From the NCBI RefSeq assembly GCF_032163395.1, contig NZ_CP119968.1:1101501-1165500 (forward strand): DNA of 64,000 bases, given 5' to 3'. Positions 1-64,000 of this stretch are shown in pieces. The notes below the pieces were generated by a model, which saw nothing but the letters and a program-made list of their open reading frames with translations, searched no databases and was not told where the DNA came from. Each line of letters opens with the position of its first letter. Within the stretch, counting starts at the first letter, position 1. The stretch is from Gloeocapsopsis dulcis (GTDB lineage: Bacteria > Cyanobacteriota > Cyanobacteriia > Cyanobacteriales > Chroococcidiopsidaceae). Made by a program: the position numbers and the translations under genes.

Positions 1-259
1 AGGAGTTCGATTCAGTAGAACACTGAGAAATACAATAGGCAAGTTTTATAAACAGCCGCAGATTTACCGAAAAAATAAATATCTTTATAAAGCATAAAAG
101 TCGTATTTACACTAATGATGAACTTGGGTTGCATTGAATAGGATATACCCATAGATGAGGTTCTTCAATTAGTCTTCATTCTGCTCAAATAAAAACCAAT
201 TAGTTTTTAGTAAGTCTTTACAAAGATTACCGAAATACTTAATTCATTTTTTGAATCTA
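1..259. repeat. Long inverted repeat, left copy
   Basis: This stretch upstream of the first beta-helix gene is the reverse complement of 47663-47919. By eye the copies differ by only a few substitutions near the outer end and two one-base length changes in A/T runs. Homology stops abruptly at 259 (after TTGAATCTA). The left copy may extend beyond the window. It probably includes the distal promoter or leader of the gene starting at 375. Nothing else is recognisable in 260-374. Confidence 0.93.
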
Positions 260-374
260 TCTTCGATTGAGAATCAAAGATTCAAGAAAAATACTGTGCA
301 GACATAAAAACTAAAGAAAAAGCTTATTAGAAAGTTCAACTTGTTTTCTTATAAAAATAGCTACGTATAGAAAG

Positions 375-2099
375 ATGAATAACAAAATTACCTGGCAATC
401 AATCAAAACTCTCGTACTTACCAAAGGATTATTAGCAACATTATTAATTGCTCCTGGAGTAGCTTCGGCAAATACTAATATCTCTGTTCCTGATCTTAAG
501 ACTACTAATTACGCAATCCCCACCGATGCTTATTTTGTCTCCCCAGATGGACAAGATACAAATACTGGTAGAACTATTAACTCTCCTTTGTCAGTTGAAA
601 AAGCGCTAGCAACTGCTCCTAGTGGTGCAACAATTGTATTTCGTGGTGGGATATATCGCGGTGTAGAAGCTAATGTTCCTAAAACGTTGACCTTGCAAGC
701 CTACCCAAATGAGAAACCTTGGATTAAAGGCAGTGTTGTTGTAAATGAATGGGTGAAAGAAGGTAGTATTTGGCGCAAAGATGGCTGGAATTATTCATTT
801 CCTTCTAAAGTCCAGCGTGCATCTATTGACCCGAAATACCCATTAGCAGGTGTACGGGACATGGTTTTTATTAATAACGTTGGACTGCAGCAAGTAGCAA
901 GCAGATCTCAAGTTGTTCCTGGAACCTTTTATGTTGATGCTGCTAATAAGAAACTCTATATTGGTAGCGATCCTGCAGGTAAAACTGTTGAATCCACAGC
1001 AAAAGAATCTGCCTTTACTGTCCTCAACAATGGCTCTAATACAGTCATCAGAGGATTGGGCATCACACACTATGCTGACAATGCGATTAGTATTAGAAGA
1101 CCAAACATCACACTAGAAAATAATACGCTCACTTGGAATGGTCTTAATGGAGTTTTGCTTACTAATACAGATGCCGTATTGCGGGGCAACATCCTGAGCT
1201 ACAACGGACGCCAGGGCGTCGCTGGTGTTCGTGCTGACCGGATGCTCTTAGAAAATAACGTTGTGAGTTACAACAACATTGAAAATTTTGCTAAACATTG
1301 GGGGTCAGCAGGAATTAAAACTATTTGGACTGATGGCTTGGTATGGCGTGGCAATCTCGTAGAGAATAACAACTCTATCGGGATGTGGATTGATGAATCT
1401 ACGACAAACTCGACCGTTGTTAATAATGTCATTCGCAACAATGACGGTAATGGTATTTCGATGGAAATTTCGCACAAGGCAATTATTGCCTCAAACGTTA
1501 TCTACGGTAATGCACCTGCAGGTATCATCGTACTTAACTCTTCAAGTGCACGCATTTACAACAACACGCTGGCACGCAACCATGCCAACCTCTTAATTAA
1601 AGAAACGCCACGAAACAATACAAAATTAGCTGAGATTGCCGAGGGGATTGCTTGGATTACACGGAATACTGTTGTCAAAAATAATATTTTATGGGGTTCT
1701 AGCGGTCCTACATACTTTGCTCCTAGCTGTGAACTAAAAGAGCAATCAAAACAAATGATCCCTGTTACTAATTACAATGCTTACTATCGTCCAGCAGTAG
1801 CTGAACCAGTAAACTTTGTCACCTGGGGATTAGGTGGCAGCCAGTGCTCTCAAGGATTCCGGACTCTTGCTAGCTTCGTCTCAGCCACAGGGCTAGAGTC
1901 TAATGGATTAGAAGTCACAAATAGTACCGATCCATTTTTTGTCAGTGCAGAAACTAATGATTATCGCTTAAAGTTGGATAGCCCTGCTATTGGACGTGGT
2001 GAAGCATTGCCTGCAGATATTGCTCATGCCATCGGAGTTCTTTCTGGCAGAGTAGTTGATTTAGGTGCACTGCAGTCTCAGGTATTCATAGCAAATTAA
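375..2099 (+). CDS. Exported right-handed parallel beta-helix protein, paralog 1
   Basis: 574 residues. An N-terminal signal peptide has a hydrophobic core at about residues 17-28 and an ASA-type cleavage site near residue 32. Next comes a block typical of pectate-lyase-like beta-helix proteins (PSGATIVFRGGIYR, about residues 75-90). From about 215 to 430 there are Asn-rich beta-helix coils (VIRG, LENN, LRGN and VVNN repeats). The C terminus carries a DPFFV...DYRL...SPAIGRG...DLGAL motif like that closing many surface beta-helix proteins. Two cysteines near residues 451 and 490 could form a disulfide. This is the most divergent of four tandem paralogs. Substrate and enzymatic activity are unknown; a polysaccharide lyase, epimerase or adhesin are all possible. 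A hairpin terminator follows at 2174. Confidence 0.88.
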   Translation: MNNKITWQSIKTLVLTKGLLATLLIAPGVASANTNISVPDLKTTNYAIPTDAYFVSPDGQDTNTGRTINSPLSVEKALATAPSGATIVFRGGIYRGVEANVPKTLTLQAYPNEKPWIKGSVVVNEWVKEGSIWRKDGWNYSFPSKVQRASIDPKYPLAGVRDMVFINNVGLQQVASRSQVVPGTFYVDAANKKLYIGSDPAGKTVESTAKESAFTVLNNGSNTVIRGLGITHYADNAISIRRPNITLENNTLTWNGLNGVLLTNTDAVLRGNILSYNGRQGVAGVRADRMLLENNVVSYNNIENFAKHWGSAGIKTIWTDGLVWRGNLVENNNSIGMWIDESTTNSTVVNNVIRNNDGNGISMEISHKAIIASNVIYGNAPAGIIVLNSSSARIYNNTLARNHANLLIKETPRNNTKLAEIAEGIAWITRNTVVKNNILWGSSGPTYFAPSCELKEQSKQMIPVTNYNAYYRPAVAEPVNFVTWGLGGSQCSQGFRTLASFVSATGLESNGLEVTNSTDPFFVSAETNDYRLKLDSPAIGRGEALPADIAHAIGVLSGRVVDLGALQSQVFIAN

Positions 2100-2173
2100 T
2101 CAAACTAGTGGTTTAGCTCCCTGACACCTCTGTAAAACAGGGACACTGGTCATCCTCCAATCACTATCAGACT

Positions 2174-2201
2174 CGCAGGAGAAAGATCTCCTGCGATTTT
2201 T
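2174..2201 (+). terminator. Rho-independent terminator after beta-helix paralog 1
   Basis: A 9-bp perfect stem (CGCAGGAGA at 2174-2182 and TCTCCTGCG at 2187-2195) with a 4-nt loop is followed by ATTTTTG. A related CGCAGGA stem terminates paralog 3. Confidence 0.8.
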
Positions 2202-3107
2202 GCCATAGAAAACCATGTTAGCTCATGTAATTAAGTTTTTCTTTATAAATTTATAAATACAGCGATCGTTCTCTCAATTTACTCAGTATAATTACACTTT
2301 GGTTTACTAATTACTTAATTTCAAAGGTAGCTTCTATACGTTTATGAGCATCATTTTTTATAGTTTTATCTGAATTTTTATGGTTTTCTACTTCGTTATA
2401 ATTGTCTCCAAAGCTTGCTCTCAGACGTTTTTTAGCTGCTACAACAATATTGTCCTACTTCAGTATATACACTGAAATCCAAAACACCTCAGACAAAATA
2501 TAGCTAAGAATTTTTCAGTAAAATTACGCTTGAATGTGTACTTTAAGCAGCGTAATCTTTTTCGTTAGTTTGATTGTGTAATTCTGTTATATCTCAAAAA
2601 TTTGAAATGTCAGCAAAAGGAGGCAAGTTAGTTTTTATTTTGAAGTAGTGAACAAATGTCTACTGCAAGGGTACTATTCTTCACTGCGCAACCTTGCATT
2701 CGTAGAAATTTAGGTATGTAAATTGTTTTTAATGTAGATACTGGCAAGCTGATACGCTAGGTATCCTCGGCAAAAACTTCCCCAATTCATACTGTAAATC
2801 TACTTTTTCCAGCTATTCAGCTACCGATTGCACAACTTTCTCAACTTTAGAAAAGAGCACCTCACAATCACTCCAGAAAGCAACTCTAACTTCTGCTCTT
2901 CGTTAGCATCCTACGAAACTTAAACCACCTTGTTCATGCAGCAATAGCTGTAGACTTTTCTGCTGGTTGTTGCTTTGTGCTACCTCTTCATCAACAACCA
3001 CCAATGAGGAGACTTAAAAGCAAGTGAACTAATTGAAGCTTGCGAAAAATAACCAATTCACTAACTTCAGACAACACTTCCATCACAATTCACTAGAGAG
3101 AGCAATA
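2202..3107 (+). promoter_or_regulatory. Long non-coding leader/promoter region of beta-helix paralog 2
   Basis: About 900 bases with no convincing gene. Several blocks recur at matching places upstream of paralog 3: a TTTTTCAGTAAAATTACGC block near 2512 (compare 5175), an AGGAGGC block near 2620, a CAATAGCTG block near 2940 and AACACTTCCATC just before the start codon. The whole upstream region was therefore duplicated with the gene, and the promoter may lie several hundred bases upstream. No sigma-70 boxes can be assigned with confidence. Confidence 0.5.
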
Positions 3108-4808
3108 ATGAACAGTCAAGGTAATAAACACTTTTCTTTGTACTCGCTAGCCAAACTTACGTTGGCAGTTTTAATGACAACTCCATTTGCAGTACCACAA
3201 ATAGCAACAGCTGCTGCACTCAACATTAAAAGAACGAACTACGGTATTCCTAATGGAGCGTTTTTTGTATCACCAACAGGTCAACCTGGGAATTCTGGTA
3301 GGTCAGCCAACTCGCCGTGGCCTGTGAGTAAAGCGATCGCATCCGCACCAAGTGGAGCAACAATTGTTTTTCGTGGTGGGACATACCGTAACGTCCGCCT
3401 GAATGTGAACAAGCGCTTGACCTTACAAGCCTATCCCAACGAGCAACCCTGGCTCAAAGGTAGCACTATTGTTACGGGTTGGGCAAAAGAAGGTCGGATG
3501 TGGCGCAAAGACGGTTGGAAATACTCGTTTCCCCCAAATCAACAACCACGAGCAATTGATCCCAAGTTTCCTATCGCAGGCTATCGGGACATGGTTTACA
3601 TCAATGGTGTCGCCCTCAAGCAAGTTGGTAACAAAGCAAGAGTTGGTCCTGGCACATTCTATGTTGATGCTCGTAACAACAAGCTTTACGTCGGTAGTAA
3701 CCCCAATGGTAAAACTGTAGAAGCTACAGTACTGACAGAAGGCATTGTCGTATGGAATAACTCTGCCTCAGGTTCAGTGGTGCGTGGGCTAGGTTTGGCA
3801 CATTATGCTGACCAAGCACTGAAGATTGGTGCTTCAGGTGTCACTGCGGAGAACAACACCCTCGCTTGGAATGGTCTAGAGGGCGTCACAGTTCAATCTG
3901 CTAACGTCAAATTACGTGGCAACAGTATTAGCTACAACGGTCGCAAAGGTGTGAATGGTATTCGCGCTCACCGCTTGTTGATTGAAAACAACACGATTAG
4001 TCATAACAATGTCGAGCGCTTTTCTGATTCCTGGAGTGCTGCGGGTGTCAAAATGCTCTGGACTGACGGAACCATCATGCGGGGCAACACTGTCAATAAC
4101 AATCAGTCGATTGGTCTTTGGATTGACGAATCTACGACTAACTCAACCGTTGTCAATAATGTCGTTCTCAACAATAGTAGTAACGGCATCTCGATGGAAA
4201 TTTCTCACAAAGCCATCATTGCCTCTAATGTTGTTTCTGGCAATGCACCAGCAGGAATCATCATCCTTAACTCTTCAAGTGCACGCATCTACAACAACAC
4301 CCTCGCCCGCAACAATGCTAATATTCTAGTTCAGGACACTTCACGTAATAATACAAAATCCAATGAAATTTCTAAGGGAATCACTTGGATGACACGAAAT
4401 ACGATTGTGAAAAACAACATCCTCTGGAACTCGAGTGGTCCAATGTTTCATGCCCCTGGCTGTGCAGCGAAACAGCCATCACGTTTGATGATTCCCACAA
4501 CGAACAATAACGCTCACTATCGCACTTCTGCTAATCGCTCTGCTAGTTTCATTTGGGGAGTCAATAGCAAGCAGTGCTCTCAAACATTCAATTCCTTGGC
4601 AAGCTTCCGGTCAGCCACAGGTTTAGAAGCGAACAGTCTTGATGTGGTCAACTCCAATGATCCATTCTTTGTCAATGCTGGCGCGAACGACTTTCGACTC
4701 AAAGCAGGTAGTCCAGCTATTGGGCGCGGAGAGCCGCTTCCTGCTGATATTGCTAATGCTATCGGTGTCCCTGCTGGCAGAAAGGTCAATCTCGGTGCGT
4801 TGCGATAA
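3108..4808 (+). CDS. Exported right-handed parallel beta-helix protein, paralog 2
   Basis: 566 residues from ATG 3108. An in-frame ATG at 3033 exists, but 3108 is preferred: the N terminus (MNSQGNKH) then matches paralogs 3 and 4, and a purine-rich AGAGAG lies just upstream. The signal peptide has a hydrophobic core followed by ATAAA. The architecture matches paralog 1: an N-terminal PSGATIVFRGG block, Asn-rich beta-helix coils over the middle, a conserved NGISMEISHK segment, two late cysteines and a C-terminal SPAIGRG...NLGAL closure. DNA identity with paralog 3 is extreme: 3711-3946 equals 6494-6729 base for base. This indicates recent duplication or gene conversion. Predicted to be secreted or surface-attached; biochemical function unknown. 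Confidence 0.88.
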   Translation: MNSQGNKHFSLYSLAKLTLAVLMTTPFAVPQIATAAALNIKRTNYGIPNGAFFVSPTGQPGNSGRSANSPWPVSKAIASAPSGATIVFRGGTYRNVRLNVNKRLTLQAYPNEQPWLKGSTIVTGWAKEGRMWRKDGWKYSFPPNQQPRAIDPKFPIAGYRDMVYINGVALKQVGNKARVGPGTFYVDARNNKLYVGSNPNGKTVEATVLTEGIVVWNNSASGSVVRGLGLAHYADQALKIGASGVTAENNTLAWNGLEGVTVQSANVKLRGNSISYNGRKGVNGIRAHRLLIENNTISHNNVERFSDSWSAAGVKMLWTDGTIMRGNTVNNNQSIGLWIDESTTNSTVVNNVVLNNSSNGISMEISHKAIIASNVVSGNAPAGIIILNSSSARIYNNTLARNNANILVQDTSRNNTKSNEISKGITWMTRNTIVKNNILWNSSGPMFHAPGCAAKQPSRLMIPTTNNNAHYRTSANRSASFIWGVNSKQCSQTFNSLASFRSATGLEANSLDVVNSNDPFFVNAGANDFRLKAGSPAIGRGEPLPADIANAIGVPAGRKVNLGALR

Positions 4809-5902
4809 AAAGTATTAAACGAAACTTGATGTCATTTATATTGCATCAATTGAGAAGCTGAAACTCAAGAACTTAATGCTGCTATAATTTGCAGGCGATC
4901 GCACTGAAGAAAATCCGGCAGCTTTGTTTTTACTTATGAAAAGCGATCGCCTTTCTTTCCATTGTCAATTTTATGCATTTGCAGTTATTTAATTGAGGGC
5001 AGCTATCAATCCAGTTTAATGATGCCAAAGCAAATGTCATGAAGAAGGAGTAGGCGTTTTATCTACTTAACTTCGTATGACTTCCTTCTCCTTCTGATTT
5101 ATTCAGAATATCAATTCTTAATAGTAGATCTACTCAAATCAACTCAAGTATGACTTTTATATACATTAAACTTTTCAGTAAGATTCCACTTGAATTTCTA
5201 CTTCAAAAAGTGTATGCTTTTTTTCTGTATTATTTAGATTTGTAAAAACAAGGATTTTGCAATGGAGGCGGGAAGCGTAGCTTTTTGATGTAGAAGCTTT
5301 AATTTACACATTCACCTACAATTTATAGTTTTTTGCTGCTGGCTTAAAACTGAAGAAGAGATTGCACTGATAGACTATAAGTCGTCTTGATCTCTAAGAA
5401 GTTCCTTTATCTAGGTAACAGATTATCAGCGAGTATCTTTACTGTATTCTAGCTTGCCGTTTTGCAGCTATCAACTACAGAGAATAAATATTCCTCTACC
5501 CAAATTAAACGCAAGTTGCGAATCTAGAATCGTTTTCTGAAGAACTTGCTCTCCTATCTCACAACTTAGAGTTCGCAGTTTTTACTGCATGAATAATGTT
5601 GTTGGGAAAGTTTTTAATGACTTCAAATATTACGATGATACATTTGTGCAGCAATAGCTGTGGAAATTCTGCTGGAGGAGCTTTATGCTACTTCTTTTAC
5701 CATTTGGCAAAAGCACAATCATTTGAATCGTGCTTTAGTTCTTTCCCCTACACCCCGTCTTCTTACAGTCTGTTTGTATCAGCTTTAAAGCAAAACGGTA
5801 TTTATCGACAACCAGCATTAGGAAACTTAGAGCAAGTGGACTGACTTAAAGCGAAGAATACTCACATAACACTTCCATCGCACGACACTATGGAGAGCAA
5901 CG
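4809..5902 (+). promoter_or_regulatory. Non-coding interval with duplicated leader of beta-helix paralog 3
   Basis: About 1.1 kb between paralogs 2 and 3. Two HIP1 octamers in opposite halves of an AGGCGATCGC / GCGATCGCCT pair (about 4893-4945) could fold after the paralog 2 stop. From about 5170 to 5902 it matches the paralog 2 upstream region in scattered blocks, and the last 80 bases match the paralog 4 leader closely. The open frame at 5596-5844 lies in this leader, is not conserved among the paralogs and is not called. Confidence 0.5.
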
Positions 5903-7588
5903 ATGAACAGTCAATGCAACAAACACATTTCTTTATTGTTGCTAACACAGCTGCTACTAGCAGCATTAGTCTCAGTACCACGTACAGCAACAGCCACGAC
6001 ACTCAGTATCAAAAATACTAACTATGCCATTCCTAGTGGAGCGTTTTTTGTATCACCAACAGGTCAACCTGGGAATTCTGGTAGGTCAGCTAACTCGCCG
6101 TGGCCTGTCAGCCAAGCGATCGCCTCGGCACCAAGTGGAGCAACAATTGTTTTTCGTGGTGGGACATACCGTAACGTCCGCCTGAATGTGAACAAGCGCT
6201 TGACCTTACAAGCCTATCCCAACGAGCAACCCTGGCTCAAAGGTAGCACTGTTATTACAGGTTGGGTGAAAGAAGGTAATATCTGGCGCAAAGATGGTTG
6301 GAACTACTCATTTCCCCCAAATCAACAACCACGAGCAATTGATCCCAAGTTTCCTATCGCAGGCTATCGGGACATGGTTTACATCAATGGTGTCGCCCTC
6401 AAGCAAGTTGGTAACAAAGCAAGAGTTGGTCCTGGCACATTCTACGTTGATGGTGGCAGCAAGAAACTTTATGTCGGTAGTAACCCAGATGGTAAAACTG
6501 TAGAAGCTACAGTACTGACAGAAGGCATTGTCGTATGGAATAACTCTGCCTCAGGTTCAGTGGTGCGTGGGCTAGGTTTGGCACATTATGCTGACCAAGC
6601 ACTGAAGATTGGTGCTTCAGGTGTCACTGCGGAGAACAACACCCTCGCTTGGAATGGTCTAGAGGGCGTCACAGTTCAATCTGCTAACGTCAAATTACGT
6701 GGCAACAGTATTAGCTACAACGGTCGCAAGGGTGTGAATGGTGCTTACTCTCACCGTTTATTGATTGAAAACAACACGATTAGTCATAACAATGTCGAGC
6801 GCTTTTCTGATTCCTGGAGTGCTGCGGGTGTCAAAATTCTCTGGACTGATGGTGTCATCATGCGGGGCAACACTGTCAATAACAATCAGGCGATTGGTCT
6901 TTGGATGGATGAATCTACGACTAACTCAACCGTTGTCAATAATGTCGTTCGCAACAATACTAGTAACGGCATCTCGATGGAAATTTCTCACAAAGCCATC
7001 ATTGCCTCTAATGTTGTTTCTGGCAATGCACCAGCAGGAATCATCATCCTCAACTCTTCAAGTGCACGCATCTACAACAACACCCTCGCCCGCAACAATG
7101 CCAATCTTCTAGTTCAAGAAACATCGCGGAATAATACAAAATCTAACGAAATTTCCCAAGGGATCACTTGGAGAACCAGAAATACGATTGTGAAAAACAA
7201 CATCCTCTGGAACTCGAGTGGTCCAATGTTTCATGCCCCTGGCTGTGCCGTAAAAGAACCATCCAATTTAATGATTCCCACAACGAACAATAACGCTCAC
7301 TATCGTACTTCTGCAAGTCGCCCTATTAGTTTCATTTGGGGAGTCAATAGCAAGCAGTGCTCTCAAACATTCACTTCCTTGGCAAGTTTCCGGTCAGCCA
7401 CAGGTTTAGAAGCAAATAGTCTTGATGTGGTCAACTCCAACGACCCATTCTTTGTCAATGCTGGTGCGAACGACTTTCGACTCAAAGCAGGTAGTCCAGC
7501 TATTGGGCGCGGAGAGCCACTTCCTGCTGATATTGCTAATGCTATTGGTGTCCCTGCTGGCAGAAACGTCAATCTCGGTGCACTCTAG
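5903..7588 (+). CDS. Exported right-handed parallel beta-helix protein, paralog 3
   Basis: 561 residues, ATG preceded by GGAG at 5892-5895. The signal peptide has a Leu-rich core and ends near ATATT. It has the same fold markers as the other paralogs: GATIVFRGGTYR in the N-terminal part, beta-helix coils rich in NN pairs from about 215 to 430, DESTTNSTVVNN and NGISMEISHK near residues 335-365, Cys near residues 445 and 485, and a C-terminal SPAIGRG motif. Long tracts are identical to paralog 2, while other tracts resemble paralog 4, giving a mosaic pattern. Followed by a terminator at 7684. Exact role unknown; family membership is clear. Confidence 0.88.
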   Translation: MNSQCNKHISLLLLTQLLLAALVSVPRTATATTLSIKNTNYAIPSGAFFVSPTGQPGNSGRSANSPWPVSQAIASAPSGATIVFRGGTYRNVRLNVNKRLTLQAYPNEQPWLKGSTVITGWVKEGNIWRKDGWNYSFPPNQQPRAIDPKFPIAGYRDMVYINGVALKQVGNKARVGPGTFYVDGGSKKLYVGSNPDGKTVEATVLTEGIVVWNNSASGSVVRGLGLAHYADQALKIGASGVTAENNTLAWNGLEGVTVQSANVKLRGNSISYNGRKGVNGAYSHRLLIENNTISHNNVERFSDSWSAAGVKILWTDGVIMRGNTVNNNQAIGLWMDESTTNSTVVNNVVRNNTSNGISMEISHKAIIASNVVSGNAPAGIIILNSSSARIYNNTLARNNANLLVQETSRNNTKSNEISQGITWRTRNTIVKNNILWNSSGPMFHAPGCAVKEPSNLMIPTTNNNAHYRTSASRPISFIWGVNSKQCSQTFTSLASFRSATGLEANSLDVVNSNDPFFVNAGANDFRLKAGSPAIGRGEPLPADIANAIGVPAGRNVNLGAL

Positions 7589-7683
7589 TCTAGAGTTTTG
7601 ATGAGAAGTTGAGTCTTCTTCAGTCTTTACTAATACTTTATTCATAGATAGACAAAGTAGTGTATTCTACTTTGATTGCATAC

Positions 7684-7708
7684 CGCAGGATTTTCTCCTG
7701 CGCTTTTT
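7684..7708 (+). terminator. Rho-independent terminator after beta-helix paralog 3
   Basis: CGCAGGA (7684-7690) pairs with TCCTGCG (7696-7702), followed by CTTTTT. The stem is related to the terminator of paralog 1. Confidence 0.75.
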
Positions 7709-7833
7709 AATGCTTTAGCGTACTATTTAGGAGCAGTGACTTCGCTTCTACTACTTAATAAAAGTCTTTGCATAAGATTAGATTAATCGTAGACATTTAG
7801 GTAAGAGATCCTACTATTTAAATAGGCATTGTC

Positions 7834-8011
7834 TAAAGCAGAATTCATAAAAATAAAGTAATACTTTTACTTACATAACTTATACCCATTTTTCCACTAT
7901 TTTAATTATCAATTTCAAATAATAAAGCAGAATTCATAAAAATAAAGTAATACTTTTACTTACATAACTTATACCCATTTTTCCACTATTTTAATTATCA
8001 ACTTCAAATAA
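7834..8011. repeat. Two-copy 89-bp tandem duplication
   Basis: 7834-7922 is repeated at 7923-8011 with a single visible substitution (AATTTC versus AACTTC). The unit is AT-rich, has no open frame and lies in the long leader of paralog 4. A recent slippage or unequal-exchange event is the simplest explanation. Confidence 0.95.
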
Positions 8012-8575
8012 TATTATTAACTTAGCTTTTTGCGGAACAATGTCAATTTTGTTATTAAATTCATTGATTTTAACTGAAGTATAGAAGTGCAGCTTTTATG
8101 TGTTGTGCATTTTACATTAGTATTATGCTTATTTGTATTTTTGTAGTTTTTTTAATACAAGTTGTAGAAATTAGGTTAAAAAAGTAGTTTTTTATGTAAA
8201 AGCTTTTAGTTAAACGTTCATTTGTAATTAAATTTCCCATTTTGGAACTGAAGGCTTGCTCATGTTTACAGAATTTATAATTCCTTAAAAAAGTGATTAT
8301 AAATAAGTTGATTTTCACGCAATTTTATCACCTAGAATTCATTGCGGTTATTGGATGAATTGTTTTGATTGTGTTGTTAAAAAAGCTTTTAATAACTCCA
8401 AATACTAATAGAATGACAACATATTTATGTAGCTATTGCTACAAAATTTATGCTGGGTTTTGCTTTGTGCTACCTCTTTATTGACAACCAGCATCAGAAG
8501 CCTGACAAGTGGACTGACTTAAAGCCAAGAACACTCACATAACACTTCCATCGCAATACCTTATGGAGAGTAATA
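8012..8575 (+). promoter_or_regulatory. AT-rich leader of beta-helix paralog 4
   Basis: About 560 bases without a convincing gene. From about 8390 onwards it aligns with the leaders of paralogs 2 and 3: AATAACTCCAAAT, a GCTATTGCT block, GCTTTGTGCTACCTCT, then GTGGACTGACTTAAAG and AACACTTCCATCGCA, ending in TATGGAGAG before the ATG. It looks like a conserved 5' leader, not random spacer. Confidence 0.5.
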
Positions 8576-10261
8576 ATGAACAGTCAATACAACAAACACT
8601 TTTCTTTTTTATTACTAGCATCAGCTGTACTAGCAGCATTAGCCGCAGTACCCCACACAGCAACAGCCGCAACACTCAATATCAAAAATACTAGTTATGC
8701 CATTCCGAATGGTGCGTTTTTTGTGTCACCCAATGGCAATGAAAGTAATTCGGGAAGGTCAGCTGACTCGCCGTGGCCTGTGAGCAAAGCGATCGCATCC
8801 GCACCAAGTGGGGCGACAATTGTCTTCCGTGGTGGGACATACCGCAACATCCGCCTTGCTGTGAATAAGCAATTGATCTTACAAGCCTATCCCAATGAGC
8901 AACCCTGGCTCAAGGGTAGCACCATCGTTGATGGTTGGGTGCTAGAAGGAAGCATCTGGCGCAAAGATGACTGGAACTATTCGTTTCCACCAAATCAACA
9001 ACCGCGTGCAATTGACCCCAAGTATCCAATGGCAGGTTACCGCGACATGGTCTACATCAATGGTGTTGCGCTCAAGCAAGTTGCAAGTAAAGCTAACGTT
9101 GCACCAGGTACTTTCTATGTTGATGCTGCCAATAAAAAACTCTACATTGGTAGTAGCCCCGTAGGCAATACAGTAGAAGCCACCGTGCAGACTGAGGGAG
9201 TTGTCATGTGGAACAACAGTGCATCGGGTTCAATCGCGCGCGGGCTAGGGTTAGCGCACTATGCTAACCAAGGAATTCAGATTGGGGCATCAGGTGTCAT
9301 GGTTGAAAATAACACCTTGGCGTGGAATGGCATGGAGGGGGTCACAGTTCAATCCTCTGATGTCAAGCTGCATGGCAACACCATCAGCTACAACGGTCGC
9401 AAGGGGGTAGGAGGAATAAGGGCTCATCGTCTGTTGATAGAAAACAATGTGATTAGTCACAACAATGTTGAGAACTTCTCTGATTCTTGGAGTGCTGGTG
9501 GTGTCAAGATTGTTTGGACTGATGGTGCACTGATGCGTGGCAACGTTGTTGATCGCAACAAGGCGATTGGTCTTTGGATTGATGAATCTTCGACTAACTC
9601 AACCGTTGTCAATAATGTTGTTCGCAACAATACTAGTAACGGCATCTCGATGGAAATTTCTCACAAAGCCATCATTGCCTCTAATGTTGTTTCTGGCAAT
9701 GCGCCTGCGGGAATTATCATCCTCAATTCCTCAAGTGCACAGATCTACAACAACACGCTTGCACGCAACCATGCCAATCTTTTAGTTCTGGAAACCTCGC
9801 GGAATAATACAAAATCTAACGAAATTTCCCAAGGGATCACTTGGATGACACGAAATACAATTGTCAAAAACAACATCCTCTGGAACTCAAGTGGTCCGAT
9901 GTTTTATGCTCCTGGCTGTGCTACAAAAGAACCATCAAAGTTGATGGTTCCAACAACGAACAATAACGCTTACTATCGCACTTCTGCTAGCCAACCTGTC
10001 AATCTTATTTGGGCACTCAACAGCAATCAGTGCTCGCAATCTTTTAATTCGCTGGCGAGTTTCCAGTCAGCGACTGGTCTAGAATCGAACAGTCTTGATA
10101 TTGTCAACTCGAACGATCCTTTCTTTGTCAATGCCAGTGCAAACGACTTTCGTCTCTCATCGGGTAGTCCGGCACTGGGACGCGGGGAACCACTACCTGC
10201 AGATGTTGCTAATGCTATTGGTGTCGCTGCTGAAATTCCAGTAGACTTAGGAGCACTCTAA
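8576..10261 (+). CDS. Exported right-handed parallel beta-helix protein, paralog 4
   Basis: 561 residues with a GGAG ribosome site. The signal peptide is Leu/Ala-rich and ends near ATAAT. The domain order matches paralogs 2 and 3: N-terminal GATIVFRGG block, beta-helix coils, conserved NGISMEISHK segment, two late cysteines and a C-terminal closing motif. It is more divergent at the DNA level than the 2/3 pair, but shares near-identical tracts with them around 9590-9700, consistent with partial gene conversion. A GNAT gene begins 11 bases after its stop with no terminator between, so the two may be co-transcribed. Confidence 0.88.
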   Translation: MNSQYNKHFSFLLLASAVLAALAAVPHTATAATLNIKNTSYAIPNGAFFVSPNGNESNSGRSADSPWPVSKAIASAPSGATIVFRGGTYRNIRLAVNKQLILQAYPNEQPWLKGSTIVDGWVLEGSIWRKDDWNYSFPPNQQPRAIDPKYPMAGYRDMVYINGVALKQVASKANVAPGTFYVDAANKKLYIGSSPVGNTVEATVQTEGVVMWNNSASGSIARGLGLAHYANQGIQIGASGVMVENNTLAWNGMEGVTVQSSDVKLHGNTISYNGRKGVGGIRAHRLLIENNVISHNNVENFSDSWSAGGVKIVWTDGALMRGNVVDRNKAIGLWIDESSTNSTVVNNVVRNNTSNGISMEISHKAIIASNVVSGNAPAGIIILNSSSAQIYNNTLARNHANLLVLETSRNNTKSNEISQGITWMTRNTIVKNNILWNSSGPMFYAPGCATKEPSKLMVPTTNNNAYYRTSASQPVNLIWALNSNQCSQSFNSLASFQSATGLESNSLDIVNSNDPFFVNASANDFRLSSGSPALGRGEPLPADVANAIGVAAEIPVDLGAL

Positions 10262-10272
10262 TAACCTTGAAG

Positions 10273-10803
10273 ATGATGGCTGACATAAACGTAAAGATAA
10301 GAAAAATTGAGGAAGGTTTTACTAATCAAAACTTTCTGATTCGCAATTGGCAACCAAGCGATCGCACTCCTGTTACTCACCTAATTTGCTCGGTTCTTAG
10401 CGAGTATCATCTTAATTTTGAGCCTGATGCAGCAGACCGTGATGTTGTAGATGTGGAAAACTACTATCTCACAACAGGAGGCGAGTTCTGGGTAATTCAA
10501 CAAGACAGTCAATTAGTTGGTACGAGTGGATACTACCCTGTGATGCGTGGCCAAAAAGCGGTAGAAATCCGAAAGATGTATTTGCTACCCCACGTCCGAG
10601 GTTTAGGATTAGGGAAATACTTGTTACAACAATTAGAACAAGCGATCGCTGCACGTGGCTTTGGGCAGATCTGGGTTGAAACTGCCAGCGTTTTAACTAC
10701 GGCTGTCAAGCTGTATGAAAAGTGTGGATATCAGCCAGCAAGCGGAGTCGAAACAGCACGGTGCGATCGCGTTTATGTCAAGCAATTGACAAATTATTCC
10801 TGA
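10273..10803 (+). CDS. GNAT-family N-acetyltransferase
   Basis: About 176 residues from ATG 10273; an ATG at 10276 and a TTG at 10267 are alternative starts. The acetyl-CoA-binding motif A is clear (VRGLGLGKYLL, about residues 110-120), preceded by a beta strand ending in IRKMYLLPHV and followed by LYEKCGYQPA near the C terminus, the usual GNAT motif B region. Substrate unknown. It directly follows beta-helix paralog 4 and converges with ndhJ, 11 bases away. No terminator is evident between the convergent genes. Confidence 0.85.
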   Translation: MMADINVKIRKIEEGFTNQNFLIRNWQPSDRTPVTHLICSVLSEYHLNFEPDAADRDVVDVENYYLTTGGEFWVIQQDSQLVGTSGYYPVMRGQKAVEIRKMYLLPHVRGLGLGKYLLQQLEQAIAARGFGQIWVETASVLTTAVKLYEKCGYQPASGVETARCDRVYVKQLTNYS

Positions 10804-10814
10804 GATTCCAGCAA

Positions 10815-11351
10815 TTAGTAAGCATCCTGCAATTCGTAGAATTCAGGTGAAATATAGTCTTTTCTCAATGGCCAGCCCACCCAGTCTTCTGGCATCAGGA
10901 TACGCTTCAGATTGGGATGTCCTTCGTAAATAATCCCGAACATATCGTAAGACTCGCGCTCTTGCCAGTCGGCTGTCTTCCAAATCCAATATACCGAAGG
11001 TACTGTAGGATTTTCCCTTGGTAAAAAGACTTTTAGCCGTACCTCTTCTGGGCGATCGGCATTATCACTGAGTTTAAGCAAGTGATAAACACTCACCAAA
11101 TCTTGTCCAGGGCCAGAATCGTAGGCACACTGACACCGCAGATAATTAAACCCATAGGCGTATAGAGCTGTTGCGATCGGCAAGAGATAATCACTCTCTA
11201 CCTTAATAATCTCTACAGCTAAATGATCTGGCTCCAGCGGTTCATGGTCGAAACCATTTTCACTCAACCATTGAGAAATCTTACCAGCTTCTACGATCTG
11301 CGTTGCTTCTTGACTTTCAACTGCCTCTGACTTCTCTGAATCTTCAGCCAC
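10815..11351 (-). CDS. ndhJ: NAD(P)H-quinone oxidoreductase subunit J
   Basis: 178 residues. Thylakoid NDH-1 complex subunit of the 30-kDa (NuoC-like) family, part of the peripheral arm used in respiratory and cyclic electron flow. The signature [22 protein letters not shown] is split across residues about 125-150, with [16 protein letters not shown] near the C terminus, as in the family. Its start overlaps the end of ndhK by 8 bases, and the order ndhC-ndhK-ndhJ is the conserved cyanobacterial and plastid operon. Confidence 0.97.
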
Positions 11352-12099
11352 GGCTTGCTTCCTCCTTTTCTACTGCCTGAAGTGCCGGTGGTACAGGCAT
11401 TCCTATCGCTTCAGTTAATTCTTTTGGTGCTGCAGTGCGAGTCTCTGAAAGTAAGTATTTACCTGTAAGCACTGCTGCAACACTTTTCATGCTATGAGTC
11501 GTACTATAGTAGCGATGCGTTTGCTTAACTTGACCCCGCTCTTGAAGTGATTCGTTAGCAATTTTTTTACGCAGCTTAATAATCGCGTCCATAATTGCTT
11601 CTGGACGAGGTGGACAGCCAGGCAAGTAGACATCCACAGGCATTAATTTATCAACGCCCCGTACTGCCGTTGGTGAATCTGCGCTAAACATACCGCCTGT
11701 AATTGTACAAGCACCCATCGCGATCACGTATTTTGGATCGGGCATCTGCTCATAAAGACGCACAAGCTGCGGTGCCATCTTCATCGTAATCGTTCCTGCA
11801 GTAATAATTAAGTCAGCTTGTCGCGGACTAGAACGCGGAACTAAGCCAAAGCGGTCAAAATCGAATCTTGAGCCAATAAGTGCAGCAAACTCAATAAAGC
11901 AACAAGCTGTACCAAACAACAAAGGATATAAGCTTGATAGCTTTGCCCAATTGTAGAGGTCATCGACTGTTGTTAAAATGACATTTTCTGAGAGGTCTTG
12001 GGTAACTGTAGGGCGCTCAATGGGATTGAGAATCTTCTCTTTTTGTTGATCCCATCCATCATGCGCTTGGTTCGTGACATTAGTTGGATTTATGACCAT
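11344..12099 (-). CDS. ndhK: NAD(P)H-quinone oxidoreductase subunit K
   Basis: 251 residues, PSST/NuoB-like subunit that carries the [4Fe-4S] cluster N2 of the NDH-1 peripheral arm. The expected cysteines are present: the CC pair at 66-67 in [10 protein letters not shown], Cys131 in GACTITGG and Cys162 in PGCPPRPEA. The gene overlaps ndhC upstream by 10 bases and ndhJ downstream by 8, which indicates translational coupling. The N terminus is somewhat extended relative to the conserved core, so a later start is possible. Confidence 0.97.
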
Positions 12100-12452
12100 T
12101 CTAAGGCTCCTTTGCGCCAGGCATAGACAAGGGCAACAACAAGAATTGCAATAAAAATGAGGGCTTCAACAAACGCTAAAAGCCCTAGTCGATGAAACGC
12201 AACTGCCCAGGGATACAAAAAGACTGTTTCCACATCAAAGATTACGAAAACCAGGGCAAACATATAGTAGCGAATGTTGAATTGTATCCAGGCTCCACCG
12301 ATAGGTTCTACACCCGATTCATAAGTAGTACGTCGTTCTGGACCACCACCACTTGGTCGCAGTAGCTTGGATGCAGAAAGTGCAAGTGCAGGCACCAGAC
12401 TACAGACTAACAAGAAGCCTAAAAGGTACTCGTAACCACTGAGGACAAACAC
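12090..12452 (-). CDS. ndhC: NAD(P)H-quinone oxidoreductase subunit 3
   Basis: 120 residues with three predicted membrane helices (about 5-25, 65-85 and 95-112). Membrane-arm subunit of NDH-1. Family-typical segments [16 protein letters not shown] and [15 protein letters not shown] are visible. It is the first gene of the ndhC-K-J operon and is divergent from rubA. The roughly 190-bp gap (12453-12652) must hold both promoters; no boxes were assigned. Confidence 0.97.
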
Positions 12453-12652
12453 AATAGTTGATGTAAATAATTTTGTTACTTACTTTTACATTATATATGT
12501 CTTCTGGTTACAGAGCCTGGCAAAAGTTAACACAAACTGATTTAACTAAGTTTTCATCTTGATAGCCAAAGACAATAACAAGGTGAAATTGTGTCATAAT
12601 TTTTAACGTATATTTAAGAATTGCCCCGACATTATCCACTTTGTCTTTTGCT

Positions 12653-12988
12653 ATGAGCGAATCAGTTGTAGAAAGCCAAGGACTAGATCGCTATGAGTGT
12701 CGCGTCTGTGGCTACGTTTATGAACCGACAAAGGGAGATAGCAAGGAAGAAGTTCCTGCTGGCACACCTTTTACAGAACTAGCATCTTCTTGGCGGTGTC
12801 CTGTTTGTGGTGCAAGGACTTCCCAGTTCGAGAACATTGGTCCGGCTGGAAAAGCTTCCGGCTTTGACTCAAACCTTAACTATGGTCTTGGTGTAAATAA
12901 GCTAACACCAGCGCAAAAAAACCTTTTAATTTTTGGCGGTCTGGCTATTCTTTTTTTGCTATTTATGAGTCTTTATGGATTAAAATAA
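12653..12988 (+). CDS. rubA: Membrane-anchored rubredoxin
   Basis: 111 residues from ATG 12653; an in-frame TTG at 12641 is less likely. The rubredoxin domain binds iron through Cys16, Cys19, Cys49 and Cys52 (CRVC and CPVC), and a single C-terminal membrane helix follows at about 88-107. In cyanobacteria and plastids this protein supports photosystem assembly and electron transfer at the thylakoid. Placement directly before ycf48 and psbEFLJ is the conserved arrangement and supports the call. Confidence 0.95.
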   Translation: MSESVVESQGLDRYECRVCGYVYEPTKGDSKEEVPAGTPFTELASSWRCPVCGARTSQFENIGPAGKASGFDSNLNYGLGVNKLTPAQKNLLIFGGLAILFLLFMSLYGLK

Positions 12989-13174
12989 TTCCCGCTTATT
13001 GATTCAGATTGGTCAGGAAATAGAGATCGGGATGTAATGCCTTTCGCGCTATATGTCTAAACCAAGTTTTGAGCTTATTTGTGGGCTTGTGACCCACCGG
13101 TAAAGAATTTTTCCCTTTCCTAGACTGCCTATCTCTTAATCCCTTCTTTTTGTCACAAGAACATACAGATACTA

Positions 13175-14179
13175 ATGCGTTCACTATTCAAAAATTGGCA
13201 ACGAGTTGTTATTTTATTAGCAGTTTTTTTGTTGTGTGTTGGGTGTAATACTACTCCTACTGTTAGTAATAACCCTTGGAAAGTTATTACTGTACCTACA
13301 GAGTCTAACCTTCAAGACATTGCCTTTAGCGATGATAATCATGGCTGGCTTGTAGGTAGTAAAACAACACTTTTAGAGACAACCGACGGCGGAGAAACTT
13401 GGCAACCTATCGCTTTAGACTTAGGAGAGCAAAACTATCTTTTCTCTTCAATTAGTTTTACAGGACAGGAAGGTTGGATTGTAGGAGAACCTGCACTTTT
13501 GCTACACACAAATGATGGAGGGAAATCCTGGGAGCAAATTCCTCTGAGCGAGAAGCTTCCTGGTAATCCTAATACAGTAGTCGCCTTAGGAACTAATTCA
13601 GCAGAGATGACGACCGACGTAGGCGCGATCTATCGCACTACAGACAGCGGAAGAACTTGGAAAGCTATGGTACAAGAAGCTGTAGGGGTAGTCCGCAACA
13701 TTTCTCGCGCAGCAGATGGTAGCTATTTAGCAGTTTCTGCCAAAGGAAATTTTTATTCAATTTGGAAACCAGGGCAAGAAGCTTGGGAAGGACATAACCG
13801 CAATAGTTCTCGGCGCGTACAGAACATGGGTTTTGCACCAGATCAACGCTTGTGGATGTTAGCACGAGGCGGTCAAATACAGTTTAGCAAGCAGGATAAT
13901 CCTGACGAATGGGAAGAAGCCCAATATCCTGAATTCTCTACTAGTTGGGGTTTGCTTGATTTAGCATACCGTACTCCAGAAGAAATTTGGGTAGCTGGTG
14001 GTAGTGGCAACTTACTATGTAGTTTTGACGGTGGGAAAACTTGGCAAAAAGACCGTGATGTGGAAAGTGTTCCTTCTAACCTTTACAAAATAGTTTTTCT
14101 GTCACCAGAAAAAGGGTTTATTGTTGGTCAACGAGGTATTTTACTCAAGTATCAAGAATCTTCTAGTGCAACTGCATAA
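13175..14179 (+). CDS. ycf48: Photosystem II assembly factor Ycf48/HCF136
   Basis: 334 residues. A short hydrophobic leader ends in a lipobox-like CVGC (Cys near residue 24), suggesting a lumenal lipoprotein. The body consists of seven-bladed-propeller repeats with recurring GWxVG and DGGxTW motifs, for example HGWLVGSK, ETTDGGETW, GWIVGEP and FDGGKTW. Ycf48 binds newly made D1 during photosystem II repair and assembly. It lies between rubA and psbE as in other cyanobacteria. Confidence 0.95.
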   Translation: MRSLFKNWQRVVILLAVFLLCVGCNTTPTVSNNPWKVITVPTESNLQDIAFSDDNHGWLVGSKTTLLETTDGGETWQPIALDLGEQNYLFSSISFTGQEGWIVGEPALLLHTNDGGKSWEQIPLSEKLPGNPNTVVALGTNSAEMTTDVGAIYRTTDSGRTWKAMVQEAVGVVRNISRAADGSYLAVSAKGNFYSIWKPGQEAWEGHNRNSSRRVQNMGFAPDQRLWMLARGGQIQFSKQDNPDEWEEAQYPEFSTSWGLLDLAYRTPEEIWVAGGSGNLLCSFDGGKTWQKDRDVESVPSNLYKIVFLSPEKGFIVGQRGILLKYQESSSATA

Positions 14180-14264
14180 AATGATTGACTGATTAACTTG
14201 ATGAAAAATTTCTCAAAATACTAACAAAGCTGAATTATGTAATGCAAAGGTATCTTTTCCGCTC

Positions 14265-14315
14265 TTTCTCTGCTATGGGATGAATTTTCTAAGCAATGCT
14301 ACCTAAGCAGAGAAA
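14265..14315 (+). promoter_or_regulatory. Inverted repeat between ycf48 and psbE
   Basis: TTTCTCTGC (14265-14273) pairs perfectly with GCAGAGAAA (14307-14315) across a 33-nt loop. There is no T-run after it, so it is a weak terminator candidate. It could instead sit in the psbE leader. A ribosome site AGGAGG precedes psbE at about 14380. Confidence 0.4.
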
Positions 14316-14393
14316 ATTATCATAGGTTAGGTACTTTTTCATGAAGTTTCATAGGATAATTTAGTCATAAGAGTTATCGCAGGAGGACACGAA

Positions 14394-14648
14394 ATGTCAG
14401 GCTCAACAGGAGAGCGTCCATTTTCGGATATTATTACCAGTGTACGGTACTGGGTAATTCACAGCATTACCATTCCAGCTTTATTTATTGCTGGTTGGCT
14501 GTTTATTAGTACAGGTCTAGCTTATGATGTTTTTGGTACACCTCGACCAAATGAGTATTATCCCCAAGAACGGCAAGAATTGCCGATCGTAGACGACCGT
14601 TATCAAGCAAAACAAGAGATTAGACAATTTACCAATAGCAACGATTAA
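14394..14648 (+). CDS. psbE: Cytochrome b559 subunit alpha
   Basis: 84 residues. Photosystem II reaction-centre subunit with one membrane helix (about 20-40) and the heme-ligand His23 in [11 protein letters not shown]. The lumenal tail [12 protein letters not shown] is diagnostic. First gene of psbEFLJ. Confidence 0.98.
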
Positions 14649-14657
14649 TTCAAAATC

Positions 14658-14789
14658 ATGACTAGTAATACTAATCAACCAATTCAGTATCCAATTTTTA
14701 CCGTAAGATGGCTGGCAGTTCACACCCTAGCTGTGCCAACAATCTTCTTTTTGGGTGCGATCGCCGCTATGCAGTTTATCCAGCGTTAG
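14658..14789 (+). CDS. psbF: Cytochrome b559 subunit beta
   Basis: 43 residues, too short for ordinary ORF calling. The sequence [18 protein letters not shown] carries the heme-ligand His22, and one membrane helix ends AAMQFIQR. It starts 9 bases after psbE. Confidence 0.98.
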
Positions 14790-14798
14790 GAGGAACCC

Positions 14799-14924
14799 AT
14801 GCCCCCGCAAAGAACACCAAATCCTAATAATCAACCTGTTGAATTAAATCGCACTTCTCTCTATCTCGGTTTACTGTTAGTTTTCGTTCTCGGTATACTG
14901 TTTTCTAGTTATTTCTTTAACTAG
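14799..14924 (+). CDS. psbL: Photosystem II protein L
   Basis: 41 residues. An N-terminal polar stretch is followed by [20 protein letters not shown] and a SYFFN end, the PsbL signature. The ribosome site AGGAGG overlaps the psbF stop region at about 14789. Confidence 0.98.
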
Positions 14925-14981
14925 TTGGGACAGTTACTGTTAATTGCCAAGATAAATTGTCGTCTCAAGGAGAATTAAGCT

Positions 14982-15101
14982 GTGTCTGGAAGTGGAAGAA
15001 TTCCTTTGTGGATTGTTGCAACAATTGCTGGCTTAGGTGTAATTACGATTGTGGGAACTTTCTTTTATGGTTCCTATACTCATTTAGGCTCTTCTTTGTA
15101 G
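14982..15101 (+). CDS. psbJ: Photosystem II protein J
   Basis: 39 residues with a GTG start, supported by AAGGAG at 14967-14972. It begins [16 protein letters not shown] and has a single membrane helix with conserved FFYGSY. Last gene of psbEFLJ. Confidence 0.97.
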
Positions 15102-15115
15102 AGCAACACTCGTGA

Positions 15116-15410
15116 CCAATAGCCACGTCATAAGAATGTGATTTATCATCCTGGCGGGAAGACCCCAGATGGAGCATTAAGCAGAATCTGGGGATGAAAG
15201 CCAGGGCAGGAAATAGGGCGTTTAACTAATTGACTTGAATTGGATAAGTATGGCATAGTAAACACTATGGGAAACCAAAAATACCCTTGGAAGAAGGGAA
15301 ATCTACGCCTGACCAGCTAGTTGTAAGACTAGGGATGAACCGGAATACTGGTTCAGGGCAGGAAGCCACCAGTGAAGCAAGCGCGGAACTTGTGGTACTT
15401 CACTTGGCAC
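15116..15410 (+). ncRNA. Structured RNA, candidate ORF-less HEARO / IscB omega-RNA-like element
   Basis: There is no open frame here, but strong nested helices are present. CCTGGC 15150-15155 pairs with GCCAGG 15200-15205 and encloses CCCCAGAT 15163-15170 with ATCTGGGG 15186-15193. CTAGT 15317-15321 pairs with ACTAG 15328-15332. GAACC 15337-15341 pairs with GGTTC 15350-15354. AGTGAAG 15371-15377 pairs with CTTCACT 15398-15404 around CAAG/CTTG. The segment begins immediately after GTGA (15112-15115), 10 bases past psbJ. From memory, HEARO RNAs integrate after ATGA or GTGA and are often ORF-less in cyanobacteria. That a structured RNA is present is well supported; the HEARO assignment is inference. 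The 3' boundary is uncertain. Confidence 0.45.
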
Positions 15411-15420
15411 ATTTATATAG

Positions 15421-15457
15421 AAAACCGCTTATCTCAAAAAGATAGGCGGTTTTTTGA
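15421..15457 (+). terminator. Terminator of the psbEFLJ operon
   Basis: ACCGCTTATCT pairs with AGATAGGCGGT (one G-U pair) around a short A-rich loop, followed by a run of six T. It lies downstream of the inserted RNA element and presumably ended the original psb transcript. Confidence 0.88.
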
Positions 15458-15511
15458 TGTTAAGTTAAAGCGGCGTAATTATAGCAATGGTCAGCATGGA
15501 TAGGACAGGCT

Positions 15512-15540
15512 CTCTGAACCGCAGGTCTACACCAGCGTCC
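15512..15540. repeat. Dispersed 29-bp repeat, copy 1
   Basis: The reverse complement matches 18641-18669 with only a few mismatches (GGACGCTGG...GACCTGCGGTTCAG). Both copies are intergenic, next to the ends of small genes. Confidence 0.7.
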
Positions 15541-15553
15541 CCTGCTATAGTTA

Positions 15554-15673
15554 TTAGATTCCTGAAGGATCTTCGCGTTCAATGTAAAGCAATAACAGTG
15601 CCATACCTACAGCAGGAAAGACTAAAACAGTGAGTGGAACTAGAAGCGAGGGTAGAAAAGATGCTGAAAACAT
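15554..15673 (-). CDS. psaI: Photosystem I reaction centre subunit VIII
   Basis: 39 residues, too short for ordinary ORF calling: MFSASFLPSLLVPLTVLVFP then a helix ending LLLLYIEREDPSGI. The LYIERED ending and single helix match PsaI, which docks PsaL in photosystem I trimer or tetramer formation. It is on the strand opposite the psb operon, and no psaL is adjacent in the window. A dispersed 29-bp repeat follows its stop. Confidence 0.88.
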   Translation of the reverse strand: MFSASFLPSLLVPLTVLVFPAVGMALLLLYIEREDPSGI

Positions 15674-16233
15674 ACTGAATCCTATTAAAATGCAAGTCAT
15701 GATTGAGAATGAATTTACTGCAAATTTTCACTGTATTTTCTAGAATCTCAAAATTTTTAACAAATTTTGAAGTTATTCACTAAGATGGCGTCAAAGTTTT
15801 TCGAGAAACTTAATTATTTTTAATAATCCTTTACATTTGAAGTTGCGTTAACATTCTGCTGCTAGTCAACTTGGGACTCACCAAATAGCGATTATCCTGG
15901 TGTGGACGATCGCAAAAAATTGTATGACAGTAATTTGGACTTTCATCAAGCAACAACCGTAAATCTAGGTAAGCAAGTAAATACTACCTGACAATTCCAG
16001 TATTTCTGCTCATTTAAGCTGTAGTAAGGTTAACAGATAATAAAACAAGGTTGAAAGGAAATGAGTTAAAAATTATACGTAATTTTCAATAAATTACTGG
16101 TAAAACTTTAAATTTAGATTCCCAGAACTCATTAAAATAAGAGTAAATCTACTTAAAACTGCCATGTATTTATCTAATAAGTCGAGGCAGAAGTTGTATT
16201 TAAACTAAGTTATATTTTTTACGGGGTTATCGC
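15674..16233. other. Intergenic, no gene recognised
   Basis: About 560 AT-rich bases between divergent psaI and the phosphatase gene. They presumably hold both promoters. No repeat, tRNA or small conserved frame was seen. Confidence 0.5.
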
Positions 16234-16968
16234 ATGAGCGAAACAAGCCACCGTCGCATTGTCATAGGAGATATCCATGGTCACTATGACGGTTTAATCA
16301 AACTACTAGAAGCGATCGCCCCAGGAACCAGCGACGAAGTATATTTTTTGGGGGACTTAATTGATCGAGGATCACAAAGCGCCCTCGTTGTTGATTTTGT
16401 TAAGCAATCTTACCCTTGCTTGCTGGGAAATCACGAACAGATGTTGCTAAATGTCTTAAGCAATAGTGCTTCGTATCATATGAAGCAAGCGTGGCTCCAG
16501 AGTGGAGGTAATGCAACATTAAATAGCTACAAAGACTGTACCATTCCTCAAAGTCATTGGGAATGGATGCAAAGCTTACCAACGTACTTAGACTTAGGAG
16601 ATGTTTGGTTAGTTCACGCTGGGGTCAATCCCAAAATTCCATTAGAAAAACAAACAGCAGAACAGTTCTGCTGGGTACGCGATGAATTTCATAGTATATC
16701 TAAACCCTACTTCCCAGATAAACTAATTATTACTGGACATACAATCACTTTTACCTTACCAGGTGTCAACTCCGGTGAAATTGCCCAAGGCAGAGGTTGG
16801 TTGGATATTGACACCGGTGCATATCATCGCAAAAGTGGCTGGTTAACTGGGTTAGACATCACAAATAGCTTAGTCTATCAAGTCAATGTATTTCGTAACG
16901 TCTTGCGTACTTTACCATTAGCAGAAATTGTAGCGGTAGTTAATCCAGCCGACGTAACACGTTCTTAA
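16234..16968 (+). CDS. PPP-family metallophosphatase (serine/threonine phosphatase-like)
   Basis: 244 residues with all PPP metal-binding motifs in order: GDIHGHYDGL (residues about 12-21), GDLIDRG (about 41-47) and GNHEQML (about 66-72). A later VHAGVNP and a GHT motif complete the active site. It could act on phosphoproteins or on dinucleoside tetraphosphates, since both activities occur in this compact bacterial group. Soluble, no signal peptide. It converges with the M48 protease gene, 6 bases away. Confidence 0.88.
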   Translation: MSETSHRRIVIGDIHGHYDGLIKLLEAIAPGTSDEVYFLGDLIDRGSQSALVVDFVKQSYPCLLGNHEQMLLNVLSNSASYHMKQAWLQSGGNATLNSYKDCTIPQSHWEWMQSLPTYLDLGDVWLVHAGVNPKIPLEKQTAEQFCWVRDEFHSISKPYFPDKLIITGHTITFTLPGVNSGEIAQGRGWLDIDTGAYHRKSGWLTGLDITNSLVYQVNVFRNVLRTLPLAEIVAVVNPADVTRS

Positions 16969-16974
16969 GCACAA

Positions 16975-17868
16975 CTACAATAATGGTCGAATTCTAGCTC
17001 TGTAAGCAGCAGAATCTAAGCCATCTCCAACATTTGCGGTTTGGGTGTCAATCGCACTTCTTAAGCGTGCAATGCGATCGCCTGTTGCTGGGTGAGTACT
17101 TAAAAAATTAGGTACAGATCTGCCATTTTGCCTAAGTAGCTTTTCCATAAAACCAACTGTAGCAGATGCTGGATAACCAGCACGTCTTGAGTTCGCTAAT
17201 CCACGTTGATCGGCTTCAAACTCATCTTCGCGACTATTAGGACGTCGTAATGCCAAATCGACACCAATTTGGACAGCACGGTTACGATCTAAGCCAGCAA
17301 CCGAAGCAACGCCACTAGCAATAGCTGTTTGACGCATTTGTTGAATTGCATGGCGACTAGCAATATGACCAATTTCATGCGCCATCACGCTGGCGAGTTG
17401 AGCTTCATTATCGGCGAGTCGAATTAAACCAGTATTGAGATAAACAAAGCCGCCCATCGTGGCAAAAGCATTAATGCCACTGTCATCAACAACTTGGAAG
17501 GTATAAGGAATTCCACTGCGATCGCTTGCGGGAACTAATCGCTGACCAATTTGATTAATATAGCGATTCACATCTGAATTGCGGTAGAGGCGAACTTCTC
17601 GACTTACAAGTTGTTGATTAATTTGTGTTCCTAATTGAACTTCCTGAGTGTCAGAAATATTCGACAGTTGAATAATCTGAACTCCACGAATCAGTAGATC
17701 AAAGATCGAAAAAGCTTGTGATACTGCTGGCGTACCCAACCACAGCGCCAGCACCACAAATATTGACAATAGCGGATAAACTAAGCGACGTCGGAAACGA
17801 TAAAAAATAAAAGAGAAATTAAACATACTCCGTTGCTGAAAAAAAACTAGATAAACAGCGATTGCCAT
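16975..17868 (-). CDS. M48-family zinc metalloprotease
   Basis: 297 residues; a start at Met15 (17826) is equally plausible. An N-terminal hydrophobic segment (about residues 28-52) acts as signal or anchor. The zinc site HEIGH is in VMAHEIGHIASRHA, and the third ligand is in the downstream EDEFEADQRG helix. The architecture resembles BepA/YfgC-like periplasmic chaperone-proteases without TPR repeats. The C-terminal FLSTHPATGDRIARL motif is family-typical. Likely role: envelope protein quality control. Confidence 0.9.
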   Translation of the reverse strand: MAIAVYLVFFQQRSMFNFSFIFYRFRRRLVYPLLSIFVVLALWLGTPAVSQAFSIFDLLIRGVQIIQLSNISDTQEVQLGTQINQQLVSREVRLYRNSDVNRYINQIGQRLVPASDRSGIPYTFQVVDDSGINAFATMGGFVYLNTGLIRLADNEAQLASVMAHEIGHIASRHAIQQMRQTAIASGVASVAGLDRNRAVQIGVDLALRRPNSREDEFEADQRGLANSRRAGYPASATVGFMEKLLRQNGRSVPNFLSTHPATGDRIARLRSAIDTQTANVGDGLDSAAYRARIRPLL

Positions 17869-18088
17869 CCGGCACGCGCTCCGCGAACACCCGTGACGAC
17901 GCTGCCCACAATGGGAACTACTAAAACATGAGACGTCTTTAGTTATCTATATGTTGCCATATGAAATACTGTGAGCTTTACCTAGGAATGCTTTAGGTAT
18001 TTTTATCAAGTAACACAATTTGAAACTAACCCCAACATCCAACAGCAGACGTGATAAGCTGGGCGACGATAGTTAACTTTTAAGAATC

Positions 18089-18613
18089 ATGGCGATTTTG
18101 GATTCTAAAGGACGCTTGTTTGGCAAGCTTAGTATTCTCGACTTAGGGGCAGCTTTAGTAATCCTCCTAGTTATTATTGGCATCTTTTTCTTTCCTGGCA
18201 CTTCCGGTTCTGTTGCTCAAGTTGGGGTGACAACAAAACCAATAGAAGTTGACTTAGTTGTTCGAGGTTTAAATGTCCGCGATCCTCAGCAAATCTTCAG
18301 CGAAGGCTTAAAAGAAGGTGGTAAAACCAACATTATTATTCGCAATCAACCTTACGGTCAGATTGAAGTGAAGTCGGTGAGACAATTGCCCAGAACTTTG
18401 CTCGTACCTCAGCCCGACGGTTCAATTAGAGAAATGTCCGATCCTAGAGCAAATCAATTCAGCACAGATATGCTGTTGACTCTCAATGGCAGAGCGCAAA
18501 TTACCAGCACAGGACCAGTTTTAGGCAATAGTAAGCTCAAAATTGGGATGCCTGTTGAACTTGAAGGCTTTAACTACAACTTTAACGCCACGGTAATTGA
18601 CGTGCGGACATGA
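18089..18613 (+). CDS. DUF4330-family membrane-anchored protein
   Basis: 174 residues beginning MAILDSKGRLFGKLSILDLG, then one hydrophobic helix (about 20-37) and a soluble domain of about 130 residues. The start and layout match the DUF4330 family common in cyanobacteria, whose function is unknown. The gene stands alone; a dispersed repeat follows at 18641. Confidence 0.8.
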   Translation: MAILDSKGRLFGKLSILDLGAALVILLVIIGIFFFPGTSGSVAQVGVTTKPIEVDLVVRGLNVRDPQQIFSEGLKEGGKTNIIIRNQPYGQIEVKSVRQLPRTLLVPQPDGSIREMSDPRANQFSTDMLLTLNGRAQITSTGPVLGNSKLKIGMPVELEGFNYNFNATVIDVRT

Positions 18614-18640
18614 TTAAAGGGCTGGAGAACAGGGATCGGA

Positions 18641-18669
18641 GGACGCTGGCGCAGACCTGCGGTTCAGGG
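18641..18669. repeat. Dispersed 29-bp repeat, copy 2
   Basis: Inverted relative to the copy at 15512-15540. It lies between the DUF4330 gene and the convergent hydrolase gene. Confidence 0.7.
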
Positions 18670-18685
18670 AAGCTTGGAATTAAGC

Positions 18686-19618
18686 TTAACTTCTGGCTTC
18701 TATTTCCTGTTGCGCTTTTGTTTCCTCGGAGAGAATTGGTAAAAAACGTCGGATTAAACCAATAGTGACTGCGGGTAGTTCTAATTGTGGTGTCAGCCCG
18801 ACATCATCAAGGGGTTGAAACACGCGAATTGCTTGCGGATTCATTGCTGCAAATCGGCGTCCAATTTCTGGACCTGTAAATTGTGACTTTTGACCCCAAA
18901 TAATTGCTGTCGGAACACTTAATTGAGGAACGTACAGCGACAAATCGAAACATAAATCGCCACGGACAAATGAAAGGGCTGCATATTCAGCATTCGGCTG
19001 CTGCGCAGATTCTAGATATGCTTCGACAATTTCTTGATAAATGCGGTTGGCACGAGCAAATTGACGTTGCTCCAGAAAACTACGAATGCCGTTACTATTG
19101 GCAATTCCCGCACTATAAAGCAAACGATCCAAAATAGGAGTACTAACTAACTGCGCAAAGAAGCTCCGCGAGTAGTTTTCTCCAAAATCTGACAATCCAG
19201 CAGGAGTTGTCAGAATCAGTGATTTAAATAACTCTGGACGAGCGATCGCTACTCGCATGGTAAACGCTGCCGTTAACGAAGAGGCAATTACTGTAACTGG
19301 GCGATCGCAGGTTTGTTCCAGAAATTCTGTGATTGTCGTCAGATAGTCATCAATTGTGTAATTACGGGTGGGATGCTCTGAACGACCCCAACCAATCAAA
19401 TCAGGTGCAATGACGCGATATTCTGCCGCAAATGCAGGATAAACCTTTGACCACTCATAGGCAGAAGATCCACCACCAAAACCGTGTAGAAATACTAATC
19501 GTTCTCGATTGTCATCCTCAGTTGTCTGACGCCAAGGTGCAGCACTTGCAGTGTAGTAAACCATTCTGCCAAGTGAAGTCAGTACCGATTGCTGCTCAAA
19601 ACCGAGTGGCAGAAACAT
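18686..19618 (-). CDS. Alpha/beta hydrolase-fold protein with degenerate catalytic triad
   Basis: 310 residues. The fold is evident from the oxyanion HGFGGG stretch (about residue 45-50), VIAPDLIGWGRSEHP (about 70-85) and the late strand before the C-terminal helix. However, the nucleophile elbow reads IASSLTAAF instead of GxSxG, and the usual catalytic-His position reads DDVGLTPQLELP, with Leu where GH is expected. Either the triad uses other residues or the protein is a non-catalytic member. Function unknown; soluble. Confidence 0.8.
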   Translation of the reverse strand: MFLPLGFEQQSVLTSLGRMVYYTASAAPWRQTTEDDNRERLVFLHGFGGGSSAYEWSKVYPAFAAEYRVIAPDLIGWGRSEHPTRNYTIDDYLTTITEFLEQTCDRPVTVIASSLTAAFTMRVAIARPELFKSLILTTPAGLSDFGENYSRSFFAQLVSTPILDRLLYSAGIANSNGIRSFLEQRQFARANRIYQEIVEAYLESAQQPNAEYAALSFVRGDLCFDLSLYVPQLSVPTAIIWGQKSQFTGPEIGRRFAAMNPQAIRVFQPLDDVGLTPQLELPAVTIGLIRRFLPILSEETKAQQEIEARS

Positions 19619-19718
19619 AACTCTTTCTCCAGCGATTGACTTCTTCTTCTATGATGCGCGGTTCTGGTGTTGTTCGTCAGCTAATATTGGTAAATAACCG
19701 TACACCTTGCCTCATATT

Positions 19719-20255
19719 CTACAAAGGTTCAGCTTTTTCCACTGAAGAGTTATTGACTCCTAGGGTTAGCTGTAAGGGGCGTTGTGAGGGGTAGGCTTTT
19801 ACAACTTGTCTGTAGACTTGATAGTTAGTTGGCAGCGTTCTTTGTTTGCTACCCTCGATATACGTTATTTGATAATTTACAGATTTTAATAATTCAGGAG
19901 TACTAGGTTGTTCTTGCGGTCTTTGTCTTTGTTCAATTTGATCGACCGTTGGTCGAGACGGTAATGCAGGCCACCACAAACCTTGGTCATCAGGACCGGT
20001 GACTGCAGCTGGAGGCTGTTGACCGTTGCGATTGAGTAAAGAAGTTGCGGCAAAAGTTTCAAAGCGTGGTAGTTTATCGCTCGGACTTGTAGAATACCTG
20101 ACTTGCCAAGTGTAGGTAGTTTGTGCAGTTGCTTCATACTGGTTAGTCGTTAGGGTGCTACAACTTGTGAGGGCGATCGCGCTCATGATGCTAACCACAA
20201 CTTTAAAAATCTTCTTCAAACTCTTACTCACACTCAATACAAGATTTTCTGACAA
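19719..20255 (-). CDS. Putative lipoprotein of unknown function
   Basis: Up to 178 residues. The open frame begins at a TTG; an internal ATG (20189) just before AIALTSC is also possible. The lipobox ALTSC followed by STLTTNQ indicates an exported lipoprotein. The mature part contains a Pro/Gln-rich stretch near the middle. No known family recognised. It is divergent from the deacetylase gene by 8 bases, so the two share a very compact promoter region or their annotated starts are too far upstream. Confidence 0.6.
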   Translation of the reverse strand: MSENLVLSVSKSLKKIFKVVVSIMSAIALTSCSTLTTNQYEATAQTTYTWQVRYSTSPSDKLPRFETFAATSLLNRNGQQPPAAVTGPDDQGLWWPALPSRPTVDQIEQRQRPQEQPSTPELLKSVNYQITYIEGSKQRTLPTNYQVYRQVVKAYPSQRPLQLTLGVNNSSVEKAEPL

Positions 20256-20263
20256 TAAGAAAA

Positions 20264-20956
20264 ATGCAGTTGGCTCCTTTTTTTCCTATCCTTTACCGAA
20301 TTTTACAACCCTCTTTCCCACACTGTCTTTGGGCTGGTAATCCAAATTTAAAAACAATTGCTTTGACTTTTGATGATGGTCCGCATCCAACTTATACCCC
20401 CCAGTTGCTAGAAGTTTTGGATCGCTACGCTATTCCGGCAAGTTTTTTTTGGTTAGGCGCTTGTGTCAATCGCGCTCCCTTTACTGCCAAGACTGTTTAC
20501 GAGCGCGGACATTGGATTGGTCTTCACGGGTACGACCATCGCTCGTTTCCGATGTTAACGACAACAGAACTTAAGCAGAGTTTATGCGCCACGCAAGAGG
20601 CAATCTCAACAGCTTGCCGAATCGATGCTAACTCTGTGCGTGATGTCAGACCACCTAATGGTTTATTTACTCCACAAGTTTTAAATTCGTTACATCTGTG
20701 GCAATATCGCTCGGTGATGTGGAGTGTCGTACCAGAAGACTGGGTACGTCCAGGAATTGGAACTGTTGTGCAGCGCGTACTTCAACAAGTTACTAATGGC
20801 TCAATGATTGTCTTACACGATGGTGCCTGTGGTGGACAAGATGTCGCAGTAATAACTGCGCAGCTAGTGCCTCAATTGCTACACCAAGGCTATCAATTTG
20901 TAACGGTAGATACTTTGTGGCAACAAGCCCAAACCTTCACTAGTAGACACTTTTAG
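20264..20956 (+). CDS. Polysaccharide deacetylase (NodB-homology, CE4)
   Basis: 230 residues. Metal-dependent removal of N- or O-acetyl groups from peptidoglycan or polysaccharide. The motif TFDDGPHP (about residues 37-44) supplies the catalytic base and metal Asp. HGYDHRSFP gives the metal His pair, RPPNG is motif 3, and VLHDG near the C terminus is motif 5. There is no clear cleavable signal peptide. Together with the glycosyltransferases elsewhere in the window it fits envelope polysaccharide modification, but it is not clustered with them. Confidence 0.9.
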   Translation: MQLAPFFPILYRILQPSFPHCLWAGNPNLKTIALTFDDGPHPTYTPQLLEVLDRYAIPASFFWLGACVNRAPFTAKTVYERGHWIGLHGYDHRSFPMLTTTELKQSLCATQEAISTACRIDANSVRDVRPPNGLFTPQVLNSLHLWQYRSVMWSVVPEDWVRPGIGTVVQRVLQQVTNGSMIVLHDGACGGQDVAVITAQLVPQLLHQGYQFVTVDTLWQQAQTFTSRHF

Positions 20957-21792
20957 CACCTTGGTTTGCTACTTTCTTTACTTTCTTAAAATTAAACTCT
21001 TGATGATTAGCTGACACTGTGGCACAGAATTCACTACAATATCAGGAAACTGTTTACTAATTTGTCAAGGTTATTTAGGTTGAAATTTAAGTCAGACCTT
21101 AGTTAAGCTGGGGTAAAGATAGCAAGTCGAAATTAAGCTAGCTAGTTATAGGTGGACTTATCCTCGGTTTAGCCTGCTGTCAAGTCCCTGACAGAGAAAC
21201 CGAGACACGAGTAAACAACCTAGACTTGTACTTTCAAAAAAGTGCAAATCAAGTTAGCACATTTAACTTCGACAAAGTAGATTCGCAGAGAATGTATACA
21301 TGAAGAAAGGTAAAGAACTTAGACAGCTACAGGGCTTGCCTTTGTATATGTTGTAAATAACATGCATGTTCGTTCTCTCAATTCATCCGAAAGAAACGAG
21401 CTACAAATTTAGGAGACAATTTTAAAAATTCACATGACTTTATCAATTTAGGAAACTGTGCCTGTAGGAATTTATATGATTCAACACACAAAATCCATGC
21501 AAGTTTTGTGAAACAGGCTACAATCAAAACGATCTTTACAACTTTTTTAAAAGAGTTGTATCTGGCATAGCTCAAGCTACTGGGCGTTAAGCTGTACAAG
21601 CAAGTCGTTTCCCGTAGGAAACCAATCCGTCAACAAATTGTTGTGAGGAGTATGATTAACTGCTTGATTCTTTGCGATCGCCAAAAACTTCTAAGTAAAT
21701 GCTCTTTACAGTAAGTGGCAGCTTATTAGTAAAGACACTAACCAAATCATGAGTAATTGATTGTTGACATTAAGGAGCATGAGGAACGCGGC
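20957..21792. other. Long upstream region of the principal sigma factor gene
   Basis: About 830 bases. Open frames such as 21378-21599 (minus) lack support. A purine-rich AAGGAG at 21772-21777 is a ribosome-site candidate for sigA. The rest probably contains promoters and an untranslated leader. Confidence 0.45.
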
Positions 21793-22968
21793 ATGAACCC
21801 GGCTAACAACGTACTCGAAACCATTCATCAGCCTGAACTCGAAGCAACGAATAATCAACCTGAAGGAGAGTTAGATCTCATCACAATTGAAGATGACGAG
21901 GATTTAATCATTCTTGACGGAGATGACGCTGATGATTTTCTAGAAGCTCAGCCTGATGAGGACGACGCTAAGTCTGGTAAAGCCGCTAAATCCCGTCGGC
22001 GGACGCAAACCAAGAAGAAGCACTATACAGAGGATTCAATTCGCCTCTATTTACAAGAGATTGGACGGATTCGGCTACTGCGAGCAGATGAAGAAATTGA
22101 ACTCGCACGGAAAATTGCTGAGTTGTTGGAAATGGAAAGAGTTCGCGAAAGACTGTTAGAGCAGTTAAATCGCGAGCCACAGGATAGCGAATGGGCAGAA
22201 GCTGTGCAGTTGTCTTTGCCAACGTTTCGATATCGCCTTCATGTCGGACGACGGGCAAAAGACAAAATGGTGCAATCAAACTTGCGTCTTGTCGTTTCCA
22301 TCGCCAAAAAATACATGAATCGGGGTCTTTCTTTCCAAGACTTAATTCAGGAAGGAAGCCTAGGGCTAATTCGTGCAGCAGAAAAGTTTGACCACGAGAA
22401 AGGTTATAAGTTTTCAACTTATGCTACATGGTGGATTCGCCAAGCAATTACACGGGCGATCGCCGACCAATCTCGCACGATTCGCTTACCAGTTCACCTA
22501 TACGAAACGATCTCTCGAATCAAAAAAACGACAAAACTACTCTCTCAAGAAATGGGTCGCAAACCTACTGAAGAAGAAATTGCTACCCGCATGGAAATGA
22601 CGATTGAGAAGCTACGCTTTATCGCTAAATCGGCTCAATTACCAATTTCATTAGAAACGCCCATCGGCAAAGAAGAAGATTCCCGACTGGGCGATTTTAT
22701 TGAGTCTGATGGAGAAACACCGGAAGATCAAGTGTCTAAGAGCCTCTTGCGCGAAGACTTAGAAAAAGTTTTAGATAGTCTTAGCCCTCGGGAAAGAGAT
22801 GTTTTAAGACTGCGCTATGGATTAGACGATGGTCGGATGAAAACATTAGAAGAAATCGGACAGATTTTTAATGTTACCCGCGAGCGCATCCGTCAGATCG
22901 AGGCAAAGGCATTGCGGAAGCTACGTCATCCCAATCGCAACAGTGTATTAAAGGAGTACATCCGTTAA
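21793..22968 (+). CDS. sigA: RNA polymerase principal sigma factor (group 1)
   Basis: 391 residues from ATG 21793 (MNPANNVLE); an in-frame TTG at 21757 is less likely. An acidic N-terminal region (region 1.1-like, about 20-70) is followed by [19 protein letters not shown] (region 1.2), the region 2 block [23 protein letters not shown] and the -10-binding helix [17 protein letters not shown], each read in part. Region 3 and the region 4.2 helix [19 protein letters not shown] follow. Length and composition match cyanobacterial SigA (RpoD1). A terminator follows at 23017. Confidence 0.96.
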
Positions 22969-23016
22969 ATCCAACGCCTTCTTGAGGAAAGATTAGGAAT
23001 AGCAATGAAAAAGGAA

Positions 23017-23045
23017 AACGCCACATTCAGTTGTGGCGTTTTTTG
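23017..23045 (+). terminator. Terminator of sigA
   Basis: AACGCCACA pairs with TGTGGCGTT around a short loop, followed by TTTTTG. Confidence 0.9.
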
Positions 23046-23170
23046 TATTTACTCTATAAATCTGCTGTGCTTAGGCTATCTTGATTGACCTGTTTTGGTA
23101 TTAGTTGAAAACCTAGAGAATGTCTCTGTAATCACACCACTAAAATTAGCTCGTAACGAAACTTTATAGC

Positions 23171-23350
23171 TTAAAGAATGCCCCAGAAGTGTAGGACACC
23201 TTGACCTGTAAACAGTTCAATTAAAACTGCTGCCAAGAATCCAATCATTGCCAGACGACCGTTCCAAATTTCTGCTTGAGGGGTGAAGCCCCAACGCCAA
23301 GTATTACGATCTTCCATAACAGGGGTTGTAACTTTTGTTGTGTTCTGCAT
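23171..23350 (-). CDS. High light-inducible protein (Hlip), copy 2
   Basis: 59 residues from ATG 23350; a GTG nine bases upstream is possible. The single chlorophyll-binding helix has the motif [20 protein letters not shown], with Glu, Asn and Arg ligands as in LHC-like proteins. Hlips protect newly made chlorophyll-proteins under excess light. It is nearly the same as the Hlip at 23549-23728, showing a local tandem duplication. Confidence 0.93.
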
Positions 23351-23548
23351 AGTTGGCACTCCAGAATTCTTTTGGTAACAGTTTGTTTAGCTCTGTAAAT
23401 TAATATAACAAATTTTTACACAAAAGCAACAAATAAGTTTCTCAAGTTTTTAGCGCTATCAAGATTACTGCTCCTAAAAGCAAACGCTCTGAAAGTGTAG
23501 ATGAGACCTTTAGAGCGCTTACGTTAGTTTGGTATGTAGAGGTAGCGA

Positions 23549-23728
23549 TTACATAATGCCCCAGAAATGAAGGAAGCCCTGACCAGCGAATAATTCAATT
23601 AGGACTGCTGCTAAGAAACCAATCATTGCTAAACGACCGTTCCAAATTTCTGCTTGGGGAGTGAAACCATAACGCCAAGCATTGCGATCGTCCACGATGG
23701 GAGGTGTAATTTTGGTTGTGTCTTGCAT
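23549..23728 (-). CDS. High light-inducible protein (Hlip), copy 1
   Basis: 59 residues from ATG 23728 (MQDTTKIT). A longer frame upstream is not supported by comparison with the neighbouring copy. It has the same chlorophyll-binding helix [16 protein letters not shown] and ends GFLHFWGIM. About 200 bases separate the two copies, and each could have its own promoter. Confidence 0.93.
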
Positions 23729-23855
23729 GGTTTTAGCTCCAAAGAGATGATTTGTTAAGTAATGTAGCATAATCTGTAAATAAATGTAACGCCGAGTTAG
23801 TGTGAATATCTCTCTCTGAGGTATGAAAGACCAGTAAGTTCTTTACCAAGAACAG

Positions 23856-25190
23856 TTACTCTAACCAGATTGCTTGACCACTTTCGTATTCAAAAAAATG
23901 AAGTTTATCAAGTGATAGTGATAGCCATAGCTGCTCACCAATGGCTACCTGACGATCAGGTGGAATGCGCACTTGCAGAGTATTTGTCGCGGTAGTAGTA
24001 ATAAAAGATGGTTGTATCCCTTGCTTGACAAAGCTGACAGCAAGGTAAGTATCGTTACCCAAAGCTTCTACTAAATCTACTTGGACTAATAGACTTTCTG
24101 GTGCAGGCGTACTTAAGTGAAAGTGATCTGGTCGAATACCTAAAATCAGTGTTTGACGATCATAGTTCTGGAGAACATTTGCCCATTGTTCTGGCAGTGC
24201 GAAGTGAAACTGCGGATGAGAAACTGATAATGGCGCGTGAAATTGAACAGGCAGGAAATTCATTGGTGGCGAGCCAATAAATTCGGCGACAAAGCGTGTT
24301 GCTGGACGGTTATAAAGTTCTAGTGGTGGCGCAACTTGCTGAATTTGTCCTTGATTCATCACCGCAATGCGATCGCCCATTGTCATTGCTTCAGTTTGAT
24401 CGTGGGTAACGTAAACAGTTGTTGTCCCGAGTTGACGTTGTAGCTTCACAATTTGAGCACGGGTTTCTGCCCGAAGTTTGGCATCGAGGTTCGATAAAGG
24501 TTCATCCATCAAAAAAACTTGTGGATTGCGGGCGATCGCCCTTCCTAAAGCAACGCGTTGCTTCTGTCCACCAGAAAGTTGTTTTGGCAGTCGATGGAGT
24601 AGTGCTTCAATTTGCAGTAATTGCGCCACATTCCGCACACGTTCGTCAACTGCTCGTTCGCGTGCCGTAGTATAGCGTAACTGCTTTGGCAATCCCCGCG
24701 TTACTCCCACTAACAAGTTATCTAACGATGTAGAACCACTCTTACCGCCCCACGCCCCACGCCCCTCGCTCCTCAATGTCCGTCGCAACCCAAATGCCAA
24801 GTTATCGTAAACCGTCATGTGGGGATAGAGCGCGTAGTTTTGAAATACCATGGCAATATCTCTCGCTTTCGCTGGTAATTCATTCACCAAGCGATCGCCC
24901 ACCCAGATATTGCCTCCAGATATTTTCTCTAGCCCAGCGATTAAGCGCAGCAAAGTACTTTTACCGCAGCCCGAAGGTCCCACCAAGACCATAAACTCAC
25001 CATCAGCAACACTCAAGTTAATGTTGCGTAAAACACTAACATTTTGCTTTTGTTCTCGACTATTGCGTTCAACCATTGATGGCGCATCAAGTGGCGCGAG
25101 TGGAGATGACTGTGCAACTACCGGAGTCACTCGTTCGTTATGCCGAGTGGGAAAGCTTTTATAAACGTTCTCCAAAACAACTTGCGCCAC
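23856..25190 (-). CDS. ABC transporter ATP-binding protein, UgpC/MalK type
   Basis: 444 residues. The ATPase domain has Walker A GPSGCGKST (about residue 72-80), Q-loop VFQNYALYPH, signature LSGGQ and Walker B VFLMDEPLS, followed by the H-loop VTHDQTEAM. The C-terminal 160 residues form the TOBE/regulatory domain typical of sugar and glycerol-phosphate importers. It is longer than usual because of an insert after NLAFGLRR (about residues 140-185). Part of this is encoded by a G-rich tract (about 24739-24780) resembling intergenic repeats elsewhere in the window. No permease genes are adjacent, so the partner is unknown. Confidence 0.9.
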   Translation of the reverse strand: MAQVVLENVYKSFPTRHNERVTPVVAQSSPLAPLDAPSMVERNSREQKQNVSVLRNINLSVADGEFMVLVGPSGCGKSTLLRLIAGLEKISGGNIWVGDRLVNELPAKARDIAMVFQNYALYPHMTVYDNLAFGLRRTLRSEGRGAWGGKSGSTSLDNLLVGVTRGLPKQLRYTTARERAVDERVRNVAQLLQIEALLHRLPKQLSGGQKQRVALGRAIARNPQVFLMDEPLSNLDAKLRAETRAQIVKLQRQLGTTTVYVTHDQTEAMTMGDRIAVMNQGQIQQVAPPLELYNRPATRFVAEFIGSPPMNFLPVQFHAPLSVSHPQFHFALPEQWANVLQNYDRQTLILGIRPDHFHLSTPAPESLLVQVDLVEALGNDTYLAVSFVKQGIQPSFITTTATNTLQVRIPPDRQVAIGEQLWLSLSLDKLHFFEYESGQAIWLE

Positions 25191-25226
25191 GATAGTTAGT
25201 TCCTGTAAAAAACTTTATGCTGAATT

Positions 25227-26330
25227 TTAGCGAGTTAGATCGCCTGGACGATAAACTTTACCAAGAGAATGGTCTGGATTAATTTCTACTACTAAATCAA
25301 CCCAAGTGTGAGGAGTTAATAAAGGCTTAATAAATAACTCCGGATGAAGCGATCGCCAAAAATACTTGACAAAATCTTCAATTTCTGCATCAGCCATTCC
25401 TGATTGACCAACGGTAATCCTATCGTGTTCTGCATCTTTACGCCATGTTAAGCTACGACGATAGTCATCAGGGTAGAGCAAGATTAAAGAGTCGAGTTGC
25501 TCCCACAAAGGTAAATACTCTTGTAACCGAGCATTCATGTCGCGGGCAAATTCGCGATCTGCGCTTGTATCAATTGGCGGTGGAGCCGTGTTAAATTGCT
25601 GCGGATCGATCGGTCGTACGCCTACAAACCATCCTTCAAACAAAACAATATCAACAGCCTCGACAACTTCAGGTTGCGTGCGATTGCCAGCACCACCATA
25701 AGCCGACTTATCAAAGCGAGGTATGGCAATCGGTTGAGAATCAGGTTGACGTAATGTTTCTAGTACCGTTAAACCCAAATCAACATCATGCGTTCCTGGG
25801 GGACCACGCCAAATTAAGCGCGGATCGTGCTGTCTTAACGCTAGGCGATCGTGATAAGTTTTGTACAAGTCATCCAACGACAAGCTGACTGTACGATATC
25901 CTAAGTGCTCGAGAATAAGTACGAGCATTGCACTCAGGGTGGTTTTTCCCGTACCTTGTCCGCCTAAGATGCCTTGAACGAAGGTTCTTTGTAATTGTTG
26001 GCGAGATGCTGCAAGCTGCATCGCTAAAGGTAGCCAAAAATCCCATAGTGTCTTAATTAGCTGATTTGGTGAAAGCAAACGTGTTTGACAAAAGTCACAA
26101 AAAGCTGGGTAGACTGCACGTAGTAAATGCGATCGCTTTTGTACGACTTGCGCAACATTTTCTGAGGTAATGTCAAAGGCTTGAGCGCGTAAAGGATCTG
26201 CAAGCATTGCTTGTGCTACACGTTCATCGGGTAATACTGCATTCGCTACAATTTGACTTAACCACAAATTTGCTGCATCTTTCATCCAGCAGTTCTCACC
26301 AGAATAAACTACACAACTTTTTACCCTCAA
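25227..26330 (-). CDS. D-glycerate 3-kinase, plant-type (GLYK)
   Basis: 367 residues. Phosphorylates D-glycerate to 3-phosphoglycerate, the last step of the photorespiratory C2 cycle. The P-loop is GGQGTGKTT (about residue 127-135), followed by SLDDLYKTYHDR and RGPPGTHDVDLG, the signature of the plant-type kinase family, and VLFEGWFVGV. The start is uncertain; the conserved core begins well inside. It lies immediately upstream of the ATPase gene on the same strand, but a functional link is not evident. Confidence 0.88.
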   Translation of the reverse strand: MRVKSCVVYSGENCWMKDAANLWLSQIVANAVLPDERVAQAMLADPLRAQAFDITSENVAQVVQKRSHLLRAVYPAFCDFCQTRLLSPNQLIKTLWDFWLPLAMQLAASRQQLQRTFVQGILGGQGTGKTTLSAMLVLILEHLGYRTVSLSLDDLYKTYHDRLALRQHDPRLIWRGPPGTHDVDLGLTVLETLRQPDSQPIAIPRFDKSAYGGAGNRTQPEVVEAVDIVLFEGWFVGVRPIDPQQFNTAPPPIDTSADREFARDMNARLQEYLPLWEQLDSLILLYPDDYRRSLTWRKDAEHDRITVGQSGMADAEIEDFVKYFWRSLHPELFIKPLLTPHTWVDLVVEINPDHSLGKVYRPGDLTR

Positions 26331-26346
26331 TCCAAATTACCGTCAC

Positions 26347-26679
26347 TTAAGAACCAAGTTTAAACGCTTCCAAGAACAAACTATAAATTAGACCAATTTT
26401 GCCAGCATTTAATGCTTCTAGCCACAGTCCACGCTGTTTGCGCCAGGTACGACTGTAGTAAATTCGATCGACGATTTCACTCCATGCCACTAAAACGCCT
26501 GCACCGATAATGTCCCAGTCAGCCGCCTGTCCAGCGATCGTCGAAATGGCTGAGCCAAGGAAAAAGCCAAACAATACACTAATAATTAGTACCGATAGCT
26601 TACGCCAAGGATTGAAAAACCATCTTCCGAGTTGTCCGGCAAGGGAATTAAAAAGATCGTTAAGACGGGTATTTTGCAT
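26347..26679 (-). CDS. Ycf20/DUF565-family membrane protein
   Basis: 110 residues beginning MQNTRLNDLFNSLAGQLGRW, with two hydrophobic segments (about 28-48 and 57-68) and a C-terminal WLEALNAGKIGLIYSLFLEAFKLG. These features match the Ycf20/DUF565 family conserved in cyanobacteria and plastids, linked in algae and plants to non-photochemical quenching. It ends 16 bases before the glycerate kinase gene and is probably co-transcribed with it. Confidence 0.83.
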   Translation of the reverse strand: MQNTRLNDLFNSLAGQLGRWFFNPWRKLSVLIISVLFGFFLGSAISTIAGQAADWDIIGAGVLVAWSEIVDRIYYSRTWRKQRGLWLEALNAGKIGLIYSLFLEAFKLGS

Positions 26680-26802
26680 CGTTCATTAAATGCTCAAGAT
26701 AAGCTGTTAACTAGCTTTAAGCTTGTTTCAATGATAAGAAGGAAATTTTGCACAGGATATAAATATAGATTACCGAAAAATTGGGTTTAAAGTCCCGTCT
26801 TT

Positions 26803-26943
26803 CTAGGACGGCTTTTTCTTTAGTCTTAGATTTCTAATGAGTTCTCTAAGCACGTCACTTTTTGTCCTACCAACAGATGAGCAATACTCTTCTAGAATCT
26901 CAAGCTCATACTCTTCAACTCTAAAATCTAATCGTTTTTTCAT
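26803..26943 (-). CDS. Small ribbon-helix-helix (CopG/Arc-like) protein inside the TnpB element
   Basis: 46 residues: MKKRLDFRVEEYELEILEEY then CSSVGRTKSDVLRELIRNLRLKKKPS. The pattern is a short polar beta strand (KRLDFRV), an amphipathic helix, a G-R-T-K-S turn and a second helix (SDVLRELIRNL). This is the classic RHH DNA-binding fold of small repressors and antitoxins. The stop codon lies in the left-end hairpin, so the gene belongs to the element. It is divergent from tnpB with 34 bases between start codons. That gap holds a near-perfect inverted repeat, and the gene has no Shine-Dalgarno, so translation is probably leaderless. Proposed role: repressor of tnpB and of itself (inference). 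Confidence 0.75.
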   Translation of the reverse strand: MKKRLDFRVEEYELEILEEYCSSVGRTKSDVLRELIRNLRLKKKPS

Positions 26944-26975
26944 AGTATTGTACGGATGTATGGTGTACAATACTA
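26943..26975. promoter_or_regulatory. Shared operator/promoter between the RHH gene and tnpB
   Basis: An 11-bp perfect inverted repeat: TAGTATTGTAC at 26943-26953 and GTACAATACTA at 26965-26975, centre spacing 11. Each arm contains TACAAT on the strand of the gene it faces, a -10-like box 3-7 bases before that gene's ATG. A dimeric RHH protein bound here would cover both promoters. Symmetry is seen; function is inferred. Confidence 0.65.
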
Positions 26976-26977
26976 CC

Positions 26978-28102
26978 ATGAAAACCTTGAAGTTTAAACT
27001 CTACAGTCATAAGCGAAATCGATACCTCAAGCAATCAATCAATGCTGCTGGGGTTATCTACAATCACTGTATTGCACTCTACAACCGCTACTACCGAATG
27101 TGGGGTAAGCATTTGAACTGTGCTAAACTTCAGGCTCATATTGCTAAACTACGCAAACGTAACCTATTTTGGCAACTAGTTGGATCTCAAGCGGTGCAAG
27201 ATATTTGTCAGCGCATTGAGAATGCCTATCAACTATTTTTCAAACATCACAAAAAAGGGGTTCGACCACCAGGGTTCAAGAAAGTTAAAAAGTATAAATC
27301 GTTCACCTTAAAACAGGCTGAATATAAGTTTTTGAGTGGCAATCGAGTCCGCATTGGGAACCAGATTTATCAGTTTTGGAAGTCTAGAGAAATTGAGGGA
27401 ACCGTCAAAACACTAACCATTAAACGTACCCCACTGGGCGAGCTATTTGTGGTTGTTGTAGTTGACAAATGTTCTGATTTAGAAGTCAAGTTCACGACTG
27501 GTAAGATAGCGGGATTTGACTTTGGGTTAAAGACATTTCTTGTTTGCTCAGACGGTACAAAAATTGAATCTCCCCAATTCTTGAAACAATCTCTAAACGC
27601 TATCCAGAAAGCTAGTAGACAACACTCCAAAAAGCTAAAAGGTTCATCTAACCGAGAACAGGCAAGGAAAAATCTGGTACGCAGGCATGAAGATATTTTT
27701 AACGCTAGGCGGGATTGGTTTTGGAAGCTAGCTCATGAACTCACAAACAAGTTTGACGTACTGTATTTTGAGACATTAAATCTCAAGGGAATGCAACGCC
27801 TTTGGGGACGCAAAGTCTCAGACTTAGCATTGGGGGAATTTCTGCAAATCCTAGAATGGGTTGCTAAGAAGAAAGGCAAGCAAGTAGTCTACATTGACCG
27901 TTGGTATCCATCCAGCAAAACTTGCAATACTTGCGGTCATATCCTAAAAGACCTTGATTTAGAAATTCGACAATGGCGTTGTCCGTCTTGTCAGTCAGTG
28001 AACGGGAGAGACGAAAACGCTGCTAAAAATATTCAAGCAGTTGGGGCATCAACTGTTGGGTTAGGCAATGTAAGACGGTTAAGAGCTGCAATTGCTGTTT
28101 GA
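26978..28102 (+). CDS. tnpB: RNA-guided endonuclease TnpB, IS200/IS605 family
   Basis: 374 residues from ATG 26978. The frame extends upstream, but that part is antisense to the RHH gene and is rejected. The RuvC-like catalytic residues appear intact: Asp in GFDFGLKTF, Glu in LYFETLNLKGM and Asp in NGRDENAAKNI. The zinc-binding CNTCG...CPSC pair lies between the last two. An N-terminal helix-turn-helix/OB-like portion begins MKTLKFKLYSHKRNRYLKQS. TnpB cuts DNA guided by an RNA from the element's right end. With all motifs present it is likely active. Confidence 0.93.
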   Translation: MKTLKFKLYSHKRNRYLKQSINAAGVIYNHCIALYNRYYRMWGKHLNCAKLQAHIAKLRKRNLFWQLVGSQAVQDICQRIENAYQLFFKHHKKGVRPPGFKKVKKYKSFTLKQAEYKFLSGNRVRIGNQIYQFWKSREIEGTVKTLTIKRTPLGELFVVVVVDKCSDLEVKFTTGKIAGFDFGLKTFLVCSDGTKIESPQFLKQSLNAIQKASRQHSKKLKGSSNREQARKNLVRRHEDIFNARRDWFWKLAHELTNKFDVLYFETLNLKGMQRLWGRKVSDLALGEFLQILEWVAKKKGKQVVYIDRWYPSSKTCNTCGHILKDLDLEIRQWRCPSCQSVNGRDENAAKNIQAVGASTVGLGNVRRLRAAIAV

Positions 28103-28172
28103 GCCTAGAATCCTCGCACTTATAGGGCGAGGAGTATGTCAAAGCCAGTTACTCTTTTAATCCTGAAAAATT

Positions 28173-28691
28173 ATGAATATGAAATCGTTGGTGCATCCTG
28201 CGGTTATTATTGCTTCTATATTAGGAATTTTCGGCTTAGTGTGGATAGCGCTACAGTTTAGCGTCACAATTGAAATTGAAGAACCTTTACCAGTTAATAC
28301 CATTCCCGCAACGCGATCGCCTGCTCCTACGCCAACAACACCAGCACAAGATGCTGTTGTACCCACACCGAATCCGGCTGCGACGAGTTCAGGAGCATTG
28401 CGCATGAGTAACCAAACAGATCAGCCCGTGCGAGTAGCTCTACTTGCCAAGCGATCGCCAAACACTTACACTCAAGCACCTGCCCATTGGGATTTTGCCC
28501 CCCTAGAAGGCAATGAGGAAGGATTAATTTTATCCTTACCAGAGGGAAGTCTCACGTTAAATAAGGGAGATATTGTCGTTGCCTTTGCTCAAGATGGTTC
28601 TGGGCGCTATTGGGGACCTTACGTTGTCGGTGAAACTCCTACTCCAGTTTGGAACAGTCAAGCTCAAGAATGGCAACTTACTTTGAATTAG
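28173..28691 (+). CDS. Membrane-anchored protein of unknown function
   Basis: 172 residues. One N-terminal membrane helix (about 8-30) is followed by a Pro/Thr/Ala-rich linker (about 42-75) and a globular domain of about 95 residues containing WDFAPLEGNEEGLILSLPEGSLTLNKGD. The layout fits a protein tethered to the membrane with its domain outside. I do not recognise the family. The next gene downstream is a membrane glycosyltransferase on the same strand, but a repeat-rich gap of more than 200 bases separates them. Confidence 0.7.
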   Translation: MNMKSLVHPAVIIASILGIFGLVWIALQFSVTIEIEEPLPVNTIPATRSPAPTPTTPAQDAVVPTPNPAATSSGALRMSNQTDQPVRVALLAKRSPNTYTQAPAHWDFAPLEGNEEGLILSLPEGSLTLNKGDIVVAFAQDGSGRYWGPYVVGETPTPVWNSQAQEWQLTLN

Positions 28692-28820
28692 GGGTGAGGA
28701 GTTAGGTGAGGAGTTAGTAGTTAGTTTTGAGTTTTGAATTTTGAATTAAAAGAATTTACTAAATCAACACTGTCTTCAACTCAACACTCAGCACTCATAA
28801 CTCTCTCAAGCACCCCTGCT
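28692..28820. repeat. Low-complexity intergenic repeat (GAGGAGTTAG / TTTTGAATT type)
   Basis: Tandem-like GTGAGGAGTTAG units and GAGTTTTGAATTTTGAATT, then ACTCAACACTCAGCACTC. This kind of degenerate intergenic repeat is widespread in cyanobacteria. Related G-rich or C-rich tracts occur at 38708-38740 and inside the ATPase gene near 24739-24780. Confidence 0.55.
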
Positions 28821-28927
28821 CCTCTGATCCCTTGCTTTCTACTGGAACTGACAAATTGTTGGCGAGTCATCTAATTTATCATTGGGTTACAATTTGCAAT
28901 TGCCTACAAGTATACATAATTAGCTGC

Positions 28928-30733
28928 ATGAAACTTAGGTTTGACCGTGCTTTGGATTCTTGGGGAAATACTGTAGATCGTCCAGTCCGAGCTTGGATTG
29001 TTGCGATTGTTTGGTTGTTAGTCATAGGCTGGCTAGCATTCTTCTGGAATTTGGGCAGTACCGGCTTAGTGGATGAGACAGAGCCACTGTTTGCGGAAGC
29101 TGCAAGGCAAATGACAGTGACAGGAGACTACATCACGCCATATTTTAATGAGGAAACACGATTTGATAAGCCGCCTTTAGTTTACTGGCTGATGGCGATC
29201 GCTTACTCAACAATTGGTGTGAACGAATGGGCGGTGCGTCTACCTTCGGCGCTTAGCGCTTTTGCGTTAGTTTGCTTAGGTTTCTATACATTACTATTTT
29301 GCGGTGCCGGCACTTCCGACTCTTACACTCGCTCCACACCCCGCAACGCAGTGGCTCATCCTCGCTCCTTCTTCTGTGCTGGCTTGGGTGCAGCGTTAAT
29401 CGCACTGAATCCGGAAACAATTGCCTGGGCAAGAATTGGTGTTTCGGATATGTTGTTGACAGGGTGTATGTGTAGTGCGTTGTTGTGTTTCTTCTTAGGC
29501 TACGCTCAACCATTAAAACCCCAAGTTCAAGTACGGTGGTATCTTGCTTTTTATGTACTTGTAGGGTTAGCAATCCTCGCCAAAGGACCTGTAGGCATTG
29601 TTTTACCAGGAATCATTGTCGGCTTATTTTTACTCTATGTCGGTAAGTTACGCGAAGTCCTGCGCGAGATGCGGATTCTTTGGGGCATTTTATTGATTTT
29701 GGCGATCGCAATTCCTTGGTATATCCTTGTGATTGGTGCGAATGGTTGGAATTATATCAACTCATTTTTTGGCTATCACAATATCGAACGCTTTACGGGT
29801 GTTGTGAATAATCACTCAGCACCGTGGTATTTTTACTTTTTAGTTGTCCTCCTCGGTTTTGCTCCTTGGTCGATTTATTTACCCGTTGCGATCGCCCAAA
29901 CGCAATTTTGGCAAAGATCCTACTGGCGTTCCGCCCACCGTTCAACACACCTGGGTTTATTTGCGCTAATTTGGTTTGGGGCAATTTTTGGCTTTTTTAC
30001 AATCGCAGTCACGAAACTTCCTAGCTATGTGTTGCCGTTGATGCCAGCAGCAGCTATATTGGTTGCGCTGCTGTGGAGCGATCGCCTCAATCGTCGAGAA
30101 GATCGTCGTCAACGCACTTCGCGCTTTTTATTGTGGAGTCACTGGCTCAATGTTGTGTTCTTACTAAGCCTGTCTGCTGGACTATTTGCGCTTCCTCACC
30201 TCATTGGCTCTGATCCGGCAATTCCTAACTTACGCGAATCAATTCAACAATCTAATTTACCAATACTCGCAGGGCTAATTTGGCTAGTTGCGGCGATCGC
30301 TGGCATATTCTTGATCATCCGGCGGTGCTGGCAAGGTTTATTAGCAGTAAACTTATTGGGATTTATACTTTTTCTTGTCTTCGTTGTCACTCCAGCTTAT
30401 CTTTGGATGGATCAAGCACGACAGCAACCACTACGGGAATTGTCGGCGATCGCCCGTCAGTTTGAACCCAACGAAGAATTAATCATGATTGGCTTTAAAA
30501 AGCCGAGTGTTGTCTTTTACACTCAGCGCCCAGTAACTTACGTGAGAGAAATCGAAAAGGCTGTTGCCTATATTCAAGAACTTCAATCTAATACACCACA
30601 ACCTTTTGCTGTCATGTTGTTGTCTTATCCACAAAGGCTACAACAATTGCAACCACAGTTACCACAATACCAAAACCTTGGTGAAGCTGGTGCTTATCAA
30701 CTTGTGCGAGTTGTCAAATCGAGCGAAAGCTAA
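28928..30733 (+). CDS. GT39/ArnT-like membrane glycosyltransferase
   Basis: 601 residues from ATG 28928 (MKLRFDRALDSWG); an upstream in-frame start at 28832 is less likely. About 11-13 hydrophobic segments. The first periplasmic loop has DETEPLFAEAARQM and the catalytic-type RFDKPPLVYW, as in ArnT/PMT lipid-phosphate-dependent transferases. It transfers a sugar from a polyprenyl-phosphate donor to lipid or protein outside the membrane. An unusual polar stretch (about residues 120-145, SDSYTRSTPRNAVAHPRS) interrupts an early hydrophobic region and looks like an insertion. Confidence 0.88.
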   Translation: MKLRFDRALDSWGNTVDRPVRAWIVAIVWLLVIGWLAFFWNLGSTGLVDETEPLFAEAARQMTVTGDYITPYFNEETRFDKPPLVYWLMAIAYSTIGVNEWAVRLPSALSAFALVCLGFYTLLFCGAGTSDSYTRSTPRNAVAHPRSFFCAGLGAALIALNPETIAWARIGVSDMLLTGCMCSALLCFFLGYAQPLKPQVQVRWYLAFYVLVGLAILAKGPVGIVLPGIIVGLFLLYVGKLREVLREMRILWGILLILAIAIPWYILVIGANGWNYINSFFGYHNIERFTGVVNNHSAPWYFYFLVVLLGFAPWSIYLPVAIAQTQFWQRSYWRSAHRSTHLGLFALIWFGAIFGFFTIAVTKLPSYVLPLMPAAAILVALLWSDRLNRREDRRQRTSRFLLWSHWLNVVFLLSLSAGLFALPHLIGSDPAIPNLRESIQQSNLPILAGLIWLVAAIAGIFLIIRRCWQGLLAVNLLGFILFLVFVVTPAYLWMDQARQQPLRELSAIARQFEPNEELIMIGFKKPSVVFYTQRPVTYVREIEKAVAYIQELQSNTPQPFAVMLLSYPQRLQQLQPQLPQYQNLGEAGAYQLVRVVKSSES

Positions 30734-30742
30734 AAAGACTGA

Positions 30743-33700
30743 CTAATGTGAGGCATGGAGTGCCAATGTTTTAATAATCTTGTCTAATAATTCTTGGATC
30801 GACAAGGAAGGAGGTAAAATTTCTGTGGCGATTCCTTGTAAAACTCGATCGAGTGTTATTTGTAAGTCTAAGCTACGATTTAAATTTTCCTGATGTGTTT
30901 CAAGTTGTGGATGTAATTGCCCAGTGAGTACCAAGATAGGTGGTAAATCTTCGTTTTCTAGATTTTGCAATGCTTGAAGAACATCCGAGTTGAGCTGGGC
31001 ATCTGCTAAGCAAATCAAAATTAAATCAACACTTCCTTGCCTAACTTGGGTTAACATTTCCACCCAAGAGTGGCTAATAGTTCCTTTAAAGCCAGCTGTT
31101 TCAAGATAGGGAATTAAAGCCTGGAACCACTCTGTCCCAGGTGCCAAGGAAGCTGTACTAAACGGAATATGTGTCTGTAAATCAGGTAGAGTTGCAACAT
31201 CAACAACTAAAATATTTGGTTTCCATTGCATCCCTGCGGCAAATTGCAACACAGATAATAATGTCTCTGGATCGCGTTTATCTTGTGGAAGTAAGCAAGG
31301 AAAAACGGCAAGCCCTTCGATTTGACTGGCAGCTTGCGTCGTTGCCGCATCTAATGTCACAATTGGTAAAGCTGCTAGCTGAGAAAACTGACTCAGACTT
31401 TTTAGATAAACAACAGGTTCGGCGATCGCTCCATCTAACAAGACAACATCTGGTTGCCAAATACTGACCAAAATTTCTGCTTGTTCTAAATCATCAGCCT
31501 CTAAAATTCGATAATGAATTTGTGATGTTGGTATGAGTGGTAAAGATCCACTTCCTACCAACCGCAAAATTGTGATGCAGTTCTTGTTTGTCGTCCTGAG
31601 AATTTGCGTTTCAGCATTGGCAACATCTTGACAAAAACGCGCCAAAATCTGCGGTAAAATTTCTGCAGGTACGGGTAAATTGATACATTCATCAGCTCGA
31701 TTTGCTAGCGCTTGCTCCTTTTCAGCTCTTGTAGTCGTCACAATCACTGGAATTTGACGCGTTGTGGGGTCAGATTTTAATAAAGTCAAGACATCCCAAC
31801 CCGAAAGCAATGGAAGTAAAGGATTTAAAAATATAATTCCCGGTTGGAGTCGGCGTGCTTTCTCTAAAGCTTCAGTTCCAGAACGCGCATTGACTACTCG
31901 ATAGCCTAAACTACCGAGTTGTTCTGTTAAATGGGCAATGTAACGAGGCGCAGCTTCAACAAGTAACACTAAACGGTTACTCAATTTTAAATTTTGGATG
32001 TTAGCTTTTGAATTGCGTTGTAGTATTTGCGACTTTTCACTCGTGCTTTGCAATTCCTCTTCAGAAATTGATAATCTAAAATCTGTTGGAGGGTGTGGTG
32101 GTAATAATAATGTAAAAGAACTGCCTTTACCTTCTTTGGATAAAAAGCTGACATCTCCACCATGTAAGCGAGCCAATGCTCTAGTTAAAACTAAACCGAG
32201 TCCTGTTCCCTTGAAGCGGCGTGTTAAAGGATTTTCGAGTTGTTGGAATTTTTGAAAAATCAGGTGTTGTTGCTGTTCAGGAATGCCAATTCCTGTATCC
32301 CAAACTGTAAAGGCAATCCAACCAGCCCAAGCACTTACCCGTAGTCCAATTTCTCCACCAGTTTCAGTGAATTTAAAAGCATTAGCAAGCAAATGAACAA
32401 GCATTTGTCGCAGTCGCAATTCATCGGCGACTAAGGTTTCTAAGCCTGGTTCAATTTCTAAGGTAAAACAATGTTCTAGTTCGGTTTGGGCGATCGCCTT
32501 CACAGAAACGTGACTGTCTCGCGCCTGCATTACTCGTACTTGCTCAAGGGCGCGATCGCAAACATTGCTAATTTTGACTTGCTCGATACTGAGCTTGAGT
32601 TGTCCTGTCTCCATACGGGTCAAATCTAAAATGTCATTAACGACACTCATGAGATGACGACCGCTTTGATGGATCAGTTTAGCATAACGGCTTTGTCGCT
32701 CGTTGAGTTCTCCTAATGCTTGATCTTTTAATAACGTAGACAATCCAAGGACTGCGGTTAATGGTGTTTTCAGTTCGTGGCTAATACATGATAAAAACTC
32801 ATCCTTTAGCCGATTAAGTTGAATTAAATCTGCATTTTTTGCTGCTAATTCGAGGGCTAGCTGCTGTTGTTCTGTCACATCTGTAGCGAGTAATAGCCAT
32901 AAATTTGGACTCATAGGTAACAGACGCGAGAAGCCTTGTGTTGAGCTTTGCTCAGTGTCGTTAATGCGAGCATCTAATTCTAAGTATTGTTCTTCCTGCA
33001 ACGGAATTTTGACAAACTCCCACACGCGCTCTTGACCATTGGGCAGCGACCAGATACAAATACACGTATTAGCTTGTGCACCTAGCTGACATCGATTTGC
33101 GGTTGCCATAAATTCAGGTTGCTCTAAGTTAGGCACGCGATCGCTGACACTTACAGCATCGTACTCGTCAGTCTTTTGGGAAATTGATAAGAGTTGTTGA
33201 GTGTGTAAGCTACTTGTAGCATTGTTGCGATCGTGGTTAGCTACTGTTACCACAACTTCAGAATTTGGTATTTGTTCTGATGAAGGCACTTGAGTTGTGG
33301 CTGCTGCTGAGTCTAGGATTGATTCTACTTTATGCCGTACTTCCTCTGGATCGCTAAGTCCGCCAAAATGTCTGCTCCAAGCTGAATTTTGCATGACAAC
33401 TTCTCCTGTTGTGGTTTGCAATATCAACGGGCAGGGTAATTTTTCTAAGAGTTGTACAAGTAAGTCTAGTACCAATTGATTTTGGCGATCGCTTCCCTGT
33501 TGCACCGCCTCGCTACTGACTTTGGCATTTAAGTATAAAAATTCTGATAACTGTACGCGATCGAGTAATCCCAGCAATTTTCCTGCTGGATCAACTAGCA
33601 CCAAGTCGCAACCCGTGTTTTGTTGTGGCAAAGACTGTAGATGTAAGCCCAATTCCTCTATTCGCAGCTTTGCTGGTAGAACAACAATCGGCTCTATCAG

Positions 33701-33937
33701 TGCATCTACTGTAGTTATCGCTTGATGTATCGTCTTTGTAGGCGCTTGAGATTCATCATACAGGTACAATAGTAACTTCGCTGTCGATAAGATTCCGATT
33801 GGAATTTGTTCTTCATTTACTATGATTAGGCGATCGCACTGCGTCTGTTGCAAAATCTCTAGCACTACTTTGAGCTGCGTTGTCTGTCTACAGCTCGGTA
33901 TCATAGTTATGAAATCGTGAAGCTCAGGATTTGGCAT
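30743..33937 (-). CDS. CBS-PAS hybrid sensor histidine kinase with degenerate receivers
   Basis: 1064 residues, cytoplasmic. Two CBS motifs occupy about residues 5-135 (possible nucleotide sensing), then a PAS-like segment about 155-190 and a second sensor segment about 280-360. The HisKA box is FLSCISHELKTPL (His about 387). HATPase boxes are NAFKF, DTGIGI and GTGLGL (about 515-585). The C-terminal half holds receiver-like domains that look non-functional. The first has LVEAAP for the acidic pocket and FLNPLLP, with Asn where the phospho-Asp should be. A second keeps LLDG but lacks other features. It lies upstream of kaiA on the opposite strand; involvement in clock output is possible but unproven. 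Confidence 0.9.
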   Translation of the reverse strand: MPNPELHDFITMIPSCRQTTQLKVVLEILQQTQCDRLIIVNEEQIPIGILSTAKLLLYLYDESQAPTKTIHQAITTVDALIEPIVVLPAKLRIEELGLHLQSLPQQNTGCDLVLVDPAGKLLGLLDRVQLSEFLYLNAKVSSEAVQQGSDRQNQLVLDLLVQLLEKLPCPLILQTTTGEVVMQNSAWSRHFGGLSDPEEVRHKVESILDSAAATTQVPSSEQIPNSEVVVTVANHDRNNATSSLHTQQLLSISQKTDEYDAVSVSDRVPNLEQPEFMATANRCQLGAQANTCICIWSLPNGQERVWEFVKIPLQEEQYLELDARINDTEQSSTQGFSRLLPMSPNLWLLLATDVTEQQQLALELAAKNADLIQLNRLKDEFLSCISHELKTPLTAVLGLSTLLKDQALGELNERQSRYAKLIHQSGRHLMSVVNDILDLTRMETGQLKLSIEQVKISNVCDRALEQVRVMQARDSHVSVKAIAQTELEHCFTLEIEPGLETLVADELRLRQMLVHLLANAFKFTETGGEIGLRVSAWAGWIAFTVWDTGIGIPEQQQHLIFQKFQQLENPLTRRFKGTGLGLVLTRALARLHGGDVSFLSKEGKGSSFTLLLPPHPPTDFRLSISEEELQSTSEKSQILQRNSKANIQNLKLSNRLVLLVEAAPRYIAHLTEQLGSLGYRVVNARSGTEALEKARRLQPGIIFLNPLLPLLSGWDVLTLLKSDPTTRQIPVIVTTTRAEKEQALANRADECINLPVPAEILPQILARFCQDVANAETQILRTTNKNCITILRLVGSGSLPLIPTSQIHYRILEADDLEQAEILVSIWQPDVVLLDGAIAEPVVYLKSLSQFSQLAALPIVTLDAATTQAASQIEGLAVFPCLLPQDKRDPETLLSVLQFAAGMQWKPNILVVDVATLPDLQTHIPFSTASLAPGTEWFQALIPYLETAGFKGTISHSWVEMLTQVRQGSVDLILICLADAQLNSDVLQALQNLENEDLPPILVLTGQLHPQLETHQENLNRSLDLQITLDRVLQGIATEILPPSLSIQELLDKIIKTLALHASH

Positions 33938-34331
33938 TGACTCTATGCTATCAATTCTCTAAATTATCGCTACAAGTGACAGATGCTCCAACGTTGAGCA
34001 GTAGAATCCCATCTCAAAATCAAAATTAGTAACAGTGGAGTATTTTTGTTGTTTTTGGTAACAAAGTGTATTGCTTAGCCATCTACATAAATGCAGATGC
34101 TGGCAAAGCAGCAATCGCATAACGACCCTTTATTTTAGGAACGCGATCGCTTACTCTGAAATAGTACCGCTTGCTATCTTACCTCAGCTTATTTTTAAGC
34201 AATTTTTTATCCCAGCATCGCAGTTACTATTTATTTAAATTAAGTAATTCTACCTTGACATGTCTAATCAGCTAATGGTTTGACTAACTCACTTTAGTGC
34301 ACAGCGAGCAAAAAATGTCTGTTTTGGAGTT
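33938..34331. promoter_or_regulatory. Divergent promoter region of the histidine kinase and kaiABC
   Basis: 394 AT-rich bases with one HIP1 site (about 34142-34149). A GGAG-type site lies just before kaiA (TTTTGGAGTT at 34322-34331). No specific operator recognised. Confidence 0.45.
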
Positions 34332-34676
34332 ATGGATGACCACAACAACACAAAAGCGCTAGTTTTTCGGCAAATGGATTTAGAACGAGAAAATTTGTTA
34401 CAACAACTCAAAGCAGACTATCGCCAAATTATCATAAATTACTTTGCAGGTAATGAAACCTCTAAGGGGAAGATTGATAAATTTATTCATAAAGTATTTG
34501 ACTATAACCTTCCAGTGCCGCAAATTATAGAAATTCACATGGATTTAATTGATGAATTAGCTAAACAACTAAAAGTCGAAGGACGGAGTGATGACATACT
34601 ACTTGATTACCGTTTGACACTGATTGATATTTTGGCTCACTTATGCGAAATGTATCGTTGTTCGCTTACTCGTTAA
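34332..34676 (+). CDS. kaiA: Circadian clock protein KaiA, short form
   Basis: 114 residues corresponding only to the C-terminal KaiC-binding four-helix domain: RQMDLERENLLQQLKADYR at the start, IDKFIHKVFDYNLPVPQIIEIHM in the middle, LLDYRLTLIDILAHLCEMYR at the end. The N-terminal pseudo-receiver of Synechococcus KaiA (about 280 residues in full) is absent; short KaiA is known from Anabaena-type cyanobacteria. It stimulates KaiC autophosphorylation. First gene of kaiABC, 61 bases before kaiB. Confidence 0.92.
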   Translation: MDDHNNTKALVFRQMDLERENLLQQLKADYRQIIINYFAGNETSKGKIDKFIHKVFDYNLPVPQIIEIHMDLIDELAKQLKVEGRSDDILLDYRLTLIDILAHLCEMYRCSLTR

Positions 34677-34737
34677 ATCCAAGAGATAATTTCTATAGTG
34701 TTTATTCAGATTTCTACATGACTCAAACCTTGCTGTT

Positions 34738-35058
34738 ATGAACGTACTCAAAAAAACTTATGTGCTGAAGCTGTACGTAACTGGAAATACTTATAGATCG
34801 ATCCAAGCAATTAAAACTCTCAAAAAGATTTTGGAAGAAGAGTTTCAAGGCGTTTATGCGCTAAAAGTCATTGATGTACTGAAAAGCCCACAGTTAGCAG
34901 AAGAAGATAAAATACTAGCAACGCCTACCCTAGCTAAGATATTACCATTGCCTGTCCGCAAAATCATTGGCGATCTATCTGATAGGGAAAAAGTACTCAT
35001 TGGTTTAGACTTACTATACGAAGAGCTAAAAGAAGGAGAAGACGCTGACAACGAGTAA
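34738..35058 (+). CDS. kaiB: Circadian clock protein KaiB
   Basis: 106 residues. The thioredoxin-like, fold-switching clock protein that binds the KaiC CI ring and sequesters KaiA. Conserved [43 protein letters not shown] and the acidic tail are all present. It lies between kaiA and kaiC in the standard order. Confidence 0.98.
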
Positions 35059-35135
35059 GTATCTTTATTTTTATTGTTTGTAGTTAAAGTTAATAATTTA
35101 AAACCTGGCTTGAGCCAGTCTTATAACAGTAAATA

Positions 35136-36692
35136 ATGGATAAAAATAGTAGTCAATTCACTTCAAAAAGTCCCAATTTACCAGGGAATGTGCAGAAAAT
35201 CCGTACCATGATTGAAGGTTTTGATGATATTAGTCATGGCGGGCTTCCTGTGGCAAGAACAACCTTAGTGAGCGGAACATCTGGCACGGGTAAAACTTTA
35301 CTATCGATGCATTTTCTCTATAACGGTATTGTTTATTTTGATGAGCCAGGGGTTTTTGTAACTTTTGAAGAAGATCCTAGAGATATTATTAAAAATGCTA
35401 GTAGCTTTGGATGGAATTTACAACAGTTAATTAACGAAGGAAAATTATTTATTTTAGATGCAACACCCGATCCTGAAGGGCAAGAGGTTGTTGGCAATTT
35501 TGATCTTTCTGCCTTAATCGAAAGACTGCAATATGCGATTAATAAATATCAAGCAAAAAGAGTTTCAATTGATTCTATTACAGCACTTTTTCAGCAATAC
35601 GAAGCTGCTTCAGTAGTCCGTCGAGAAATTTTTCGTTTGATTGCACGGATGAAGCAAATTGGAGTCACAAATATTATTACAGCAGAACGCACAGAAGAGT
35701 ATGGTGCGATCGCACGCTTTGGCGTCGAAGAATTTGTCTCAGATAATGTAGTTATTGTCCGAAATGCTTTAGAAGGAGAACGTCGGCGACGAACAATAGA
35801 AATCTTAAAAATGCGCGGTTCATCACATATGAAAGGAGAATACCCTTTCACGATGACTACAGGAGGAGTTAGTATCTTCCCATTAGGAGCAATGCGCTTA
35901 ACTCAACGTTCATCTAATGTACGTGTTTCTTCTGGGGTGAAAAAGCTAGATGAAATGTGTGGTGGTGGTTTCTTCAAAGATTCCATTATTCTCGCGACAG
36001 GCGCAACAGGAACAGGAAAAACTTTATTAGTCAGTAAGTTTTTGCAAAACGCTTGCATCAATGGCGATCGCGCTATACTGTTTGCCTATGAAGAGTCGCG
36101 CGCACAGCTATCGCGAAATGCTTACTCTTGGGGAATTGATTTTGAAGATTTAGAACATCAAGGACTCCTCAAAATTATTTGTGCTTATCCTGAATCAGCA
36201 GGTTTAGAAGATCACTTACAAAACATTAAGTCTGAAATAGCTCAATTTAAACCATCGCGCATTGCGATTGATTCACTTTCAGCACTAGCGCGGGGAGTGA
36301 GTAATAACGCTTTTCGTCAGTTTGTGATTGGTGTAACTGGATATGCCAAACAAGAAGAAATCACTGGTTTTTTCACCAACACCACAGACCAATTTACGGG
36401 TTCGCATTCAATTACTGATTCGCATATTTCCACAATTACAGACAGCATTATTATGCTGCAATATGTAGAAATTCGTGGTGAAATGTCACGAGCAATTAAT
36501 GTGTTTAAGATGCGAGGTTCTTGGCACGATAAAGGAATTAGAGAGTATATTATTAGTACTGATGGACCAGAAATTAGTGACTCTTTCCGCAATTACGAAC
36601 GAATTATTAGTGGTTCTCCCACTCGTGTTAATACCGATGAAAAAGCTGAGTTGTCACGTATTGTGCAAGGTTTTCAAAATCCAGGTTCATGA
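35136..36692 (+). CDS. kaiC: Circadian clock protein kinase KaiC
   Basis: 518 residues with two RecA-like halves. CI has Walker A GTSGTGKT (about 47-54) and a catalytic EE pair in VTFEEDP. CII has Walker A GATGTGKT (about 289-296) and FAYEES. The autophosphorylation pair is Ser432/Thr433 in DSHISTITDS, by position the Ser431/Thr432 pair of Synechococcus. The C-terminal A-loop/KaiA-binding tail is shorter than in Synechococcus but present. It should be a functional oscillator component. Confidence 0.98.
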   Translation: MDKNSSQFTSKSPNLPGNVQKIRTMIEGFDDISHGGLPVARTTLVSGTSGTGKTLLSMHFLYNGIVYFDEPGVFVTFEEDPRDIIKNASSFGWNLQQLINEGKLFILDATPDPEGQEVVGNFDLSALIERLQYAINKYQAKRVSIDSITALFQQYEAASVVRREIFRLIARMKQIGVTNIITAERTEEYGAIARFGVEEFVSDNVVIVRNALEGERRRRTIEILKMRGSSHMKGEYPFTMTTGGVSIFPLGAMRLTQRSSNVRVSSGVKKLDEMCGGGFFKDSIILATGATGTGKTLLVSKFLQNACINGDRAILFAYEESRAQLSRNAYSWGIDFEDLEHQGLLKIICAYPESAGLEDHLQNIKSEIAQFKPSRIAIDSLSALARGVSNNAFRQFVIGVTGYAKQEEITGFFTNTTDQFTGSHSITDSHISTITDSIIMLQYVEIRGEMSRAINVFKMRGSWHDKGIREYIISTDGPEISDSFRNYERIISGSPTRVNTDEKAELSRIVQGFQNPGS

Positions 36693-36725
36693 AGGATGGG
36701 GAAACCAATTACCTATTTATTTAAG

Positions 36726-38639
36726 CTAACTTTCTCGTTCCGCAAGTTCTAACCAACGTTCAGTTGCAGTGTCAATTGACTGAATTAAGTTTGCTAAGTG
36801 CTCAGAGAGTTCTTGCATTTGGGTAAAGCCGCTGGGAGGATTGTTGTAAAGAGTCTTCTCAAGTTCTTCCTTTTCAGCTTCCATCTGTGGAATTTGAGTT
36901 TCGAGCATTTCATATTCGCGCTTTTCTTTAAACGAAAGCTTCCGTGGTTTACTTGATTGAGAATTTTGGATGTTGGAGTTGGGCTTGTTGACTTGCGCTT
37001 CTGGTTTTTTCGGTATTTTGTCTTCTTCCTCTGCTTGCGCTTTTTTGTAGTCTAGATAAACTGAGTAGTTACCAGGATACTGCCGTAAATTACCACCAAG
37101 CTCAAAAGCAAAAATAGTATCAACAGTGCGATCTAGAAAATAGCGATCGTGAGAGACAACGATAACACAACCATTAAAGTCTTCTAAATATTCTTCTAAA
37201 ACAGCAAGTGTTTGCACGTCAAGATCGTTTGTCGGCTCATCCAAAATTAAGACATTTGGCGCACTCATTAACACGCGCAACAGAAACAACCGTCGCTTTT
37301 CGCCACCAGAAAGTTTATGAATTGGTGAATATTGTTGATTTGGTGGAAACAAAAATCGTTCCAACATTTGAGATGCAGTAATAACGCTACCATCTGCTGT
37401 TTTGACAAGTTCAGCAACGCTTTTGAGGTATTCAATGACTCGTTGATTCTCGTTTAAAGAAACATCTTCAGAGTGCTGATCGAAATAACCAATATGGATT
37501 GTCGAGCCAATTTCTACCGTACCAGTGTCAGGCTGCACTCGTTGGGTAATAATATCCATTAGTGTGGATTTACCGGCTCCATTACTACCAATAACGCCAA
37601 TACGATCTTCAGGATTAAAAGTATAGGTAAAGTCATTAATTATAGTTCGCCCATTATAGGATTTACCAATATTTGTTAGCTCAATAACTTTCTTGCCAAT
37701 TCGACGACTTGCCGTAGAAATTTCGACTTTACCTTGTGCTTGTTTAAATTCCTGCGCTTGCATCTCTCCAATGCGGTCAATTCGCGCTTTTTGCTTGGTA
37801 CTACGAGCTTTTGGTCCTCTTTTGAGCCATTCGAGTTCTCGTCGCAGCACTCCTATGTGCTTGCGTTGGCTACTTGCTGCTGTTTCTTCGGCTTCTGCCT
37901 TTTTTTCTAAGTAATAAGCATAGTTACCGGTGTAGGCATAGAGATCTCCGCGATCAATTTCGAGGATACGATTTGTAACGCGATCCAAAAAGTAGCGATC
38001 GTGGGTAATCAGTAACAATGCACCTCGATAGCGACTTAAATAACTTTGCAACCACTCCACAGATAAAGCATCTAAGTGGTTTGTCGGTTCATCCATTAGT
38101 AAGACATCGGGTTCTGATAATAACGCAGCTGCAAGAGCAATTCGTTTACGATAGCCACCGGATAAACTGCCAATTTTGGCATCAAAGTCTTGAATACCTA
38201 ACTTAGTCAAAATAATTTTGGCATTCGTTTCGAGATCCCACGCCCCTGCTGCTTCCATTTGTTGCGATACGCTAGAAAGACGTGCGATCAGCTTTTCGGT
38301 ATCACGCTCATGTGTGAGTTGTTCTGAGAGTTCTTCATACTCTCGCACTAACGCCATCTGTTCGCCACTATCAGCAAAGACTTGCTCAAGAACTGTGTGA
38401 CTTTCGTCTAACTCTGGCTGTTGGGGTAGATAGACAATTTTAGCTCCAGAATTGACCCAAATTTCTCCACTGTCGATTGGCTCTAATCCGGCAATCATTT
38501 TGAGTAAAGTTGATTTCCCAGAACCATTTGTCCCAATTAATCCAACTTTATCACCCTCGTTCAGACTAAAGCTGGCATCTTTAAAAATTTCTTTGATGCC
38601 AAAGTCTTTTTTGAGCGATCGCAGTGTAAAGATAGTCAT
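36726..38639 (-). CDS. ABC-F family ATPase (Uup/EttA-like)
   Basis: 637 residues with two ATP-binding cassettes and no membrane segments. The first has GTNGSGKST, LSGGYRKR and LLMDEPTNHLD; the second has GSNGAGKST, LSGGEKRR and LILDEPTNDLD. The linker KRGPKARSTKQKARIDRI between them and a C-terminal coiled coil (KEKREYEMLETQIPQMEAEK) are typical of Uup-like ABC-F proteins, which act on ribosomes or DNA structures. It converges with kaiC, 33 bases apart. Confidence 0.93.
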   Translation of the reverse strand: MTIFTLRSLKKDFGIKEIFKDASFSLNEGDKVGLIGTNGSGKSTLLKMIAGLEPIDSGEIWVNSGAKIVYLPQQPELDESHTVLEQVFADSGEQMALVREYEELSEQLTHERDTEKLIARLSSVSQQMEAAGAWDLETNAKIILTKLGIQDFDAKIGSLSGGYRKRIALAAALLSEPDVLLMDEPTNHLDALSVEWLQSYLSRYRGALLLITHDRYFLDRVTNRILEIDRGDLYAYTGNYAYYLEKKAEAEETAASSQRKHIGVLRRELEWLKRGPKARSTKQKARIDRIGEMQAQEFKQAQGKVEISTASRRIGKKVIELTNIGKSYNGRTIINDFTYTFNPEDRIGVIGSNGAGKSTLMDIITQRVQPDTGTVEIGSTIHIGYFDQHSEDVSLNENQRVIEYLKSVAELVKTADGSVITASQMLERFLFPPNQQYSPIHKLSGGEKRRLFLLRVLMSAPNVLILDEPTNDLDVQTLAVLEEYLEDFNGCVIVVSHDRYFLDRTVDTIFAFELGGNLRQYPGNYSVYLDYKKAQAEEEDKIPKKPEAQVNKPNSNIQNSQSSKPRKLSFKEKREYEMLETQIPQMEAEKEELEKTLYNNPPSGFTQMQELSEHLANLIQSIDTATERWLELAERES

Positions 38640-38707
38640 TGGTCACAGATTATGCACTAGTAACCAGTCTAACGTTGTACGAGAGTGTAGGCGAGACTTT
38701 ATTTCTT

Positions 38708-38740
38708 CCCTCACCCCTCACTCCTCACCCCTCGCCCCTT
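38708..38740. repeat. CCCCTCACTCCTCACCCC-type intergenic repeat
   Basis: A short tandem-like C-rich tract upstream of the ABC-F gene. Its complement resembles the GGAG-rich tract at 28692 and the G-rich tract inside the ATPase gene at 24739-24780. Confidence 0.5.
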
Positions 38741-38748
38741 CTTGATAA

Positions 38749-40071
38749 TTAGCCAAGAAATTCACGCGGATCGGTGACGTAACCCGTTAATGCAGAAGCA
38801 GCAGCAGTGTAGGGTGAAGCAAGGTAAATTTGCGCTGTTTTTTCACCCATACGCCCAGGGAAGTTGCGGTTAGTCGTAGAAACGCAGACTTCAGGTTTAT
38901 TCATGCGTCCAAATGTATCTTTAGGTCCTCCAAGACAAGCAGCGCAGGAGGGTGCCGCAGGTTCGATACAACCGGAGTTAAGGAAAATTTCGGATAGTGT
39001 TTGTCCCTCGTGTTTGTAGGTAAATAAGTCTTCGTAGACTTTTTGAGTTGCTGGAACGATGTATGTCGGAACTTTGACTTGATGACCTTTAAGAATTCTA
39101 GCGGCGTTGACGAAATCCGTGGTTTTACCGCCAGTACAAGAACCAATGTAGACGCGGTCTATCTTGACATCGCGGCATTCTCGTGCTAGAGCGCGGTTAT
39201 CTGGTGAGTGAGGTTTGGCAACAACAGGTTCGAGTTGCGAGACATCGTAGGTGCGATCGCTATAAAAGTTTGCATCGCTATCAGTGTAAAACGACTCAAA
39301 AGGTTTATCTGTGCACGCGCGGACATACTCATAAGTTGTTTCATCGGGTGCGATCGTGCCATTCTTTCCACCAGCTTCGATCGCCATATTACACAAGGTC
39401 ATCCGTTCTTCCATTGTCATCCGTTGAACGGCTTCGCCTGCAAATTCCATTGTGCGGTAAGTTGCACCCGCAACACTGATATCACCAATGATTTGCAAAA
39501 TCAGGTCTTTTGCCAACAAGTAATCTGGCATTTCGCCATTAAGGACAAACCGCATTGTTGCTGGAACTTTAATCAATAGCTTGCCCGTTCCCATGATGAA
39601 ACCTGCATCGGTGTTGCCGATACCTGTCGCAAATTGGCCAAAAGCACCTGCGTTACAAGTGTGTGAATCTGTGCCAAATAATACTTCTCCAGGACGGGTA
39701 TGACCTTCTTGAGCTAAAGCAATGTGGCAAACACCTTTGTAATCTGGGTTTGCTTTAAAGTTGGCTCGGTCGGTGATATCGTAGAAATATTTAATACTTT
39801 GCTCTTGGGCAAAATCACGTAAAATATCAACGTTGCGATTTGCGCGTTCGTCGGCGGTGAAAATGTAGTGATCGGGAATCAAAACAATTTTCTCAGCATC
39901 CCAGACCTTCGCATCTGCACCAAACTCGCGTTTAAACACGCCAATTGTACCAGGACCGCAAACATCGTGTGTCATCAAAACATCAACATTAACCCAGATA
40001 TTTTCTCCTGGTTCGACAACCGAACGCCTCGAAGCTTTAGCCAAGATTTTTTCAGTGAGGGTCATACCCAT
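38749..40071 (-). CDS. leuC: 3-isopropylmalate dehydratase large subunit (LeuC/HacA-type aconitase family)
   Basis: 440 residues. Aconitase-superfamily [4Fe-4S] hydro-lyase; the likely reaction is isomerisation of isopropylmalate in leucine synthesis. Cluster cysteines appear in GSCTGGKTTD and PSCAACLGGPKD. The substrate-binding block GEVLFGTDSHTCNAGAFGQFATGIG is split across residues about 128-155. These motifs are those of the shorter bacterial/archaeal LeuC branch, so a homoaconitase-like specificity cannot be excluded. The small subunit gene leuD is not adjacent in the window. Confidence 0.85.
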   Translation of the reverse strand: MGMTLTEKILAKASRRSVVEPGENIWVNVDVLMTHDVCGPGTIGVFKREFGADAKVWDAEKIVLIPDHYIFTADERANRNVDILRDFAQEQSIKYFYDITDRANFKANPDYKGVCHIALAQEGHTRPGEVLFGTDSHTCNAGAFGQFATGIGNTDAGFIMGTGKLLIKVPATMRFVLNGEMPDYLLAKDLILQIIGDISVAGATYRTMEFAGEAVQRMTMEERMTLCNMAIEAGGKNGTIAPDETTYEYVRACTDKPFESFYTDSDANFYSDRTYDVSQLEPVVAKPHSPDNRALARECRDVKIDRVYIGSCTGGKTTDFVNAARILKGHQVKVPTYIVPATQKVYEDLFTYKHEGQTLSEIFLNSGCIEPAAPSCAACLGGPKDTFGRMNKPEVCVSTTNRNFPGRMGEKTAQIYLASPYTAAASALTGYVTDPREFLG

Positions 40072-40210
40072 AGCGATCGCACATCTCCCTTATGACAAGC
40101 TATTAAATCTATAGTAGTTAGTATCTCTACTCTAATAACCATTTCAAACGGTTAATCAATTCATTTCTAGTTTTTAAACAAAGTCTCAACTTGTTTGAGT
40201 GCGATCGCAC

Positions 40211-40885
40211 TCAACTACTGAGTTTGTAATTGTAGTGGTCAACTGCATTTTTAACATCTTGGTATGAGAGTGCGGGCCAGAGAGACTCAGTAAAGTAAAG
40301 TTGTGCATATGCGCTTTGCCACAAAAAATAGTTACTCAGCCGTCGCTCACCACCTGCACGAATTACCAAATCCAAATCGGGCAGTTCCGCCGTGTATAGA
40401 AATCTAGCAAAGGTCTCTTGTGTGATTTCCTCTAGTTGGGATTGTTGAATTACTACTTTGCGAACTGCTTCAATAATCTCCGCACGCCCACCATAGTTAA
40501 ATGCAAGATTGAGGACTCTGTGCTTGTGCATTTTGGTCAGTTCTACAGCATCATCGATCACTTTGAGTACAGATTCAGAAACTCCTTGACGGCTGCCAGT
40601 ATGCAGAATTCGTACTTTTCTACTGTGTAACTCACTAGCTAAGTGAGGACCAAGTTCCTCAATGCTAGTCATCAATGCCTGAACTTCATCTATTGGTCTT
40701 TCCCAATTCTCGGTTGACCAAACATAGGCTGAGACAGTGCTGATCTCAAAATCATGACAAATGTCGAGGATATCAAGAATATGGACAATACCTGCACAAT
40801 GACCTGCGCTGCGCGGTAGCCCACGTTGAAGTGCCCAACGCCCATTCCCGTCCATAATGAAGCCAATATGTTTTGGAATATACAT
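40211..40885 (-). CDS. uppS: Cis-prenyltransferase (undecaprenyl diphosphate synthase family)
   Basis: 224 residues, slightly short for the family. It condenses isopentenyl diphosphate units to make the polyprenyl carrier lipid for cell-wall and polysaccharide synthesis. Motifs: HIGFIMDGNGRWA with catalytic Asp (about residue 12), SAYVWSTENWERP (about 58-70) and the C-terminal DLVIRAGGERRLSNYFLWQ and ELYFTE-like QLYFTE. It may be one of two paralogs in the genome. It stands at the left border of the accessory island. Confidence 0.9.
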   Translation of the reverse strand: MYIPKHIGFIMDGNGRWALQRGLPRSAGHCAGIVHILDILDICHDFEISTVSAYVWSTENWERPIDEVQALMTSIEELGPHLASELHSRKVRILHTGSRQGVSESVLKVIDDAVELTKMHKHRVLNLAFNYGGRAEIIEAVRKVVIQQSQLEEITQETFARFLYTAELPDLDLVIRAGGERRLSNYFLWQSAYAQLYFTESLWPALSYQDVKNAVDHYNYKLSS

Positions 40886-41223
40886 TTGAAATTCAATTAG
40901 AGTAGAAAGAATTGAACGCAGTTTAACTCACGGCTCAACACAATCGTTTCACCGATAATCTTTCAAACATGTCCCCACAGAAGACTGAGCAGTCGAACGG
41001 TTTGCTTGAGCGGCTACAAACAACCTTCATATCACTACCAGCAACTTTCGGTAGTCCACTCCAAGGCTTATCTTAGGTGGCGATCAACTTGGAGCAATGT
41101 TTTGCCATAACTCGGCTGCTATAAACCTCAACAAGTGACCTGTAAAATTCGACTTTCGCAAGCACTTTCAAGTTACTGATGCTAGAATTCTTACATATTT
41201 CTTACCTAATGCCAATAAATCAA
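40886..41223. other. Intergenic border region of the accessory island
   Basis: About 340 bases. A CTCCAAG / CTTGGAG hairpin lies at about 41059-41095. A CACCGATAATCTTTCAA block near 40946 recurs in variant form at about 45011 and 45703, in the decayed parts of the island. No gene recognised. Confidence 0.4.
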
Positions 41224-41487
41224 ATGGAAGTAACCCGTTTGTCGAGTAAGGGACAAGTGATCATCCCAAAAGTTTTGCGTACTGCCCACAATTGGGAAGC
41301 AGGTCAAGAACTTATTGCTATTGACATTGGTGATGGTATTCTTCTAAAACCCAAAAAGCCTTTTCCAGAGACGACGTTAGCGCAAGTTGTGGGCTGCTTG
41401 AAATATCGGGGAAAACCAAAGAGTTTAGATGAAATAGAGGATGCAATTTGCCAGGGAGTGATTGAGCAGTGGCATGATCGCAGTTGA
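41224..41487 (+). CDS. AbrB/MazE-type antitoxin (swapped-hairpin DNA-binding)
   Basis: 87 residues from ATG 41224. The N-terminal swapped-hairpin AbrB domain reads MEVTRLSSKGQVIIPKVLR...LIAIDIGDGILLKPK; the C-terminal tail KSLDEIEDAICQGVIEQW would bind the toxin. It overlaps the start of the PIN-domain gene, forming a toxin-antitoxin operon. A longer frame from 41179 lacks a better start. Confidence 0.88.
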   Translation: MEVTRLSSKGQVIIPKVLRTAHNWEAGQELIAIDIGDGILLKPKKPFPETTLAQVVGCLKYRGKPKSLDEIEDAICQGVIEQWHDRS

Positions 41488-41863
41488 TACAAATGTCGTT
41501 ATCCGTCTTTTGACACAAGATGACGAACAGCAATATAACAAAAGCCTGAAGCTGTTTCAGGAACAAGACATATTTATTCCAGACACAGTAATCCTCGAAA
41601 CTGAATGGGTATTACGTTTTGCCTACCATTTCAAACCTGAAAAGATTTGTGAAGCGTTTAGAAATCTTTTAGGTTTGCCTAATGTTCAGCTTGCAAACGG
41701 AAATTTGATAGCACAAACTTTGCAATGGTATGAGCATGGGTTGGATTTTGCCGATGCATTTCATCTAGCACAAAGTCAAAACTGTTCTGTAATATATACA
41801 TTTGACAGTAAGTTTGTGAAGAGAGCTAAAGGGCTAACCAAGTGTGCAGTTTACCAACTCTGA
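41474..41863 (+). CDS. PIN-domain ribonuclease toxin (VapC-like)
   Basis: 129 residues from ATG 41474, overlapping the antitoxin end by 14 bases. The PIN acidic residues are in place: Asp near the start (MIAVDTNVVIRLL), Glu in VILETEWVL, then GLDFADAFHLAQ and TFDSKF near the end. A metal-dependent RNase that would inhibit translation when freed. The pair appears intact, unlike the other modules to the right. Confidence 0.88.
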   Translation: MIAVDTNVVIRLLTQDDEQQYNKSLKLFQEQDIFIPDTVILETEWVLRFAYHFKPEKICEAFRNLLGLPNVQLANGNLIAQTLQWYEHGLDFADAFHLAQSQNCSVIYTFDSKFVKRAKGLTKCAVYQL

Positions 41864-41933
41864 GAGTGTCTTAGCAATTGCCGCTCAACCGTAGATTCAC
41901 AATGACATGAGCTTTGCGTTTTACTAATAACTT

Positions 41934-42446
41934 TTAACCACACCTGCTAATTCTAAGATGGCTCCAAAACATAGTCGCACCCGGCACAAGCCAATCGTTT
42001 TCTGTTCCCGTCCAAGAGGCGTGACCGACAGTTGCCATGAAATAGCCGCCCGCTTGCAGCCAACGCCTGATTTTGCGGAACAATTCGGGCTGCTCCTCAA
42101 CAGGAACGTGGATGATGGAGTAGAAAGCCACGACCGCAGCGAAGCTATCAGGAGCAAAGTCAACCTGCGACATATCCGCACAAAAAAACTGAGCATGAGG
42201 AACAAGTGATTGGGCACGCTCAATTTGAACTGGCGAAATGTCAACGCCTGTTACGGTGAAGTGAGCTGACAAAGTTATGGCGACTGGAATACCACAGCCG
42301 CACCCTAACTCCAACACGGGCGCGTTTGCTGGTAGCAACGGAGTCAACTCGTCTAACCATGACAAATACTCGTCTGCGTTCTTGCCCTTATCACTTCGGT
42401 AAGCGCGCGAAACCTTGTCATATCCTTGCCGCACAATGTCTTTCAT
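41934..42446 (-). pseudogene. Class I SAM-dependent methyltransferase, C-terminally truncated
   Basis: 170 residues from ATG 42446 (MKDIVRQGYDKVSRAY). The SAM-binding motif I is VLELGCGCGIPVA, followed by VTGVDISPVQIERA and AVVAFYSIIHVP. The protein stops abruptly after ATMFWSH with an unrelated short tail, about where relatives continue for another 30-50 residues, so it is probably a truncated remnant. Its upstream side abuts the 3' end of the group II intron (42489). Substrate unknown. Confidence 0.75.
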
Positions 42447-42535
42447 CTTGTCTGTTATTTTGACTCCTTGCCAAGCCGCGCGCAAGCAGTCGGGTAAAGG
42501 AGTGAGTTTTAGCTATATCTCCCTCCCTCCCCTCA

Positions 42536-42569
42536 GAACCGTGCGGACAACTTTCACTGTACACGGCTC
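42536..42569 (-). ncRNA. Group II intron domain V
   Basis: Minus-strand hairpin opening GAGCCGTGTACAGTGAAAG and closing CGCACGGTTC: the conserved 34-nt catalytic domain with its GAAA-type loop region. The domain VI stem follows. Confidence 0.9.
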
Positions 42570-42585
42570 AAGCAATTTCTACAGC

Positions 42586-43985
42586 CTACCGATGTAATTG
42601 TGCGTGACACACCAAATGTAGTGCAATGAGATGAGCAGTGTGATTGGTTTTGCCTTGTTGACGTGGGACTTTGTGATGAATGTGGATGTCTTCGCCATTA
42701 AAGAGCGATTGTCCACAGTTAGGACACGGGGCTTGCTGGTGCTGGATGACCCGTTGCACCGCTTGAGGATACTCCCCTATTTGCCTCGACTGTTTTGTTC
42801 GCTGCTCAAAGTAGTTTTTGATGGCAGGATTATCCGGGCTGGCATCCCCTCGAATCAAGGTGTGCCGTTGCGGGTATAGCCGATGCGATAAAGTACTTTG
42901 TCCACAAAGCTCCATTGACTGCCGGGGTAGGCAGGATGATGCGCCCAGTAACGGCGCTCACGCCACCCGCAGGACTTATTGGGATGGGTTTTGCTAATCC
43001 AGCGTCTGAGTTTCCAGAAGACGTAGTGTTCCAGGTGGTGAAACACTTCTGAACTCACTGCGTTTCGATAGTAGTTTGCCCAACCGCGCCGAATCGGGTT
43101 GAGAACTTTGATCGCACACTGGGCATTGCTGCGGTGAAGTCGCTTAAAGGTGGCGCGCAGTTTCTCTCGAAATGTTGCCACGCTTTGTTTTGCAGGCTTA
43201 ATCAGCAGTTTCCATCCTGTGCGAGTGTTTTGGCTGGGATAGTGCTGCACATTGAAGCCCACAAAGTCAAATCCTTCTGATAAATGGACAATGCGAGTTT
43301 TCTTTTCGGATAGTTCCAATCCTCTTAACTTGAGGAAGCGTTGAAGGTCAACTTGGGCTTGTTCTGCCTCGGCTTTGCTATCACAGACAACCACAAAGTC
43401 GTCGGCATAGCGCACGAGCACTCGTTTCACCGTTTTTTTCACACAGCCTTGGGCAGAGCGCGTGATTCCCAGTGCTGTTTCCATGCCATGCAGCACATTC
43501 GCCAAAAGCGGGGAAACAATGCCGCCTTGGGGAGTGCCTGCTTGGGTGGGATGAAAAGCGGCATTTTCCACATATCCTGCTGCGAGCCATTGGGCAATTA
43601 ACCCCTGGGCGGGATGCCCGTGCTGCAACACATGATGGTCAATGGTGTCAAAACATCCGGCAATGTCCGCCTCTAGAACCCACTTCTGGCGATTGTTTAC
43701 ATTGGCGCTGACATAGAGGCGAGCAATGGCATCATGTACACTGCGACCAGGGCGAAACCCGTAACTGGTCGATTCAAATTGTGCTTCCCAACAGGGTTCT
43801 AATGCCGCTTTCACTATCGCTTGCAAACAACGGTCGATGATGCTGGGAATTCCCAGTGGGCGGTATTTGCCGTTGCGTTTCGCAATCTGTACCCGTCTTG
43901 CTGCTAGCGGTTGCCAAGGGAATCGATATTTAGACGCTACCGATTCCCAAATCCCCCAACACTCTCGTCTCAGCCATTTCGAGAC
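42586..43985 (-). pseudogene. Group II intron reverse transcriptase/maturase with HNH domain, frameshifted and 5'-truncated
   Basis: The main frame (43985 to 42855) carries the RT palm: GTPQGGIVSPLLAN and the catalytic RYADDFVVV, preceded by RPLGIPSIIDR and SYGFRPGRSVHDA, and followed by the maturase X domain (INPIRRGWANYY-like). A frameshift near 42860-42915 puts the C-terminal part in a second frame. That part reads HTLIRGDASPDNP and then an HNH zinc-type endonuclease (CPNCGQ...HIHHKVPR...LVCHAQLH). The usual N-terminal roughly 80-90 residues are missing behind an in-frame TGA at 43986-43988. The YADD box is intact, but the protein cannot be made whole. Confidence 0.85.
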
Positions 43986-44212
43986 TCATAAATTAACGAA
44001 GCCTCATCAAGGATTCACTTGCGTTGTCCTTAGCAATCTTGCCCTTGCCCTCTCACCTGGTTTGGCTCCTGGCTTGTTGGACCTTTAACCTTGTCTGCTG
44101 ATGTTGCCCTCCCATTACTGGTTGAACATTCCATGGCGGACCTCTGCCTGAACACTGGCACAACAGGGCTTTTGGTGTCTTTCCAACTCCCCCGAACGAC
44201 TTCGAGTCGCAC

Positions 44213-44564
44213 GCACAACTATTTGTTACACAGAAAGTTTCTGTCTATCTACCCTATTTGGCACAATAGCAAGAATTACTCTGGATCATATTCCAGGCGA
44301 ACAAATTATTCGTCGTGTGGTACTAAAGTTTTTTCGTTCATTACTGCCAACATAATTTAATTATCAATATGACAGCATTGTAATGCCTGCACTTGGAAAG
44401 CTCAATACTTCACGAATCGCGATCGCATCCTTAAAGTCTCAATAAGAGTGTGAATGCCAATTTTTATAGTGAGCATTGTTTTCATGGCGATCGTCTACTC
44501 AAGTTTGACACAAGGAAAATGTTCTAATAACTTGCTTAGAAGATCTGCCGCTTTCAGATAACTG
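44213..44564. other. Degenerate intergenic region 5' of the intron
   Basis: About 350 bases. A plus-strand frame ending near 44355 (...RRVVLKFFRSLLPT) may be the C-terminal remnant of an unknown gene. Nothing can be named. Confidence 0.3.
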
Positions 44565-44639
44565 TCAATGTGTTTTTGCGCAGTTCAAGTCGCCACTGAT
44601 GAACCACAAAAAAATATGCGTATCTAGCAAAATTCTCAT
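44565..44639 (-). pseudogene. PIN-domain toxin remnant
   Basis: Begins MRILLDTHIFLWFISGD, the typical start of VapC-like PIN toxins paired with Phd antitoxins, but stops after 24 residues (LNCAKTH then TGA). Its ATG overlaps the antitoxin stop (ATGA), the usual coupling. The toxin is inactivated. Confidence 0.75.
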
Positions 44640-44869
44640 TTACCTTCAAATGCACTGAGCATATCTCCTGGCAAAGGAGCATCAAAATCATCTAGAACGG
44701 TGAACTCGCCTGCACACAAACCAAATGGTCGCAGTTGCTTACTACTGGTAATCGGTCTAAGTTCAGCGATAGGCTGGTCTGCTATAACAATAACAAGAGT
44801 CTCACCTGCCTCGACTTGATGCAGATACTTCAGGGGATCGCGTTGAATTTCTTCAATCGTTACATTCAG
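44636..44869 (-). CDS. Phd/YefM-type antitoxin, start codon lost or altered
   Basis: About 77 codons: LNVTIEEIQRDPLKYLHQVE, then AGETLVIVIADQPIAELRPI and the tail GLCAGEFTVLDDFDAPLPGDMLSAFEGK. This is a common cyanobacterial antitoxin sequence type. No ATG, GTG or TTG precedes the conserved part in frame: a TGA lies a few codons upstream, and a HIP1 octamer sits where the start is expected. With the partner toxin truncated, the pair is a relic. Confidence 0.7.
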   Translation of the reverse strand: MNVTIEEIQRDPLKYLHQVEAGETLVIVIADQPIAELRPITSSKQLRPFGLCAGEFTVLDDFDAPLPGDMLSAFEGK

Positions 44870-45082
44870 CGATCGCCTACCTCAGCATAAACTCATTTGC
44901 TAATTCTAAGACGGCGATCGCCTGCTTGCAGATAACTGTTGATGTTATCAAGGCATATTAAGTCATCCTGGGAAATGCGATCGCCCGTCAATAAAATTCA
45001 AATCATTCCCTCACCGATAACTTTCAATAATACTTAGTGATTGCAGACAAAACATATAAACTACTCCACACAAAAACTCGCA

Positions 45083-45170
45083 GTACAACGGCTAAAATCA
45101 GATGCTGCTAGTAACATCTCAAACTCCACAGAATAGAGTCAATACCGTCGGCTACAATGCGCCGTTATAC
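45083..45170. repeat. attC-like inverted repeat 1
   Basis: AGTACAACGGC (45082-45092) pairs with GCCGTTATACT (45161-45171) with one wobble. The termini GTACAAC and GTTATAC resemble integron attC R boxes, and the 88-bp span is in the attC range. An internal AGATG/CATCT hairpin is present. Similar in size to the site at 45659-45747 on the other side of the glycohydrolase fragment. Confidence 0.4.
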
Positions 45171-45279
45171 TACGATGCATCAAGTCAACACTAGAATACT
45201 TACTTGCTCTGCATCTCCAAACTGGCTAATTGTGGCGTAATTGTCCTGCAATACTTGTACGATTTTAGAAGTTGGGCAG

Positions 45280-45558
45280 TTACGTACTGCTTAGATAACC
45301 GTTGTCATACCAGTTGCAGTAGCGATTCATTTGATCAACAGCGTCAAACCCACCAACTTTGATCAGACTAGTCGCTAAGCACAATGCCATTGATGTATCG
45401 TCCGTCCATTGACCTGGCTCAAGATTAAACGGACCGCTACCCACCATATCTTTTACAGGTGAAAATGAACCACGAGACTGAAACTCGACAGTTGTGCCGA
45501 CAGCATCTCCTGTAGCAAGCCCCAACAAGCATCCTCGAAATCGCTCTATTGAATTCAT
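45280..45558 (-). pseudogene. ADP-ribosylglycohydrolase, N-terminal fragment
   Basis: 92 residues: [21 protein letters not shown]...[20 protein letters not shown], with the DraG-family metal/substrate motifs GDAVG and WTDDTS. Family members usually exceed 250 residues; this one ends after NGYLSST, so the C-terminal half with the remaining metal ligands is missing. Enzymes of this family remove ADP-ribose from proteins or nucleic acids. It is flanked by two attC-like repeats, as an integron cassette would be. Confidence 0.8.
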
Positions 45559-45658
45559 GGGAATTATCGTTTCATCGTTTCATTTAGACTAATTCTAGAT
45601 TTACCTCTAACTACTCAACAGAGAAACCGGAACTTAAATCTCTTTCAAGGGTTGAGCC

Positions 45659-45747
45659 GTATAACAGTGAAGTTGTGCGGCGGCAGATGACCTTGAACTC
45701 TCACCGATGATAACCTCTGCTCCGTCCGCACCAACGCAGTGTTATGC
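45659..45747. repeat. attC-like inverted repeat 2
   Basis: Outer boxes GTATAAC (45659-45665) and GTTATGC (45741-45747); inner boxes TTGTGCGG (45673-45680) and CCGCACCAA (45726-45734), which pair with one extra base. The two-box, imperfect inverted-repeat layout with an AACGCAGTGTTATGC end is what integron attC sites look like. 89 bp. No integrase gene in the window. Confidence 0.5.
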
Positions 45748-45845
45748 CGCGCCGCTACAAAGGCTAGACTTGTCAATAGCCTAACTAGCCCTGACTTTGG
45801 CTGCTACGATCTAAGCAAGAGATTTAAGAATTGGAGAGATAATTT

Positions 45846-46085
45846 ATGAGTTTGGTGATTTCAGACGACCTAGTAAAAGCCAGTGGCTTATCAGAAAATG
45901 AATTATTTCTGGAAATTGTGCTTATGCTGTTTCGTCAAGACAAAATTAGCTTAGGCAAAGCTAGTGAACTGATGGGGTTACATCGTATGCAGTTTCAAAC
46001 ACTGCTTGCTGATCGAGGCATCTGCGTCCATTATGATGTTGCTGAGTTTCAGGATGATCTCAGGACTCTACAGGAAACGGAATAG
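45846..46085 (+). CDS. UPF0175-family putative antitoxin
   Basis: 79 residues: SLVISDDLVKASGLSENELFLEIVLMLFRQDKISLGKASELMGLHRMQF is the family pattern, read in part, with a helix-turn-helix-like KISLGKASELMGLHR segment. UPF0175 genes typically precede DUF3368 PIN-like genes, as here, with 2 bases between stop and start. Confidence 0.88.
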   Translation: MSLVISDDLVKASGLSENELFLEIVLMLFRQDKISLGKASELMGLHRMQFQTLLADRGICVHYDVAEFQDDLRTLQETE

Positions 46086-46087
46086 CG

Positions 46088-46573
46088 GTGATAATCGTAA
46101 GTAACACCTCACCAATTTCAAACTTGGCGAAGGTTGGGCAACTCAGCTTAATGCAAAAAATCTATGGAAGTATTCTAATTCCATGTGCAGCACATGAGGA
46201 ATTATTGGATGAGAGAGCTGGTGAAACTGTGATTACAGCAGTTCAATCGGCAGCTTGGCTGGAAGTTCATTCAGTACAGAATCAACAGTTGGTTAGTGAG
46301 TTGAGAACTCGTGTCAATGTTGGAGAAGCCGAGGCAATTGCACTTGCTGTTGAAGTAGAAGCAACCCGTTTGCTAATCGATGAAAGGTTAGGCAGGCAAG
46401 CTGCAAAAGATTTAGGGTTAAAGATCACTGGCGTACTGGGAATTCTACTGTTAGCAAAACAACAAAATTTAATTACGGTAGTTAAACCCATAATGGATGA
46501 TCTAACAACTCAGGCAAATTTCCGAATCAGCAGCCAACTGTATGTGAATGTTTTGAATGAAGCAGATGAGTAA
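46088..46573 (+). CDS. DUF3368 PIN-like putative toxin
   Basis: 161 residues with a GTG start set by the tight spacing to the antitoxin gene. The start IIVSNTSPISNLAKVGQL, the central RVNVGEAEAIALAVE and LLIDERLGRQAAKDLGLKITG match DUF3368 proteins of the PIN superfamily. The first acidic position reads SNTSP instead of the more common SDTSP, so one catalytic Asp may be substituted by Asn. Probably an RNase toxin or a weakened form. Confidence 0.85.
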   Translation: MIIVSNTSPISNLAKVGQLSLMQKIYGSILIPCAAHEELLDERAGETVITAVQSAAWLEVHSVQNQQLVSELRTRVNVGEAEAIALAVEVEATRLLIDERLGRQAAKDLGLKITGVLGILLLAKQQNLITVVKPIMDDLTTQANFRISSQLYVNVLNEADE

Positions 46574-46733
46574 TTTAGTAATTTCTCACCTGTTACAAAA
46601 TGAGTTCAGGGCTGATGTTTTTCTCAACATAAATAATTCCTTTGGGAAAAAGTGTACAAAAACCATTTTCATAGTGAATCAGAGCTTCATCATCTAATAG
46701 TTTCAGGATACAGCAGATGGTTTATTTGAAGGG

Positions 46734-47646
46734 ATGACATTTCCTTTGAGATTTGAAGTTGATAAAGCAAAACAAAAATTATTAGCATCAGATGCATATC
46801 AGACCAAGCCAGAAATCGCAGCTTCTATGATTAGAAAACTCCCAGCAATGGGGTTGAAATTCAAGCTGGTATTAACAGATAGTCTGTCTGGCGAAAGCGA
46901 GAGTAACTTTGTGAGTGGATTAAACCAGTTGCAACTAGACTTTGTGGTAGCAATTCGCAGCAATCACGGTGTTGGGCTACCGCTCTTGACAGAAGGTCAG
47001 ACACAACCGTTGGCGACCTTATGAGCGAATTTTTTCTGATGGTACAACAGAGAAACGGTATATTCAAGAAAACATTTTTGGTCAGCGTCGTCAAATTCAG
47101 TATTGGCAGGTGACTACAGACCCAAAAACGCTACCTAAGAATTCAACTTGGTTAATTATGACCAAAGTTAGTGGAATTAAATATAAAGAAGTGGGAAATT
47201 TATATGGGTTAAGAAACTGGGTTGAATATGGGCTTAAACAAAGTAAAAATGAATTAGGATGGGCTGAGTTCCAGGTAACTAACTATTCTCAAATCCAGCA
47301 GTGGTGGGAAATAGTCATGAGTGCTTACCTGATGATTAGTCTTTATGCACAAGTGTTGAATTACAATTCAGAACAAGGTGTAAATAAACTGATAGACCCA
47401 GTTGTTGCAAGATTCCCAGAGCATGATTGGTGGAACGAGGGTTCGGGATGGAAGAATCTACTTAACAATTTACGTCTAGTTATTCAACCTTTTATCTTCT
47501 TTAATTTACTTAAACCTTGGCTTAGAGTCTTTCCAATTTCACATTTATCGCTCGGGTTTTTCACACTAATGGCGTTGATGAATCGAAGGCAAGGTGCTAT
47601 TGCTGACATCAACGAATTGGAGCATTTCTTATTTTCTTCTGCTTAG
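46734..47646 (+). pseudogene. IS701/IS4-like DDE transposase, truncated and frameshifted
   Basis: The first part (46734-47024) contains AASMIRKLPAMGLKFKLVLTDSLSGES, with the DDE Asp region, and LDFVVAIRSNH. A frameshift near 47000-47025 shifts to NRWRPYERIFSDGTTEKRYI and continues to 47646 through NLYGLRNWVEYGLKQSKNELGW (Glu region) and the C-terminal MSAYLMISL helix. The N-terminal third is absent. The stop lies 16 bases before the inverted-repeat copy at 47663. Confidence 0.83.
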
Positions 47647-47662
47647 AGTTATTGAAGAGCGT

Positions 47663-47919
47663 TAGATTCAAAAATGAATTAAGTATTTCGGTAATCTTTG
47701 TAAAGACTTACTAAAAACTAATTGGTTTTTATTTGAGCAGAATGAAGACTAATTGAAGAACCTCATCTATGGGTATATCCTATTCAATGCAACCCAAGTT
47801 CATCATTAGTGTAAATACGACTTTTATGCTTTATAAAGATATTTATTTTTTGGTAAATCTGCGGCTGTTTATAAAACTTGCCTATTTTATCTCTCAGTGT
47901 TCTACTGAATCGAACTCCT
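47663..47919. repeat. Long inverted repeat, right copy
   Basis: Reverse complement of 1-259 with a few differences. It starts 16 bases after the transposase stop codon. On the minus strand it corresponds to the upstream region of a beta-helix gene, but no such gene follows; the transposase relic sits there instead. A 72-codon open frame (47769-47987) crosses it and is not supported. Confidence 0.93.
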
Positions 47920-47950
47920 GCATGAATCAAAAAATCATGGATGTCATTCT

Positions 47951-47985
47951 GAACGAAACGCAGTGTAGTGTAGCGTTCTTCGTTT
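47951..47985. repeat. Short imperfect palindrome
   Basis: GAACGAAACGC and GCGTTCTTCGTTT face each other across AGTGTAGTGTA. This is the kind of small intergenic palindrome found dispersed in cyanobacteria. The rest of 47920-48217 holds no recognisable gene. Confidence 0.45.
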
Positions 47986-48217
47986 AATTTAATCTTGTTT
48001 GCCTATTGATAAATTGCTGGATGTTTCAGTAACAATAGGTGTTTATCCTAATACTGTAGTGGGGGTCAGAAGATAATAAAGATTTTTTTAAAAAGTCTAT
48101 TAAGAAATTTTCGTAATTCAAGCCAGGCTTATGTGGTAAGGAACTACGCACTATAGTTAAAGCTTTTTTATTGCCTAGCTGCAGGTGCAATTATTTTAAA
48201 TATATTTTTGTAGTTGA

Positions 48218-48238
48218 AAGAGAGTAATGCACTCTCTT
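48218..48238. terminator. Hairpin at the 3' end of the polysaccharide cluster
   Basis: AAGAGAGT (48218-48225) pairs perfectly with ACTCTCTT (48231-48238). It lies 50 bases beyond the sulfotransferase stop and could end the minus-strand transcript, although the U-tract on that strand is weak. On the plus strand TTATTTTCC follows. Confidence 0.4.
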
Positions 48239-48290
48239 ATTTTCCTTGATTGTACGGAGTACTACTGACTAGTAAGCTTCTGTAGTGTTC

Positions 48291-49196
48291 TTACTTTAGC
48301 CACCCTGAGAGATCTCGCCCTAGTAGATCTTGCATCTGCAAAATATCCTCACGGTACCCTTCTATTAGTTGTTTACGCATCTCAGGTGAAATCGGCGGCG
48401 GTGTATCAAAAACCTGGCTTCTAATATAATGTCGTACTCCATCCGGTAAGAGTGTTTTCAGTGCAGGTTTTATTGGTTTGAGATTGGTTATTAAAGTATT
48501 GAGGAGTAGATTTTTAGGAACAACGGATACGTTATATTTACGCGATACATCAGGTTCAAAGCTCGAATCAACTTCCAAAAACTCAAAAAGGTCTTTGACC
48601 ACACCTACAGGGTTAGTTTTTAGATCTTCATACAAGCAAATTTTAATCTGAGAACGGTCAAATAAATCAAGGTAGCGGCTTAATTGCTTATAGTAAAATC
48701 CCTTAGACTTATAATGCCAGAGAAAGCCGGAATTATCACGAATCCGAGTTTCCTCTTGCTGAAGCGCTTGTTTAAAATCTTGCAGTGGTTCATGGTTTTG
48801 CCTAATAGCATGCAAGAAATTAGAGTAGGCTCTTTCGGCTGGATGACGCAAAATAGCAATGAGTTTGGCGTTGGGTATGTGGTATTTTATGCGTTCTGCA
48901 GCTTTGGGAGCATAAATATATGAGGGAGATGCTTCTCCGACAAGTGACGATTCTGGTGCTGCTTGAAAAATCTTTTGATAGTCTTCAATGTTGTCTACTA
49001 CTGCAAATGATTCGTTATGCTTTGCTGTAGAGAATGATCTGTTGGACTTTTCACCTTCATACGTAAAAAAATGAAGCTCCTTAATAGGACTCATATATAT
49101 TTGTGGATGCTGCTTTAAATAATAGTAGAGTGAAGAGGTTCCAGCTTTCTGCGCTCCTATAATTAGGAAATCAGGCATTGACATATGGTTCGGCAT
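48291..49196 (-). CDS. Sulfotransferase A (PAPS-dependent)
   Basis: 301 residues; ATG at 49178 (MPDFLIIG) is a plausible alternative start. The 5'-phosphosulfate loop GAQKAGTSSLYYYL (about 13-26) and the 3'-phosphate motif RHPAERAYSNFLH (about 118-130) mark the heparan/glycan sulfotransferase family. It transfers sulfate from PAPS to a sugar hydroxyl or amine. The C-terminal half contains ICLYEDLKTNPVGVVKDLFEFLEVD, typical of bacterial members. One of three paralogs in the exopolysaccharide cluster (others at 53915 and 54967). Confidence 0.92.
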   Translation of the reverse strand: MPNHMSMPDFLIIGAQKAGTSSLYYYLKQHPQIYMSPIKELHFFTYEGEKSNRSFSTAKHNESFAVVDNIEDYQKIFQAAPESSLVGEASPSYIYAPKAAERIKYHIPNAKLIAILRHPAERAYSNFLHAIRQNHEPLQDFKQALQQEETRIRDNSGFLWHYKSKGFYYKQLSRYLDLFDRSQIKICLYEDLKTNPVGVVKDLFEFLEVDSSFEPDVSRKYNVSVVPKNLLLNTLITNLKPIKPALKTLLPDGVRHYIRSQVFDTPPPISPEMRKQLIEGYREDILQMQDLLGRDLSGWLK

Positions 49197-49294
49197 CCTT
49201 GTTATTTTGTGGGAAGCTTAGTTCATACCGAGTGGTGAGCTAGTCATCAGTAAAACTATTTGGTTACACTGAGGTCTTCAATAGTTTACTTGAC

Positions 49295-50458
49295 TTAGCG
49301 TGGTGGAGCTTGATCAAAAGCTAATGCGATCGCATTCCATGCTAACTTACGCTCAAGTTGTGTATCAAGCGGTAGTGGACGTACCGGAGCACCATCCTGA
49401 CGAGGAGCAAAGTTGGCAGCCCAAGTATAGCGATCGCTTAATCCCCAGGTGATGACAGTATTGACTGCAGGCTCGTCTAAAACAAGTGATAGGTAATCTT
49501 GATAGACTCCAGCAATAATAGCATCGCGATTCTCAAGTTCCAGAAGATTTTTTTCTAACACATCCATCTCTGTAATAAAAATCTTCAACCCAAGACTCGC
49601 AACCTCTTTGAGAAAACTTCTTAACTTCTTAGCATTGAATCCTTGAGAACTTGCACCTATGTGAGATTGAATTCCCAAAGCATGTATGGGTACTCTTTTC
49701 GATTTCAACCGCTCTAAGAGCTTAAGAACCCGACTTCTTTTAGCTTCTGTTTTAGGGTTATCGTATTCTAAATTGTTATCATTATAGACAAGCAATGCTT
49801 GTGGATCTGCAGCAGCGGCTGTACGAAATGCCATTTCAATATAGTCTGCTCCTAAAAACCTCAACCAAGGAGTTTGTCGTAATCCATCTTTTGAACCATT
49901 GGGAGCAATTGCTTCGTTAACAACATCCCAAGAGTGCATGTTACCAGCATAATGTTTCACTACAGTGGTTATGTGGTCAGTCAGTATTCTCTCCGCATTT
50001 TTGCGATTAACTGTCTCTTTAAACCATTGAGGTAAAGCTTGGTACCAAACCAAAGTGTGTCCGCGAAACAGCATATTATGCTTCTGGGCAAATCTTGCCA
50101 TCCAGTCACTACGCCTGAAATCAAATTGATCGGGAGTTGGACGCAGTATTTGCCACTTGAGTTCGTTGGTCGGTACTAAAATAGCGCACTCTTGAGCAAA
50201 GCGCTGAGCAAACTCTAAATTTGCCCTCAGTGGTTGATATGAAGCAGCTGCTCCATAAATGAGTCCTTGGCTTGCTGCACGTTCTCGTAAGCTAGTTTTT
50301 TCAGTAACAGCAAATCTTGCTATTCCATGTTCTTTTTGTCGTTCTTGAGAAAATGGCGGTTGCTGCTGCTGCTGCTGATTTTGATAGTGACTGGCGATCG
50401 CAATACCTGCACCAGTTGCTGCACCTAAGCTAGATACAATCAGCGTGCGTCTTTTCAT
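49295..50458 (-). CDS. GH10 endo-1,4-beta-xylanase-like glycoside hydrolase
   Basis: 387 residues. It begins MKRRTLIVSSLGAATGAGIAI, a twin-arginine-like or uncleaved signal/anchor, then a polyglutamine run (seven Gln, encoded by repeated CAG/CAA) and the catalytic barrel. Catalytic residues are visible: the acid/base Glu in SWDVVNEAIAP and the nucleophile Glu in IFITEMDV. GHTLVWYQALPQW and VYNDNNLEYDN are family-typical. Likely cleaves beta-1,4 linkages in the exported polysaccharide during its processing or release; the natural substrate is not known. Confidence 0.93.
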   Translation of the reverse strand: MKRRTLIVSSLGAATGAGIAIASHYQNQQQQQQPPFSQERQKEHGIARFAVTEKTSLRERAASQGLIYGAAASYQPLRANLEFAQRFAQECAILVPTNELKWQILRPTPDQFDFRRSDWMARFAQKHNMLFRGHTLVWYQALPQWFKETVNRKNAERILTDHITTVVKHYAGNMHSWDVVNEAIAPNGSKDGLRQTPWLRFLGADYIEMAFRTAAAADPQALLVYNDNNLEYDNPKTEAKRSRVLKLLERLKSKRVPIHALGIQSHIGASSQGFNAKKLRSFLKEVASLGLKIFITEMDVLEKNLLELENRDAIIAGVYQDYLSLVLDEPAVNTVITWGLSDRYTWAANFAPRQDGAPVRPLPLDTQLERKLAWNAIALAFDQAPPR

Positions 50459-50526
50459 GATAACTTTGACTTTAGACTGTGAAACTGCGTTAAGATTGCA
50501 CTTGCTCGCACTTAATTTTAGGTACT

Positions 50527-51294
50527 TCAGTTAGACCTTAATACTCCCAATCGTTGCTTAAAGACTAACCACATAAAATGTGGGTTACCAAGAATGTAAC
50601 GCTGCCACAAACGTTTTGGTTCACTCACTAGGCGAAAAAACCACTCCAACCCAGATTTTTGCATCCATAGTGGTGCTCTAGGTATCATGCCAGAAACAAA
50701 TTCAAAGCTAGCACCAATACCAATTGAAATCGGCACCTCTATTTCTTGGTAGTTATCATATATCCAATATTCTTGCTTGGGAGCACCTAATGCCACAAAA
50801 AGAAGATGTGGTGTAGCAGCCCGAATTTTTTCATTAATTAGGGCAATTTCTGCTGAATCTGTCTCAAAACTATATGGTGGGCAATAGGTATCAACAATTT
50901 TTAGACCTGGGTGTTTTTGTTGTAGAACTTGCGCTGAGCCTTTAGCAGATCCTGGACGACCTCCTAGTAAAAACACTTTTAGCTCGTGTTTTGCAGCTTC
51001 TTGACACAGCCTTTCAAAGAGATCTGTCCCATTAACACGACCAGGTAATGACCTCCCCAAAAATTTAGATGCCCAAACTAGTGGAACTCCATCTGCTACT
51101 ACTAAAAAGGCTTTCTCATAGACCTCACAAAAGCGTGTGTTCTCTTGTAATAAGAGGATGTGCTGTGCATTAGGTGTGACTACGTATCTCGGTTCATTGG
51201 CACTAAGGGCATAAGAAATAATGGTTTCAACTGCCTTGTCAAACGTACATCTATCTATCTCAACTCCACAAATATCTACCTTCATAGAAAGCAC
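50527..51294 (-). CDS. WecG/TagA/CpsF-family glycosyltransferase
   Basis: 255 residues. Membrane-associated GT26-type transferase that adds the second sugar (often ManNAc(A) or a hexose) to a lipid-linked primer. Family motifs are visible: VTPNAQHILLLQ, the acid VVADGVPLVWASKFLG with catalytic Asp, RVNGTDLFERLC, and LLFVALGAPKQEYWI with PRAPLWMQKSGLEWFFRL. It belongs to the exopolysaccharide cluster and would act early in repeat-unit assembly. Confidence 0.93.
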   Translation of the reverse strand: MLSMKVDICGVEIDRCTFDKAVETIISYALSANEPRYVVTPNAQHILLLQENTRFCEVYEKAFLVVADGVPLVWASKFLGRSLPGRVNGTDLFERLCQEAAKHELKVFLLGGRPGSAKGSAQVLQQKHPGLKIVDTYCPPYSFETDSAEIALINEKIRAATPHLLFVALGAPKQEYWIYDNYQEIEVPISIGIGASFEFVSGMIPRAPLWMQKSGLEWFFRLVSEPKRLWQRYILGNPHFMWLVFKQRLGVLRSN

Positions 51295-51336
51295 TCATCC
51301 TTAAGAAAAATCAATTTCTTGCTCGTACCAAATAAC

Positions 51337-52398
51337 TTATGAACTATACAGTTCAGAATTTGGAGTGGCACTTATCAACTTAGATTGATCTTTAAGGATT
51401 CGACGTCTCTGACTTGCTCCTATTACCTTTAAACCTATTGACTGTAGTTGATGATAAAGTAGTTGAGGTAAAAACCCCAGGGCATAAGCTGCTGCTAAAG
51501 TGACAAAAGTCCGACGTGGTTCTTCTAGTAAGATGCGCCAGTGAGTCATTAAAGCTTTGTGGCTTAGATTTATCGCCATTGAACCATCACTCATGGTTAC
51601 TGCTTTACGTGCTAAATACCGCAGAGTATAAGCCATTGCTGGCTTTTCCCACTCAGCTACAATTTCTGAAGCGTAAACTCTAGCCTTCTCAATAAACTGA
51701 TCCCAAGAGTCTAATGTTTTCAGAAGATTAGCTGAGTTACCTACTGAATGCAGTCTATACGTAGCTAAAATCTCAGGAATAGCCTCCAACTGCCAGTTTG
51801 TTTTTACACAAATACGAAACCAGCATTCAGCATCTTCTGACTGACGTAAGTCTTCATCAAAGTAGCAGTCTTCAATAATCCCATTTAGTTCTTGTTGAAA
51901 TTTAACTTCTTCTAGTACCTCTCGCCGAGTAACCAAACAAGAAGGACTCACAATCGGATTACGACACAAGATTGCTCCTGGAGTAATAACTTTGTATTCA
52001 GTAGCATTATAAAGACCTAGCGGTGTACCAAATTCATCGACAAAAGCACAATAACTAAAGCTAACGCCTACATTTGGCGAACTTTCTAAATGATGAATGT
52101 GCTTCTCTAATTTTTCTGGTACCCATATGTCATCTGCATCTAAAAAAGCAATGTAATCTCCTTGAGCGTGACGAATTCCATTATTTCTTGCTGCTGAAGC
52201 ACCTCTATTAGTTTGGTGAATAATTTTGACTCGAGGATCTGTAAATTGTTTACAAATTTCGATGCTTGCATCAGGAGTACCATCGTTAACGAGGATCGCC
52301 TCAAGGTTTTCATGTGTTTGCTCTAAAACTGATTGCACAGCATCTGCAATATATTTCTCAACTGCATAAACTGGAATAACAACAGAAACTTTTTTCAT
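51337..52398 (-). CDS. Family 2 glycosyltransferase (A)
   Basis: 353 residues. GT-A fold: SVVIPVYAVEKYIADAVQSVL (1-30), LVNDGTPD and the metal-binding DxD in YIAFLDADDIWVPEKLEKH. The C-terminal region has no membrane helices of note. Cytoplasmic transferase of one sugar of the repeat unit; donor and acceptor unknown. Confidence 0.92.
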   Translation of the reverse strand: MKKVSVVIPVYAVEKYIADAVQSVLEQTHENLEAILVNDGTPDASIEICKQFTDPRVKIIHQTNRGASAARNNGIRHAQGDYIAFLDADDIWVPEKLEKHIHHLESSPNVGVSFSYCAFVDEFGTPLGLYNATEYKVITPGAILCRNPIVSPSCLVTRREVLEEVKFQQELNGIIEDCYFDEDLRQSEDAECWFRICVKTNWQLEAIPEILATYRLHSVGNSANLLKTLDSWDQFIEKARVYASEIVAEWEKPAMAYTLRYLARKAVTMSDGSMAINLSHKALMTHWRILLEEPRRTFVTLAAAYALGFLPQLLYHQLQSIGLKVIGASQRRRILKDQSKLISATPNSELYSS

Positions 52399-52601
52399 AT
52401 TGATAAATACCTTGGCAAACTAGAGCAATCCTATTGAAAAATGGTAGAACTTGGTCGTATACCTAGAAGTTTTATTGAAAATTGATGCTATACTCTACTA
52501 CATAATTGGATAAAAATTTTAAGTAACTTTTCTAATTGATTGTTAGTGTAACAACTCTAAATTTTAGTTCAAAGATAAGTATTATGCTATTGTGGTAGCA
52601 T

Positions 52602-53780
52602 TTACCTTTTGTTTCCATTCAGAACTTGCTCATAAATATTTTCTAGCAAACGTGCTTGCTTTCGCACATTAAATAATTTATGTACGCGCTGCGGTCCAAA
52701 CGTACTAAAACGATGCCATAAAGATTGATCTTTTGCAAGCAACAAAATATACTTTGCAAGTTCTTCCCAATCACGCTCAGTAGCAAGAAAACCCACTTCT
52801 TCGTGTGCAACTGCTTCAGGAATTGCGCCACTTGCAAAGCTAACTACTGGAAGTCCCATTGCTTGTGCTTCTGCAAATACCATGCCAAATCCTTCTGCCT
52901 CGCCTGATGTGGCTGTGATACTCGGAACGCAAAAGATTTTAGCTCGATTCATCCAAGTTCTAACAACTTCTGGTGGTTGTGTACCCAAAAAACGGCATTT
53001 CTGCAAACTGACTTTAGCAAGTTCTTCTAAAGATGGGCGCAAGTCTCCATCACCGATGATTACTAATTCAATTTCAGGATATATCGCCTGCACTTTACTC
53101 ATAGCCCAAATTAAGTATTCGCAACCTTTTTTTTCTACTAAACGAGCGACAAACAAAACAATAGGTTCGCGTTCTATAGAAGAATCTGGTTGAAATATTT
53201 CAGTATCAATACCAGTGTAGTGAACAACAATTTTATCTTCAGGGAATCCTTGCTGCAAGAGATGTTCTTTTGATTGCTGTGATACAGTCAAAAATAAATG
53301 AGTTTCCTGCTTGAGGATTTCTCTACGTTGCATGTATTGTCGATAGCTGAAATATGATTTTTGGGCAATTTCATCCGCAATCATTTCTTCATATCCATGG
53401 TAAGTTACTATTAGTGGAATTTGTAGGTAACGTTTCAGAGGTAAGGCTAAGCTACCACCTATACCAAAATGGGCATGAATGAGTTTTGGATTTAATTTCT
53501 GAGCAGGAGCAACTAGCCCAGGAGCAAAGCCAGCAATCTTAAAGCAAGCTTCACGTATCCAGCCTAGTGGACTACCTTCATTTAAAAGTAATGTTCTGTC
53601 TTTGGGAGTGCGTAGTCCTTCTTTAATTAGACGTGAGCCTAGGTAATAAGGTGTAAAGCGTTCTAAAGCTTCTGCTTGTGCTAAAACAAAAGTTTCCGAA
53701 GGTGGTAACAACCAATCCCGATAAATCAGTACAGTTGGCTTGTCGCTAAGCATTTGTTGATTTGTCCTATCGTTTAACAC
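52602..53780 (-). CDS. Family 4 glycosyltransferase (GT-B)
   Basis: 392 residues. N-terminal Rossmann domain with IHAHFGIGGSLALPL and LIVTYHGYEE. C-terminal nucleotide-sugar domain with IVLFVARLVEKKGCEYLIWAM, VIIGDGDLRPSLEELA and the EX7E region GEAEGFGMVFAEAQAMGLPVV. Retaining transferase for exopolysaccharide assembly. Confidence 0.94.
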   Translation of the reverse strand: MLNDRTNQQMLSDKPTVLIYRDWLLPPSETFVLAQAEALERFTPYYLGSRLIKEGLRTPKDRTLLLNEGSPLGWIREACFKIAGFAPGLVAPAQKLNPKLIHAHFGIGGSLALPLKRYLQIPLIVTYHGYEEMIADEIAQKSYFSYRQYMQRREILKQETHLFLTVSQQSKEHLLQQGFPEDKIVVHYTGIDTEIFQPDSSIEREPIVLFVARLVEKKGCEYLIWAMSKVQAIYPEIELVIIGDGDLRPSLEELAKVSLQKCRFLGTQPPEVVRTWMNRAKIFCVPSITATSGEAEGFGMVFAEAQAMGLPVVSFASGAIPEAVAHEEVGFLATERDWEELAKYILLLAKDQSLWHRFSTFGPQRVHKLFNVRKQARLLENIYEQVLNGNKR

Positions 53781-53914
53781 TTTTGCTCTGGGTTGCTACC
53801 GAACTATTGATAATTTAGTGACAAATTGAAACTAATGATGTTAAACTTTTAACCTATAGTGGAAGTTATTTTAATTACCCAAAAAACCTTATAAGCCGTA
53901 TTGAAATCGTGTCA

Positions 53915-54805
53915 TTATTCTAACCAATGCGATAGATCGCGTTGCAGAAAGTTTTGTAGATTTGAAACGTCTTCTCGATAAACTTCAATTAAACTCTGAC
54001 GAATATCATGTGAGAGTACTGGCGGCTTTTCAAAAACTTGACCTCTAACATAATGGCGTAATTTATCTGGAAGTAAAAAATTCACTGCTGGCTTGAGAGA
54101 ATTAAAGTTTCTAATTAAAATCCTAAGTGCGTTATTCTTAGGTACACCGGCTACGTTGTATTTTAGCGATGTATCAGGTAAAAATGTATGCTCTACGCCA
54201 ATAAATTTAAAAACATCTTGTACTAAACTGATAGGATTTGCTTTTAAATCTTCATAGAGATACACTCGGATTTGCTCTTTATCAAAGAGATCTAAGTAGC
54301 GCTTTAGCTGAGTGTGATAAAGTCCTACGCTGACATAATGCCCCCATCCCCAATTGTTACGAATTCGTGCTTCTTCTTCCTGTAAAGCCTCAGCAAAGTC
54401 TTTTGCTGTTTCTCTTCCCTCTCGCACATGCATAATATATCCAGAGTAAGCCCGCTCTATTGGGTTTCTAAGAATAGCAATCAGTTTGGCATGAGGGATG
54501 TATTTTTTAATACGCTCGGCAGCTACAGGACTGTAAAGATACAAAGGTGAGGCTTCACCAACAGCAATTTCGTTGGTCACTCCTTTAAATAACTGATGAT
54601 ATGTTTCAATATCGGTAATTGCACTTTTACAAATATTCTCTCGATCTCCTGGTCCGCGAAAGTCTAATTTATCTCCTTCAAGCGCAAAAAACTTTGGCTC
54701 TTTCTCAGGACTCATGTATATCTGAGGATGCTGTTTGAGATAATAATACAGTGCAGTTGTGCCAGCTTTAGCTGCCCCAATTACTAGAAAATTTGGCAGT
54801 GTCAT
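53915..54805 (-). CDS. Sulfotransferase B (PAPS-dependent)
   Basis: 296 residues. It has the PAPS 5'-loop VIGAAKAGTTALYYYLKQHP (about 7-26) and 3'-phosphate site LRNPIERAYSGYIMH (about 116-130), with EKEPKFFALEGDK between. Closely related to sulfotransferases A and C, so the family expanded within the cluster. The paralogs probably sulfate different positions or sugars. Confidence 0.92.
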   Translation of the reverse strand: MTLPNFLVIGAAKAGTTALYYYLKQHPQIYMSPEKEPKFFALEGDKLDFRGPGDRENICKSAITDIETYHQLFKGVTNEIAVGEASPLYLYSPVAAERIKKYIPHAKLIAILRNPIERAYSGYIMHVREGRETAKDFAEALQEEEARIRNNWGWGHYVSVGLYHTQLKRYLDLFDKEQIRVYLYEDLKANPISLVQDVFKFIGVEHTFLPDTSLKYNVAGVPKNNALRILIRNFNSLKPAVNFLLPDKLRHYVRGQVFEKPPVLSHDIRQSLIEVYREDVSNLQNFLQRDLSHWLE

Positions 54806-54966
54806 ATTGTGAGTTATCTCCTACGTGACAGATGGTGCAATACAAAATAGTTTACGAGCAAGTAAAATAAAAAACTCAGAGCAGCTTCTTTAGCTAGAGA
54901 CTCAATAACATAAATTATGATGCAAGTATAATAGAAATACTTTGATCAGTTAGGTCAATCAGATTT

Positions 54967-55899
54967 CTATTCAGACAACCATCTCGATAAATCTTTCTGT
55001 AGGAGATCTTGCAACTGCAAAATATCTTCTCTATATAGTTCGACTAGTTGTTTGCGAATATCTGGGGAAAGAGGAGGTGCTTTTTCTAAATTATTGTTGT
55101 GTAATTTGAGCATGACGTTGCGTCGCAAGTTCTTTGGAATAAGTGGTTTAAGAATAGTTTTAATTGGATGTTTTTCTATCCTTAAGAACTTATGCAAAGC
55201 TTTGTTTTTAGGAATTCCTGAAACATTATGTTTAGTGGAAGTGTTAGGAGTAAATGTGTGATCTATTCCCAGGAATCGAAATGCATCTTGCAATACTTGT
55301 AAGGGATTTGCTATAAAATCGTCATGTAGATAAACTTTAATCTGTTCTTGAGGAAACAGGTCAAAATAACGTTTGACTTGATGATAGTAAAATCCCATAT
55401 CTTGGTAATAGTAAATTGGCACCCAGTTATTTTTCATGCGCCACGCTTCCTCTTGCAAAGCTTGGGCAAATTCTAAGTGAGGTTCTAGTCCATCTCGTTT
55501 TTGAAAAACGAATGCAGAGTATGCCCTCTCAACCGGATTGCGTAGAATAGCAATCAGCTTTACATTCGGTAGATAATGGTAAATCCGCTCAGATGCTTTG
55601 GGAATGTACAAATATAAAGCGGATGCTTCTCCAATAGCTGTTTCTTGGGAGACATCACAAAATTGTTGCTGATAAGTCTTAATATCAGTAATAGCAGTCC
55701 GATTTAGCCATTCTTTTTCACCTGCTGTTCCAGCAAATTTTACCTTTTCACCTTCAAAAGCAAAAAAATGTGGTTCTTTCTCGGGACTCATAAATACTTG
55801 GGGATGCTGGTTGATGTAGCTGTATAGTGCTGTTGTTCCTGCTTTAGCAGCACCAATAATCAGAAAATTAGGCATTGTCATAGATAAAGATACCTCCAC
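54967..55899 (-). CDS. Sulfotransferase C (PAPS-dependent)
   Basis: 310 residues; starts at Met7 or Met9 (MTMPNFLII) are equally likely. Motifs IIGAAKAGTTALYSYINQHP and LRNPVERAYSAFVFQ, with EKEPHFFAFEGEK between. Its C-terminal half differs more from A and B than the N-terminal half does, which may mean a different acceptor. Confidence 0.92.
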   Translation of the reverse strand: MEVSLSMTMPNFLIIGAAKAGTTALYSYINQHPQVFMSPEKEPHFFAFEGEKVKFAGTAGEKEWLNRTAITDIKTYQQQFCDVSQETAIGEASALYLYIPKASERIYHYLPNVKLIAILRNPVERAYSAFVFQKRDGLEPHLEFAQALQEEAWRMKNNWVPIYYYQDMGFYYHQVKRYFDLFPQEQIKVYLHDDFIANPLQVLQDAFRFLGIDHTFTPNTSTKHNVSGIPKNKALHKFLRIEKHPIKTILKPLIPKNLRRNVMLKLHNNNLEKAPPLSPDIRKQLVELYREDILQLQDLLQKDLSRWLSE

Positions 55900-56080
55900 G
55901 ATATTTAGACTTAGGTAGGTGTTAGGAAACAGTGTTTGGAAGTAAAAACAGTTTCATGCGAGTTGCTTTATTAGACAGCTACTCAGTAAGGTCAAATCAA
56001 TATCTCACTACGATTCTTAATATAGTCACTTTTGGATGTATTAAGAAGTAGTAAAATTCCAAATACTTTCCCACACGGCT

Positions 56081-57367
56081 TTATCTAGCTGGTGTAGTGA
56101 CTACTTTACTGTAACTGGGTTTTACAGCTTGCTTATAACTTGCAGGTCTTGCAAAAACTGTAATTACATAGAATATCCATAAAATATGATTTCGCTCTAA
56201 CAACGTGCTTTCAGCTATGTTATATAGCAGTGTTGCTGATAAAAAAAGTATTGGCCAAAGATCTTCTATCTTTTTTGTTAAACGTAACCATCTAACTGCT
56301 CGAATAACACTCATTAAAAATGAGAGGATAAAAATGAATAATCCTACAAGTCCTAAGCTTAGTGCTAAATCTAAAAAACCATTGTGTGCGTGTGGAACTG
56401 CCCAACTAACAGCATCTAGAATAAAAGCAGAAGGTCCATCTATTCCTCTCCAAAATCCTTTGTAACCATATCCTACAATAGGGCGCTGTTGTATCATTTC
56501 AGTAACATATCCCCACAGTACGGTACGCCCAGTGAATGTTAGGTCTTTTCCTAACATATCAACGACTATAGTTTCTAAATTTCCTATTAGTAGTAAAACT
56601 ATACTCGCACCTACTAAGACTGAAATAATAAAAACAGGTATAGCAACAGTATATCTCCACTGTAGCGATCTGTATAAGTAGTACAGAGTTAGTAGAACAA
56701 TAAAAGTAACTAAAGCTCCTTTAGATGTTGAAAGAAGAACAAGACAACTACAAAGCCATACGCCAGCCCACATCAGCCAACGATGCTTCTTCGTTTTTGC
56801 GGAAGGAATGAGCAATAGCAGAAAAACTGCATTTAAACCCATAAGACGACCCATGAGGTTTTTGTGCATATAAAAACCTTGCCAACCACCTTCAGGAGAG
56901 ATCCCTAAGCTAGGAAATGCTAAAGATACTATAGGGCTAAGTATTGCTCCTATGCTGAGTGTCCATACAAGAAGCCGGAGAATCTGGCTAGAGTTGTATC
57001 GAGTAACAATATAAATACCAAACAAAGTTGTCCCTAGTAAAGCAAACGCACGGCGTATTGTAATCGCAGGAATAGCAGACCAGTAATAGGAAAACAAAGC
57101 CATTCCTACTAACAGAATGAGAAGTTTTTCTCTTTTAAGAACAAGGATTAATTCACGTGGTCTTGCTAACAATAAGCCTAATGAAATGACATAAATACAA
57201 AGCCAGATTGCTTGCATTATGGGGTGATCTGTGGCTAGTCCTTCTGCACGATCTTGAACATTAGTTAAAAATAAATTTCTAATTAGACTACCAGACGCTA
57301 ATTGCAGGACAAAAAAAGCAAAAAGCCATTCTAGTTTATCAATAAGATTGGCTGTTTTAATCCTCAA
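56081..57367 (-). CDS. O-antigen ligase/polymerase-like membrane protein (Wzy/WaaL family)
   Basis: 428 residues with about 10-12 hydrophobic segments and one larger exposed loop near residues 270-330 (TGRTVLWGYVTEMIQQRPIV...YGYKGFWRG, then HAHNGFLDLALSLGLVG). The His-rich HAHNGFL motif is the family hallmark. It probably polymerises repeat units of the exported polysaccharide or ligates them to a lipid. Confidence 0.88.
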   Translation of the reverse strand: MRIKTANLIDKLEWLFAFFVLQLASGSLIRNLFLTNVQDRAEGLATDHPIMQAIWLCIYVISLGLLLARPRELILVLKREKLLILLVGMALFSYYWSAIPAITIRRAFALLGTTLFGIYIVTRYNSSQILRLLVWTLSIGAILSPIVSLAFPSLGISPEGGWQGFYMHKNLMGRLMGLNAVFLLLLIPSAKTKKHRWLMWAGVWLCSCLVLLSTSKGALVTFIVLLTLYYLYRSLQWRYTVAIPVFIISVLVGASIVLLLIGNLETIVVDMLGKDLTFTGRTVLWGYVTEMIQQRPIVGYGYKGFWRGIDGPSAFILDAVSWAVPHAHNGFLDLALSLGLVGLFIFILSFLMSVIRAVRWLRLTKKIEDLWPILFLSATLLYNIAESTLLERNHILWIFYVITVFARPASYKQAVKPSYSKVVTTPAR

Positions 57368-57421
57368 GTTTGCCTCCTAATATTACTAAAAAATGAGTTT
57401 TATCGTTACTTAACTTCAGTT

Positions 57422-58330
57422 TTATGGCTTTATAAAAAAATAAATAGCTCGGATATTAATATTAATTTTTTCGACTAATGAAACTGTAGAAATATATTTT
57501 TCGACTACTTGTTTGAGGTCTGCATCTAATCCTCCGCCAATTTTCCAGATAATTCCCACCCCACGCGCAATTAGCTTATTTGCATATTTTACTAAAAAGG
57601 GCCACTTACTTCGGAGAGAGTCAGCTGTAAGGATTGCAGTTTTGGAAACCAAGTGTTGCTTGTCAGGTTTTTCAGTGTAATTATTACTACCGTGTAATCT
57701 CAAATAGGCTAGTTGACGATCGAGAAAGTAACCTTTGGTTAAAGCTGCGGCTGCAATTTTTAGATAATTATCACTTGTAATTCTAATAACTTCAGGCATA
57801 GGTAAGAGTTGCTGTAAAAGCGATCGCCCAAAACATAATCCAGATGTTGCTGGACTGTAGAATGGAAGTCTACCATTTTTGAGTTGTGCTCTAAAATCAC
57901 ATTCGCGCGTACCGCTTTCACGACTTAGCTTGATATACTCGCCTGTTTTTGCGTCTACAAATCGCAAGCGATGAAAGCACCAACCTATATCTGGGTAGTG
58001 ATTAAATATTTTGACTATCTCTGTGACTTTCTCTGGAATAAACACGTCGTCAGAGTCAAGCATACAAATAATATCACCGCTGCTTGCCTTGAATCCGGCA
58101 TTGAATGCAGATGCTTGCCCGCCATTTTCTTTGAGAACAGGAACGATTTTATCTTGATAACTTGCAATGACTTCACGAGAGTTATCACTTGAGCCGTCGT
58201 CTACTACAATAATTTCAAGGTTGGTATAAGTTTGATTTAAAACACTATCTATGGCTTCAGGTAAAAAGCGACCATAGTTGTAATTGTTGATAATTACACT
58301 AACTAAAGGATTCAAATTTTCTTCGCTCAT
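57422..58330 (-). CDS. Family 2 glycosyltransferase (B)
   Basis: 302 residues. GT-A core VSVIINNYNYGRFLPEAIDSVL, VVDDGSSDNS and the DxD-type CMLDSDDVFIPEKV. Its start overlaps the stop of the upstream paralog at 58327 by 4 bases, so the two are translationally coupled. It shares the NGGQASAFNAGF segment with that neighbour, which points to tandem duplication. Confidence 0.92.
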   Translation of the reverse strand: MSEENLNPLVSVIINNYNYGRFLPEAIDSVLNQTYTNLEIIVVDDGSSDNSREVIASYQDKIVPVLKENGGQASAFNAGFKASSGDIICMLDSDDVFIPEKVTEIVKIFNHYPDIGWCFHRLRFVDAKTGEYIKLSRESGTRECDFRAQLKNGRLPFYSPATSGLCFGRSLLQQLLPMPEVIRITSDNYLKIAAAALTKGYFLDRQLAYLRLHGSNNYTEKPDKQHLVSKTAILTADSLRSKWPFLVKYANKLIARGVGIIWKIGGGLDADLKQVVEKYISTVSLVEKININIRAIYFFIKP

Positions 58331-59274
58331 GTTCTTGCTTTTTGCTTGAAGCTTAAGTTGATAGCTAATAAAGCTGTTTTCAAACCAAACTTGACTGTTT
58401 TTTTATTAATTCCCCAACTCGGAATTTTTAGCAATAGCATAAATAAATCTTTACTAGAACCATTTAGCAAATAATAGTTTCTAGCATCCATTGAATCAAA
58501 ATAAGAAACTACCGGCTTTTTATTTTGTTCCTTTAATTTTGAATTCAAAAAGTCCTCTATTTTAGAAATGAATTCTTTGTTCTTTACTTTTGATTTCCCA
58601 TACCAATTATTTGCATTATGAAGTCGATACTTCGCTAGCACTTGGTTAACTCCATAAACTTCTCCTATCAGTAGTGCTGGTCGAACAATAAACTCATCTG
58701 CAGAAGTGAGTACGCCTTGTTCAGGAATTGGAAATATTTGTTCGGCAAGTGCTCGACTCATTGCGATTCCACTTGTTGGCGAAGCTGCGTAAGGAAAAAA
58801 TCGGTATTGACAAGTGTAGTTGTATAAGTTTGCTGGGACATTGTAAGGAGAATTAGGTAATTTTTGACCTAAGGATACTCCGTCTTTATCAATACATTCT
58901 AGTAAATGGTAGATCATTACATAGGAATGATCTACTATCTTTTTGAGTATTATATTGCAGATTTCCTGCACTTTGTTTGGGTAGAAAATATCATCTGAAT
59001 CTAAGAAGAAAATAATATCTCCTTGTGATGCAGCAAACCCAGCATTAAATGCAGAAGCTTGTCCACCGTTTTTCTTGATGATAGAAATAATTTGACTGCT
59101 ATATTGAGCAATAACTTTTGGCGAGTCATCAGTTGAGCCATCATCAACAACGACAACTTCAATGGGTGAATACGTTTGATTAAGGGCACTATCGATGGCT
59201 TCTTTTAGATAACAACTATAGTTATAGTTGTTAATAATAATACTTACTAGCGGAAGCTGGCTGTCAGCATTCAT
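58327..59274 (-). CDS. Family 2 glycosyltransferase (C)
   Basis: 315 residues. GT-A core VSIIINNYNYSCYLKEAIDSAL, VVDDGSTDDS, NGGQASAFNAGFAASQ and FFLDSDDIFYPNKV. Paralog of the gene at 57422. Acceptor unknown. Part of the same transcription unit. Confidence 0.92.
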   Translation of the reverse strand: MNADSQLPLVSIIINNYNYSCYLKEAIDSALNQTYSPIEVVVVDDGSTDDSPKVIAQYSSQIISIIKKNGGQASAFNAGFAASQGDIIFFLDSDDIFYPNKVQEICNIILKKIVDHSYVMIYHLLECIDKDGVSLGQKLPNSPYNVPANLYNYTCQYRFFPYAASPTSGIAMSRALAEQIFPIPEQGVLTSADEFIVRPALLIGEVYGVNQVLAKYRLHNANNWYGKSKVKNKEFISKIEDFLNSKLKEQNKKPVVSYFDSMDARNYYLLNGSSKDLFMLLLKIPSWGINKKTVKFGLKTALLAINLSFKQKART

Positions 59275-59301
59275 GAGTCTAGCTATCCAAGTAAGGTATA
59301 T

Positions 59302-60135
59302 TTAAGATGTCCGGATTCCTAATCTTTTCCCAATTCGCGGTAAAATTTCATTGGGTTTTTTTGAAAAATATTCGAGTCGTTTTTCAGCTTTATAGTATTC
59401 GCGTTTGACAGCTACTAGCCATTGTTTGTACAGAGGAAGTTTTTGTAGATATTTTTGCATTAATTGCCGCAAGCGAATAGCATTTTGACCGCTGTTGATA
59501 TCATTAACTGTTTTGGTTCCTGAGATTTGGCGATAATTGCCCCAAATCTCATCGACATATTTCACATGAGCCACTTGTACAGCTTTTAGTAAAAAATCTA
59601 CATCCATAGCATAGTGTTCATCCACTTCATAAAATCCTACTTGTTCATGAAGTGATTTGTGATAAAAATACGCTGATGGATTGAAGGGAAACGGGTTAAT
59701 GTTATAGCCAACTAAGAGGTCAGTAATTTTCAGCCTTTTTGGTCTATTGATTCGTTTTAGATTATTATCATCATCGAGAATGTTGCAGTTACCAACAAGT
59801 AAAGCCGGCTCAGGTAACTTTTCAAAAATGGCTGATATGTGGTTTAACACATTAGGTTCATAGAAGTCATCAACATTGAGGATTGCAATAATATTGCCCT
59901 TTGCCATGGCAATTCCTTTATTCATTGCATCTGATTGTCCGCGATCTTTTTCTGATATCCAACGAATATGTGGATAATTTTGAGCAGAGCTTTTGATAAT
60001 GTCTACTGTCGCATCAGTTGACCCACCGTCAACAATAATATGCTCTATGTTTGAGCAGTTCTGGTCAACAACAACTTTAATACAATCCTCAATGTATTTT
60101 TCGCCATTGTAAACTGGCGTAATGACGCTGATCAT
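59302..60135 (-). CDS. Family 2 glycosyltransferase (D)
   Basis: 277 residues. GT-A core ISVITPVYNGEKYIEDCIKVV, HIIVDGGSTDATVD, GQSDAMNKGIAMAKG and the catalytic IAILNVDDFYEPNVL (NVDD in place of DAD), as in WcaA/Spore-coat-like GT2 enzymes. Preceded by a hairpin terminator after the kinase gene, so it may begin a separate transcript or lie behind an attenuator. Confidence 0.92.
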   Translation of the reverse strand: MISVITPVYNGEKYIEDCIKVVVDQNCSNIEHIIVDGGSTDATVDIIKSSAQNYPHIRWISEKDRGQSDAMNKGIAMAKGNIIAILNVDDFYEPNVLNHISAIFEKLPEPALLVGNCNILDDDNNLKRINRPKRLKITDLLVGYNINPFPFNPSAYFYHKSLHEQVGFYEVDEHYAMDVDFLLKAVQVAHVKYVDEIWGNYRQISGTKTVNDINSGQNAIRLRQLMQKYLQKLPLYKQWLVAVKREYYKAEKRLEYFSKKPNEILPRIGKRLGIRTS

Positions 60136-60224
60136 GGGTACTTTTCGCCGCTTTCTTTTTGTTATTCGTGCTTGTATGTGATACTACTGATGCTGCACAA
60201 CACTTATACCACAATCAGGCAATC

Positions 60225-60269
60225 AAGAGTTAAAAAATAATAAAGCCACGCACAAAAGTGCAATGGCTT
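60225..60269 (-). terminator. Terminator/attenuator between the Wzc-type kinase gene and downstream glycosyltransferase genes
   Basis: On the minus strand AAGCCA..GCAC, an A/T loop, then GTGC..TGGCTT form a two-part hairpin (60243-60269) followed by TTATTATTTTTTAA. It lies 12 bases after the kinase stop codon. Confidence 0.7.
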
Positions 60270-60280
60270 GAACACAAAGT

Positions 60281-62497
60281 TTATCTTGGAGTTGTTATTG
60301 GTGCATTCTCTTCTATGGGGAAGTTCTTTTCGTTGGCATATTCCTTCGTATAGTAGAAGTAGCTATCTGACTCGTTTTCTGGCACTACACCATTGACAAC
60401 TAAACCTAGGACATTTTGCCCTGAACGTTCTAGTGATTCTTTAGCAGCGGCTGCACTCGAAGAGTCTAAAACACCAGGGCGTGCTACTAATAGAACTCCA
60501 TCTGTCATTTTACCGAGTGTTACAGCGTCAGCTGCTAAAACTAGGGGAGGTGCATCAATAATGACAAAGTCATAGTTATCTGTGAAGTATTGAACTAATG
60601 AAGCCATTCGTTTTGAGTCGAGAAGTGCCATAGGGTTGGGAGGAATAACTCCTGCACTCAGCACGTCAAGTTTGGGAATAACTTCTGTAACAACTGACTC
60701 AAAATCAGCTTGCGAGACAATCACGTCACTTAAGCCTGCAGAGTTTGTCAATTCCCAAATATGGTGTTGGAGTGGGTGACGCATATCTGCATCAATGAGT
60801 AACACTTTACGACCAAGCTGTGCCATAGCAGCAGCTAAGTTAGCGGATACAGTTGATTTACCTTCTTTAGGAACGGCACTTGTGACAACAATAACTTTGA
60901 GGGGCTTATCTGAACTGAGGAATTTTAGGTTGGCTTGCAGCATTCTGTACGCTTCGCTGATTGGCGATCGCGGTAGATTAATGACTGGTAACTCAGGAAT
61001 CGACCATTCTGGGTTGCGTCGAGTGGCATAACGTTTACCAAAATGAGGAATTGTACCTAGTAGGGTGTAATCCAGTCTTTCGCGGGCTTCACGGAGTGTT
61101 TTAACTGAGCGATCGCTTAGTTCTAAAATGCATATTGTCAAAATTGCCAAAATGAGTGCTAACACGTTGCCCAACGCTAAAATCATTGCTCTTTTGCGTA
61201 TTGATGCGTTTTCTGGCACAGTCGCAAATTCAATAATTCGAGCATTACCCATGTTTTGGTTTTCAGCTACCCTAACTTCTTGTAATCTCCTCAACAAAGT
61301 TTCGTAGGTAGATTGGGCAGCATTTAAACGTCGCTCTAGTTCTCGTTGTGTTTGTTCTAGGCGCGGCAGAACATTGACTCTTTGTCGGTAAGCATTGTAA
61401 GTGTTGTTGAGCGAACTAAGGCGACTTGATAAACCTAAACGTTGAATCTCTGAATTAACATAGTTTTGTGTCAGTTCCTGCCGAAGTTGACCCATTTGTA
61501 AATTACTGGGTGAAACTTCCGTTGCTGCTGCATTGCCAATGGCACCTTGTACGCGTTCTTCTAATAAGGCTCTTAAGGCATCTCTGCGTTCAGTTAAACC
61601 TAAAATTGTTGGATGATCTCCAATAAATCGAGTTTGCTGTACAGCTAATTCAGCTTCTACTTGTTGATATTCAGTAAGAACTTTTTGTATTCCTGGTGAC
61701 TGGTTTAGTGATGTTAGCGTAATTCCTTCTTGGGGATTCATTCCCACTTGTTGTTGAAGAGTTGCGCTTCTTGTCGTTGTGTCTGCTAGTTGAGCTTGAG
61801 TTTCTGTAATTTGGTTTTCTAATTGCTTAATTGCTGCTACTGCTGTTTTTGCTTCTTCATCTAAAGCAACAACTTGATTTTGTTCTTTAAACTGACGTAG
61901 TGCTTGTTCTGCTTGGCGAACTGTTGCTTCCATTTGCGGCAATTGCTTAGCAATAAATTCTCCTGCCGCTGATGCTTCAGCTCGGTTTGTGATGATATTG
62001 TTCTCAATGTACAGGTTCATCACTTTGTTAACAATCGCTGCAGCTTCTTCTGGATCTTCACTTTGATAAGAAATCTGCAACACATCTGTCAAGGGAACAT
62101 TCCTAGCGTTAATTCTATTTGCCAGCACCTGTGGTTTAATGAGTGCACCACTATCATTCCTCAAATTAAGTGCTGTAATCGTTTTCTCAATAAAAGGCAC
62201 AGAGCGAATGATTTCGATTTCTGTGTTGAGCGGATTGGCTTTTGCTGCTATTGCTTCTAGCTCACCAACGTTGATATCTTTTAAACCAGAGATTGCCGTT
62301 GTTCTATCTGCTCTTTTGAATAAGAGCTTTCCTTGCGCTTCGTATACAGGTCTTTGCATTGAAGCAAGTACGGTTGCTACGGCTACAACGACGCCAAATA
62401 CACCTGCCGCAGGTAACCAGCGCCGTTTTAAAATCAACCAAACTCTTTTCAGGTCTATGTCGATAGTTTCGTTAGATTCCATAACCGACTCATCCAT
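60281..62497 (-). CDS. Polysaccharide co-polymerase with tyrosine autokinase domain (Wzc-type)
   Basis: 738 residues. Two membrane helices (about 32-50 and 435-455) bracket a periplasmic Wzz domain with long coiled coils (about 170-400). The cytoplasmic BY-kinase carries Walker A AVPKEGKST (about 540), Walker A' LLIDADMRHP and Walker B DFVIIDAPP. The C terminus has a tyrosine cluster SDSYFYYTKEY, the autophosphorylation tail. It controls chain length and export of capsule or exopolysaccharide. First gene of the minus-strand cluster. No Wza-type porin, Wzx flippase or priming transferase gene is in the window. Confidence 0.95.
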   Translation of the reverse strand: MDESVMESNETIDIDLKRVWLILKRRWLPAAGVFGVVVAVATVLASMQRPVYEAQGKLLFKRADRTTAISGLKDINVGELEAIAAKANPLNTEIEIIRSVPFIEKTITALNLRNDSGALIKPQVLANRINARNVPLTDVLQISYQSEDPEEAAAIVNKVMNLYIENNIITNRAEASAAGEFIAKQLPQMEATVRQAEQALRQFKEQNQVVALDEEAKTAVAAIKQLENQITETQAQLADTTTRSATLQQQVGMNPQEGITLTSLNQSPGIQKVLTEYQQVEAELAVQQTRFIGDHPTILGLTERRDALRALLEERVQGAIGNAAATEVSPSNLQMGQLRQELTQNYVNSEIQRLGLSSRLSSLNNTYNAYRQRVNVLPRLEQTQRELERRLNAAQSTYETLLRRLQEVRVAENQNMGNARIIEFATVPENASIRKRAMILALGNVLALILAILTICILELSDRSVKTLREARERLDYTLLGTIPHFGKRYATRRNPEWSIPELPVINLPRSPISEAYRMLQANLKFLSSDKPLKVIVVTSAVPKEGKSTVSANLAAAMAQLGRKVLLIDADMRHPLQHHIWELTNSAGLSDVIVSQADFESVVTEVIPKLDVLSAGVIPPNPMALLDSKRMASLVQYFTDNYDFVIIDAPPLVLAADAVTLGKMTDGVLLVARPGVLDSSSAAAAKESLERSGQNVLGLVVNGVVPENESDSYFYYTKEYANEKNFPIEENAPITTPR

Positions 62498-62672
62498 ATG
62501 TAAAGGGCGGACAGGTGTGTTTCGCCAATCAGCCTATCGTAGCTTTTTAAAAATGTCCACGCTGTACTGTTATTAGCTATACACTACTAGTAAAAATTCC
62601 CTGTAAATCTGTATAGGTAATTATACCAGTTTGCTGAATTGAGAAAGGGAAGACATTAAAAGATCATTATAG

Positions 62673-63959
62673 TTAATTCATTGCGTTTGTTTTTCTTGTA
62701 CCCAATACAAATTTACTCAAAAAAAAGTAAACGATGGCAGCAGCGACGATGCCATTAATTGGCTTAATCCCAGGTGCAGCCCAGGCGATCGCTGAAGCGA
62801 TAAGATAAGCAATAATTCCTGCCCAGTTAAATGGTGGTTGACTTTGTTCTAATGTAGGAAATTGTCCTCGGCGGAGCAACCAATAATCTGACATGACAAC
62901 ACCTCCGATTGGGGGAATAAATGTGCCAAGCAAAATTAAGTAAGGAACTAACAAATTATAAATTCCACCCCAAGCCAGTACTAAAGCCACAGTCGCACCA
63001 CCCAGAACAAAGGCAGTACGCTTATTTGTGCGAAACATATGCGCGCCTGCTACTGAAAAAGCGTAGATAGTGTTGTCTTGTGTTGTCCACATATTCAAGA
63101 ACAACAGTACTAATCCCCAAAACAGCAATCCTTGCTGAGCCATGACTTGTACAATATCTTCATTACCATAAACTAAGGCACAGAACGCACCACTAAAAAT
63201 CAGTAAGCCATTGGCAAGGAAAAAAGCAGCTAGAGTACTCCAAAATGCTGTGCGCCCATTCTTAGCAAAACGACTCCAATTTGTGGCTTGAGTTCCACCA
63301 GAAACAAAAGTACCGACAATAATCGTGATCGCTTCACCAAGTCCGAGTTGCTGTTCGGGAACAATTGCTTGTAAACCAGTTAAGCCACCAACATCTCTGG
63401 CGGCGATCGCCAAACTCCAAAACATTAGAAGCAGCATTGCCGGAACCGCAATCCGACTGAGCCAGTCCATTGCCTGATAACCAATGTAAGCAGTTGAGCA
63501 GAAAAAATATGTAAAAAAGAGGATAATCAACCAATTAAAAGAGCTTGGAACTCCAGCTAATTGATTGAGTAAGTCTGCCATTAATGCTGAACCCCAAGCA
63601 TACCAACCAATTTGCGTAAAGCCTAAAATAAAATCAACCCAACGCGAACCAACGCTACCGAAACTAAAGCGTGCCATCAGCACCGTACTTAAACCACTAC
63701 GCGCCGCGATGTAGCTGAGTAATCCCGCATAAAGACCTAAGAGCAGATTACCTGCCACAATCAAACTGACTAATTCAGGAAAGCGGAATGCTGGACCAAC
63801 TCTACCGCCAGCGAACAAAGTACCAGAGTATAACGTAAAACCAATGAGCAAAGGAGCCAACGACCAAAGTGATTTACGAGCATCTAGGGGGACAGTACTA
63901 AGAGGATAATCTTCATTAACTTGCGATCGCGCCGCTAATTGTTCCGATGTGCTACTCAT
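62673..63959 (-). CDS. NCS1-family cytosine/purine permease
   Basis: 428 residues with about 12 membrane helices. Features of the CodB-like branch: PLSTVPLDARKSLWSLAPLLIGFTLYSGTLFAGG at the N terminus (read in part), GWYAWGSALMADLLNQLAG, SGGTQATNWSRFAKNG and IPPIGGVVMSDYWLLRRGQ. Imports cytosine or another nucleobase by cation symport. No catabolic partner gene is adjacent in the window. It seems unrelated to the polysaccharide cluster downstream. Confidence 0.92.
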   Translation of the reverse strand: MSSTSEQLAARSQVNEDYPLSTVPLDARKSLWSLAPLLIGFTLYSGTLFAGGRVGPAFRFPELVSLIVAGNLLLGLYAGLLSYIAARSGLSTVLMARFSFGSVGSRWVDFILGFTQIGWYAWGSALMADLLNQLAGVPSSFNWLIILFFTYFFCSTAYIGYQAMDWLSRIAVPAMLLLMFWSLAIAARDVGGLTGLQAIVPEQQLGLGEAITIIVGTFVSGGTQATNWSRFAKNGRTAFWSTLAAFFLANGLLIFSGAFCALVYGNEDIVQVMAQQGLLFWGLVLLFLNMWTTQDNTIYAFSVAGAHMFRTNKRTAFVLGGATVALVLAWGGIYNLLVPYLILLGTFIPPIGGVVMSDYWLLRRGQFPTLEQSQPPFNWAGIIAYLIASAIAWAAPGIKPINGIVAAAIVYFFLSKFVLGTRKTNAMN

Positions 63960-64000
63960 AAAAAATCATAAATTATTATTGCAGCTATCTTGACTCTGAG

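What the first reader, a model, noticed from the sequence alone, without database searches (positions are those of the whole stretch)
26795..28133. TnpB element carrying its own divergent RHH repressor gene and a symmetric operator
Seen: a 46-codon ribbon-helix-helix ORF lies inside the element between the left-end hairpin and tnpB, on the opposite strand. The 34 bases between the two ATGs contain an 11-bp perfect inverted repeat whose arms each include a TACAAT -10-like box placed for leaderless transcription of the gene it faces. Inference: the RHH dimer represses both promoters, giving an autoregulatory switch on an RNA-guided nuclease. I know of no described TnpB elements with this module. 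The frame also explains a misleading N-terminal extension of the tnpB ORF.
Basis: partly seen in the sequence, partly recalled or inferred. Interest (0 to 1): 0.78.

Follow-up and report, generated by a model that had tools for sequence, protein, structure and literature searches.

The report
Repressor cassette inside TnpB mobile elements
A small mobile element in a cyanobacterium that encodes an RNA-guided DNA-cutting enzyme also carries, in the place where relatives keep their transposase gene, a tiny repressor gene and a matching DNA docking site; the same arrangement recurs in many other such elements and probably acts as an off-switch for the enzyme.

Summary
A 46-codon CopG-like ribbon-helix-helix (RHH) gene (26803-26943, minus) lies inside a 1369-bp tnpB-only element (26774-28142, 3' of TTAC); three relatives have the same empty site. 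A perfect 11-bp inverted repeat (26943-26953/26965-26975) fills the gap to tnpB and covers its -10-like box.

Comparison goes beyond the finding. Of 100 distinct close tnpB elements, 49 carry an intact divergent RHH, 8 a broken one, 17 a divergent Y1 tnpA (some fragmentary) in the same slot, 26 neither. RHH genes are under purifying selection (median dN/dS 0.09-0.16). Four RHH subtypes each go with their own operator motif. Subtype T2 keeps its operator beside two tnpB lineages about 30% identical: arms 84%, fourfold sites 17% identical. Divergent pairs occur in about nine tnpB lineages.

Best reading: an exchangeable repressor-operator cassette in the tnpA slot that keeps tnpB, and probably itself, low. 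Repression is inferred. Two details fail: the leaderless promoter on the RHH side, and general conservation of the repeat's left arm. Nine library searches showed no description.

The parts
26774..28142 (+). whole mobile element, 1369 bp, CGAAAA...TCAA
   Evidence: Flanks abut at window 26773/28143 in G005, G386 and G388; junction read in L236; copies in other genomes end at the same places
26770..26773 (+). TTAC, likely target-adjacent motif left of the element
   Evidence: Kept in the empty site and present at the left edge of copies; its role as TAM is inferred
26795..26811 (+). left-end hairpin CCGTC/GACGG; its loop holds the RHH stop codon; terminator-like on the + strand
   Evidence: Terminator-like scan hit (1 found, 1.0 expected); folding no better than shuffles, z -0.55
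26803..26943 (-). RHH (CopG-like) gene, 46 codons plus stop
   Evidence: purifying selection in relatives
26943..26975 (.). operator: perfect 11-bp inverted repeat, arms 26943-26953 and 26965-26975
   Evidence: exact pattern found once in the genome
26966..26971 (+). TACAAT, -10-like box of tnpB, 6 nt before the ATG, inside the right operator arm
   Evidence: Sequence; spacing shared by 36 of 49 intact-RHH loci
26978..28102 (+). tnpB, 374 aa, RuvC motifs GFDFG, FETLNL, RDENAA present
28111..28142 (+). right-end hairpin and terminal TCAA; by analogy the 3' part of the guide-RNA scaffold, guide starting at 28143
   Evidence: Inverted arms, fold z -3.69, recurring right ends in relatives; guide-RNA role recalled from other TnpB elements

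Best explanation
A tnpB-only (IS1341-type) element of the IS200/IS605 kind carries a self-contained repressor-operator cassette in the slot where relatives carry tnpA. The 46-aa CopG-like RHH protein is expected to dimerise and bind the operator between the two genes. Here the operator covers the -10-like box of tnpB and reaches the RHH start codon, so binding should block tnpB and probably the RHH gene as well. The element thus holds its RNA-guided nuclease at a low, self-adjusting level, and tnpB should be derepressed for a time when the element enters a cell without the cognate repressor. Shown: anatomy, mobility of the whole unit, purifying selection on RHH, co-occurrence and matched change of RHH subtype and operator. 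Inferred: binding, repression, behaviour on entry.
For: RHH lies inside the unit that moves. 49 of 100 distinct close elements have an intact divergent RHH; in 80 named loci all 47 RHH matches at E<1e-5 lie just upstream of tnpB, none elsewhere in 543 kb. Median dN/dS 0.087-0.155 in four subtypes. Own-motif scores 14.2/16, 16.6/18, 15.7/18, 15.1/17 against 9.1, 10.2, 9.5, 9.1 for shuffles. T2 operator arms 84% identical across tnpB lineages while fourfold sites are 17% (60 of 349). Residues 4, 6 and 8, which face the DNA in CopG (recalled), differ between subtypes and largely hold within them. The window's operator is unique in its genome.
Against: No experiment. The motifs were chosen from these loci, so one search is partly circular. 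In T1 the left arm is no better kept than fourfold sites, and L090, L121 and L146 lack it. 26 of 100 elements have neither gene and 8 a broken RHH. The RHH promoter is not located. Joint loss of RHH and operator can be a single deletion.
Confidence: 0.75

Rival explanations
1. The inverted repeat works as a hairpin (in mRNA, or in single-stranded DNA during transposition) and not as an operator.
For: As a single strand the gap folds far better than shuffles, z -5.87.
Against: Subtypes T3 and T4 have direct repeats in the same place, which give no such hairpin. In T1 the pairing arm is often lost.
Confidence: 0.07
2. The RHH protein mainly regulates host genes or another element; its place beside tnpB is a hitch-hiking position.
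For: Related RHH genes without tnpB beside them exist (L003, L004, L152, L157, L166-L171).
Against: The exact operator occurs once in the genome; the 25 further places with 3 mismatches are near the 20 of the reversed control, one of them lying in the genome's other RHH-tnpB pair. Divergent RHH-tnpB geometry recurs in about nine tnpB lineages.
Confidence: 0.08
3. The RHH protein takes part in transposition (end binding or recruiting a TnpA from elsewhere) rather than in transcription control.
For: It occupies the tnpA slot and its 3' end overlaps the left-end hairpin. Elements lacking tnpA need one in trans; the own genome has five Y1 matches, the best of four aligned 38% identical to the family's TnpA.
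Against: The subtype-specific repeats lie at the promoter, not at the element ends; RHH proteins are DNA-binding regulators as a rule (recalled).
Confidence: 0.06

Closest known systems
IS200/IS605 family, IS1341-type (tnpB-only) elements
   Same: TnpB with RuvC motifs, TTAC on the left, hairpin ends, terminal TCAA, no tnpA inside
   Different: Carries a divergent RHH gene and operator in the tnpA slot; no such gene is mentioned in the passages I saw of the tnpB papers
CopG plasmid copy-number repressor (1b01, 1ea4, 2cpg)
   Same: Length 45-46 aa, ungapped alignment, closest fold in the PDB; autoregulating repressor at an inverted repeat over a promoter (recalled)
   Different: Sits in an insertion element and faces an RNA-guided nuclease gene; some subtypes use direct repeats
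TldR, nuclease-dead TnpB-like repressors
   Same: Regulation tied to TnpB-type genes (abstract start seen, PMC13418256)
   Different: There the TnpB-like protein is itself the RNA-guided repressor; here TnpB keeps its catalytic motifs and a separate protein is the presumed repressor
Insertion-sequence self-repressors such as InsA of IS1 (recalled)
   Same: A mobile element limits its own activity
   Different: Those act on a transposase gene; here the target is a nuclease gene and the cassette is exchanged between elements

Membership tests
IS200/IS605, IS1341-type | TnpB-family protein with RuvC catalytic motifs | tested here: met
   motifs present and no internal stop
IS200/IS605, IS1341-type | No tnpA in the element; subterminal hairpins; insertion 3' of a fixed short motif without target duplication | tested here: met
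   No tnpA hit for L006; empty sites show TTAC and no duplication; right hairpin z -3.69, left hairpin not significant, z -0.55
IS200/IS605, IS1341-type | RNA-guided cleavage by TnpB | not testable with these tools
   -
CopG / RHH_1 transcription regulators | Sequence match to the family profile | tested here: inconclusive
   Window protein 18.9 bits, cut-off 20.5; 20 of 34 aligned members match RHH_1 at E<=0.001
CopG / RHH_1 transcription regulators | RHH fold | tested here: met
   Monomer model pLDDT 86.4, pTM 0.53, closest to CopG; the strand that pairs in the dimer was not assigned in the monomer model
CopG / RHH_1 transcription regulators | Binds its own promoter region as dimers | not testable with these tools
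   Indirect only: operator-subtype match
Type II toxin-antitoxin system | Antitoxin with a toxin gene in the same operon | tested here: not met
   Besides tnpB, the ORF list of the element shows only short unassigned frames; the next candidate gene on the RHH strand lies outside the element. PADLOC gives no match for the RHH

The most novel reading that the evidence does not exclude
TnpB elements exchange their left module: Y1 transposase on one side, at least four RHH repressor-operator types on the other. Elements with the same RHH type would form immunity groups that silence each other's nuclease in trans, while entry into a cell that lacks that type would release a burst of RNA-guided cleavage (zygotic induction of a homing nuclease). 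The repressor type would then set when and where a TnpB element drives itself into empty sites.
Probability: 0.35. Interest if true: 0.82.

Novelty: new variant of a known kind. Interest (0 to 1): 0.64.

Why it matters
Many tnpB genes lie in elements without a transposase, and how such elements keep an RNA-guided nuclease harmless yet ready is open. A dedicated, exchangeable repressor with a defined operator makes this testable with a gel shift and one gene removal. It also offers several natural repressor-operator pairs of one small fold whose specificity can be compared residue by residue, and a marker by which tnpB elements can be sorted into regulatory groups.

Tried and rejected
Rejected: the RHH ORF as a chance antisense frame (dN/dS); the palindrome as a general hairpin (T3 and T4 use direct repeats); a leaderless promoter on the RHH side; a toxin-antitoxin pair; L129 as an element with both genes (its tnpA match lies on the same strand as tnpB, about 344-634 nt upstream, and looks like a neighbouring element).

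Led nowhere: phages hold no match to the RHH protein; plasmids hold one, with no annotated feature under it. Of 54 loci fetched from viral contigs, one has a clear RHH-tnpB pair (L281) and one a weak one (L274, E 0.00026). The PDB profile search with A1 hit only 15-residue stretches of two long chains. Rfam gave nothing at the element at gathering thresholds. Phyla other than cyanobacteria were not surveyed. The tnpB tree is weakly resolved: 38 of 96 inner branches open.

Literature: nine searches answered, listings only. Passages only were seen of PMC3119063, PMC8303175, PMC9956272, PMC11870625, PMC9679502, PMC6563490, PMC9208149 and PMC10711439. None of these passages describes an RHH gene in a tnpB element. 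Most subscription papers and all bioRxiv preprints proper are outside the library.

Full report
What is there. The element is 26774-28142 (1369 bp), inserted 3' of TTAC (26770-26773). A DNA search of 20 genomes (own and relatives; 18 with some match) found three relatives in which the left flank, ending at window 26773, and the right flank, starting at 28143, abut directly: G005, G386 and G388. The junction reads gattac|agcctg in L236. Inside, from left to right: a left-end hairpin (26795-26811) whose loop holds the RHH stop codon, the RHH gene on the minus strand (26803-26943), a 34-base gap, tnpB (26978-28102), and the right-end hairpin with terminal TCAA. In Nostocales cyanobacterium HT-58-2, three copies that are 99.6-99.9% identical share this whole unit and differ outside it. 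The RHH gene therefore moves with the element.

The RHH protein. It has 46 residues. Pfam RHH_1 is the best match, just under its cut-off; 20 of 34 aligned members match RHH_1 at E<=0.001, the window's own not among them. It aligns without gaps to CopG 1-40, E 0.28. The predicted monomer (mean pLDDT 86.4) is closest to CopG in the PDB (TM 0.74/0.78, rmsd 1.3), with Foldseek E-values of 0.05 and above for so short a chain.

How common it is. tnpB relatives came from 386 cyanobacterial genomes (33 with a match at E<=1e-80) and from named genome contigs (80 kept of 449). 112 loci over 70% identical with an N-terminus collapsed to 100 distinct ones: 49 intact divergent RHH, 8 broken RHH, 17 with tnpA, 26 neither. 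The RHH profile was built iteratively from the same kind of upstream ORFs. In all 17 the tnpA match is on the strand opposite to tnpB, in the place of the RHH; several are fragments, L094 and L134 clearly. No intact-RHH element holds a tnpA (L129's is co-directional and lies outside). In the 80 named loci all 47 RHH matches at E<1e-5 lie just upstream of tnpB and none in the rest of 543 kb.

From the RHH side, 80 of 386 genomes have a match at E<=0.001; these include genes without tnpB beside them. With 60 further stretches fetched, all loci then held gave 82 distinct divergent RHH-tnpB rows, broken ones included; L107 and L138 count twice because of split frames, so 80 loci. They form 13 single-linkage tnpB clusters; four are pieces of the window's family (L059, L175, L177, L178; compare), leaving about nine lineages. 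L163 is the loosest (gap 128, partial tnpB match). L146 carries an RHH 78% identical to the window's beside a tnpB 28% identical. In the host genome 39 tnpB matches were found, 30 of them fetched; among the fetched, three have a divergent RHH: the window's, L002/L027 and L015.

Selection. Median dN/dS within subtypes: T1 0.131 (11 genes, 23 pairs), T2 0.155 (15 genes, 19 pairs), T3 0.132 (19 genes, 27 pairs), T4 0.087 (9 genes, only 4 pairs). One T1 and three T3 genes of the set were left out for want of an anchor or length; T5 and other genes were not tested.

The operator follows the repressor. In one search each subtype was seen to have its own repeat between the genes: T1 ATTGTACA-N9-TGTACAAT, T2 TTGTATATC-N5-GATATACAA, T3 GCCGTCATATTGCCGTCA and T4 CTACCCAATGGCTACCC (the last two direct repeats with an 11-bp period). 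70 of 82 rows were scored (12 dropped, RHH E>1e-13). Own-motif means: T1 14.2 of 16 (12 rows), T2 16.6 of 18 (15), T3 15.7 of 18 (22), T4 15.1 of 17 (9); shuffles 9.1-10.2. Foreign motifs score near shuffles, except that T1 and T2 resemble each other in part (11.8 and 12.5), T5 (4 rows) resembles P2 in part (13.0) and the 8 remaining rows resemble P1 (12.1; they include L066, a T1 gene fused to its neighbour). The motifs were picked from these loci, so the stronger test is T2: 7 loci beside the window's tnpB family, 8 beside a lineage about 30% identical. Across the two groups RHH proteins are 66% identical, fourfold sites 17% (60 of 349), left flank 29%, spacer 66%, right flank 79% (it leads to tnpB and holds promoter sequence), operator arms 84%.

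Against the reading: in T1 (11 loci) only the arm next to tnpB is strongly kept (98%); the other arm is at 63%, like fourfold sites (64%), and L090, L121 and L146 lack it. The perfect palindrome is thus a trait of part of T1, and the kept arm may partly reflect the promoter. Operator thresholds are reached in 46 of 49 intact-RHH, 2 of 8 broken, 1 of 26 neither, 0 of 17 tnpA loci and 23 of 2460 random windows. The broken class depends on the threshold: L107 scores 14 of 18, one short, yet has a 14-bp palindrome. Loss of operator with RHH can be one deletion, so that contrast alone is weak.

Specificity. The T1 pattern occurs exactly once in the 5.6-Mb genome; 25 other places have 3 mismatches, against 20 for the reversed control. 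One of the 25 lies in the gap of the genome's other pair, L002. Residues 4, 6 and 8, which in CopG face the DNA (recalled), are R-D-R in T1 and S-F-R in T2 and largely K/R-T-R and R-S-R in T3 and T4 (read).

Promoters. The best TATAAT-like hexamer lies 6 nt before the tnpB ATG in 36 of 49 intact-RHH loci, 14 of 26 neither, 5 of 8 broken, and 5 of 17 tnpA loci. A leaderless tnpB start is thus likely in most RHH loci and not bound to the RHH. For the RHH gene no fixed spacing exists, and no full sigma-70 consensus was found in the gap.

Exchange of the left module. On a tnpB tree of 99 elements its state (four RHH types, tnpA, none) changes at least 42 times, against a mean of 60 and a minimum of 51 in 200 label shuffles; with RHH types merged, 27 against 37 (minimum 31). 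So it is partly inherited and often exchanged. Sister groups on starred branches with different modules include L065 (T1) with L080 (T3), and L130 (tnpA) with L123/L138 (T2). Support is SH-aLRT only and the tree is weakly resolved.

Mechanism. The simplest reading is an autoregulated repressor that keeps tnpB low; binding, repression and effects on homing are inferred. The 34 elements with a broken RHH or neither gene show that the module is dispensable, at least for a time. How tnpA-less copies move is open: the own genome has five Y1 matches, two of them with a stop, and the best of the four that align is 38% identical to the family's TnpA.

Comparison with what is known. As an element it is IS1341-type; as a protein it is CopG-like; the combination was not found in nine searches of open-licence PMC papers. 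I rate it a new variant of a known kind.

Noticed in passing
L037, L048, L062, L084, L099, L101, L119, L130, gap between tnpA and tnpB: tnpA-type relatives have their own inverted repeat GTAGAT..ATCTAC between the divergent genes in 8 of 17 loci (0 of 83 others), possibly a site for another regulator or TnpA itself.
   Followed up: partly
L174 (Nostoc sp. TCL26-01 plasmid), 3403-5668: Eleven tandem 156-bp hypothetical genes with a 211-bp period beside an RHH gene.
   Followed up: no
L166, RHH at 1492-1620: A related solo RHH gene lies between an ftsQ-like and an ftsZ-like gene (names recalled from the sequences).
   Followed up: no
L066 / L176: The RHH frame has lost its stop in the left-end hairpin and runs on into neighbouring sequence that itself looks like a DNA-binding protein.
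   Followed up: no
window 26795-26811: The left-end hairpin followed by CTTTTTCTTT is terminator-like for transcription entering the element from the left (one found, one expected by chance).
   Followed up: no
window 42489-42571: Group II intron domain on the minus strand (Rfam RF00029, 61.5 bits).
   Followed up: no
L281, L274 (viral contigs): Contigs catalogued as viral carry tnpB with a divergent RHH gene, clear in L281 and weak in L274.
   Followed up: no
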